Shown piece by piece: positions 1-38,955 of a stretch of 38,955 nt of DNA (positions are counted from its first letter, which is position 1; each line of letters opens with the position of its first letter). The stretch spans positions 487,063-526,017 of the forward strand of contig NZ_KK037166.1 of NCBI RefSeq assembly GCF_000568255.1, read 5' to 3'. The stretch is from Kutzneria sp. 744. GTDB taxonomy: Bacteria; Actinomycetota; Actinomycetes; Mycobacteriales; Pseudonocardiaceae. Made by a program: the position numbers and the translations under genes. The notes below the pieces were generated by a model that saw only the letters and a list, made by a program, of their open reading frames with translations, was not told the origin of the DNA and made no database searches.

Positions 1-285
1 CCCGATGTGGACGCCATCTTCGCCGCATCGGACCTGATGGCCGTCGGCGTGCTGCGGGCGCTGAGCCGGGCCGGCCGCCGGGTGCCCGACGACGTCGCCG
101 TGATCGGCTTCGACGACCTGCCCGTCGGACAACACACCGATCCCCCGCTGACCACCGTCCGCCAGCCCGTCGAGGAAATGGGCGCACGCATGACCCGGGA
201 GCTGATCGGCCTCATCGTCGGCGGACCGGTCGCCCCGCGGCGAATCGTGCTCGACACCGAGCTCGTGCTGCGCGCCTCGGCATGA
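1..285 (+). CDS. LacI-family transcriptional regulator, C-terminal part (5' end outside window)
   Basis: The frame is open from base 1, so the gene begins before the window. The visible 94 codons are the end of the periplasmic-binding-protein-like effector domain of LacI/GalR repressors. The sequence FAASDLMAVGVLRAL followed by RVPDDVAVIGFDD and then LTTVRQPVEEMG is the standard order of conserved blocks near the C-terminus of this family. The DNA-binding helix-turn-helix and most of the ligand pocket are not visible, so the inducer cannot be read. It converges on a mannanase gene and lies near the GGTAAACGCTTTCC operator at 1844-1857, so it may control nearby hydrolases; that link is inference. 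The family call is firm. Confidence 0.93.
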   Translation, partial: PDVDAIFAASDLMAVGVLRALSRAGRRVPDDVAVIGFDDLPVGQHTDPPLTTVRQPVEEMGARMTRELIGLIVGGPVAPRRIVLDTELVLRASA

Positions 286-319
286 CCGCGTGATCCGAGG
301 AGACACAACGGCACCAGGC

Positions 320-361
320 GGCCGGCGCGGGCACGTTCGGGACAACGTGCCCGGACCGGCC
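320..361. terminator. Bidirectional hairpin terminator
   Basis: GGGCACGTT (329-337) and AACGTGCCC (344-352) form a perfect 9-bp stem with a 6-nt loop. It is extended by GGCCGG (320-325) pairing with CCGGCC (356-361) across a 3-nt internal loop on each side. It sits between the convergent lacI end and the mannanase end, so it probably stops transcription from both sides. There is no T-tract, as is common in actinomycetes. Confidence 0.7.
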
Positions 362-375
362 GCACCGGTGCTGCC

Positions 376-1365
376 TCAGCCGTGGCTGTAGACGCTCGCT
401 TCCTTGGCGGTGGCCTTGATCCCGTTGGGACCGTTGATGATCCGCCTCCCCCAGGTCGTGAGCTGGCCGGGGTTGAAGTTGTTCGTCATGTCCAGCCGCG
501 AGTCGTTGTTGCCGGCCCACGACCAGCCCAGGTAACCGATGCCCCGAGCCACCGTCTGCGACATGACCGTCTGGTCATCCACCTGGCCCGAGTCGAAGTG
601 CCAGCCGAACTCGCCGACGACCAGCGGCAGCCCCTTGGCCTTGAATGCGTCGAAGTAGGAGGTGATCGACGAGGCGGTGTTGTAGATGGCGTACATGTGC
701 ACCGAAAACACCGTGTTGTGCAGGGAATCGGCGTTCCAGACGGTCTGCGCGTTGTCGCGCATGACGTGGTCCTGATCCTGGCCCCAGTTCGGCGCGTCGA
801 CCATCAGCAGGTTCTGGAAGCCGTTGGCCCGCATGCGGCGCACCGCGTTCGCGGTGGCGTTGGTCCACTGGCCGGGGTTGTTGTTGCCGATCGGCTCGTT
901 GCCGATGTTGATCACGACGTAGCTCTCCTGGCCGACCAGGTTGTGCTTCTGGCCGATCCAGAAGCTCACCGCCTCGTCGAGGGTGGCAGCGGCGCCGTCC
1001 TGGCCGTAGCCGGTGGTGTCGTGCACCTCCAGGACGCAGATCAGCCGGTTGCGCTTGCACTGGGAGACCACGTTGGCCACGTCGGTCGACGGGCCCCACC
1101 GCTTGCCGCTGCCCAGCACCACTCGCACCGTGTTCGCGCCCTGCGCCTTGATGTTCGCGAACGAACTGGTCTGGCTGGGGAACCAGACGTGCGCGTGGCT
1201 GATCCCCCGCATGACGAAGGTCTGCCCGTTGCCCTCGACGATGTCGCGGCCGCTGATGTGCAGCCCCGTCGCGGTGGTGGCGGCGGATGCCGGGGAGACG
1301 GCGGTCAGGACGGAAGTGGCGATGGTGAGCAAGGTCGCGCCGAGAACGGCGAGTGATTTCCTCAT
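376..1365 (-). CDS. Secreted GH5 (subfamily 8-type) endo-beta-1,4-mannanase
   Basis: The product is 329 residues with a Sec signal peptide (basic MRK, hydrophobic to about residue 22, then SPASA before ATT). The body starts GLHISGRDIVEGNGQTFVMR, the usual N-terminus of actinobacterial GH5_8 mannanases. The acid/base Glu is E157 in NIGNEPIG and the nucleophile is E252 in VVGEFGWH; SHAHVWFPSQ (about 56-65) and HDTTGYG (115-121) are further hallmarks. The enzyme should cut internal beta-1,4-mannosyl bonds in mannan or glucomannan outside the cell. There is no carbohydrate-binding module, unlike many homologues that carry CBM2 or CBM10. ATG at 1365 is chosen because GAGGTG lies 4 nt upstream of it and a signal peptide starts there; the longer open frame upstream has no such features. 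Confidence 0.92.
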   Translation of the reverse strand: MRKSLAVLGATLLTIATSVLTAVSPASAATTATGLHISGRDIVEGNGQTFVMRGISHAHVWFPSQTSSFANIKAQGANTVRVVLGSGKRWGPSTDVANVVSQCKRNRLICVLEVHDTTGYGQDGAAATLDEAVSFWIGQKHNLVGQESYVVINIGNEPIGNNNPGQWTNATANAVRRMRANGFQNLLMVDAPNWGQDQDHVMRDNAQTVWNADSLHNTVFSVHMYAIYNTASSITSYFDAFKAKGLPLVVGEFGWHFDSGQVDDQTVMSQTVARGIGYLGWSWAGNNDSRLDMTNNFNPGQLTTWGRRIINGPNGIKATAKEASVYSHG

Positions 1366-1797
1366 TCGCACCTCTGGAGTTGAGGCCCCCGAATTGGGGC
1401 ACGATCGCTGTGTTCGCGGGGAAACGCTGAGATCGCGGGTCCACCCTGGACGACCCACGTCGTAACCACTCGCATCGTGCCGAGTCAACGTGAAGCCGCG
1501 CGTGCCGCGGTCGCCGAACCGTACCGGACACCAGCACGGTAAGAAAGACCGCGAGGTCCACGATGAAGAACGCCGATGCCACACGCACCGGCACACTGAA
1601 ATTTTCACTGGACGCCTACCCGATGGCCGCAGCCCCTTTCGTCGATCGCCGAGGCTCCCTCTGGTGCACACAGGAAGCAAACATCCAGGCACAGCAGCGA
1701 TTCAGTCGACTGCGACGGACACGACGAAGTACAACGGCATCGAGGCGTCGGGCGGCCCGGTCTTCGGCGCGCGTTCACATCCTCGCCCGGGAAGCGG
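1366..1797. other. Intergenic stretch without a supported gene
   Basis: This is the 5' half of the gap between the divergent mannanase and expansin genes. Apart from the mannanase promoter (1460-1488) I see no gene. Open frames crossing it have no ribosome binding site, no signal peptide and no recognisable domain. The remaining part, 1798-1920, holds the expansin promoter module. Confidence 0.6.
1460..1488 (-). promoter_or_regulatory. Probable promoter of the mannanase gene
   Basis: Reading the minus strand, TTGACT (1488-1483) and TTACGA (1465-1460) are separated by 17 bp, about 95 bp upstream of the mannanase ATG. The -35 box is good and the -10 box is fair. The AAACGCT on the plus strand near 1417 resembles half of the LacI-type operator found before the expansin gene, but only one half-site is present. 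Confidence 0.5.
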
Positions 1798-1857
1798 CAA
1801 CCCTTGAAATGATCTCCGCTTGCGGTTTCGATCCCCTCAGCAGGGTAAACGCTTTCC
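1798..1857 (+). promoter_or_regulatory. Promoter/operator module A (before expansin)
   Basis: The block begins CAACCCTTGAA-TGATCT and ends with GGTAAACGCTTTCC (1844-1857), a LacI/GalR-type operator close to the palindrome GGAAAGCGCTTTCC. TTGAAA (1804-1809) followed after 17 bp by TTCGAT is a possible sigma-70-type promoter. The same arrangement with exactly the same 60-bp length recurs at 14823-14882 before the GH43 gene, so both genes probably share one regulator. The operator end is 63 bp before the expansin start. Confidence 0.65.
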
Positions 1858-1920
1858 GCCAACTTCATCGCTCGCGGATGTGTGCCTGCCTCGACTCCAC
1901 CAGAATGGACGGTGCCGATG

Positions 1921-2664
1921 ATGAAGGCGTTCCGGTTCGTCACCCTCGTGACTTCCTTGCTGTTGACCTGTGCGGCACCCGCCGCGGCGTCCGGGCAGGA
2001 CTCAGGTCCACGACCTGCGCATGGCACCTTCTACACGGGAGACCAAGGTGGCGCCTGCGGCTACGGCAACTGGCAGGCGGATCACCCGGGCGAGCTGTCC
2101 ACGGCAGTCAGCAAGGTGCTCTTCAACAACGGCCTGAGCTGTGGAGAGCGATTCACCGTCAGGTGCGTGGACAGCCGCTGGTGTCTGCCCGGGAACCCGG
2201 TGATCACGGTCGAGGTCACCAACTACTGTCCACCGAATCCCAGCCTTCCCAACAACGACGGGGGCTGGTGCAACCCACCGCTCGAACACTTCGACCTCTC
2301 GGAGAAGGCCTTCACCACGATCGCCGAACGACAGGCAGGCATCGTGCCCATCACGTACGTCGAAGCCGGCACCGACGGCCCCTCGCCGCTCCGATTCAAG
2401 ATCGCCGGCAATCCCGACTTCAACCTGGTGCTCGTCGACTCCAACTCACGGTGGAGCACCAACGCCGTATGGATCAAGGGCACCGGCACCGACTGGCTGC
2501 CGATGACCCGGAACTGGGGCATGAACTGGCAGTCGGGCCGGAAGCTCACCGGTCAGGCCCTCAGCTTCAAGGTGACCGACACCCACGGTCGAACGGTGAT
2601 CCGGAACAACGTCTTCCCGGCCGACTGGAAGTTCGGTCAGACCGCCACCGCGGCCGGGTTCTGA
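1921..2664 (+). CDS. Secreted plant-type (alpha-expansin-like) expansin
   Basis: The 247-residue product has a signal peptide (MKAFRFVTLVTSLLLTCAAPAAA). It then shows the two-domain layout of expansins. The first, a GH45-like double-psi barrel, has GGACGYGN (43-50), LSCG (72-75), CLPG (88-91), NYCPPN (101-106), GGWCNPP (114-120) and HFD (123-125). The second, a CBM63-like domain, has NWGMNWQSG (198-206), LTGQALSFKV and WKFGQT (236-241). These are signature blocks of plant alpha-expansins, and the length matches theirs (about 250). Expansins loosen cellulose/hemicellulose networks without hydrolysis. Most bacterial EXLX1-type expansins I know of resemble plant ones much less. Six Cys of the first domain remain; the Cys of the plant GACYE motif is replaced (GERF). 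ATG 1918 is an equally possible start; the ribosome binding site is weak. Confidence 0.9.
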   Translation: MKAFRFVTLVTSLLLTCAAPAAASGQDSGPRPAHGTFYTGDQGGACGYGNWQADHPGELSTAVSKVLFNNGLSCGERFTVRCVDSRWCLPGNPVITVEVTNYCPPNPSLPNNDGGWCNPPLEHFDLSEKAFTTIAERQAGIVPITYVEAGTDGPSPLRFKIAGNPDFNLVLVDSNSRWSTNAVWIKGTGTDWLPMTRNWGMNWQSGRKLTGQALSFKVTDTHGRTVIRNNVFPADWKFGQTATAAGF

Positions 2665-2832
2665 GCCGGCAGGGACGGCAGGACCGCACCTCTCGACCGA
2701 TGTGGCCGCCTGGCTCGCGAGGCCCTACGGCACCTTTGTCACGTCAGTCCGACGGACCGGCTGGTGGTGTCCAGACGGTCCGGAGTGGACAGTGCAGATA
2801 GGTTGTCGGAGTTGGGACTGGCGATGGTGGCC

Positions 2833-4506
2833 CTAGTGGTGCTGGAGGGCGCCGATGTCGGGGACGGTGGGGATGGCGGCGCCGTTGTAGTCGAGGCCGC
2901 CGTTGTTGGCGATGGCGACCCCGGCACGGACGGCCGGCGAGCCGGCGGCGATCAGCCAGTTGAGCCCGGCCGTCAAGTCGGGTCCGGTCGCCGGGGTTCC
3001 GGTTCCACCCGCCGTCGGATGGGCGAACTGAGGGTTGCCGACGACCGGATGACTGTCGCCGGAGGGGATCGTCGGGCCGTTGCCGCCGTACAGGTTGTTG
3101 TGGTAGCTCGCGCCGGAGGTGGTCATCGAGGCGTGGGCGACGCTGGTGTAGAAGATGTTGTTGGTGAACGTGGTCGGGCCGCTGCCGGCGACCATTTGCG
3201 TTCCGGCGGTGTTGTAGACGGTGTTGTTGTACACGTTGGTCACGCTGCCGCTGACGCTGTCCAGCAGGATCTCGGTGTTCCTGTTGTTGGCCAGCACGTT
3301 GTAGCGGACGGTCGCGGTGTCGAACCTGGTGTTGGTGTTGCACGCGCAGGAGAGGTAGCCCACGTTGTTGTCGTGCAGGTAGTTGTACTGGACTACCGCG
3401 TTCGTCACGCCCATGTCGGTGTCCAGCGCGTTGCTGTCGCCACCGCCTGCCTTGACGGTCGTGCCGGTGACCTCGTTGTGCTGAGCGACAACGTGGTCGG
3501 AGTAGTCGAACTCGATGCCCGAGGTGCCGACCCGGTCCACCAGGTTGTTCTGCACCAGCCCGTTGCGCACGTCGTCGATGAGCATGCCGTTGGCGCCGTA
3601 GGCGGTGCCGGCCTGGATGATGTAGTTGCCCTGGATCGTCACGTTCGTGAACGGCGAGTACCTCGAGTCGGTCGCCGAGGTGCGCAGGCCCCAGCCAGTG
3701 GCCTTCGCGCCCGGGGAGGTGCCGGAGTACTGCTTGAGCACGATGCCGCCCCACGAGGTGTTCTCGACCGACGAGTTCTCGATGAGGATGTCGTTGAGGA
3801 TCGTCGGTGTGCCGGGCGGGGCGGCGATGTTCGGCACGGTGGTGTTGAACACGATCCCACCGGTGTTCTTCGCGCGGTCCCAACCCATCTGGAAGTTGAT
3901 TCCTGGCCGGTTGTTCGAGGTCGACCCGCCGACCCAGTTGTCGACGCCGGTCACATCGTGCGCGCGCACACCGTTGATGACGAACCCGGACAGGGTCTGG
4001 CTGTTGTCGCCGCCGATGTGGATCGCGCGGAAGTCCTTCAGGTCCGAGGTCGACTTGCCCGCGTAGTTGGACGCGTCGATGCCGGTGATCGTCCAGTACT
4101 GCTGGTTCCACAACTTCACCGCGTCCGGCACCCGGCCCGCGCCGGCGAACGCGGGCTTGTTCCCGGATCCGTAGCCGCCGATAGTGATCGGCGCGCTCGA
4201 GGTGCCCGAGCCCTTCGGCCACAACTGCCCGGTCCAGGTGTCACCAGCCCGGAAGAGCAGGTGGTCACCCGGATGGAACGTGGTGGCGTTGACCTTCGCC
4301 AGCGACGCCCACGGTGACGTCGCGCTCGTCCCCGAATTCGAATCGATACCGGACGTCGAGACGTAGTACGTGGTGCCGGTGTCGGCCTGGGCGGCCGGCG
4401 CTGCCATGACCCCGACGCCGGCTGTCACGACGGTGACGGCGATCGCGCTCAGGGCGGTGATCGCCGGTGCGCGCCGACGCGATCTGGAGGGGAGGTTCCA
4501 CTTCAT
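2833..4506 (-). CDS. Secreted right-handed parallel beta-helix protein (pectate-lyase-like fold, activity unknown)
   Basis: The product is 557 residues. It has an arginine-containing N-terminus (SRSRRRAP) followed by a hydrophobic segment and AAPAAQADTG, consistent with Tat or Sec export. The mature start TTYYVSTSGIDSNSGTSATSPWASL and the later HLLFRAGDTW and APITIGGYGSG are typical of secreted polysaccharide-active beta-helix proteins. Asn-rich rungs (for example IQGNYIIQAG, VQNNLVDRVG, AQHNEVTGT, NYLHDNNVG) build the helix. I cannot assign a PL or GH family or the catalytic residues. ATG 4506 is chosen because AAAGGTGG precedes it. It is divergent from lacI and shares the GTGATCGATCAC operator with the importer operon, so its product likely generates the sugar that the operon takes up (inference). 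Confidence 0.82.
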   Translation of the reverse strand: MKWNLPSRSRRRAPAITALSAIAVTVVTAGVGVMAAPAAQADTGTTYYVSTSGIDSNSGTSATSPWASLAKVNATTFHPGDHLLFRAGDTWTGQLWPKGSGTSSAPITIGGYGSGNKPAFAGAGRVPDAVKLWNQQYWTITGIDASNYAGKSTSDLKDFRAIHIGGDNSQTLSGFVINGVRAHDVTGVDNWVGGSTSNNRPGINFQMGWDRAKNTGGIVFNTTVPNIAAPPGTPTILNDILIENSSVENTSWGGIVLKQYSGTSPGAKATGWGLRTSATDSRYSPFTNVTIQGNYIIQAGTAYGANGMLIDDVRNGLVQNNLVDRVGTSGIEFDYSDHVVAQHNEVTGTTVKAGGGDSNALDTDMGVTNAVVQYNYLHDNNVGYLSCACNTNTRFDTATVRYNVLANNRNTEILLDSVSGSVTNVYNNTVYNTAGTQMVAGSGPTTFTNNIFYTSVAHASMTTSGASYHNNLYGGNGPTIPSGDSHPVVGNPQFAHPTAGGTGTPATGPDLTAGLNWLIAAGSPAVRAGVAIANNGGLDYNGAAIPTVPDIGALQHH

Positions 4507-4677
4507 TGTGCCACCTTTCGAGAGGGGGTCCGTGCGGTTGCGTGTCACCTGGCGGCCCGACACGGGGCCGGAATTCGCGGCGTAGGGGTATCGGTCGCAG
4601 GCCGAGCGGGCGGGCTCGTCGCCGACACGAAGCGGGCGAACCGGGCACCGTCGGCGCCCGCACGCCGACAACGCGGA

Positions 4678-4706
4678 AGGTAGTGATCGATCACTATGGC
4701 GTCAAG
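4678..4706 (-). promoter_or_regulatory. LacI-controlled promoter of the beta-helix gene
   Basis: On the minus strand TTGACG (4706-4701) is followed after 17 bp by TACCTT (4683-4678). The spacer and -10 region carry a perfect 16-bp palindrome, TAGTGATCGATCACTA (4681-4696). The layout is nearly identical to the importer promoter at 5841-5870. Repressor bound here should block RNA polymerase directly. Confidence 0.8.
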
Positions 4707-4715
4707 AAAAGCCGT

Positions 4716-4727
4716 GTGAACGATCAC
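4716..4727. promoter_or_regulatory. Second operator in the lacI/beta-helix divergent region
   Basis: GTGAACGATCAC differs by one base from the GTGATCGATCAC palindrome. It starts 33 bp from the first operator (4683), about three helical turns, so two dimers would sit on the same DNA face. It lies about 60 bp before the lacI start, which suggests autoregulation. Confidence 0.65.
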
Positions 4728-4788
4728 CTACCATGGGCGTGGCGCGCTCGCGCTCGGATGTAACTTTCACGACGGTTGGAGTCGAGGC

Positions 4789-5805
4789 ATGGCAGGCGAG
4801 CCCGACAGCGGCAAGAAGAGGTCGACGATCTGGGAGGTCGCTCGAGTCGCCGGGGTCTCGCATCAGACGGTGTCGCGGTATCTGCGCAACGAGGGCGGGC
4901 TACGGCCGGCAACCAGGGAGAAGATCGACAAGGCCGTCGCGGAACTGGACTACCGGCCCAACCTCATCGCCCGCTCCATGCGCACCCGGCGCAGCAACCG
5001 GATCGCGATCGTGCTGCCGGAGCTGACGAACTTCGTGCCGATCCCGGTGCTGCGGGGCGCCTCGGCCGCGGCGCGCGCAGCCGGGTACACCACGGACGTG
5101 GTCGGCCTGGAAGGCGACGAGAAGCGTCGGGCGGAGGGCACGCTCTCGCTGCTGGACAGCCAGCAGATCGAAGGGGTGCTCTCCTTCACGCCACTGAGCG
5201 ACCGGGTCATCGAGGCCGCCGGCCGCCGGCCGATCGTGGTCTACGGCGAGTACGACGACCGCATGCACTCCCGGGGCAACCTGGCCGACGGCAAGCCCGC
5301 CGGGATGATCGTGCGGCACCTCGCCGATCTCGGGCACCGGCGGTTCCTGCACGTGGCCGGCGCGGACGACTGGGCCTCGGCGGTCAACCGACGCCAGGTC
5401 TACGAGTTGACGATCGCGGAGCTCGGACTGGAGAGCTACGGGGTGGTCGAGGGCGACTGGTCGATGGCTTCGGGTTACGAGGCGGCCCGCGACCTGCCCG
5501 CCAATTCCGGGGTGACCGCGGTGCTGGCCGCCAACGACTATGTGGCGATGGGCGTGATCCGCGGCTTCCAGGACCGAGGCGTACGGGTGCCGCAGGACGT
5601 CAGCGTGTTCGGCTGGGACAACGAGGAGTTCACCCGGTACTTCCTGCCGAGCATCTCCACCGTCGACTCCGACCGCGAGACGATCGGACGTCAGGCCATG
5701 ACGCGGCTGATCGCGCTGATCCGCGACGAGCCGCAGCCGGCGATCGAGCTGGAGAGCCTGTTCACTCTTGTCCCCCGCGCCTCCAGCGGCCCGCCGCCAC
5801 GGTAG
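4789..5805 (+). CDS. LacI-family repressor of the beta-helix gene and importer operon
   Basis: The 338-residue protein starts with a helix-turn-helix, TIWEVARVAGVSHQTVSRYLRN (about residues 12-33), then the hinge region KAVAELDYRPNLIARSMRTRRS. The sugar-binding-protein-like core ends with VLAANDYVAMGVIRGF, VSVFGWDN and the dimer-region blocks. It is full length. The ligand is unknown; an oligosaccharide or sugar acid released by the neighbouring secreted enzymes is likely. Both flanks carry GTGATCGATCAC palindromes (4681-4727 and 5819-5864), which makes this gene product their obvious reader. The start at 4789 is set by the normal HTH offset; the GAG upstream is a weak ribosome binding site. 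Confidence 0.93.
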   Translation: MAGEPDSGKKRSTIWEVARVAGVSHQTVSRYLRNEGGLRPATREKIDKAVAELDYRPNLIARSMRTRRSNRIAIVLPELTNFVPIPVLRGASAAARAAGYTTDVVGLEGDEKRRAEGTLSLLDSQQIEGVLSFTPLSDRVIEAAGRRPIVVYGEYDDRMHSRGNLADGKPAGMIVRHLADLGHRRFLHVAGADDWASAVNRRQVYELTIAELGLESYGVVEGDWSMASGYEAARDLPANSGVTAVLAANDYVAMGVIRGFQDRGVRVPQDVSVFGWDNEEFTRYFLPSISTVDSDRETIGRQAMTRLIALIRDEPQPAIELESLFTLVPRASSGPPPR

Positions 5806-5818
5806 GACGGCATCGAAG

Positions 5819-5870
5819 GTGATCGATCACCCTCGATACCTTGACGCTGTGGGTGATCGATCACTATCTT
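5819..5870 (+). promoter_or_regulatory. LacI-controlled promoter of the importer operon with two operators
   Basis: Two perfect GTGATCGATCAC palindromes lie at 5819-5830 and 5853-5864, 34 bp apart. TTGACG (5841-5846) and TATCTT (5865-5870) frame an 18-bp spacer that contains the second operator. The first lies just upstream of the -35 box. This is a textbook arrangement for strong repression by a LacI dimer pair. Confidence 0.85.
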
Positions 5871-5939
5871 CGCCCCACACCGTCCGGCCCCGTGTGGTCC
5901 GGCGTCCACGGCACATCGACGTGCCAGGGAAGGACCCCC

Positions 5940-7184
5940 ATGATCCAACGCGCTTCCGCCACCGCGTTGCGAGGCTCGAGAGCACTCGCCGGGGTTGTCG
6001 CCGTGACACTGGCCGCTGCCGCGCTGTCGGCCTGTGGCGCGCCGACCAGCCCATCGTCATCGACTACGACGAGCGCGATGGCGCCGGTCAAACCGTCGAG
6101 CCCGATCAAGCTCACGATCCTGGACGGCGGCGGTGACCTCAAGGGCGGCGGCCAGGCCGCGATCGACGCGTTCGTCAAGGCCAATCCGGACCTGGTCTCG
6201 TCGGTGGACTACCAGACCGCCGCCGGGACCGACGTGACCGGGAAGCTCAAGGCGCAGCAGCTGGGCGGGTCGGTCAGCACCTCGCTCGTGCTCGGCGGCT
6301 CGGACGTGCTCGGCGCCGCGCAGGCGCAACACGTGCTGGCGCAGCAGATTCCCGAGCACTCCGCCGGCCTGCCGGTGCTGGCGAGCATTCAGGACGCCGG
6401 CCGGGCCGGCTTCCAGAAACTGTCGGACGGCTACGGGCTGCTGATCGGCTACGACCAGAACGGGCCGTTCCTCGACTACAACGCCGCGAACCTCAGCGAC
6501 TCGCAGGTGCCGACCACTCCCGAGGCGATCCTGGCGTGGGCCAAGGACCATCCGGGCAAGTTCGGCTACGCGGCCCCGAACAACTCCGGCTCCGGGCGCG
6601 CGTTCATCATGGCGTTGCCGTACATGCTGGGCGACGTCGACCCGTCGGACCCGGTCAAGGGCTGGGACAAGACGTGGGCGTACCTGACGCAGCTCGGCGC
6701 GTACATCAGCAGCTACCCGACCAGTTCGACGCTGCTGGCCCAGCAGTTCGGCAGCGGACAGTTGACGATGATTCCGACGGTCATCTCGCACGACATCTCC
6801 TTCCGGCAGTCGAGCACCTATCCGGCGAACACCGGTATCGCCCTGTTCTCGAAGCAGACGTGGGTCACCGACGGACATTTCGCGATGATTCCGACCGGGG
6901 TCAGCCCGCAGACGCTCTACGTCGACCTGGCGCTGGAGTCCTTCATCGTCTCCCCGCAGGCTCAGGCGATGCGCATGGGCTCAGTGCTCACGAGCGCGAA
7001 CAAGAACGTCACAATCGACGACGCCGGGCCCACGGCGGCCGCGTTCGTGCAGAAGTGGGGGCGTTCGGGCTTCTTCCAGACGGCGTTCCGGACCGGCGCC
7101 GTGCACGCCCCGTTGACGCCGTCGGCCCTACAGAAGGCGTTCGGCCTGTGGCAGCGCAACGTCGGCGCGAAGGTCGGTGGATGA
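5940..7184 (+). CDS. ABC importer substrate-binding lipoprotein (PotD/SBP_bac_6-like)
   Basis: The 414-residue protein has a lipoprotein signal peptide ending in the lipobox LSAC, then a Ser/Thr-rich linker (SSSTTTSAMAP). The mature part (LTILDGGGDLKGGGQAAIDAFVKANP, later SGRAFIMALPYML and ALESFIVSPQAQ) looks like binding proteins of the polyamine/iron/thiamine-type importers rather than the usual CUT1 sugar-binding proteins. AGGGAAGGA upstream fixes the ATG at 5940. It is the first gene of an operon with an ATPase and two permeases and is under a LacI operator. The substrate is unknown; a sugar or sugar acid is inferred from the neighbours. Confidence 0.88.
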   Translation: MIQRASATALRGSRALAGVVAVTLAAAALSACGAPTSPSSSTTTSAMAPVKPSSPIKLTILDGGGDLKGGGQAAIDAFVKANPDLVSSVDYQTAAGTDVTGKLKAQQLGGSVSTSLVLGGSDVLGAAQAQHVLAQQIPEHSAGLPVLASIQDAGRAGFQKLSDGYGLLIGYDQNGPFLDYNAANLSDSQVPTTPEAILAWAKDHPGKFGYAAPNNSGSGRAFIMALPYMLGDVDPSDPVKGWDKTWAYLTQLGAYISSYPTSSTLLAQQFGSGQLTMIPTVISHDISFRQSSTYPANTGIALFSKQTWVTDGHFAMIPTGVSPQTLYVDLALESFIVSPQAQAMRMGSVLTSANKNVTIDDAGPTAAAFVQKWGRSGFFQTAFRTGAVHAPLTPSALQKAFGLWQRNVGAKVGG

Positions 7185-7187
7185 GCG

Positions 7188-8335
<1,148 letters not shown>

Positions 8336-8339
<4 letters not shown>

Positions 8340-9241
8340 CCGAACCGCCCGCCCCCGAACGCATCCCGCGCCAGCCGCTTCGCCACCGGCTGGCCGAGCG
8401 GGGCGTCGACTACTCCCTGCTGCTGCTCGTCCCCGCCGTGGTCGTGATCGCCGGGTTGTTCCTCTACCCGTTCCTCTACGGCATCTCCATCTCCGTCCAG
8501 CCGCAGTCCGGCGGCGGCGCGTTCGCCAACTACACGAACTTCTTCACCGACCCCTACCAGGCCGGCGCCATCGTCAAGACGCTGCGCCTGGCGCTGCCGG
8601 TCGCGCTGGTGAGCGTCGGGCTCGCCGCGCCCCTGGCCTACCGGTGCCGCCGCGATTTCCGCGGCCGCAAGCTGGTCACGCTCGTGGTGATGCTGCCGAT
8701 CACCTTCGGCAGCATCCTGATCGCGCAGGGCATGCCGCGCGTCTTCTCGCCGTACGGCTGGGTGAATCTACTGTTCAAGGCGGTCGGTCTGCCGCAGGTG
8801 AACCTGCTCTACAACTACTGGGGCACGTTCATCGCCGCGGTGCTCACCGCCCTGCCGCTCGTGTTCCTGCTGCTGATGGGAATCTTCGGCGGCATCGACC
8901 GCTCCCTCGAACACGCCGCCGCCACGCTCGGCGCGGGCCGGGCCGCCCGCTTCTGGCGGATCATCCTGCCGCTCGCCGCCCCCGGCCTGCTGACCACGTT
9001 CATGCTCGCCTGCGTCGAAGCGTTCGCGATCTTCCCGTCCGCCATCCTCGTCGGCCAGCCGGACAACCAGACCCACGTGCTGACCATCCCGATCTACCAG
9101 GCCGCCTCCCAGAATTCGGACTACACCCAGGCCTCGGCCATCGCCGTCGTGCTCACCGTGATCGAGCTGCTGATCCTCGGCCTCGCCGTGCTCGTCCGCG
9201 GCCGGCTGTTCCGGGGCCCGGCCACCGGAGGGAAGGGCTGA
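8336..9241 (+). CDS. ABC importer permease (PotB-like)
   Basis: The 301-residue integral membrane protein has a predicted first helix LLLLVPAVVVIAGLFLYPFLYG and five further hydrophobic segments. The cytoplasmic coupling motif for the ATPase is EHAAATLGAGRAARFWRIILP, the EAA loop. The NYTNFFTDPY segment after the first helix is typical of PotB/PotH-like permeases. It overlaps the ATPase stop by 4 nt and is followed 2 nt later by the second permease, so both subunits are made together. Confidence 0.93.
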
Positions 9242-9243
9242 CC

Positions 9244-10122
9244 ATGGCCACCACGACACTCGCGCCCACCTCGGCCCCGGCAGCGCGGGCGCCGGGCTTC
9301 AGCCGGCCGACCGTCACCGCCGTGCTGACCTGGACGGTCGCCGGCCTGTTCGCGGCGGTCCTGCTCGCCGTGCTCATATCGGTGATCGTCACCGCGCTGT
9401 CCACCTCCTGGGGCGGGACCTGGTTGCCGAGCGGCTACACCCTGTCCTGGTTTCGCCACGCGTGGGACACCCCGGGCCTGGCCAACTCGATCGCGGTCAC
9501 CTTCGAGGTCGCCATCGCGGACGTCGCCATCGCCCTGCTGGTCGGGGTGCCCGCCGGATACGTGGTAGCGCGTAAGAAGTTTCCCGGCCGCAACGCGATC
9601 ATGCTGTTCGCCCTGCTTCCGGTGATCCTGCCGCCGCTGACCTACGCCGTGCAGCTCGCGGCCCTGATGTACCGGCTCGGGATCGGCGGCACCCTGCTGT
9701 CGGTGGTCCTGGTCAACCTGGTGCCGATCCTCCCGCTGGTCATCCTGATCACCGTGCCGTTCGTCGAACAGATCTCGCCCGACGTCGAACAGGCCGCGAA
9801 GGTCTTCGGCGCCGACAACCTCCGGCTGTTCACCAGGGTTCTGGTGCCGCTGCTGACCCCCGGCATCGTCGCGGCCGGCGTGCTCAGCCTGGTGCGGGTG
9901 CTGGGCTCGTTCGAACTGACCTTCTTCGTCTCCGGCGCCACGACCCAGACCCTGGTGGTCACCATTTTCGGCGCCCTGTCCGACCCCGGCGGACCGCCGG
10001 CCGCCCTCACGGCCGCGATGACCGTGTTCTACATGGCGATCGCACTGCTGGGCCTGGTGATCAGCCTGAGGTTCGCCAACCCGGCCCACACCCTCGCCCA
10101 GCCGGCCCGCCGCACCCTCTGA
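9244..10122 (+). CDS. ABC importer permease (PotC-like)
   Basis: The 292-residue membrane protein has a first helix LFAAVLLAVLISVIVTAL, the NSIAVTFEVAIADVAIALLVGVPAGY block typical of PotC, and an EAA-type loop around EQAAKVFGADNLRLFTRVLVP. It pairs with the preceding permease to form the translocation pore. The extended frame upstream of ATG 9244 overlaps the first permease and is not used. It ends 18 bp before the Gfo/Idh gene. Confidence 0.93.
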   Translation: MATTTLAPTSAPAARAPGFSRPTVTAVLTWTVAGLFAAVLLAVLISVIVTALSTSWGGTWLPSGYTLSWFRHAWDTPGLANSIAVTFEVAIADVAIALLVGVPAGYVVARKKFPGRNAIMLFALLPVILPPLTYAVQLAALMYRLGIGGTLLSVVLVNLVPILPLVILITVPFVEQISPDVEQAAKVFGADNLRLFTRVLVPLLTPGIVAAGVLSLVRVLGSFELTFFVSGATTQTLVVTIFGALSDPGGPPAALTAAMTVFYMAIALLGLVISLRFANPAHTLAQPARRTL

Positions 10123-10140
10123 ACAACCGAGAGGACAACC

Positions 10141-11241
10141 ATGACCGACCCCGACCGCACAGTCGGGGTGGCGATCATCGGCGCGGGAAGCATCGCCGAC
10201 GGCAGCCACCTACCGGCCATCCGCGACCAGGGAGCCGAGATCCAGGTCCTCGCGGTCGTCGACGTCGATCTCGAACGGGCCCGGAGCTTCGCCGAGCGTT
10301 GGCAGATCCCCGCCGCCTACGGCGACATCGACCAGATGCTCCGCGAGGCCGCACCGGACCTGGCGATCATCTGCACCCCGCCGATCGCCCACCGCGACGC
10401 CGTCGTCGCCTGCCTCGACGCGGGAGTGTGGGTGTGGTGCGAAAAGCCGCCGACACTCTCGCTGGCCGAATACGACGAGATCGCGGCGCACGAGGCGGAG
10501 GGCGGACCCTACGTCTCCTACGTCTTCCAGCACCGCTTCGGCTCCGGCGCCCGCGCGCTGCGCGAGCACATCCGCACCGGCCGGCTCGGGAACCCGCTGG
10601 TCGGCATCTGTCACACCCTCTGGTACCGCGACGACCGGTACTACCGGGTGCCGTGGCGCGGCCGGTGGAGCACCGAGGGCGGCGGGCCGACCATGGGCCA
10701 TGGCATCCACCAGATGGACCTGATGCTCTCGCTCCTGGGCGAGTGGACGGAGGTGCGCGCCGCGAGCGGCACCCTCGCTCGCGGCATCGAGACCGAGGAT
10801 GTCTCGATGGCCATCGTGCGCTTCGCCTCCGGAGCCATGGTCTCGATGGTCAACAGCGTCCTGTCGCCCCGGGAGACCAGCTACCTGCGCTTCGACTTCC
10901 CCGAGGCCACGGTCGAGCTGACCCACCTCTACGGCTACGACAACGCCAACTGGCGCTGGACCCCCGCCCCGCACCGCGCCGACGACACTCCCGCCGATCT
11001 TGGCGCGCCCGAGGACAACGAGGCCAGCAGCCACGCCGCGCAACTGCGGTATCTGCTCGACGACCTGCGCCGCGGCCGCCGACCCGAAGCCAGCGGCGAC
11101 GACGGGCGGCGGGTGCTCGCGTTCATCGCGGCGCTCTACGCGTCGGCGGCCACCGGACTCCCGGTGACCCCGGGCCAGATCACCCCGGACGACCCGTTCT
11201 ACCACTCGATGAGCGGGCACAAGGAGAACGCGCATGCCTGA
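10141..11241 (+). CDS. Gfo/Idh/MocA-family NAD(P)-dependent oxidoreductase
   Basis: The 366-residue protein has an N-terminal Rossmann fold beginning VGVAIIGAGSIADGSHLPAI, with the GxGxxA-type nucleotide loop. The catalytic EKPP motif follows (CEKPPTLSLAEYDEI), and then the C-terminal alpha/beta substrate domain, including GHGIHQMDLMLSLLG with the conserved His. Such enzymes oxidise or epimerise sugars or inositols. Its position directly after the importer genes suggests it acts on the imported compound. The start follows GAGAGGACAACC. The end overlaps the next gene by 8 bp. Confidence 0.94.
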   Translation: MTDPDRTVGVAIIGAGSIADGSHLPAIRDQGAEIQVLAVVDVDLERARSFAERWQIPAAYGDIDQMLREAAPDLAIICTPPIAHRDAVVACLDAGVWVWCEKPPTLSLAEYDEIAAHEAEGGPYVSYVFQHRFGSGARALREHIRTGRLGNPLVGICHTLWYRDDRYYRVPWRGRWSTEGGGPTMGHGIHQMDLMLSLLGEWTEVRAASGTLARGIETEDVSMAIVRFASGAMVSMVNSVLSPRETSYLRFDFPEATVELTHLYGYDNANWRWTPAPHRADDTPADLGAPEDNEASSHAAQLRYLLDDLRRGRRPEASGDDGRRVLAFIAALYASAATGLPVTPGQITPDDPFYHSMSGHKENAHA

Positions 11242-12154
11242 CGCCGCCTTCCATATCCGCGACGACCACGCGAGCACCGAACTGACCGTCACCGTCGCCG
11301 GCACCGAGATCGCCACCTACGTCTACCGCCCCGACACTCCACGAGAGGAATCGCCCAAGCCCTACGTCTACCCGCTGCGCACCCTGTCCGGCGCCCCGCT
11401 CGGGACCTACCGGCCCTGGGATCACCGCTGGCACAAAGGTTTGCAGATGACCTGGTCGCACCTGTCGGGCCAGAACTTCTGGGGCGGGCCCAGCTTCGAG
11501 TCGGGTGCGCCGGGACACGGATATGTCTGGCTGGACAACAACGGCAGCCAGCTGCACTGCGGCTTCGACCGGCTCGACGCCGACGGCGCCGACGCCACCG
11601 TGACCGAGCGCCTGAAGTGGGTGGCCTCCACCGGGCAGAGTTGGCTGGCCGAACGGCGCGTCCTCCGCTTCCACAGTGCCGATACCGGGCGGGGGCTCTG
11701 GGCGCTGGATTTCTCCACCGAGCTGACGAACACTCACATCGAGCCCCTCGAACTCGGCAGCCCCACCACCCACGGCCGGCCGAACGCCGGCTACACCGGT
11801 CTGTTCTGGCGCGGCCCGCGCGCGTTCAGCGGCGCACCGATCATCGCCGAGGGTGCGGAGGGCGACCAGGTCATGGGGTCGACCGGCTCCTGGGCCGCGA
11901 TCAGCGGCGAGCACGACGAGATCGACGGCGGTGCCACGGTCCTGGCCTACGCCGGCACCTCCTCCGCCGACGTTCCGCTCAAGTGGTTCTCTCGCAGCGA
12001 CCCGTTCGCCTGCCTCAACCCCTCGCCGGCCTTCGACGCCGAAATCAAGCTCGAGCCCGGGACAACGCTCGAACTGAGCCACCGGTTCGTGTTCCTCGAC
12101 CACGTCACCGACCGCGCCGGCCTGGAGTCGATCGCTCGCGAGTACGCGCCATGA
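11234..12154 (+). CDS. DUF6807 (PmoA-like) protein
   Basis: The 306-residue protein matches the DUF6807 family, often annotated methane oxygenase PmoA although no such activity is implied. Marks are ATYVYRPDTPREESPKPYVYPLRTLSG, RPWDHRWHKGLQMTWSHLSGQNFWGG and the C-terminal FDAEIKLEPGTTLELSHRFVF. There is no signal peptide or membrane helix, so it is cytoplasmic. The repeated His/Trp residues in the DHRWHKGLQ block could form a metal or sugar site. Family members commonly sit beside Gfo/Idh oxidoreductases in sugar-catabolic operons, as here, but their reaction is not established to my knowledge. Confidence 0.86.
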   Translation: MPDAAFHIRDDHASTELTVTVAGTEIATYVYRPDTPREESPKPYVYPLRTLSGAPLGTYRPWDHRWHKGLQMTWSHLSGQNFWGGPSFESGAPGHGYVWLDNNGSQLHCGFDRLDADGADATVTERLKWVASTGQSWLAERRVLRFHSADTGRGLWALDFSTELTNTHIEPLELGSPTTHGRPNAGYTGLFWRGPRAFSGAPIIAEGAEGDQVMGSTGSWAAISGEHDEIDGGATVLAYAGTSSADVPLKWFSRSDPFACLNPSPAFDAEIKLEPGTTLELSHRFVFLDHVTDRAGLESIAREYAP

Positions 12155-12891
12155 GCGCTTCTGGTTGGCCGGAGTTTCCCGGCGCCGTCGGAATCAGCGA
12201 CCTGCACGCTTACCCATGGCCCACCGCGGACGACGAGCACGGCGGCTCCCCGCACATGCACCTGACCTGCACCGAGGCCTACGTGGTGATCAGCGGCCGA
12301 GGACGGTTGCACACCCTCAACCACAGCGGCCCGAGCATCCAGACACTCGCCCCCGGCGACGTGGTCTGGTTCACCCCCGGCACGATCCACCGCGCGATCA
12401 ACGACGGCGGTCTGCGTGTGGTCGTCATCATGCAGAACGGCGGCCTGCCGGAAGCGGGCGACGCGGTGATGACCTTCCCGCATGAGCACCTGACCCCCGA
12501 GCGGTACCCGGCCGCCGCATCCGTGCTCGGCGCGGACGGGCAGCCGAGCGACGAACGCGCCCGGGCCCGACGCGACCTGGCGGTGGAAGGCTTCACCGAA
12601 CTGCTGCGCCAGTGGGACCTGGGCGACCACCGCGCACTCGACGACTTCCACCGCAAGGCGACCGCGCTCGTCACACCCCGGTTGAGCGAATGGCGAAAGC
12701 TGGTCGAGAACGGCGCCGCGGCCACCGCCGCAGCGGCCCTCGAACACATCGATGCCCTCGGCCGGGGGGACACGACGCACCTGATCCGCGCCGGCGTCAA
12801 CCGCATTCCCGCCCTGTCCGAAACCACGCTCGGCATGTGCGGACACCTGCACGCGTACGACCCGGTCCGCCGCCTCGGCGCCGGCGGCTGA
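12151..12891 (+). CDS. Cupin-domain protein (sugar-isomerase or dioxygenase-like)
   Basis: The 246-residue protein contains a cupin barrel. Motif 1 is HMHLTCTEAYVVISGRG with the HxH...E metal ligands, and motif 2 is PGDVVWFTPGTIHR with the last His. The C-terminal 100 residues are helical, with a second HLH-containing end (CGHLHAY). It overlaps the DUF6807 gene by 4 bp (ATGA) and closes the LacI-controlled operon. A metal-dependent isomerase or sugar-binding role in the catabolism of the imported compound is likely, but the reaction cannot be read. Confidence 0.8.
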   Translation: MSASGWPEFPGAVGISDLHAYPWPTADDEHGGSPHMHLTCTEAYVVISGRGRLHTLNHSGPSIQTLAPGDVVWFTPGTIHRAINDGGLRVVVIMQNGGLPEAGDAVMTFPHEHLTPERYPAAASVLGADGQPSDERARARRDLAVEGFTELLRQWDLGDHRALDDFHRKATALVTPRLSEWRKLVENGAAATAAAALEHIDALGRGDTTHLIRAGVNRIPALSETTLGMCGHLHAYDPVRRLGAGG

Positions 12892-12897
12892 CCACGG

Positions 12898-13086
12898 CGC
12901 AACTCCGATCCAGCAGGTGGGCACAACCTCCAGAGCCCGGGATTCATGACCCGCGGCATCCTCGACCCGGGCCACTACTACTACCGCCGCGTCTACACAG
13001 ACGCGATCCGAGCCGTCGACGCCGCGAGGACGCACCCAGCCATCGGCCCCGGCCGGATGTATGTCGCCGGCGGCAGCCAAGGCGGA
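12898..13086 (+). pseudogene. Remnant of an acetyl xylan esterase / cephalosporin-C deacetylase
   Basis: In one frame the stretch reads GFMTRGILDP, then YYYRRVYTDAIRAVDAARTHP, then RMYVAGGSQGG. This is the characteristic central part of AXE1/CE7 esterases, including the nucleophile elbow GGSQGG with its Ser. Homology stops abruptly after the elbow at about 13086, and nothing upstream of about 12898 continues it; the stretch lies against the cupin stop. The catalytic Asp and His regions are absent, so it cannot encode an enzyme. It shows that a CE7 esterase once belonged to this hydrolase cluster and was mostly deleted. Confidence 0.75.
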
Positions 13087-13194
13087 TTCGAGGATATCTC
13101 GCCTTCCGTCGACGACACTCCGTCGTCCGGCCTGCTCCCATGCGCCGATCAGGCCGTTCACACATCGAACATCATCGAATGGCGGCCGAATCCG

Positions 13195-13224
13195 TTGACA
13201 CCGTTTCGAAGACGCTCCTACAGT
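13195..13224 (+). promoter_or_regulatory. Probable promoter of the GH27 gene
   Basis: TTGACA (13195-13200) is followed by TACAGT (13219-13224) after 18 bp. The spacer contains GTTTCGAAGAC, an imperfect palindrome of the size expected for a LacI-type operator, different from the two operators described elsewhere. The GH27 start lies 30 bp downstream. Confidence 0.5.
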
Positions 13225-13253
13225 CCGGAACCCCTGCTCTGAAGGAGACCTTC

Positions 13254-14402
13254 GTGAAACGGCTCTCACTGTTCCTCGCCGCCGCGCTCGTGCTGGCGAC
13301 GGCCCCAACGGCCCAGGCTTTGGGCAACGGCCTTGCCACAACCCCGCAGATGGGGTTCAACGACTGGAACGCCTACGGCTGCAACGTCTCCGAGACACTG
13401 ATCAAGTCGACGGCCCAGGCCATGCACGGCAACGGCATGCAGGCCGCCGGCTACCAGTACGTCAACATCGACGACTGCTGGCTGACCCACAATCGCGACC
13501 GCAACGGCAATCTGGTGCCCGACCGGACCAAGTTCCCCGACGGGATCGCCGGCACCGCGAGCTACGTGCACTCCCTCGGCCTCAAGCTCGGCATCTACGA
13601 GGACGCCGGCACCGCCACCTGCGCCGGCTACCCGGGCAGCCTCGGGCACGAGCGGCAGGACGCCGCCCTGTTCGCATCCTGGGGCGTGGACTACCTGAAG
13701 TACGACAACTGCAACAACACCGGCGTCAGCGCGCGATCGCGCTACACCGCGATGCGCGACGCGCTGGCCGCCACCGGCCGACCGATCCTGTTCAGCCTGT
13801 GCAACTGGGGCCAGGAGAACGTCTGGACCTGGGGCGCCAAGGTGGGCAACAGCTGGCGAACCACCGGCGACATCTCGCCGAGCTTCAGCTCCATGCTGGG
13901 CATCTTCCACGCCAACGTGCGCCTGAACAGCTACGCGGGCCCCGGCGGCTGGAACGACCCGGACATGCTGGAGATCGGCAACGGCATGTCGGCCACCGAG
14001 GACCGCGCGGAGTTCAGCCTCTGGGCCGAGATGGCGGCGCCGCTGATCGCCGGCACCAACATCGCTAAGGCGAGCAGCACCACGCTGAGCATCCTGTCCG
14101 ACAAGGCAGTCGTCGCGGTCGACCAGGACTCACTGGGCAAGCAGGGCCGGATGGTGTCGTCCACCGGCGGTCATGACGTGCTGGCCAAGCCGCTGGCCAA
14201 CGGCGACGTGGCCGTAGCGCTGTTCAACGAGACCAATTCCACCGCGACCATCGGCACCACCGCCGCCGCGGTCGGCAAGGCCGCAGCCACCCGCTACGGC
14301 TTGGCCGACCTGTGGTCGGGCGCGAAGTCCAGCACCACCGGCACGATCTCCGCGTCGGTGCCGGCACACGGCGTCGTCATGTACCGGCTTTCCGCCGGGT
14401 GA
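13254..14402 (+). CDS. Secreted GH27 alpha-galactosidase
   Basis: The 382-residue protein has a signal peptide (MKRLSLFLAAALVLATAPTAQA) and the GH27 barrel opening LATTPQMGFNDWNAYGCN. The nucleophile is D151 in YLKYDNC and the acid/base D206 in WRTTGDIS; the structural GGWNDPDML block follows. The C-terminal beta-sandwich ends GVVMYRLSAG. It removes alpha-1,6-galactosyl (possibly beta-L-arabinopyranosyl) side groups from plant polysaccharides and would work with the mannanase on galactomannan. No ricin-type CBM13 is present, though many actinomycete homologues have one. GTG 13254 is supported by AAGGAGA 5-11 nt upstream. Confidence 0.94.
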   Translation: MKRLSLFLAAALVLATAPTAQALGNGLATTPQMGFNDWNAYGCNVSETLIKSTAQAMHGNGMQAAGYQYVNIDDCWLTHNRDRNGNLVPDRTKFPDGIAGTASYVHSLGLKLGIYEDAGTATCAGYPGSLGHERQDAALFASWGVDYLKYDNCNNTGVSARSRYTAMRDALAATGRPILFSLCNWGQENVWTWGAKVGNSWRTTGDISPSFSSMLGIFHANVRLNSYAGPGGWNDPDMLEIGNGMSATEDRAEFSLWAEMAAPLIAGTNIAKASSTTLSILSDKAVVAVDQDSLGKQGRMVSSTGGHDVLAKPLANGDVAVALFNETNSTATIGTTAAAVGKAAATRYGLADLWSGAKSSTTGTISASVPAHGVVMYRLSAG

Positions 14403-14822
14403 TCACCGTGCCGTGAGCAGAGAACAACTTGAGCCCGTTCGTGCTGTCCGCGTAGCACCACGAAGCCGGTGCCGGCGTAGCGGTGGAATCCTGTGCGCGA
14501 GAACGCGGTCGAGTGCTCGATGACTTGTCGGCGCCATTGCTGGTTAGTCCAAACAGGACCGTCTCCCCCGCGCGCTCGACCTGATCGACGGAGCGGTCGG
14601 TGGCATCGCCGAACGCTGCCCGGTACAGACCAGGTTCACCGCGGCCCGCGAACGGCTCGTCCATCTGTAATTTTCAGCTGATCCCGAGGTCCCGATCGAG
14701 GCCGGGAGCCGTGGCCGCAACCGCCGGCGATGTCCGTCGCGGGCCGAAAACCCTGGCACGGCGCACGATCCGAACTCGAGGTGACCGCGCGTCCCCGCTC
14801 CGGCACTCCGCCGCCGAGCCGC
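14403..14822. other. Gene-free stretch between GH27 and GH43
   Basis: About 420 bp with no frame that has a ribosome binding site or a recognisable domain. A minus-strand open frame over 14377-14664 ends inside the GH27 gene and shows no domain I can name; it could be a decayed coding remnant. The useful content is the promoter module that follows at 14823. Confidence 0.5.
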
Positions 14823-14882
14823 CAACCCTTGAACTGATCTTGGGTACGGACTTCCATCTCAGTGGACAGGTAAGCGCTTTCC
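14823..14882 (+). promoter_or_regulatory. Promoter/operator module B (before GH43)
   Basis: It begins CAACCCTTGAACTGATCT and ends with GGTAAGCGCTTTCC (14869-14882), one or two bases off the palindrome GGAAAGCGCTTTCC. TTGAAC with TTCCAT 17 bp later forms a possible promoter. Module A (1798-1857) has the same start, the same operator end and the same total length of 60 bp. The GH43 ATG is 44 bp further on. Confidence 0.68.
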
Positions 14883-14926
14883 AGTGCCGAGCGCGCACAT
14901 CCGGAACCCCGATCGGAGGACGTGAA

Positions 14927-16441
14927 ATGCTGAGCAGAACCGTCAGGTGGGCGATCGTCGCGCTGCTGCTTCCCGTCACGGCCACCCTCATGTTCTTCGC
15001 CGACCACGGCACAGCGACGGCGGCCCGTGCCGACACGGGCGCCGCCGCCCCGACGCTCCAGAACGACATCTTCTGGAAGGACACTTCCGGCAACCCGATC
15101 TACTCACAGGGCGGCGGGGTGCTGAAGGTCGGCGGCACGTACTACTGGTACGGCGTGAAGTACAACGGGGCACCCACCTACTACAACGACCCGGCCAAGG
15201 GAAAGAACGGCGACGTCTCCTTCAACGCGATCCCCTGCTACTCCTCCACCGACCTGGTGCACTGGAAGTTCGAGGGGAACGCGCTGACCGCCTCCGACGT
15301 TGGCGGCGGCGGCTGGGTCGGCCGGGTAGGCGTCGCCCACAATCCCACCACCGGCAAGTACGTGCTGATCTCGCAGGGGCGCGGCGGGCTCATGTTCGCC
15401 ACGAGCAGCTCTCCAACCGGTCACTTCGCCCTCGCAGGCACCCAGTCGAGCATCGGGAACGTCAGCACCGGCATGTCCGGCGACCAGTCGGTCTTCACCG
15501 ACGACGACGGACGGGCCTATCTGGTCTTCAGCAACTCCAGCGGCCGGTCCCACCTGTATGTCGCACCGTTGCGCACCTCCGACTTCCTGCACGTCGAGTC
15601 GGCCGTGAACATCTACAACAGCTCGTCGGGCGGGCGCGAGGGCAACATCATGTTCAAGCACGGCGCGGTGTACTACTTCTGCTCGTCGGACCTGCACGGC
15701 TGGAACGCGTCGCACACGTACTGCATCCAGTCGACGAAGATCTCCAGCTCGTATTCCTCGGAATACGTGCTCCAGGGCACGGACGCCGACTTCTCGCACG
15801 TGACGCAGACCGGCCTCGCGTTCGAGGTGACCGGCTCGTCGGGATCGTTCGTCATGTTCGGCGGCGACCGCTGGAGCGACTTCGCCGGCAACGGCCTCGG
15901 CTACAACGACTGGGTGCCGGTCACCTTCAACGGCACGACCCCGGTCTTCCACTCGCTCAACGAATGGAACATCGACGCCGCCGCCGGCACCTGGTCGGTC
16001 GGCAGCGGCAACAACCACGTGCTGAATCCGAGCGCCGAGGCCGACCGGGTGGCGCAGACCGCGCTGGCCGGCTGGACCAACTCCGGCGCCGCGAACGGCA
16101 ACCACCTCGGCGGACACACGGGCCGCTGGGCGCTGTCGCAGCGTTCCTCCTCCGCCTACAACGCGAGCATGTACCAGAACATCTCGCTGCCCAACGGCAC
16201 CTACACGCTGTCGGCCTGGGTCGAGAGCAGCGGCGGGCAGAAGACGGCGAACATCTTCGTCAGGAACTTCGGCGCCGGCGAGATGGACCACTCGATCAAC
16301 CAGTCGATCGGCGGTTGGACGAAGGTCAGCATCACCGGCATCACCGTGACCAACGGGACGATCCAGGTCGGCGTGTCCTCCAATGCGGGCGCGAACAACT
16401 GGGTCAACGTCGACGACTTCAGCCTGGTCCAAGCCGGCTAG
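14927..16441 (+). CDS. Secreted GH43 exo-beta-1,3-galactanase-like enzyme with C-terminal beta-sandwich
   Basis: The 504-residue protein has a signal peptide (hydrophobic 10-22, AARA cleavage region). The five-bladed propeller domain starts NDIFWKDTSGNPIYSQGGGVLKVGGTYYWYG, close to GH43_24 galactan 1,3-beta-galactosidases. SGDQSVFTDDDGRAYLVFS and REGNIMFKHGAVYYFCS supply the region of the conserved acidic residues. From about residue 365 (HVLNPSAEADRVAQTALAGWTN) a CBM_4_9/CenC-like beta-sandwich follows, ending VNVDDFSLVQAG. The substrate is likely the galactan backbone of arabinogalactan; another GH43 arabinan/xylan activity cannot be excluded. GGAGGA 14915-14920 sets the start. Module B probably controls it. 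Confidence 0.88.
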   Translation: MLSRTVRWAIVALLLPVTATLMFFADHGTATAARADTGAAAPTLQNDIFWKDTSGNPIYSQGGGVLKVGGTYYWYGVKYNGAPTYYNDPAKGKNGDVSFNAIPCYSSTDLVHWKFEGNALTASDVGGGGWVGRVGVAHNPTTGKYVLISQGRGGLMFATSSSPTGHFALAGTQSSIGNVSTGMSGDQSVFTDDDGRAYLVFSNSSGRSHLYVAPLRTSDFLHVESAVNIYNSSSGGREGNIMFKHGAVYYFCSSDLHGWNASHTYCIQSTKISSSYSSEYVLQGTDADFSHVTQTGLAFEVTGSSGSFVMFGGDRWSDFAGNGLGYNDWVPVTFNGTTPVFHSLNEWNIDAAAGTWSVGSGNNHVLNPSAEADRVAQTALAGWTNSGAANGNHLGGHTGRWALSQRSSSAYNASMYQNISLPNGTYTLSAWVESSGGQKTANIFVRNFGAGEMDHSINQSIGGWTKVSITGITVTNGTIQVGVSSNAGANNWVNVDDFSLVQAG

Positions 16442-16566
16442 CGGCGGACCGTCCAATCACGACACCGGTGCCGAACATGGGGCCCGGGGCCGACCTGAAC
16501 GGCTTCACCGCGGCGTGAAGCACTGACAACAGCTGCTTCGGCACTATTTCAGGAGGTAGTGAAGCA

Positions 16567-17493
16567 ATGCGACAACATCGGGGACGCTGGTCCCGGTCGA
16601 CGGGGGCCGTGCTGGCCGCGGCCGTGCTGGCCTCGACCGCGGCGCTGACCTTGGCCGGTCCGGCCTCGGCCCGGCCAACCACCTCGAATCCGGCCACCGC
16701 GTCCGTCAAAAGCACCCAACGCGGCCCCAACCCCACCCTCGCGATGATCGAGGCGTCCCGGGGCCCATTCGCCACCGCGCAACAGAATGTGGCCCCGGGC
16801 AACGGTTTCCACGGGGGCACGGTGTACTACCCGACCGACACCAGCCAGGGCACCTGGGGGGCGCTGGCCATCATCCCCGGGTACACCGCGAGGTGCGTCA
16901 ACCAACCCGCCCCCGAGGAGGCGTGGATGGGGCCATGGCTGTCCTCGTTCGGGTTCGTGGTGATCTGCATCGAGACCAACAGCCCCAACGACTTCGACAC
17001 CGCGCGCGGCCAGGAGGCGCTGGCGGCGCTGAACTGGCTGACCACCCGAAGCCCGGTCAAGAACCGGGTCGACCCCAACCGGCTGTCGGTGATGGGCCAC
17101 TCGATGGGCGGCGGCGGCGTGGTCTACGCGACCGAACATCAGCCCTCGCTCAAGGCCGGCATCGGACTGGCGCCGTACTCCCCGTCGCAGAACATGTCCA
17201 GCGACCGCGTCCCGACGCTGGTGCTCGGCGGCCAGAACGACCCGACCGTGACACCGTCCTATCTCAAGGGCCTGTACGCCACCATGCCGTCGACGACCAA
17301 GAGCGCGTTCGCCCAGATCGCGGGGGCCGACCACGAGTTCTACCGCACCGCGAACAACGTCATGATGAAGCTGGTCATCCCGTGGCTGAAGATCTTCGTC
17401 GACAGTGACAACCGCTACGAGCAGTTCCTGTGCCCGAAGCTGCCCGACGCCGCCAAGATCTCCATCTACCAACCCAAGTGCCCCTACATCTGA
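16567..17493 (+). CDS. Secreted PETase/cutinase-family alpha/beta hydrolase, copy 1
   Basis: The 308-residue protein has a signal peptide ending GPASA. It follows the polyester-hydrolase pattern RGPNPT, EASRGPFAT, GTVYYPTDTSQGTWGALAIIPGYTA and WLSSFGFVVICIETN. The triad is S179 in GHSMGGGG, D225 in GGQNDPTVTPSY and H256 in GADHEFY. The C-terminal disulfide pair (C289 in FLCP, C305 in KCPYI) is kept. The Tyr of the oxyanion/clamp region (GYTA) is present. The Trp of the IsPETase aromatic clamp (LAPW) is Tyr here (LAPYS), and an insertion RCVNQPAPEE follows GYTA. Natural substrates are likely cutin or related esters. AGGAGG at 16551-16556 supports the start. Confidence 0.9.
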   Translation: MRQHRGRWSRSTGAVLAAAVLASTAALTLAGPASARPTTSNPATASVKSTQRGPNPTLAMIEASRGPFATAQQNVAPGNGFHGGTVYYPTDTSQGTWGALAIIPGYTARCVNQPAPEEAWMGPWLSSFGFVVICIETNSPNDFDTARGQEALAALNWLTTRSPVKNRVDPNRLSVMGHSMGGGGVVYATEHQPSLKAGIGLAPYSPSQNMSSDRVPTLVLGGQNDPTVTPSYLKGLYATMPSTTKSAFAQIAGADHEFYRTANNVMMKLVIPWLKIFVDSDNRYEQFLCPKLPDAAKISIYQPKCPYI

Positions 17494-17505
17494 CGACAAG
17501 TGCGA

Positions 17506-17532
17506 CTCCCGCGTCGAGCGCCGACGCGGGAG
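17506..17532. terminator. Hairpin terminator after hydrolase copy 1
   Basis: CTCCCGCGTCG (17506-17516) pairs perfectly with CGACGCGGGAG (17522-17532) around a 5-nt loop, 12 bp after the stop codon of the hydrolase gene. Confidence 0.8.
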
Positions 17533-17604
17533 CCGCCGTTCGCCCGGTCCCGAATCGGGAAGAGTTTCGACATGCTCAAGAATGAAAGAGAGGAGGGAAT
17601 ACCC

Positions 17605-18830
17605 ATGCTTTCACGAGCAGGCAAGACAAGAAGCATCATCCTTACCGCCGTATTGACGGTTGCCGTATCCACATCCGGCCTGACAGGTCAGGCTTCGGCC
17701 GACACCACGGCACAGGAAGGCGCATCGCAGATTGTTGCCGACATGGGCGCGGGCTGGAACCTGGGCAACCAACTGGAGGCCAGCTCCAACGGATACCCCA
17801 GCGAAACCGCCTGGGGTCAGCCGACCGTGACGCAAGTGATCATCGACAAGGTGAAGGCGGCGGGATTCAAGACGATCCAAATCCCGGTCTCCTACCTGAA
17901 AACATAGGACCCGGTCCGAACTACACGATCAACCCTTCCTGACTGAACAGGATCCAGGAGGTCGTCAACTACGCCTACAACCGAGGCCTGCATGTGTTGA
18001 TCAACATGCACGGCGATGGCTACAAGACCGTCAGCAACTCGTGGTTGATCTGCGACTCGTCCAACCAGACGACAATCAGGGCCAAGTACCAGAAGAACTG
18101 GCAACAAATCGCGAACAAGTTCCAGAACTACGACCAACACCTGATCTTCGAATCCATGAACGAGGAGTTCACCGGGCAGTACGGCAACCCCACCCAACCG
18201 TGCTACTCGAACATCAACAGCTACAACCAGATCTTCGTGGACACCGTACGGAAAGCCGGCGGCAACAACAACGGTTCACGATGGCTGCTCATCCCCGGCT
18301 GGAACACCAACATCGACTACACCGCCGGGAACTACGGCTTCACGCTCCCCACCGACAAATACCGTTCCTCCTCCGTCCCCGGAAATGAACAGCGGATCAT
18401 GATCTCCGTTCATTACTACGACCCCTGGGACTTCACCGGAGCGGACAGCGGCGCCAGCACGCAGTGGGGACGAGCCGCGACCAATCCGTCGAAGAGGTCG
18501 ACCTGGGGCCAGGAGGACCATCTGGACGCACAGTTGAAGAAGATGCACGACACCTTCGGCGTCAAGGGATATCCGATAGTTGTCGGTGAATACGGTGCGA
18601 ACGACAAGACCTCATCCGACTCGTCGAACAACAAGTATCGCGCGAACTATGCCCACGCCGTGGTGGCCACGGCCAAGAAGTATGGCGAAGCCACCATTTA
18701 CTGGGACAACGGCGCCACCGGCCAGTACGGGTTCGGACTCTTCGACCGACGCTCGTACGCGGTGACCCAACAGGGCATCATCAATGCCATTATGAGCGGC
18801 CTTGGCGGCGGCGCCCGGTCGGCCATGTGA
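17605..18830 (+). pseudogene. Broken GH5 endoglucanase (frameshift plus nonsense codon)
   Basis: An intact signal peptide (start ATG 17605, AGGAGGG upstream) leads into MGAGWNLGNQLEASSNGYP and AGFKTIQIPVSYLK, then stops at TAG 17905. In the frame shifted by one base the protein continues IGPGPNYTINPS, meets TGA at 17940-17942 where homologues have Trp, and then runs LNRIQEVVNYAYNRGLHVL without interruption to 18830. The shift fits the loss of one A in the run at 17899-17902. The acid/base (FESMNEEF) and nucleophile (VVGEYGAND) glutamates survive downstream. The sequence resembles Paenibacillus/Clostridium-type GH5 cellulases, and its base composition looks less GC-rich than its neighbours, suggesting transfer. 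It lies between two paralogous hydrolase genes. Confidence 0.88.
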
Positions 18831-19042
18831 AGTGGAACACGGAAGCGACAACCCCAGCGCGGGGCCGCCGTTCCGAAATTGACGTGACAAAGGTTCCCGC
18901 ACACCGAAGGAATCGAGGACCGTCGCCATCGCGCGGAATGGTTTTCCTTGGCGGCACAACAAAGGGGACCGTCGAGCACACGAGTGTCACCAGGACGTCG
19001 GCGGCAGCGTGTCGCCGTGAAAGTAGCTGGAGGTAGCACGCT

Positions 19043-20056
19043 ATGCGCCGGATCGAAGTGCATGCAGGGCGGGCGGGGACCCGCTCGTTGGGCCAGGTGT
19101 GGAGGTGGTTCGCGGTCGCGGTCGGTCTCGCGGTCGTCACCGCCGTGGCCGGGGCGGTTCCGGCGACGGCCGCCGAGAATCCGCACCAGCCGGGACAGGT
19201 CCAAGTAGCCGAGAACCTCTACCAGCGCGGCCCGGACCCGACCAAACAGAGTGTCACCACAGCGGGCACCTTCGCCACGGCCACGATGAACGTGTCGGAG
19301 TTCCGAAAGGGCGTGATCTACTACCCGACCGACACCAGTCACGGCACCTTCGGCGCGATCGCGTTCATCCCCGGCTACAACGGCTCGTGGGCCGCGCTGG
19401 AATGGACGGGACCCTGGCTGGCCTCGTTCGGGTTCGTCGTGATCGGATTCGAGGCGGCCAACCCCGGCGACGGGGACGCCGCCCGCGGCACACAACTGCT
19501 GGCCGCGTTGGACTACCTGACCCAGCGCAGTCCGGTACGCGGCCGGATCGACCCCAACCGGACGGCGGTGATCGGCCACTCGATGGGTGGCGGCGGGGCC
19601 ATGTCCGCGGCGTCGAAGCGTCCGTCATTGAAAACCGCGATCGGGCTGGCGCCGGCCATCTTCTCGACGAACATGAAGACCCTGAAGGTGCCCGCCATGG
19701 TGATGGTCGGACAGAAGGACACGACGGTCTCGCCGTCGTACGCCAAGAACTTCTACAACCAGATTCCGACGAAGAAGGCGTACGTCGAACTCACCGGCGC
19801 CACTCACGGCTTCCCCAGCTGGAAGCCGAACTCGGTGATGATGCGCAAGGTCGTCCCCTGGTTCAAGGTCTTCCTCGACAACGACGCCCGCTACACCCAG
19901 TTCCTGTGCCCACAGCTCGACTCGACCGGCGTCAGCGCCTACCAGAGCACCTGCCCGCTCCTGCCCGGCGGGTCGGCCTCCACGTCCACCGACCACGAAG
20001 CGGTGAACCCCGCAGCCGTGCACACCGGCGCCATCAACTCCCACTATCCGGGCTGA
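19043..20056 (+). CDS. Secreted PETase/cutinase-family alpha/beta hydrolase, copy 2
   Basis: The 337-residue protein has a long N-region before the signal helix (FAVAVGLAVVTAVAGAVPATAA). It carries the same family blocks as copy 1: YQRGPDPT, GVIYYPTDTSHGTFGAIAFIPGYNG and WLASFGFVVIGFE. The triad is S180 in GHSMGGGG, D226 in GQKDTTVSPSY and H255 in GATHGFP. The C-terminal Cys pair in FLCPQL and STCPLL is also present. The position of the IsPETase clamp Trp is Ala (LAPAIF). A 25-residue tail after STCPLLP is extra. It is a diverged paralogue of the gene at 16567. GGAGG at 19029-19033 sets the start. Confidence 0.9.
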   Translation: MRRIEVHAGRAGTRSLGQVWRWFAVAVGLAVVTAVAGAVPATAAENPHQPGQVQVAENLYQRGPDPTKQSVTTAGTFATATMNVSEFRKGVIYYPTDTSHGTFGAIAFIPGYNGSWAALEWTGPWLASFGFVVIGFEAANPGDGDAARGTQLLAALDYLTQRSPVRGRIDPNRTAVIGHSMGGGGAMSAASKRPSLKTAIGLAPAIFSTNMKTLKVPAMVMVGQKDTTVSPSYAKNFYNQIPTKKAYVELTGATHGFPSWKPNSVMMRKVVPWFKVFLDNDARYTQFLCPQLDSTGVSAYQSTCPLLPGGSASTSTDHEAVNPAAVHTGAINSHYPG

Positions 20057-20061
20057 TCCGC

Positions 20062-20088
20062 ACCGGCCCCGACGCCGTCGGGGCCGGT
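20062..20088. terminator. Hairpin terminator after hydrolase copy 2
   Basis: ACCGGCCCCGAC (20062-20073) and GTCGGGGCCGGT (20077-20088) form a perfect 12-bp stem with a 3-nt loop, 5 bp past the stop codon. Confidence 0.85.
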
Positions 20089-20205
20089 TCCGTGCCGGCA
20101 CCCGGTTCACGGTCGTCCCGGCCGCGGCCGGGACGACGACGCGCTTCGACCGCCCACTGCCGCCCGGTGCAGGACAATCCAGGTCTCACCGCCCGTAGGC
20201 CAAAG

Positions 20206-20802
20206 GTGACGAGCGCCGCGCTGTTCGTGGCCGTCTTTCTGGCCTGCGCGGTCGAGGCCGTCGAGGCGCTGACGATCGTGCTCGCGGCCGGCACCGCCCG
20301 CGACTGGCGGTCGGCGTTGTGGGGCGTCGGCGCGGGCCTGTCGGCTCTCGCCGTGATCGTCGCCGCGCTCGGGCCGGCGCTGACCGCCATCCCCATCGAC
20401 GCCCTGCGGATGGTCATCGGCGGCCTCCTGCTGATCTTCGGCCTGCAGTGGCTGCGCAAGGTGATCCTGCGCGCCACCGGCCACAAGGCCCTGCACGACG
20501 AGTCGCGCATCTTCGACGAGACGCTGGCGGCGGCCCGCTCGGCCGACAGCCGCCGCAGCGCAGTGATCGGCGACTGGTACGCGTTCACGCTGTCGTTCAA
20601 GGGTCTTCTGCTGGAAGGGCTCGAAGTGGCCTTCATCGTGTTGACCTTCGGCGTCAGCCAGGGCGGCATCGGCACGGCCACCGTCGCAGCACTGTGCGCC
20701 GTCGCACTGGTCACCGGTGTCGGAATCGCGGTCATGGCCCCGTTGGCCAGGGTGCCCGAGAACGGGCTGATCGCGGTGGGACGACGGAAGGTGACGGCAT
20801 GA
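20206..20802 (+). CDS. COG4280-type membrane protein with duplicated acidic transmembrane motif
   Basis: The product is about 198 residues with six or so hydrophobic segments. The first helix contains VEAVEALTIVLA and the fourth LLEGLEVAFIVL. The two E-x-x-E motifs in matching places point to an internal duplication, as in the LysE/UPF0016/TerC-like transporter superfamily, where such acidic residues bind metal ions. A charged cytoplasmic loop (HDESRIFDETLAAARSADSRRSA) joins the halves. I recognise the family but not a function; metal or proton-coupled transport is a guess. GTG 20206 begins just before the first helix; GTG 20167 is an alternative. The stop overlaps the next gene (ATGA). Confidence 0.75.
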   Translation: MTSAALFVAVFLACAVEAVEALTIVLAAGTARDWRSALWGVGAGLSALAVIVAALGPALTAIPIDALRMVIGGLLLIFGLQWLRKVILRATGHKALHDESRIFDETLAAARSADSRRSAVIGDWYAFTLSFKGLLLEGLEVAFIVLTFGVSQGGIGTATVAALCAVALVTGVGIAVMAPLARVPENGLIAVGRRKVTA

Positions 20803-20999
20803 CCAGGCTCCGACGGTTTCTGTTCTTCTGGTACGACTTCGTCGTCGGCGACGACTGGCGGATGGCGGTCGCCGTCGTGGCCGCGCTCGTGATCACGTTC
20901 GTCCTCGCCGGCGCGGGATTGCCGGCCTGGTGGGTGCTTTCGCTCGCCGTCCTCGTCGTGTTGCCGTTGAGTCTGCGCCATGCCACACGTGACCGTTGA
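20799..20999 (+). CDS. Small two-helix membrane protein
   Basis: The 66-residue protein reads MTRLRRFLFFWYDFVVGDDWRM-, then two hydrophobic segments (VAVVAALVITFVLAGAGL and AWWVLSLAVLVVLPLSL) and a basic end. It overlaps the upstream membrane-protein gene by 4 bp, so the two are translationally coupled and probably form one complex. No enzymatic motif is visible. Confidence 0.78.
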   Translation: MTRLRRFLFFWYDFVVGDDWRMAVAVVAALVITFVLAGAGLPAWWVLSLAVLVVLPLSLRHATRDR

Positions 21000-21574
21000 C
21001 CGTCGCCCACTGACGGTCGCCGGCGTGCCGGCAGTCCTGCCGATCCACGGTTGACTCGTCGCTCACCGGCAGCCACCGGTGACCGCGGTCGCCGTCGCGC
21101 TGACGGACACGGCCACGCCCGCCGGCCCTCTGACGTGGTCGGCGGCTGGTTGTTCGCCACGGTCTGGCTCGCCATGACCTGGTCGTTGCCCGCCATCACC
21201 GGTCCGCGTCGCACTCCGCCGGCCGACGCGACCGAGGACCTCGGTGACGAGGCCGCCTGAGCCGGATCCGCCCAGGGACTTCTGGAGGCTGTGATGTGCC
21301 CCGGGTTTCTCGCTTCGAGACAGCGGCGCGAGCTTTCCTCGGGTCGTCGCGATGGACATGCTCTGCCGGCTCGACCCCGGCTTTCCGCCGCCGGGCCATC
21401 GGGAGAACACCGGACGTGGCCCGGCTGAACAGTCCGTGTCCGCCGTCAACGGTCAAAAGCGGACGATGCTCCATTCGGTCATCGCCTACTACAGGACTGT
21501 CGAAGTTCGGGCCGGTGACGCTTACGCTGCCTGCCGGCACACCCACCGGACCCGGCTTCCCACAAGGAGAAACA
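21000..21574. other. Gene-poor stretch before the phosphatase gene
   Basis: This 575-bp stretch has no strongly supported gene. A frame ending at 21260 carries one hydrophobic segment (VVGGWLFATVWLAMTWSLPAI) directly downstream of the two membrane-protein genes and might be a third small membrane protein, but it lacks a good start. The last 270 bp show nothing recognisable apart from the leader of the phosphatase gene. Confidence 0.45.
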
Positions 21575-23179
21575 ATGCGCAGAGGGCTGATGGTCGCGGT
21601 CCTGGCGGCGACCGCGCTCGTCGGGTCCACGGCCGGGGCCGCGTCGGCCCTGCCGGTCGCCCCACACGCGATTCCCCGTCCGGACCACGTCGTCGTGGTG
21701 TTGGAGGAGAACCACTCGTACGGCGACGTCATCGGCAGCTCCAGTGCGCCGTACCTCAACTCGCTGGCCGCCGGGGGCGCGTCCTTCACCCAGTCGTTCG
21801 CGATCACACACCCCAGCGAGCCGAACTACCTGGCCCTCTTCTCCGGCTCCACACAGGGCCTGTCCGACGACTCCTGCCCGCACACCTACAGCGGCGCCAA
21901 CCTCGGTCAGGAGACCATCGGCGCCGGACTCACCTTCACCGGTTACTCCGAGTCGATGCCCTCGGCCGGCTACACCGGCTGCACCAGCGGCAGCTACGCC
22001 CGCAAGCACAACCCGTGGGTGAACTTCACCACCGTGCCGGCCGCCTCCAACCAGCCGTTCACCAGCTTCCCCAGCGACTTCACCACGCTGCCGACCGTGT
22101 CGTTCGTCGTCCCCAACCTGCAGAACGACATGCACGACGGCACCGTGCAACAGGGCGACACCTGGCTGCGCAGCCACATGGACGCCTACGCCCAGTGGGC
22201 CAAGGCGCACAACAGCCTGTTGGTCGTGACCTGGGACGAGGACGACAACAGCGCCAACAACCAGATCCCGACGATCATCACCGGCGCCGGGGTTACCGCC
22301 GGAAAGTACAGCGAGACCATCAACCACTACAACGTGCTGCGCACCCTGGAGGACGCCTACGCCCTGCCGCGCGCCGGCGCCAGCGCCTCGGCCACCCCGA
22401 TCACCGACATCTTCGCCGGCCAGACCGGCGGCGTGACCGTCGCCAACCCCGGCAACCAGACCGGCACCGTCGGCACGGCCACGAGCCTGCAGATGCACGC
22501 GACCGACTCCGGGTCGGGTCAGACCCTGACCTACTCCGCCTCCGGTCTGCCCGCCGGTCTGTCGATCGACTCCTCGACCGGACTGATCTCCGGCACACCG
22601 ACGACGGCCGGCAGCAGCACTGTCACCGTCACCGCGACGGACACGGCAAACGCCAGCGGCAACACGACTTTCGGCTGGACCGTCGGCCCCGCGTCCGGTG
22701 GCTGCAGTGCCGCGCAGAAGTTCGGCAACCCCGGCTTCGAGACCGGCGCCGCGCCGCCGTGGACCGCCGCCTCGGGCGTGATCTCCAACAACAGCGGAGA
22801 GTCCCCGCACAGCGGCTCGTGGTACAGCTGGCTCGACGGCTACGGTTCCTCGCACACCGACACGCTGGCCCAGACCGTCACGCTGCCCACCGGCTGCACG
22901 AGCTACCAGCTCGGCTTCTGGCTGCACATCGACACCGCCGAGACGACGACCACCACCCAGTACGACAAGCTGACCACGCAGGTCCTCAACGCCTCCGGCA
23001 CGGTGCTCGGCACACTGGCGACCTTCTCCAACCTCAACCACAGCACCGGCTACGCCCAGCACACCTACGACCTGTCCGCGTACGCCGGCCAGACGATCAC
23101 CATCAAGTTCACCGGCGCCGAGGACTCCAGCCAGCAGACGTCCTTCGTGCTCGACGACACCAGCCTCGCGGTGTCCTGA
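21575..23179 (+). CDS. Secreted phosphoesterase (SapM/AcpA-like) with Ig-like and C-terminal carbohydrate-binding-like domains
   Basis: The 534-residue protein has a signal peptide (to GAASA). The phosphoesterase domain has [37 protein letters not shown] and [20 protein letters not shown], which provide the metal-ligand Glu/Asn/Asp/His set of the SapM/AcpA acid-phosphatase family. A He_PIG Ig-like repeat follows (about 270-365, with [25 protein letters not shown]). After a Cys-containing linker comes a beta-sandwich domain beginning [11 protein letters not shown] and ending [10 protein letters not shown]. It should release phosphate from organic phosphates outside the cell. AAGGAG 21564-21569 sets the start. 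It is followed by a strong hairpin. Confidence 0.88.
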
Positions 23180-23214
23180 CCGTCAGGACGGCCGGGCGCA
23201 GTTCCGGTGGATCG

Positions 23215-23251
23215 TGGCACCTGTGGGGTTTCCAAAACCCCACAGGTGCCA
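23215..23251. terminator. Strong hairpin terminator
   Basis: A perfect 17-bp inverted repeat, from TGGCACCTGTGGGGTTT (23215-23231) to AAACCCCACAGGTGCCA (23235-23251), with a 3-nt loop lies 35 bp after the phosphatase stop. Confidence 0.88.
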
Positions 23252-23601
23252 GAAGCTTCAGGTCTGCCAAGAATTGGCCGGCCGGGGTGAGCGAACCTCG
23301 CGGGAGCGGCGCAGCCGTCGACCGTTGTAGCGCCGGCCGGCCGTGGCGAGCATGACATCCTGAAGGCCGCTTCATTCGCACGATCGGCGGATTTGCGAAC
23401 GTCCGTCACCGACCAGCCCGGCGAATTCGTCCGTTTCGTGAGCAATGGTCGCAACGTCCGCGCATCCGTGGCCGGATGTGAGTCAGACACGACTTCCGTC
23501 GGTGGCTGCCCGTCTTGCCGTCGTCCTACCATCGTCCAGCGCGCACTCCAGTGGCTCGGGTACCCCTGCGACCAATGGTGACCCCTGAACGGAGATGGCT
23601 C
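23252..23601. other. Intergenic stretch before the protease pseudogene
   Basis: About 350 bp without a supported gene, RNA or repeat. A promoter for the protease gene must have lain here, but I cannot pick one with confidence. Confidence 0.5.
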
Positions 23602-24655
23602 ATGAACCCTGCACGCCATCAACAGCGGGCGAGGAGGCTCGCGGCGACCGTCGCCGGCGTTCTCGTCGCCGCCCTCGGGTGGGCAGTGCCGACGGCGACC
23701 GCCCACGCTGCCCCGACGATCGCCGCCCGACCGGCGGCACACCTCGGCGCGACCGCCCAGTCCCTGCTCGGCGACCGCACCATCGGCTTCTACTACGACA
23801 ACGCCAGCAAGCAGCTGATCGTCACCGTCACCGACGACGCCGCAGCCGCGCAAGTCCACGCCCTGGGCGCAGTGCCGGTCAAGGTGCCCTACCACGCGTC
23901 GGAACTCGCCGCGGTGACAACGCAATTGGCGCTGAAGGCACGAATTCCCGGCACGGCGTGGCGGATCGACCCCCGCACCGGCCAGGTGCTGGTCACCGCC
24001 GACTCGACCGTCACCGGCGCCAAGCTGGCCTCCTTGACCAGCGTGGTCAAGGAACTCGGCGACAAGGCTCGGCTGAAGATCACTGCCAGCACACTGCGGC
24101 CGCTGATCGCCGGCGGCGACGCCATCTGGGGCCAAGGACTGCGCTGCTCCCTGGGCTTCAACGTCCACGACTCCAGCGGCAACCCGGCGATCCTGACCGC
24201 CGGCCACTGCGGCGTCGCGACCAACGACTGGTGGGCCGACAGCGGCAACAACGAGCACATCGCCACCACCGCGCAGGCGGACTTCCCCGGCACCGACTAC
24301 TCCTACGCGACCTACGACCAGGGCGTCGACGCCCCCAGCGCGGTCAACACGGGCCAGCAGATCTCCCAGGCCGGTGACGCGACCGTCGGCGAGCAGGTGA
24401 CGCGCAGCGGCTCCACCAGCGGCGTGCACCGTGACCGGCCTCAATGCCACCGTGAACTACCAGGAAGGCAGCGTCAGCGGCCTGATCGACACCGACGTGT
24501 GCGCCGAGCCCGGCGATAGCGGCGGCTCGATGTACGACGGTGACACCGCGCTCGGTCTCACCTCGGGCGGCAGCGGCGACTGCCAGTCCGGCGGCGAAAC
24601 GTTCTTCCAGCCGGTGCCGGCCGCGCTCAGCGCGTACGGCCTCACGCTGCCCTGA
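23602..24655 (+). pseudogene. Frameshifted streptogrisin/alpha-lytic-type S1 protease
   Basis: The gene starts with GGAGATGGCTC-ATG and a signal peptide (to ATAHAA). An alpha-lytic-type pro-region follows (TIGFYYDNASKQLIVTVTDD to about residue 170), then a mature domain with the His of LTAGHCG and the Asp region GTDYSY. The frame breaks at GSTSGVH (about 24421-24428). The rest continues in another frame as [34 protein letters not shown] with the catalytic Ser, and GETFFQPV. Homologues have SGVHSGTVTGLN, so about 8 bases (coding SG) between two CAC copies look lost. Without correction the protein lacks its Ser and is inactive. A sequencing error is possible but an 8-base loss makes it unlikely. 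Confidence 0.87.
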
Positions 24656-24660
24656 CGAAT

Positions 24661-24699
24661 CCCTGTCGGCGTCCGGCGAACCGCCGGGCGCCGACAGGG
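24661..24699. terminator. Hairpin terminator after the protease
   Basis: CCCTGTCGGCG (24661-24671) pairs with CGCCGACAGGG (24689-24699), and an inner CCGGCG/CGCCGG stem extends it. It begins 5 bp after the protease stop. Confidence 0.85.
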
Positions 24700-24929
24700 C
24701 CGTCATCTCACGGACGGTACATGAGCACCGCTCATACCCGCTGTCGCCCCGATGCTCGGAGCAATCAGGCATCGATCATCGACGCGGTGCTCACAGTGCT
24801 GCTACGCCCTCGGTACAGCCAGAATCCGGAGCGCGACAGGAGCGTTCGATCAGGCGGTGCAAGAGGGGCTGCCTGTCGCTCTGTTCGCCAGCCCCGTCGC
24901 CGTTACCTGTGGGGTGCGTGACGTTCTGA

Positions 24930-25259
24930 TCAGGTGTACTCGTGCTCAGCGTTGATCCGCTGCGCTTCGTGGAGCTGGTCTTCCAGGGTGATGATCCGAC
25001 AGGCCGCGCCCAGGGCCGTGCCCTGATCGACCAGCTCCCGCACCCGGGCGGCGATCCGCAGTTGGTGGCGGGAGTAGCGGCGATGCCCACCGGTCGAGCG
25101 CGCCGGCTCGATCAGCTCGGCCTCGTCCAGGCTCCGCAGAAAACCCGCCGTGGTGCCCAGCATCTCCGCGGCACGGCCCATGGTGTAGGCCGGGTAGTGC
25201 TCATCGTCGAACCTGTCGGCCGCACTCGCACCGGCCGCGTCTCGCTGACCAGGGATCAT
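24930..25259 (-). CDS. Small MerR-family transcriptional regulator
   Basis: The 109-residue protein has a MerR winged helix-turn-helix: YTMGRAAEMLGTTAGFLRSLDEAELIEPARSTGGHRRYSRHQL (about residues 25-67). A short dimerisation helix follows (GAACRIITLEDQLHEAQRINAE). It lacks Cys residues, so it is not a metal or thiol sensor of the classical type. It belongs to a common actinomycete group of minimal MerR proteins of unknown target. GGAGGCGCG precedes ATG 25259. A large hairpin lies immediately upstream in its leader (25277-25307). Confidence 0.92.
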   Translation of the reverse strand: MIPGQRDAAGASAADRFDDEHYPAYTMGRAAEMLGTTAGFLRSLDEAELIEPARSTGGHRRYSRHQLRIAARVRELVDQGTALGAACRIITLEDQLHEAQRINAEHEYT

Positions 25260-25276
25260 CGCGCCTCCACATCATG

Positions 25277-25307
25277 AGGGGCCCCGGCGCAGACAGCGCC
25301 GGGGCCC
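25277..25307 (-). terminator. Large hairpin in front of the merR gene (terminator or attenuator)
   Basis: GGGGCCCCGGCGC (25277-25289) and GCGCCGGGGCCCC (25295-25307) form a perfect 13-bp, all-GC stem with a 5-nt loop. It is only about 17 nt upstream of the merR start, overlapping the leader. It could terminate minus-strand transcription arriving from the repeat region or attenuate merR. Confidence 0.7.
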
Positions 25308-25526
25308 CAGGGGTTTGGGTTTGATCACCATCAACCGACCGAAAGATCGGCTTTCACTGTCCGCGTGGCCCGCCTGAGAGGCAGAACCCGCGGGGATCGC
25401 ATACGCGTGACCGAAGACCACCTTCCAATCCGATGGGACTGCGGCACCCGCCCGGCGCGACACAACCTGAAGCGGGCGATCCGACGGCGTGCAACCCTTC
25501 CCTTCTCCTCTGACTACCTCATACGC

Positions 25527-25612
25527 ACTGCGGATACTGCATGTACTGCGGATACAGCGACTTGCTGAACTGCGACTTGCTGAACTGCCACTCGCACTTG
25601 CCGAACTACTGC
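25527..25612. repeat. Cluster of short direct repeats
   Basis: ACTGCGGATAC occurs at 25527-25537 and 25545-25555. GACTTGCTGAACTGC occurs twice in perfect tandem (25559-25573, 25574-25588) and once in degenerate form (GCACTTGCCGAACTACTGC, about 25594-25612). Iterated short motifs like these can be protein-binding sites (iterons), or a small repeat expansion; which one is unknown. No gene is supported here. Confidence 0.75.
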
Positions 25613-25689
25613 GTGACTGTCGTGCTTGTCCTTTCACGACGACCACGTCTGAACCCCTTACCGAATTGGGCCCAGCACCTGACGCCGCT

Positions 25690-25786
25690 GGTCACCCACC
25701 AGAACCCCGTCCACTGATCGGCTCCGGCGCACCTGACCGTCTAACACTTCACTTGCGTCCCGCGGACAGGTCGAACATCGCCCGCG
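25690..25786 (-). repeat. Two-hairpin repeat element, copy R1
   Basis: Hairpin P1 (25690-25738) is 49 nt long: a 5-bp outer stem GGTCA/TGACC, asymmetric 2/4-nt internal loop, a 7-bp inner stem and a 19-nt loop. On the minus strand two inner-stem pairs are G-U where copy R2 has G-C, so the pairing survives only if the RNA is made from the minus strand. A weaker second hairpin P2 (CGCGG 25761-25765 with CCGCG 25782-25786) matches the P2 position of the other copies but its loop has diverged. Confidence 0.65.
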
Positions 25787-25872
25787 TCCTACTGTCGTGC
25801 CGTATGCGTTCGCAACTGCCATCACCGCGCGAGACCAGGTGAACAGTCTGGCCCCCTTCGGCTCACTGCCTC

Positions 25873-25960
25873 GGTCACCCGCCGGAACCCCTTCCACTGA
25901 CCGGCTCCGGCGCACCTGACCGTCTAGCCACTGCTCGCGGGTAGTTCGTCATCTCCCGCG
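25873..25960 (-). repeat. Two-hairpin repeat element, copy R2
   Basis: P1 (25873-25921, 49 nt) has GGTCA/TGACC and CGCCGGA/TCCGGCG stems, all pairs Watson-Crick, and the 19-nt loop ACCCC-T-C-CTGACCGGC shared with the other copies. P2 (25936-25960, 25 nt) has the stem CGCGGG/CCCGCG around the 13-nt loop TAGTTCGTCATCT. This is the cleanest copy; it starts 183 bp after R1. Confidence 0.72.
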
Positions 25961-26040
25961 TCGATCCCTCTTGCGTTTCTCTTTGCTTACGACCGTCCGC
26001 TGAGCCCTGGCGTATCTGCCCAGCACTACCACCGGTCCTT

Positions 26041-26129
26041 GGCCACCTACCGGAACCCCGTACCGTGATCGGCTCCGCTACGCCTGGCCGTCTTGCCTGT
26101 ACTCCACGGGTAGTTCGTCATCTCCCGTG
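26041..26129 (-). repeat. Two-hairpin repeat element, copy R3
   Basis: P1 (26041-26089, again 49 nt) has outer stem GGCCA/TGGCC, where a T-A pair of R2 became C-G. In its inner stem TACCGGA/TCCGCTA two pairs changed together and one mismatch remains. P2 (26105-26129) has CACGGG/CCCGTG, again a paired change, around the identical 13-nt loop TAGTTCGTCATCT. It starts 168 bp after R2 and lies 157 bp downstream of the minus-strand gene ending at 26286. Confidence 0.72.
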
Positions 26130-26285
26130 CCATCGGACGTTTTCTTCCCTCGTGCTGGGTAGAACACTACACACGCCCAAGGCCGAATGTCTACCCCGGT
26201 CACCATAGATTTGCTCGGACGGATGACCCACGTATGCCCCGACAGGCCACACGCGCCGCTGACCTGCGCAGACACCGACCGGCTC

Positions 26286-26714
26286 CTACGCCGGGGGCTC
26301 CTGCTGCGCCGCGAGCAGAGTGACCGTCCGACGCCGGTAGTCCACATCGGCCACCATCTGGTCCAGAACCCGCAGTGCCTCGGCCGCGTCCTGCGCCTGC
26401 ACCCTGTCCCGCACATACCGCGCCAACCCGACCAACTCCTCGGGCCAGCTGTCCCACGTGGCGCGGGCCGCCTCGATCAGCGGACCCAGATGCTCGGTGC
26501 TCCACTGCCCTTCCGCCCCTTCCCGGCCCGCCTCCGTCGCCGGGTGTTCGCCGTCCCCGCGCCACCCGCACGAACACGACGCGACAAAGCCCTGCAACGA
26601 GCTGGTCTCCTCGGTCCACCCCGCGCTGACCGTGCCATCGGCGAGCTTGCGCGCGGCATGCCCCTCATGGTCGTCGACCTGCTGCGCGTACGGACCGGTG
26701 TAACGGATACCCAT
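26286..26714 (-). CDS. Hypothetical protein with CSCGW motif
   Basis: The 142-residue protein begins MGIRYTGPYAQQVDDHEGHAA, and GGGAGGAAATC directly before ATG 26714 makes the start convincing. The middle has FVASCSCGWRGDGEHPATEAGREGAEGQWSTEHL, a CxCGW segment with a later His that could hold a metal. The end is a helical stretch with RRRTVTLLAAQQEPPA. I know similar hypothetical proteins from actinomycete accessory regions but no function. It is on the same strand as, and upstream of, the three hairpin elements, so a read-through transcript would carry them in its 3' region. Confidence 0.8.
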   Translation of the reverse strand: MGIRYTGPYAQQVDDHEGHAARKLADGTVSAGWTEETSSLQGFVASCSCGWRGDGEHPATEAGREGAEGQWSTEHLGPLIEAARATWDSWPEELVGLARYVRDRVQAQDAAEALRVLDQMVADVDYRRRTVTLLAAQQEPPA

Positions 26715-26857
26715 GATTTCCTCCCGCGGGCTTCCCTGTCCCCTCGACCTCGGCTGAGGATCCTGCCACCACGGTCCCGAAACCACCCGATGTCAACGGT
26801 GACGGCCAGCATCCAACGGCGAAGTTGCCGTGAACGGCTGGTCATCTGCAGCCGGCC

Positions 26858-27586
26858 CTACTCGGCGTCCTGCGCCTCGATCAGGTCGAGGTCGCGGACG
26901 CAGAAGCCGCGGTGCTCGAAGGTCTCGTTGAGCACCGTGCCGAGGCACTGCCGCACCAAGCGGCCGCGGGCGTACGGCGGCCAGACATCGTCGTCGGGCA
27001 CCGGCGCTCGCGCTGCGAGTTGCACAGCGGTGACCTCGTCGAGCCAGGCCTCGAGCTCGGCGGCCTGTGCTTCACGCACGCTCACGATCTCATCGAGCGT
27101 CGGATCGAGCGAGAGATCAAGCCCATGTGCTCCACGGTAGGGCTCGACGGTCGGCCCGATGCCCATCGGCGTGAACAGCTCCGTCGAGCCCAGGCAACAG
27201 CGGCGGAACCACGAGTCGTGGACGAAGACCAGGTGGCGCATCGTCTGCACCGCCGACCACTCGTCGTTCACGCTGCGGCGCTCGATGCCAGGCGTACGGC
27301 GGATTCGCTCGACCGTGGCGGCCCAGCCGGCATGAAGCTGTCGCGATGCCTCGCGCAGATCGGCCGGGTCCTCGGAGCGAATCAGCACCCGCACCGGATG
27401 ACGCCGGTCGAGCTCTGCCTCGACGTACCCGGTGACCTCGACACCGTTCACCACGAGGTTGGTGATGAGCCCGTCGATCACGGCATCCTGCATGACGACG
27501 CCGATCAGGCGTGCTCCGGTCAGGTCGCACTCGCGGAACTCCGCACCGTGCAGATCCTCGCCGACATACCGCGTCATGCTCCGCAT
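26858..27586 (-). CDS. DinB-family protein with pentapeptide-like N-terminus
   Basis: The 242-residue protein starts with a short pentapeptide-repeat-like segment (EDLHGAEFRECDLTGARLIGVVMQDAVIDG). A DinB/DUF664-type four-helix bundle follows: NDEWSAVQTMRHLVFVHDSWFRR holds the first conserved His and NETFEHRGFCVRDLDLIEA the last. DinB proteins bind a metal through three His and include thiol-dependent transferases; the reaction here is unknown. The IS630 element is inserted so close that only 2 bases lie between the TA duplication and the ATG at 27586. The native promoter and leader are therefore cut off, and CAGGAC in the IS end may serve as ribosome binding site. ATG 27577 is an alternative start. 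Confidence 0.85.
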   Translation of the reverse strand: MRSMTRYVGEDLHGAEFRECDLTGARLIGVVMQDAVIDGLITNLVVNGVEVTGYVEAELDRRHPVRVLIRSEDPADLREASRQLHAGWAATVERIRRTPGIERRSVNDEWSAVQTMRHLVFVHDSWFRRCCLGSTELFTPMGIGPTVEPYRGAHGLDLSLDPTLDEIVSVREAQAAELEAWLDEVTAVQLAARAPVPDDDVWPPYARGRLVRQCLGTVLNETFEHRGFCVRDLDLIEAQDAE

Positions 27587-28236
27587 ACTAGTGTCCTGCG
27601 CCTAAAGTTCGTTGATTAATTGTAGGATTGACGGATGGCAGGTAGAGGCCGGCCGGTGGCCGCTGTGGTGTTAACCGACGAGGAACGCGAGACGCTTCAA
27701 CGGTGGGCGCGGCGGGCGAAGTCGTCGCAGGCATTGGCACAGCGATGCCGAATCGTGCTCGGGTGCGCGGCCGGCGGATCCAATCAGGACGTCGCCGCCG
27801 AGTTGGGGATCTGGCCGCAGACGGTGGGCAAGTGGCGACGACGGTTCCTGGACAGGCGCCTGGAGGGCTTGGTGGACGAGCCACGTCCGGGCGCCCCGCG
27901 CAAGATCACCGACGAGCAGGTCGAGGAACTGGTGGTGGCCACGCTGGAACGGACCCCGGCCGATGCCACGCACTGGTCGCGGACCTCGATGGCGGCCGAG
28001 AGCGGATTGTCCAAGTCGACGGTCGGACGGATCTGGAAGGCGTTCAACCTCAAGCCCCACCAGGTCGACACCTTCAAACTCAGCAACGATCCGCAGTTCG
28101 TCGACAAGGTCCGCGACGTCGTCGGGCTCTACCTGAATCCGCCCGACAAGGCGCTGGTCCTCTGCGTCGACGAGTTGGGTCGGACCGGGGCGCGTTGACG
28201 TCCTTACGAACGTTACGTTTCCCCGGCCCGCCCGCC

Positions 28237-28270
28237 GAACCGGACGTGCCCATTCCTGAGCATCCGGCTC
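28237..28270 (-). ncRNA. Group II intron domain V
   Basis: The minus strand reads GAGCCGGATG, CTCA, GGAA, TGGG, CACGTCCGGTTC in order: a 34-nt hairpin with the AGC catalytic triad, a GGAA tetraloop and the two-nucleotide bulge of domain V. It lies 22 nt after the maturase stop and 63 nt before the 3' splice site, the normal arrangement. Confidence 0.92.
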
Positions 28271-28292
28271 TCCACGAGCCCGTGTCAGCGGA

Positions 28293-29726
28293 TCACTTTG
28301 CTGGTTCTGGCGTTATGACTGCCCAGGGTGTAGGGATGTTGGCCGCCCGGTATCGGTAACGGCTGACCGTCACCGTCTGGGGCTGGAACAACGTCACCTC
28401 GTCCTCCGTCGGTCGCCACCCCGGAAGGTAACGGCGCATGAGGACGGCCCACTTCGTTTTGTTGTGCCGCTTACGAATCCACCGCACTACCCGATGCCAG
28501 GCGTAATCATCGAGGTAGTGGAAGGTCGCCTTCGACACACCATGACGGAAGTAGACGCACCAACCCCGCAGCACCAAGTTGAGTTGGCGCAGCAGGGCGG
28601 CAAGTGTTGGATGCGACGACCTGCGGGTCAGCGCGCGGACCCGCCCGACGATCGAGGCCAGCGCCTTCTTCGACGGGTAGGTGTAGACCACGCGCTTGTC
28701 CGTGCCCCGCTTCCGTTTCCGCTGGATGCGGAACCCGAGGAAGTCGAAGCCCTCATCGATGTGACAGACCCTCGTCTTGGCTGCCGACAACCGCAGGCCC
28801 ATCGGGGCCAACAGTCCGGCCACCACCTCCCGGAGGTCTTCGGCATGCCGCTTCGACCCGGACACCAGAACCACGAAATCGTCCGCGTAGCGAACGATCC
28901 GATAGGTGGCCGACCCCTTGCGGCGCGCCACGAACCGCCGATACGAGGTGCCGCTGGCCGCCCATGCCCGGGCGAAATGCTCGTCCAGGACTGACAGGGC
29001 GATGTTGGCCAGCAACGGAGACAGGATCCCGCCTTGGGGTGTGCCGGTACTGGTGTTCCTGACCACGCCGTCCTCGCTGAGGACGCCCGCATGCAGGAAC
29101 GCCTTCACCAGAGCCAGAACACGTTTGTCCCCGACCCGACCACGCACCCGGTCCATCAGGGCCGGGTGGTCGATCATGTCGAAGCACGCCTCGATGTCCC
29201 CTTCCAGGACCCACTCATACGAGCGGGACGTGAACTGGTGGATCTCCGCGATCGCATCCTGGGCCCGGCGCCGAGGACGGAAACCGTAGGAACACGGTTG
29301 GAAGTCCGCCTCGAAGATCGGCTCCAGTACCAGCTTCAGAGCCGCCTGCACGGTGCGGTCCCGCGCGGTCGGGATACCCAAGCGACGCAGATTCGCGCTG
29401 CCCGGCTTGGGGATCATCCGCTCCCGCACGGGCATCGGGTCGAACCGCCGCTCCCTGAGATCTCGCCTCAAGGTGGGCAGGAACCACTCCTCGGCGGCGA
29501 ACACGGCGTCCGGACGGACACCATCCACCCCCGCCGACCGCTTACCCTTGTTGCCCCTGACCCGCGTCCACGCCACAACGAGAACAGCCGGGTCACACAC
29601 CAAATTGAACACGTCGTCGAACCGGCGACCAGGACCATCGATCGCCCACTGATGCAGCTTGGTCTGGATCCGCAGTACCCGCGCCTCGGCCTCCTCGACC
29701 GTCGGCCACAGCACACCCGTATTCAC
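28293..29726 (-). CDS. ltrA: Group II intron reverse transcriptase/maturase
   Basis: The 477-residue protein has RT blocks RFDDVFNLVCDP (RT0), GNKGKRSAGVDGV (RT1), RRLGIPTARDRTVQAAL (RT2a/RT3 boundary), CSYGFRPRRRAQDA, GDIEACFDMIDH, GTPQGGILSPLLANI and the active-site YADD (280-283). The thumb/maturase domain X follows (LRQLNLVLRGWCVYFRHGVSKATFHYLDDYAWHRVVRWIRKRH). No HNH endonuclease motif is visible at the C-terminus (ends TPWAVITPEPAK), so it probably primes from nascent strands or uses an En-independent route. GTG 29726 is chosen because CAGGAGA lies upstream and NTGVLWPTVEEAEARV is the usual N-terminus; the long basic extension upstream is intron domain I-IV RNA read as protein. Confidence 0.95.
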   Translation of the reverse strand: MNTGVLWPTVEEAEARVLRIQTKLHQWAIDGPGRRFDDVFNLVCDPAVLVVAWTRVRGNKGKRSAGVDGVRPDAVFAAEEWFLPTLRRDLRERRFDPMPVRERMIPKPGSANLRRLGIPTARDRTVQAALKLVLEPIFEADFQPCSYGFRPRRRAQDAIAEIHQFTSRSYEWVLEGDIEACFDMIDHPALMDRVRGRVGDKRVLALVKAFLHAGVLSEDGVVRNTSTGTPQGGILSPLLANIALSVLDEHFARAWAASGTSYRRFVARRKGSATYRIVRYADDFVVLVSGSKRHAEDLREVVAGLLAPMGLRLSAAKTRVCHIDEGFDFLGFRIQRKRKRGTDKRVVYTYPSKKALASIVGRVRALTRRSSHPTLAALLRQLNLVLRGWCVYFRHGVSKATFHYLDDYAWHRVVRWIRKRHNKTKWAVLMRRYLPGWRPTEDEVTLFQPQTVTVSRYRYRAANIPTPWAVITPEPAK

Positions 29727-30893
29727 CGGTGATCTCCTGCCCTTCCGTTCCCATCGCCGCGGACTCGCTGCCGCCCTTCGCCATGTGGCCGGCTTTCCCG
29801 ACCTCGGACTACTACGACGGCTCCGCCACGCCCCGGCCCGCTCAGCCGACGACGAGCCTGCCCGCACCCGACCTGGACGGCCAGCACGCGGGACCAGCCC
29901 GGGACGCTTCCCACGTTCACCACACACCGGTCGACGGGGTCGGTGCCCAGCTTTGCCCCTGCGACATCGCCACGAGTACGCCGCAGCCTTTCCTCGCGGC
30001 CTCCCTGCCGGCGTCTTCACCCGGCCCGAAAGTCACCCGCCCTGTCCCGGACATCCGGTCAAGACAGGTGTGCGTCGCGCTCCGGCCCGCATCCGCCAGG
30101 TTGGAGCCGGTGTATCTCTTGAGAGGCTTTAACCGCTGGTTCCTCACGTACACCTTTCCGTCTCGCTAGGTGAGCCCGAGCCGTCTGGCAGTGCCGGCCC
30201 GTCTCCTCGTTGTCAGGGCTGCTCCCACCCTCCCCGGCGCCTCCCGGATCAGGCTGCCCTCAGCTTCATCGACCTGCTGCGACAGGACGACGGCGGAGGT
30301 CTCTCACCTCCACCCGATAGTGCAGCGCCTCGTGGCGCACGAAGTCGCAGATCCAGGCGCTGGACCGGTCCGCGCCGATGCTGCCGATGATGCCCGGCCT
30401 GCCGCAGCGCCGTACCCATGACTACATCCGGCACGGCATCACCACCCTGTTCGCCGCGCTCGACGTGGCCAGCGGCGAGGTGATCGGCTCCATCCACCGC
30501 CGTCACCGCGCGGTGGAGTTCAAGAAGTTCCTCACCACACTGGACAAGCAGGTGCCCGCCGACCTTGACGTGCACCTAATCTGCGACAACTACACCACCC
30601 ACAAACACCCCACGATCAACAAGTGGCTGGCCGCGCACCCCCGCTTCCACATGCACTTCACCCCGACCTACTCCTCCTGGCTCAACCAGGTGGAGCGATG
30701 GTTCGGCTTGCTGACCGACAAACGCCTGCGTCGAGCTGCGCACAAGTCCTTACGTGCACTGGAAAACGACATCCGCGACTGGATCACGACGTGGAACGCC
30801 GATCCCAGGCCGTTCGTGTGGACCAAGGACGCTGACGAGATCCTCGACCGCCTCGCCTCATATCTTGACCGAATTCCTGGCGCAGGACACTAG

Positions 30894-31376
30894 GTCCGAG
30901 CACCGACAACTCGACGAGTTCATCGAGGTGCACGCCAACCAGGCGCCCGATCTGCACGAACCTCTGCAGAAGGCCAAGGCCGACGGCTGGCGGACGGCTT
31001 TTCCGCTGTGGGTAGCCGATGTCGAACCCGGCTCGATGCACGACCTCACCCTGGCCCGCGAGCACCTGCTCGGCGCTTTGCACTGGGCCGCGTCCCAGCT
31101 CGAACTACCGACTCCGGCCGACGGCAGCTACGAAGGCTCGGGCATCGGCGTGCACACCACACTCCAACAACCTGCCGGTGATCAAGTACTCGACGTGGAC
31201 AACGTACCTACAACGCGCTCCTCCGCGGACTGCGCTGCCTGGGTGAACGCGGCTTTGCGCTACTCACCGGCCGCTGGCGCACCCTCCACCACATCACCGC
31301 CGGCCCCCGCAAGATCGGCGACATCGTCAAAGCCGCACTCGTTCTCACCCATGTCGAACACGACCGACTCAGCTGA
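30894..31376 (+). pseudogene. Remnant of an IS5-family (DDE_Tnp_4-like) transposase
   Basis: The frame carries KAKADGW, LWVADVEPGSMHDLTLAREHLLGAL and TPADGSYEGSGIGVHT, the middle of IS5-type transposases. After LDVDN a one-base deletion (about 31197-31202) moves the rest to another frame, YNALLRGLRCLGERGFALLTGRW followed by PRKIGDIVKAALVLTHVEH, ending at TGA 31374. The N-terminal half is missing, cut by or before the IS630 insertion whose right end abuts it. It marks an older mobile element at this site. Confidence 0.85.
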
Positions 31377-31564
31377 TGTAGGGGCGATCACCTCATTGTG
31401 CTGGGGAGACTGGCCGCAGGCAAATGTTCTTGCCACCGCGCCAACGCGCACCGGCTCCACCACGTCGCTTGGAAAGCCATCCAAATGGAGTGCGAGTATC
31501 CGGCTGTCCGCGCGCACTGTGTCAAACGCCTGCGCTGCCGACCCGCGCTCACTAGCGTTGCCCC

Positions 31565-34500
31565 ATGACCGGGATCAACGTGCATCCTGACCACCTGCGC
31601 AGCTCCGGCGGCAAGCTGGCTGCGTTCGGCGGCAAGCTCGCCGACGGCGGCCAGAAGCTGGAAACAGCAGGCCAGAACCTGGTCTCCCACGCCAGCAGCG
31701 ACAGGTCCGGGATCGGCGCCGTTGTCGCCAAGGCCATGGGCGAAGGCGTGCAGATTACCGGCAAGGTCTTCGGCGAGGGCGGACGAGTCGTCGAAGGCGC
31801 CGGCAAGCGCCTGCACACCATGGCTGACCTGCACGAGGAGGCCGACCGGTCAGCCGCGAGCGCGCTGCGGAAGCACCACCCGGGCAGGGAAGGCAATATC
31901 GCCCCGCACGGTGGCGGAGTGCGCGCCGCCCGTCCGCTCGGACGGTCCTCCGGTCGAGACCGATCCGCGCGCAGCCACCTCGGCGGCAACCCGCGTGACC
32001 ACGCAGTCGACGTCAACGGTCGGACGCTCAGCGAAGACCCGATCGACTTCGCCTCCGGCGAGGTGATCCTGACGCAGACCGATGTCGAGTTGCCGGGTGT
32101 CCTGCCCCTGGTGCTCAGCCGCACGCATGTCTCCTCCTACCGAGTGGGGCGAAGCTTCGGCCCTGCCTGGGCGTCCACAGTGGACCAGCGGCTCGAGGTC
32201 GATGGCGAAGGCGTGGTGTTCGTCGCTGCCGACGGTGTCCTGCTCGCCTACCCGACGCCACAGGACGAGGCGGTGCTTCCCGAAGAGGGGGCCCGGTGGC
32301 CACTGCGGCGGACGGTGGACGGATACCTTCTCGACAAGCCGGAATTCGCGGAGCACCTGCGTTTCGACGTCGATGGGACACTGCGGTCGATGGGCGATCG
32401 TCGGGGCCACGACATCGACTTCGTACGCGCCGCAGATGGCACGCTGACCCAGATCCGGCACTCCGGCGGGTACGTCGTCGGTGTCGAGGCCGCGGACGGC
32501 CTGATCACCGGCCTTTCGGTCGAGGGTCGACCGCTGGCGCGGTTCGGCTACGACAACGATCGGCTGGCCGAGGTGGTCAACGGATCGGGACAGCCGCTGC
32601 GGCTGCACTACGACGCCGACGGCCGGCTCGCGCAGTGGGTCGACCGTAACGGCATGTGGTACCGGTACCACTACGACAACACGGGCCGCTGCATCCTGGC
32701 AGAAGGCGCGGACGGCAATCTGACCTGCGCCCTTGACTACGACCGGGACAACCGCGTCACGTCGGCCACCGACTCGCAGGGCCATGTCACCCTGTACCAG
32801 TTCAACCAGGCCCGTCAGATCGTCTCGGTGATCGACCCGTTGGGCGCGCGGACGGTGTCCGAATGGGATCGCTACGACCGCCTGTTGTCGCGGACCGATC
32901 CGCTGGGGCACACAACGCGGCTGGAGTACACCGAGAACGGCGATGTCGCCCGGGTTACCAGGCCTGATGGTTCACAGGTGCTGGCCGAGCACAACGATCT
33001 CCGGCTGCCGGCCGTGGTCGTCGAGCCGGACGGGGCAGTGTGGCGCCGCGAGTACGACGATGTGGGCAATCTCGTCACTGTGACCGACCCGGCCGGCGGC
33101 GTCACCCGCTACACCTATGACGATTCCCATCATCTGGCCGCGATGACGGACGCTCGCGGCGCGGTCACCTCTGTCGAATGCGACGCCGCCGGGCTGCCCA
33201 TCGCGGTCACCGATCCGCTGGGCGCACGCACCCGTTACGAACGCGACCGCCTCGGACGGGTCACCACGGTTGTCGATCCGCTCGGCGGCGTCACACGCCT
33301 GGAGTGGACCGGTGACGGTCAGCTCGCCACACGGGTCCACCCCGACGGATCGATCGTGCGTTGGACCTACGACGGCGAGGGCAATGAGATCGAACGCGTC
33401 GACCCGCACGGTGCGCTCACCCGCACCGACTACCGCGGGTTCGACATGCCGGCCGCGACCATCGACGCCACCGGCGCCCGCACCGAATACCACTACGACA
33501 CCGAGCAGCGCCTTGCGTCGATCACCAACCCGGCCGGCCTTGTCTGGCGGTACGAGTACGACGCCGCCGGCCACCTGGTCGGCGAGACCGACTTCGATGG
33601 CCGGTCGACCCGCTACGGCCGGGACGCGACTGGACGCATGGCGTCGCGCACCAACGCGCTGGGCCAGACCACGACCTTCGTCCGGGACGCCTTGGGCCGC
33701 GTCGTCGAGCGGCATGCGATCGACGGCATCACGACCTTCGGCTACGACGCGGCCGATCGCGTCCTGTGGGCGACCAACACCGACGCCGACCTGACCCTGA
33801 CCTACGACTCGCTGGGCAATGTCCTCACCGAGACGTGCAACGGACGCACGCTCACGTCGACCTACGACCCACTCGGCCACAAGACCACCCGCACCACTGC
33901 CTCCGGAGCCGTCTCGCGGTGGCGCTACGACGCCGCGGGCCAGCCTCTCGCCCTGACGGCGGCGGGCGCGACGTTGACCTTCGGCTACGACCCGGCCGGC
34001 CGCGAGATCAACCGGCGGGTCGGCGCGCTCAGCCTGAGCCAGACCTGGGATGCCGCACACCGCCTGCATACCCAAGCACTCACCGTGCCTGCCCCGGACA
34101 ATCGCCCCCATCTGATCCAGCGACGTGCCTACACCTACCGCGCCGACGGCGCGGTGACGAACGTCGTCGACCAGATCGGCGGCGTGCGCACCTACGAGCT
34201 CGACCAGCTCGGACGCGCCGCCAGGGTCATCGCGGCCGATGTCGACGAGCGCTACGACTACGACCCCAGTGGCAACGTCGGCGGGCCGACTCGCGAGCAC
34301 GTCGGTACGTTGGTCCGCGCCGCAGGCCTGATCCGCTACGAGCACGACGCGCAGGGGCGGATCATCGCGCGGCACAGCCGAACCCTGTCCGGGCAGCGGC
34401 GAACCTGGCGATACGCGTGGAACTCCGACGATCAGCTCGTCGCGGTGAGCACACCTGACGGTGTCACCTGGCGGTATCTCTACGACCCGCTCGGCCGTCG

Positions 34501-35329
34501 CATCGCGAAACTGCGCCTGACCGCCGACAACCACGTCGCCGAGCGCACCGACTTCTGTTGGGACGGCACGACAGTGGTCGAGCAGGCGCACTCCGGCGGA
34601 CTGACGACGACTTGGGACTATCAGCCGGGCGAACACGTGCCGCTCACCCAGACCGAGCGCGACGCGACCAACCAGAGGTTCTACGCGATCGTCACGGACA
34701 TGCTCGGCACACCAACGGAACTGGTCGAGGCCAACGGACGCCTGGCCTGGCGCCAGGCGACCACCCTGTGGGGCGAGCAGCTCGCCCCGTACGCGCCGGG
34801 CGCATACTGCCCGCTGCGGTTTCCCGGCCAGTACCACGACGTCGAAACCGGTCAGAACTACAACCTGCACCGGTATTACGACCCTACGGCCGGCAGTTAC
34901 GCCAGCGACGACCCGCTCGGCGCGGACGGCGGTCCCAATCCTCACGCCTACGTGCCCAACCCGATGGACTGGTCCGATCCGCTCGGCCTCACGCCGTGTC
35001 CGAAGGGACGGTGGAAGGCTAGGGCGGACTTCTCACACAAGGGCACGATGAGCAAGAAGTACGATGCCCACGCCGCGGACTTCGGCGTCACCGGCAACCG
35101 GAGCAACGCGACCCTCGCACAGTTCGAGCAGGCCATGAAGAACCACATGACGGACCCGGACACCAAGATCTACCGGTACAACTATCGCGGGCAGGGTCCG
35201 GCGGTGGGCTTCATCAACCCGACCAGCCACAAGATGGTCATGCTGCACACCGACGGCAAGTTCTGGTCGGCGTACCAGTTGGGCGACAATCAGTTCATGA
35301 ACATTGTCCACAAGGGATTCCTATGGTGA
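31565..35329 (+). CDS. WXG-led RHS/YD-repeat polymorphic toxin with colicin-D-like C-terminus
   Basis: The 1254-residue protein has three parts. Residues 1-100 are a helical WXG100-like/ESX-type leader (HPDHLRSSGGKLAAFGGKLADGG), with no signal peptide. A DUF6531 block (DPIDFASGEVILTQTDVELPG) opens a long series of YD repeats (for example RYHYDNTGRCI, RYEYDAAGHLVGETD), closed by the RHS core end YYDPTAGSYASDDPLGADGG and PMDWSDPLGL. The last 108 residues (SKKYDAHAADFGVTGN, FINPTSHKMVMLHTDGKFWSAYQLGDNQFMN) resemble the colicin D tRNA-Arg nuclease, H1169 matching its likely active-site His. It should be exported by a type VII-like route and kill competitors by tRNA cleavage. No obvious ribosome binding site precedes ATG 31565. 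The next gene overlaps it. Confidence 0.9.
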   Translation: MTGINVHPDHLRSSGGKLAAFGGKLADGGQKLETAGQNLVSHASSDRSGIGAVVAKAMGEGVQITGKVFGEGGRVVEGAGKRLHTMADLHEEADRSAASALRKHHPGREGNIAPHGGGVRAARPLGRSSGRDRSARSHLGGNPRDHAVDVNGRTLSEDPIDFASGEVILTQTDVELPGVLPLVLSRTHVSSYRVGRSFGPAWASTVDQRLEVDGEGVVFVAADGVLLAYPTPQDEAVLPEEGARWPLRRTVDGYLLDKPEFAEHLRFDVDGTLRSMGDRRGHDIDFVRAADGTLTQIRHSGGYVVGVEAADGLITGLSVEGRPLARFGYDNDRLAEVVNGSGQPLRLHYDADGRLAQWVDRNGMWYRYHYDNTGRCILAEGADGNLTCALDYDRDNRVTSATDSQGHVTLYQFNQARQIVSVIDPLGARTVSEWDRYDRLLSRTDPLGHTTRLEYTENGDVARVTRPDGSQVLAEHNDLRLPAVVVEPDGAVWRREYDDVGNLVTVTDPAGGVTRYTYDDSHHLAAMTDARGAVTSVECDAAGLPIAVTDPLGARTRYERDRLGRVTTVVDPLGGVTRLEWTGDGQLATRVHPDGSIVRWTYDGEGNEIERVDPHGALTRTDYRGFDMPAATIDATGARTEYHYDTEQRLASITNPAGLVWRYEYDAAGHLVGETDFDGRSTRYGRDATGRMASRTNALGQTTTFVRDALGRVVERHAIDGITTFGYDAADRVLWATNTDADLTLTYDSLGNVLTETCNGRTLTSTYDPLGHKTTRTTASGAVSRWRYDAAGQPLALTAAGATLTFGYDPAGREINRRVGALSLSQTWDAAHRLHTQALTVPAPDNRPHLIQRRAYTYRADGAVTNVVDQIGGVRTYELDQLGRAARVIAADVDERYDYDPSGNVGGPTREHVGTLVRAAGLIRYEHDAQGRIIARHSRTLSGQRRTWRYAWNSDDQLVAVSTPDGVTWRYLYDPLGRRIAKLRLTADNHVAERTDFCWDGTTVVEQAHSGGLTTTWDYQPGEHVPLTQTERDATNQRFYAIVTDMLGTPTELVEANGRLAWRQATTLWGEQLAPYAPGAYCPLRFPGQYHDVETGQNYNLHRYYDPTAGSYASDDPLGADGGPNPHAYVPNPMDWSDPLGLTPCPKGRWKARADFSHKGTMSKKYDAHAADFGVTGNRSNATLAQFEQAMKNHMTDPDTKIYRYNYRGQGPAVGFINPTSHKMVMLHTDGKFWSAYQLGDNQFMNIVHKGFLW

Positions 35330-35934
35330 GCGACGCGGTGGCCGACTTCCGCAGGCGGTGGGGCGCGGGTTCCGTGGTTCCGCTGGCCGCCCACGACATC
35401 ACCAGACGCCTGGGCATCCAGCCCGCCGACACCGTGATCGCCGGGCCCGACGGCGCGGTGCTGGTCACGACACAGGGATACGGATTGGTGGGGGGCACAC
35501 CGGACTTCGTGCGGGAGCGCGTTCCCGAAGGTGTGGACGAGGCCCGGGCACGGTTCGTCCGCTACGCTCGCCGGACCGGGTCCGCGGTCCTCGTCGAGAT
35601 CGCCGCCGAGTTTCCGCCCACGCGGCAGAGCTGGTCCAAGCCCGCGGACGTGGCCCCGGGAAGTGCCGTCGCCGAGCAGCTGGACCTCATGCGATCGTTC
35701 GCCGACGGCCAGACCCCGCCCGCCGACTTCGCCCGTCGCTGGCTCGCCGCCCGACGCCGTTCGCTCAGCGAGGGTGAGCGGACCAGGCCGCCACTGACAG
35801 AGATCCTGGACCGGATGTTCTCCGCATTGGACGACTACGCGATCGACCCAACCCTGCACGAGCCCGGCGACCTCACCGACGAGCAGCTCGCCGACGTTGC
35901 GCGCCGGGCGCTGGAGGAACTCGCCGACGCTTGA
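35323..35934 (+). CDS. Probable colicin-D-type immunity protein
   Basis: The 203-residue soluble protein begins 7 bp inside the toxin gene, the usual toxin-immunity layout. Its C-terminal half reads ADFARRWLAARRRSLSEGE, then LDRMFSALDDYAIDPTLHEPGDLTDEQLADVARRALEEL. This acidic helical pattern matches colicin D immunity proteins and their actinomycete homologues. The N-terminal half (DAVADFRRRWGAGSVVPLAAHD, QSWSKPAD) may be a separate SUKH-like or unknown extension. It should bind and block the C-terminal nuclease of the preceding toxin. Confidence 0.78.
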   Translation: MVSDAVADFRRRWGAGSVVPLAAHDITRRLGIQPADTVIAGPDGAVLVTTQGYGLVGGTPDFVRERVPEGVDEARARFVRYARRTGSAVLVEIAAEFPPTRQSWSKPADVAPGSAVAEQLDLMRSFADGQTPPADFARRWLAARRRSLSEGERTRPPLTEILDRMFSALDDYAIDPTLHEPGDLTDEQLADVARRALEELADA

Positions 35935-36117
35935 TCCGCCGATGCCTGGCTGGAGCCCTACGAGCAGTGGGCAACAGCCGAGGTGCTACCGGGCCTCGGC
36001 CACCCGGCGGGATTTCACGGCTGCTCGAGTCGGCCGCCGACGCGGACGTCCCCGACAGCGATCGAATCAGGGCTCTCGGCGGTGGCCGTCGACGATGGTG
36101 GCGTGGCCGACGGATAC

Positions 36118-36702
36118 TCAGATCGGTCGGGGCGCCTCCTTCAGACCGGAGAACACGGCGGAGATCAGCCGCCGGCCCTGAGCCACGCCGTCGTCGTTGT
36201 TCGCGACCCGCCACAGAAAACTCATCAGCATGATGATGTCAGCGGGGTCGTGCCCCGGCGCGATGGCGCCCTCGGCCACGCAGGCGTCGACCAACTTCGT
36301 CACGGCGGCAGTGGTCGGACCCCAGGACGCGGCGATGAGCTCCTGGGCCGCGGCACTGTGCAACGCGTCACCGAGGCCGTGCTTAATGCGGATGTAGGCC
36401 GACAGGGTCTCGAACCACTCGACGAAGGCGGCCTTCGCCGAGGAGTGCCGGGCCAGGACCTCGTCGGCGGTGGTGGTCAGGCGGTCGATGTCGTGCTGGT
36501 AGGCCGCCAGGATCAGGTCCTCGCGCGTGGGGAAATGGCGGTAGAGCGTGCCGGCGCCGACGCCGGCGCGTTTGGCGACCTCGCTCAGCGGCACGAGCGG
36601 ATTCTCCGCGAACAGCTCGTGGGCCGCCTCGATGATCGCGACCCGGTTGCGCGCGGCGGCCTTGCGCTGCGTGCCGTAGGTGCTCGGCGTCTGGTCGGTC
36701 AT
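36118..36702 (-). CDS. TetR-family repressor
   Basis: The 194-residue protein has an N-terminal TetR helix-turn-helix, RVAIIEAAHELFAENPLVPLSEVAKRAGVGAGTLYRHFPTREDLILAAY. Its C-terminal ligand-binding region carries AQELIAASWGPTTAAVTKLVDACVAEGAIAPGHDPADI, of the group linked to reductases and transporters. ATG 36702 is chosen over the upstream GTG because the domain starts right after it and CGAGG precedes it. It is divergent from a DUF998 membrane protein and an epimerase-like gene. The shared region has two inverted copies of a 16-bp palindrome-like site, so it most likely controls both directions. Confidence 0.93.
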   Translation of the reverse strand: MTDQTPSTYGTQRKAAARNRVAIIEAAHELFAENPLVPLSEVAKRAGVGAGTLYRHFPTREDLILAAYQHDIDRLTTTADEVLARHSSAKAAFVEWFETLSAYIRIKHGLGDALHSAAAQELIAASWGPTTAAVTKLVDACVAEGAIAPGHDPADIIMLMSFLWRVANNDDGVAQGRRLISAVFSGLKEAPRPI

Positions 36703-36723
36703 GCCTCGATGATGCCCCACGCT

Positions 36724-36778
36724 TTGACATGCGGACAATCCTCCGCTAGTTTAGGGCGACATGCGGAGGATCGTCCGC
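36724..36778 (+). promoter_or_regulatory. Promoter with two inverted TetR-type operators
   Basis: TTGACA (36724-36729) and TAGTTT (36747-36752) are 17 bp apart. The spacer holds GCGGACAATCCTCCGC (36731-36746). A second site, GCGGAGGATCGTCCGC (36763-36778), is its reverse complement with one mismatch. Both have GCGGA...TCCGC arms. Repressor on the first site would cover the promoter directly. Confidence 0.82.
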
Positions 36779-36802
36779 GTGTTGGATCCCGGGAGGTCTC
36801 TC

Positions 36803-37603
36803 ATGCGCCGCACGCTCACCGCACATCGACATGACGCCGAACCGGGCGACCCGGACGAAGCGGCCCCGACCCGCGCCCGCACCGCGCGAGGCGCCGAAGC
36901 GAGGTCGATCCTTCGGTCCGGTGCGGCCGCCCGGATCGGCGCGGTCCTGCTGTTCGTCGGCCCGCTGGTCTCGTGGGCGGCCGAGTTCGTCACGGCGGCG
37001 GCCTGGCAGCAGCCGCACTACTCGCCGTTCTACAACTGGGTCAGCCACCTCGGCCTGACCGGCCCGAGCCAGGTCGCGTTCGGGCAGGTGGGGAACTCCC
37101 CGCTGGGCGCGGTCATGGACACCGGCTGGGTGCTCTACGGCGCCCTGCTGATCATCGGCGCGCTGCTGTCCTTCGACCTGCGCCGGGGCGCGCGGCCGAT
37201 CGCCGTCGTCGTGCTGGCCGTCCTGTCCGGCGTCGGCGTGTCGCTCGTGGGCATCTTCCAGGGATCCAACGCGAACGTGGCCAACGGCCTGATCGCCTTC
37301 CACCAGTTCGGCGCGCAGGGCGTGATGCTCGCCGGGAACATCATGGCGATCGTCGTCGGCGCCACCGGGGCCAGGATCGGCCTCGGCCATGGCCGCCGCG
37401 TGGCGAGCGTCGTGCTGGGCATCGTCGGCCTGGTCGCGTTCCCGGTGTTCATGGCCGACGTGTTCACCGGCTGGGAGTGGAACATCGGGATGTTCGAACG
37501 CGCGGTGATCTACCCGATCATGATCGGCCACGTCCTCCTGGGCAGCGGTCTCATCGCCGCACGACGGGTTTCGCGCCGCCAGCCGGTCGCCGTCGGCAGC
37601 TAG
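36803..37603 (+). CDS. DUF998-family membrane protein
   Basis: The 266-residue protein has a basic, Arg/Ala-rich N-terminus of about 40 residues followed by six hydrophobic segments. Among them are IGAVLLFVGPLVSWAAEFVTAAAW, MDTGWVLYGALLIIGALLSF and ASVVLGIVGLVAFPVFMADVF. HYSPFYNWVSHLG after the first helix is the hallmark of DUF998 proteins. GGGAGG (36791-36796) supports ATG 36803 over ATG 36761, which lies inside the operator. Its role is unknown. It is the first gene behind the TetR-controlled promoter and is followed 44 bp later by the reductase gene. Confidence 0.85.
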   Translation: MRRTLTAHRHDAEPGDPDEAAPTRARTARGAEARSILRSGAAARIGAVLLFVGPLVSWAAEFVTAAAWQQPHYSPFYNWVSHLGLTGPSQVAFGQVGNSPLGAVMDTGWVLYGALLIIGALLSFDLRRGARPIAVVVLAVLSGVGVSLVGIFQGSNANVANGLIAFHQFGAQGVMLAGNIMAIVVGATGARIGLGHGRRVASVVLGIVGLVAFPVFMADVFTGWEWNIGMFERAVIYPIMIGHVLLGSGLIAARRVSRRQPVAVGS

Positions 37604-37647
37604 CGGCTCCAGCGAGCCGCCACGAACAACGAGAGTGAGGACACGAC

Positions 37648-38661
37648 ATGGCCCAGGTGCTGGTCACCGGGGGAACCGGCTACGTCGGCGGCTGGGCGAT
37701 CGTCGCTCTGCTCCAGCGTGGCTACGACGTGCGCGCGACCGTGCGCTCGTCGTCCCGAGAGCAGGCGGTGATCGACGCGGTGTCCACCGAGGTCGATCCG
37801 GCCGGGCGGCTCACCTTCGCGCACGCCGACCTGATGGACGACAACGGGTGGGACGCCGCCATGGCCTGCGTCGACTTCGTCCTGCACGTCGCGTCGCCGC
37901 TGGGCAGCGGTGACGACAAGGACCCCGAAGCGCTGATCGTGCCCGCTCGCGACGGCGCGCTGCGCGTGCTGCGCGCGGCGACCCGCGCGCAGGTGAAACG
38001 AGTCGTGATGACCTCGGCCGCCAACGCGGCCAGTCCCATGTCCTACGCGACCGAGGGCGTCACCGACGAGACACTGTGGACGGTCGACGACCCGTCCCTA
38101 CCGGCGTACCGACGGTCCAAGACGATCGCCGAGAAGGCGGCCTGGGACTTCATGGCTGCCCACGACGGCCCGACCGAACTGGTCACGGTGCTGCCCGGCG
38201 CGGTGCTCGGCCCCGTCCTCACCCCGGACAACGTCGGCACGGCGTCGATCATCCTGCGGATGCTGCGCGGACAGATGCGCGGCGCCCCCAAGATCGGCTT
38301 GGAGGTCGTCGACGTCCGCGACCTCGTCGACCTGCACATTCGCGCCATGACCGCACCCGATGCGGGCGGACAGCGGTTCCTGGGCACCGGGCCGTTCATC
38401 TGGATGGCCGACATCGCCCGTGCCCTCAAGGCCGGTCTCGGCGACAAGGCGGCAAAGGTCTCCACGCGGGAACTGCCGAACGTCCTCGTCCGGGTGATGG
38501 CGAGGTTCAGCCCGCCGTTGAAGTCGATCGTCATCTCGCTCGGCCGCCGCAACCGGCACACGACGGACAAGGCGCGAAGGATCCTGGACTGGACTCCACG
38601 TCCCGCCGAGCAGACCGCCGTCGACTGCGCGGAAAGCCTCCTCGGCCACGGGCTCGGGTGA
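37648..38661 (+). CDS. NAD(P)-dependent epimerase/reductase (dihydroflavonol-reductase-like extended SDR)
   Basis: The 337-residue protein has an N-terminal TGGTGYVGGWAI dinucleotide-binding loop and a second strand VRATVRSSSRE. It also has DFVLHVASPLGSG, VKRVVMTSAAN with the catalytic Ser region, and an atypical Tyr region AYRRSKTIAEKAAWDF (YxxxK form YRRSK). It belongs to the DFR/aldehyde-reductase group, often annotated aldehyde reductase. It likely reduces a carbonyl compound, possibly one that also serves as the TetR ligand. GAGGACACGAC before ATG 37648 is a reasonable ribosome binding site. Confidence 0.92.
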   Translation: MAQVLVTGGTGYVGGWAIVALLQRGYDVRATVRSSSREQAVIDAVSTEVDPAGRLTFAHADLMDDNGWDAAMACVDFVLHVASPLGSGDDKDPEALIVPARDGALRVLRAATRAQVKRVVMTSAANAASPMSYATEGVTDETLWTVDDPSLPAYRRSKTIAEKAAWDFMAAHDGPTELVTVLPGAVLGPVLTPDNVGTASIILRMLRGQMRGAPKIGLEVVDVRDLVDLHIRAMTAPDAGGQRFLGTGPFIWMADIARALKAGLGDKAAKVSTRELPNVLVRVMARFSPPLKSIVISLGRRNRHTTDKARRILDWTPRPAEQTAVDCAESLLGHGLG

Positions 38662-38728
38662 GCGCTCGGCCGTGCCGTCGACGGGGACGCGTCCGGCTGC
38701 CCGTACGGCCCTCAAGGTTGACGGTCAC

Positions 38729-38763
38729 GTGTGACTGTGAAACCGTCATTTTCGCAGTCACAC
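38729..38763. terminator. Hairpin downstream of the reductase gene
   Basis: GTGTGACTGTGAAA (38729-38742) pairs with TTTCGCAGTCACAC (38750-38763) with a single G-T position and a 7-nt loop. It could terminate the reductase operon. It overlaps the possible start of the last reading frame, so it could instead regulate that gene. Confidence 0.6.
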
Positions 38764-38955
38764 CATCTGGCGGGCCGCCAGGCCGAGGCCGAACGCCGGG
38801 TGCTGCGCGCCGTGCTGCCGGGTGGCCGTACCGCGCTCGACGCCGGCGACGGACCGCCGGCCGAGCTGACCGTGTCCTGGACGGTCACGGTCGGCGTGCG
38901 ACACCCGGTGTCGGCGGAGTTGACGCTGCCCGACCGGCAGCCCCGTGCCGCCGCG
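38731..38955 (+). CDS. Unrecognised reading frame running off the window
   Basis: From GTG 38731 (or GTG 38737) a frame runs open to the window end: VTVKPSFSQSHHLAGRQAEAERRVLR, then AELTVSWTVTVGVRHPVSAELTLPD. The third-position GC is high and the composition is protein-like. No family is recognised, there is no signal peptide, and the start is uncertain because it lies inside a hairpin and has only AAGG upstream. Confidence 0.35.
   Translation, partial: MTVKPSFSQSHHLAGRQAEAERRVLRAVLPGGRTALDAGDGPPAELTVSWTVTVGVRHPVSAELTLPDRQPRAAA

Follow-up and report, generated by a model that had tools for sequence, protein, structure and literature searches.

A conserved structured RNA, a candidate leader, upstream of a small MerR-type regulator gene in actinobacteria

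Background

The window analysed here is a stretch of 38,955 nucleotides (positions 487063-526017) from the 11.65-Mb single-contig genome of Kutzneria sp. 744. It contains three tandem copies of a hairpin-rich repeat. In a preliminary description made from this sequence, the repeats were placed at 25690-26129, read as structured RNA of the minus strand with compensatory base changes, and explained by selection for dosage or by mobile spread. The locus raises the question of whether such repeats function as RNA, as DNA or as a mobile element, and of which gene, if any, they belong to.

The features that were identified are listed below in 5' to 3' order on the minus strand, with the source of each in brackets.

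26187-26212, minus strand: operator-like inverted repeat AAATCT-N12-GTAGACAT over the -35 region (exact second copy in the genome; 108 of 110 loci)
26164-26193, minus strand: promoter-like -35 TAGACA, 18-nt spacer and -10 TAGTGT (read from the sequence; similar letters in relatives)
26105-26129, minus strand: P2 hairpin of R3, the first unit of the RNA (repeat search, folding, unit alignment)
26041-26089, minus strand: P1 hairpin of R3 (repeat search, folding, unit alignment)
25936-25960, minus strand: P2 hairpin of R2 (repeat search, folding, unit alignment)
25873-25921, minus strand: P1 hairpin of R2 (repeat search, folding, unit alignment)
about 25761-25786, minus strand: degenerate P2 of R1 (sequence; clear in three close relatives)
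25690-25738, minus strand: P1 hairpin of R1 (repeat search, folding, unit alignment)
about 25634-25686, minus strand: fourth, degenerate P1-like hairpin (by eye; resembles the P1-only class)
25309-25506, minus strand: closing helix of domain B, irregular, with its 5' strand at about 25483-25506 and its 3' strand at about 25309-25332 (swap test)
25322-25492, minus strand: domain B, a conserved branched RNA core with 39 modelled pairs (covariance model R2)
25278-25308, minus strand: terminator-like hairpin with 13-bp perfect arms and no T tract here (inverted-repeat search)
24930-25259, minus strand: MerR-type regulator gene, 109 aa plus stop (Pfam, structure model)

Results and discussion

The tandem hairpins of the window

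A repeat search of the window identified one three-copy family, at 25690, 25873 and 26041. These are the P1 positions already reported, with the same spacing of 183 and 168. The copies at 25873 and 26041 are 93% and 78% identical to R1, and a 21-nt P2 core is identical at 25938 and 26107. Each of the units R1 to R3 consists of P2 followed by P1, 5' to 3' on the minus strand, and all five P1 and P2 hairpins fold. For the three copies of P1, the folding energy is -23.2, -27.3 and -23.4 kcal/mol on the minus strand versus -10.4, -19.7 and -13.7 on the plus strand. P2 is about equal on both strands, slightly better on the plus (-11.6 and -10.1 versus -11.1 and -9.6 kcal/mol).

Some of the preliminary description has to be redrawn. 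R2 and R3 do share P2, but R1 does not lack it, having instead the degenerate copy at about 25761-25786. Within the window, the P1-like hairpin at about 25634-25686 was picked up by neither the profile nor the covariance model. The element reaches well beyond both 25690 and 26129, and the minus-strand gene that had been placed upstream is the MerR gene at 24930-25259, which lies downstream of the RNA. Rather than dosage or mobile spread, the hairpins are better described as a variable array inside the leader of a MerR gene that is probably autoregulated.

Array units in related genomes

The covariance model of the array (model R1, distinct from repeat copy R1) was built from 23 units. In their alignment 95.0% of cells are paired, compared with 89.2% in shuffles that leave the kinship among the sequences in place. 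Cells compensated on both sides number 36 versus 11.1 after shuffling, with none of 500 shuffles reaching 36, and two-sided changes occur in 9 pairs versus 5.1, a figure reached by 2 of 500 shuffles. Slid controls drop to 32-47% paired. Across 129 hits aligned to the model, two-sided changes are present in 20 of the 21 pairs. On the minus strand, stem G-U pairs outnumber A-C by 46 to 3 and 47 to 10, and P1 has internal loops and loops of variable length.

Using blastn, the 541-nt array region matched 18 of 60 genomes, the window's genome being counted. Short matches at L004, L016-L021 and L027 have no unit-profile hit and are likely to be due to chance. Units are present in all 19 of the fuller loci (18 fetched and the window), and in 16 of these a small MerR gene is downstream on the same strand, the exceptions being L039, L044 and L045. 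A search with the MerR protein identified 407 relatives, from which the best 80 were kept. Model R1 has hits (E up to 0.1) at 74 of these 80 loci, in every case upstream and on the MerR strand, with 0 to 3 hits per locus; two of the six loci without hits are contigs cut short. At 29 loci found through domain B, array hits with E up to 0.01 were on the MerR strand in four (L161, L166, L175 and L177) and on the other strand in L174. With so few hits, the array is absent or much weaker at the majority of these 29, nearly all of the array-poor ones being outside the window's family. Of 110 loci, 79 have a P2-like hairpin after the operator, versus 10 after shuffling; two of the 110, which have no operator, were left out of the trial. 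Neither the phage nor the plasmid collection contained a blastn match to a 601-nt array region.

The covariance-model search, which had been suggested at the outset, therefore found homologues with preserved pairing, most of them with the MerR gene downstream. Together with the G-U excess and the lack of a gathering-level Rfam match, this bears out the reading of the repeats as structured RNA of the minus strand with compensatory changes.

A branched core nearer the gene

In the approximately 290 nt ahead of the MerR start, conservation is wider than that of the array. This region includes domain B, for which a structure of 39 pairs was drawn by hand on a MAFFT alignment of 22 sequences. It is branched, with nested helices. 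In the 22 sequences 95.6% of cells are paired, 13 pairs have changes on both sides, and 45 cells are compensated versus 15.4 in shuffles (0 of 500 as high); slid controls are 27-41% paired. When 80 sequences were aligned to the model, which leans the alignment towards the structure, two-sided changes were seen in 26 of the 39 pairs. The window's domain B scores 164.7 bits with model R2, its sequence being part of the training set.

The closing helix of domain B, PB0, was assessed by exchanging its strands between loci. With short flanks the native energy is -7.45 versus -7.31 and 50 of 200 swaps are as good, which is not significant. With long flanks it is -17.8 versus -15.1 kcal/mol for swapped strands and none of 300 swaps is as good; here 80 distinct pairs were used from the 110 loci, 18 having no landmark and 12 being dropped as repeats or as too short. 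In subsets of the long-flank swap, 0 of 300 were as good in 55 near pairs and 10 of 300 in 25 class-level pairs. RNAalifold gave a poor consensus on the whole leader, probably from misalignment. Since domain B can be found without the array, as in L224, the array is seen as an add-on, and its variable copy number suits a role in binding or titration.

An open frame recurs in domain B. It reads ...GRVPQSHRIGRW... and groups as an ORF cluster at 37 of the 80 loci, with 49 motif matches. In the plus orientation, frame 0 is open in 50 of the 80 copies of domain B versus about 16 in shuffles, which by itself would favour coding. However, the lengths of domain B fall into all three classes modulo 3 (48, 19 and 13 of 80), the printed stretches share no start or length, and pairing explains the conservation; coding was rejected on these grounds. 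The preliminary description had named loss of pairing among homologues and a conserved coding frame as possible objections, and what is found is homologues that keep the pairing and a recurrent frame without fixed start, length or indel phase.

At gathering score, the only Rfam 15 match in the whole window is a group II intron at 28174-28272. Positions 25300-26300 have no match up to E 5. Ten related loci, searched up to E 1, have none at gathering score, with weak hits of 23.3 and 20.7 bits against gathering scores of 48 and 39. A resemblance of GGUACCGC to the T-box, seen by eye, was dropped because Rfam gave no T-box hit. No paper naming the RNA or the MerR leader came up in the literature searches made, and the absence is claimed for those searches alone. 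They covered portions of sources that include PMC12096830, PMC10148868 and PMC6009599; the portion consulted of PMC7157519, on RNA-based phage replication, held nothing relevant. For S. clavuligerus, 150 premature transcription units, 96 of them novel, are given in the portion consulted of PMC8269248. We call the RNA a new family of leader or regulatory kind, with an unusual partner and architecture.

The hairpin before the MerR gene

In the window 18 nt separate the end of the terminator-like hairpin from the MerR start. Counting G-U as paired, 97 of 110 loci have a GC-rich hairpin with unbroken arms of at least 12 bp within the 95 nt that precede MerR; shuffles reach 12-bp arms in 1 of 110. 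Five T are present in the ten bases after the hairpin in 10 of the 110 loci, with fewer in the other 100. A T run follows the hairpin in the stand-alone copy L039. The same is true of L225, a diverged homologue with a leader and an operator-like site at 4 mismatches. Streptomyces terminators without T tracts exist. No mutually exclusive antiterminator was found.

The operator and its sites

The inverted repeat over the -35 region is likely to be the binding site of the MerR protein. At a distance of 303-1016 nt upstream of MerR, 108 of 110 loci have it with 2 or fewer mismatches (exact in 85, one mismatch in 21, two in 2), while reversed controls have 4-7 mismatches. The two loci without it must be L057 and L059, in which only 148 nt upstream could be scanned. 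An exact-match search of the window's genome found the operator twice, once per module, the window's copy being at G000:C1:513249-513274. Two more sites with 2 mismatches have no recognised relation to the modules.

The core pattern AATCT-N13-TAGACAT has 54 exact sites in 120 genomes of the family, and the reversed pattern has none. When places were compared by eye, 48 of the 54 are at RNA modules, and 5 have a MerR homologue downstream at no more than about 320 nt. The only one with neither MerR nor RNA nearby is in L209, near base 2297. With 53 of 54 core sites at a module or a MerR gene, the strict site is nearly confined to genes of its own kind.

Five diverged MerR loci (L228, L232, L234, L235 and L236) have a common promoter motif, TTGACACAATCTACAGTC, followed by GCGCTATAAG-like letters, read by eye on the other strand. 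This motif contains the AATCTAC half-site of the module operator.

Distribution, and copies without MerR

Domain B is just upstream of MerR and on its strand at all of the best 80 of the 407 relatives, a set picked through MerR. Genome scans with model R2, made without use of the protein, found the RNA in 58 genomes of 296 at class level, in 49 of the 150 scanned from the window's family, and in 60 of the 81 sampled from the family that includes G260, inferred to be Streptomycetaceae. Across the phylum it was found in 3 of 119 genomes, the window's own and two of G260's family. There are up to 7 copies per genome. At the 39 best matches of the RNA search, the window's included (L160-L198), MerR is just downstream on the same strand in every case. 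It is present in 35 of 40 further matches, one of these (L271) being a partial profile match; many of the 40 are second copies in multi-copy genomes and some repeat loci fetched through MerR. A mobile, REP-like family would be expected as dispersed copies in free gene context, and what is seen is MerR following in 80 of 80, 39 of 39 and 35 of 40. The arrangement is that of a cis leader, a conserved non-coding structured RNA between promoter and gene on the same strand, the promoter being read from sequence only.

Eight copies of the RNA are without MerR, and every genome that hosts one also has MerR-bearing copies. L039, L044 and L045 are complete stand-alone copies, and the others are the five from the 40 further matches (L238, L239, L266, L267 and L272). 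These RNAs are still well paired. Their R2 scores in the window's family are 125-149 bits versus 115-149 for MerR-bearing copies, and in the Streptomyces-like genomes 31-77 versus 31-79. The operator is exact in L238, L239 and L272 and has one mismatch in L267; exact core sites are present at L039 and L045. L266 has no recognisable operator, the best site having 6 mismatches. By eye, L238 has an apparent decayed MerR start. A profile search of L044 and L045 gave no convincing trace of MerR. Two of the MerR-less copies, both in G027, are very similar. The reverse case, MerR genes with the operator and without the RNA, is found in L210-L212, and L224 is the one locus with domain B among 14 MerR homologues that are more diverged.

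A second complete module, with operator, array, domain B and MerR, is present on the window's chromosome 9.8 Mb away (L032, G000:C1:10313361-10314473). L223, in the inferred Mycobacteriaceae-like genome G042, has a shortened leader. Its operator has 2 mismatches, and the array model scores 18.9 bits on the strand of MerR; by eye, domain B is abridged and a long hairpin precedes MerR, and the only R2 hits are weak and on the other strand.

The MerR protein and its neighbours

Searches with the MerR protein used 24936-25259, without the last codon and the stop. It matches MerR_1 (PF13411) with 47.3 bits against a cut-off of 21.6. The structure model has a pLDDT of 83; its nearest solved folds are GlnR and TnrA, with matches to GlnR, TnrA, NmlR and TipAL at E up to 0.001. 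The model is that of an effector-less MerR fold. HspR (NF047375) is the best NCBIfam model, at 48.9 bits versus a curated cut-off of 105, which it does not reach.

Hsp20 genes are near 9 of the 14 diverged MerR homologues, and all eight of those nine neighbours that were checked with Pfam are HSP20. A search of 162 loci, some of them overlapping, found Hsp20 near nine RNA-bearing loci: L042 (partial), L044, L049, L058, L071, L076, L107, L120 and L129. A cold-shock gene is near 10 of 119 loci (partial in L042), and six of the ten fall among eight chosen Streptomyces-like loci. These six (L215, L217, L218, L219, L221 and L222) have the cold-shock gene and a DEAD-box RNA helicase within 7 kb, surroundings that look like one shared neighbourhood. 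At both modules of the window's genome, no Hsp20 or cold-shock gene is present in the DNA examined. Temperature or protein-folding stress is favoured as the signal because the protein is HspR-like and some copies have Hsp20 or cold-shock neighbours; these point to it as a hint.

A MerR homologue is found by tblastn on 100 plasmid records. Of four plasmid loci that were read, the three from Streptomyces all have domain B and the one from Rhodococcus has an array hit without it. The phage collection has no match.

Leader RNA or free RNA

Comparison among homologues shows the fold of the RNA, its strand, its association with the gene, the nearly private operator and the hairpin before MerR. We propose, with about even confidence, that the RNA is the leader of an autoregulated MerR module in which a terminator-gated RNA controls MerR. 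In this proposal transcription, termination, the direction of control and the signal are all predicted. A structured RNA of approximately 0.3 to 0.95 kb would be transcribed from the minus strand as the leader of the small regulator. MerR would bind the inverted repeat at the promoter and control its own transcript. Transcription would cross the P2/P1 array, with none to several units, then domain B, then the strong terminator-like hairpin, where most transcripts would end. A particular folding or binding of domain B, with the array, would allow read-through, so that MerR is made. With MerR acting on its own promoter and the RNA acting at the terminator, the RNA would gate MerR and MerR would gate the RNA.

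The eight MerR-less copies, with their comparable scores, count against a pure cis leader, because such a leader should decay there. The leader proposal is also weakened by the MerR genes that have the operator alone (L210-L212), by domain B being confined to L224 among the 14 diverged homologues, by the scarcity of T after the hairpin, by the lack of an antiterminator, by the few array hits at the 29 loci found through domain B, one of them on the other strand, and by the lack of Hsp20 and cold-shock genes at the two modules of the window's genome. It is possible that the RNA may also act free, to which we give a weight not much below that of the leader. The RNA would then be a trans-acting non-coding RNA with MerR as its dedicated regulator, made by read-through, and the conserved-loop hairpins would titrate a protein by analogy with CsrB. 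This is a credible alternative, if on the doubtful side. It would account for the stand-alone L039, L044 and L045 and the five others of the 40, for operators kept at L238, L239, L272, L267, L039 and L045, for pairing that stays good without MerR, for the variable number of array units, and for an RNA that ends in a terminator-like hairpin. It fits less well with MerR directly after most copies examined, with the decayed-looking MerR at L238 or with the lack of an operator at L266; from these last two, some stand-alone RNAs may be recent relics. A broader form of the idea seems unlikely: that this is a widespread actinobacterial family of trans-acting RNAs, probably multi-hairpin protein sponges in heat or cold stress, each normally packaged with its own MerR repressor, the stand-alone RNA genes under the same operator forming an all-RNA regulon of that MerR.

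That the element spread as a mobile or selfish repeat, REP-like or MITE-like, is very improbable. Up to 7 copies in a genome, MerR homologues on 100 plasmid records and the near-alike pair of MerR-less copies in G027 could be taken that way, but most copies examined have one architecture and one strand relative to MerR, and the 601-nt array region is unmatched by blastn in phages and plasmids. It is hardly credible that the inverted repeats act as DNA, bound by MerR or another dimeric protein with the transcript irrelevant. Palindromic DNA sites with symmetric changes would also seem compensatory, inverted repeats are the targets of MerR proteins, and P2 alone folds about equally on either strand. 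However, double-stranded DNA does not explain an excess of G-U over A-C on one strand (46:3 and 47:10), nor a domain B that is branched with nested helices, nor the internal loops and variable loop lengths of P1.

Comparison with known systems

Riboswitch and attenuator leaders likewise have a structured RNA between promoter and gene, on the same strand, with a terminator-like hairpin before the gene. This RNA differs from them in having no gathering-level Rfam match, an optional hairpin array, a nearly private operator and MerR-less copies. The sponge RNAs CsrB and RsmZ also have repeated conserved-loop hairpins in variable number. Their loops are GGA, whereas the loop letters are different here, the RNA precedes a MerR gene, and there is an extra branched core domain. 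HspR shares the effector-less MerR fold and is the best NCBIfam model, and diverged relatives of the present MerR adjoin Hsp20. However, the score of 48.9 bits is below the cut-off of 105, and the operator is AAATCT-N12-GTAGACAT rather than the HAIR sequence that is the operator of HspR. BldC of Streptomyces, likened here by its general features, is also a short MerR protein without an effector domain, but it binds direct repeats and the site here is an inverted repeat.

The RNA is large and strongly conserved, is matched by no Rfam 15 family, and occurs in 60 of 81 sampled genomes of the inferred Streptomycetaceae and, within the window's family, in 49 of 150. Function is open to direct tests in Streptomyces, a tractable model. 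The pairing of an RNA with a MerR whose strict sites are almost only at its own modules and genes is unusual, and the stand-alone copies turn cis versus trans action into a clean question.

Other features of the window

Adjoining the module is a 142-aa protein (26286-26714, minus strand) with no Pfam match, which is kept beside the module in two of the related loci that were read, L033 and L034. The group II intron RNA end at 28174-28272 (RF00029, 51.8 bits, minus strand) adjoins an ORF for an intron-encoded reverse transcriptase/maturase at 28293-30020 (minus strand). A 171-aa ORF at 30378-30893 (plus strand) has a match to the DDE_3 transposase family that begins at profile position 22. At 31565-35329 (plus strand) is a 1254-aa RHS-repeat protein with a C-terminal Colicin_D-type domain, which looks like an interbacterial polymorphic toxin.
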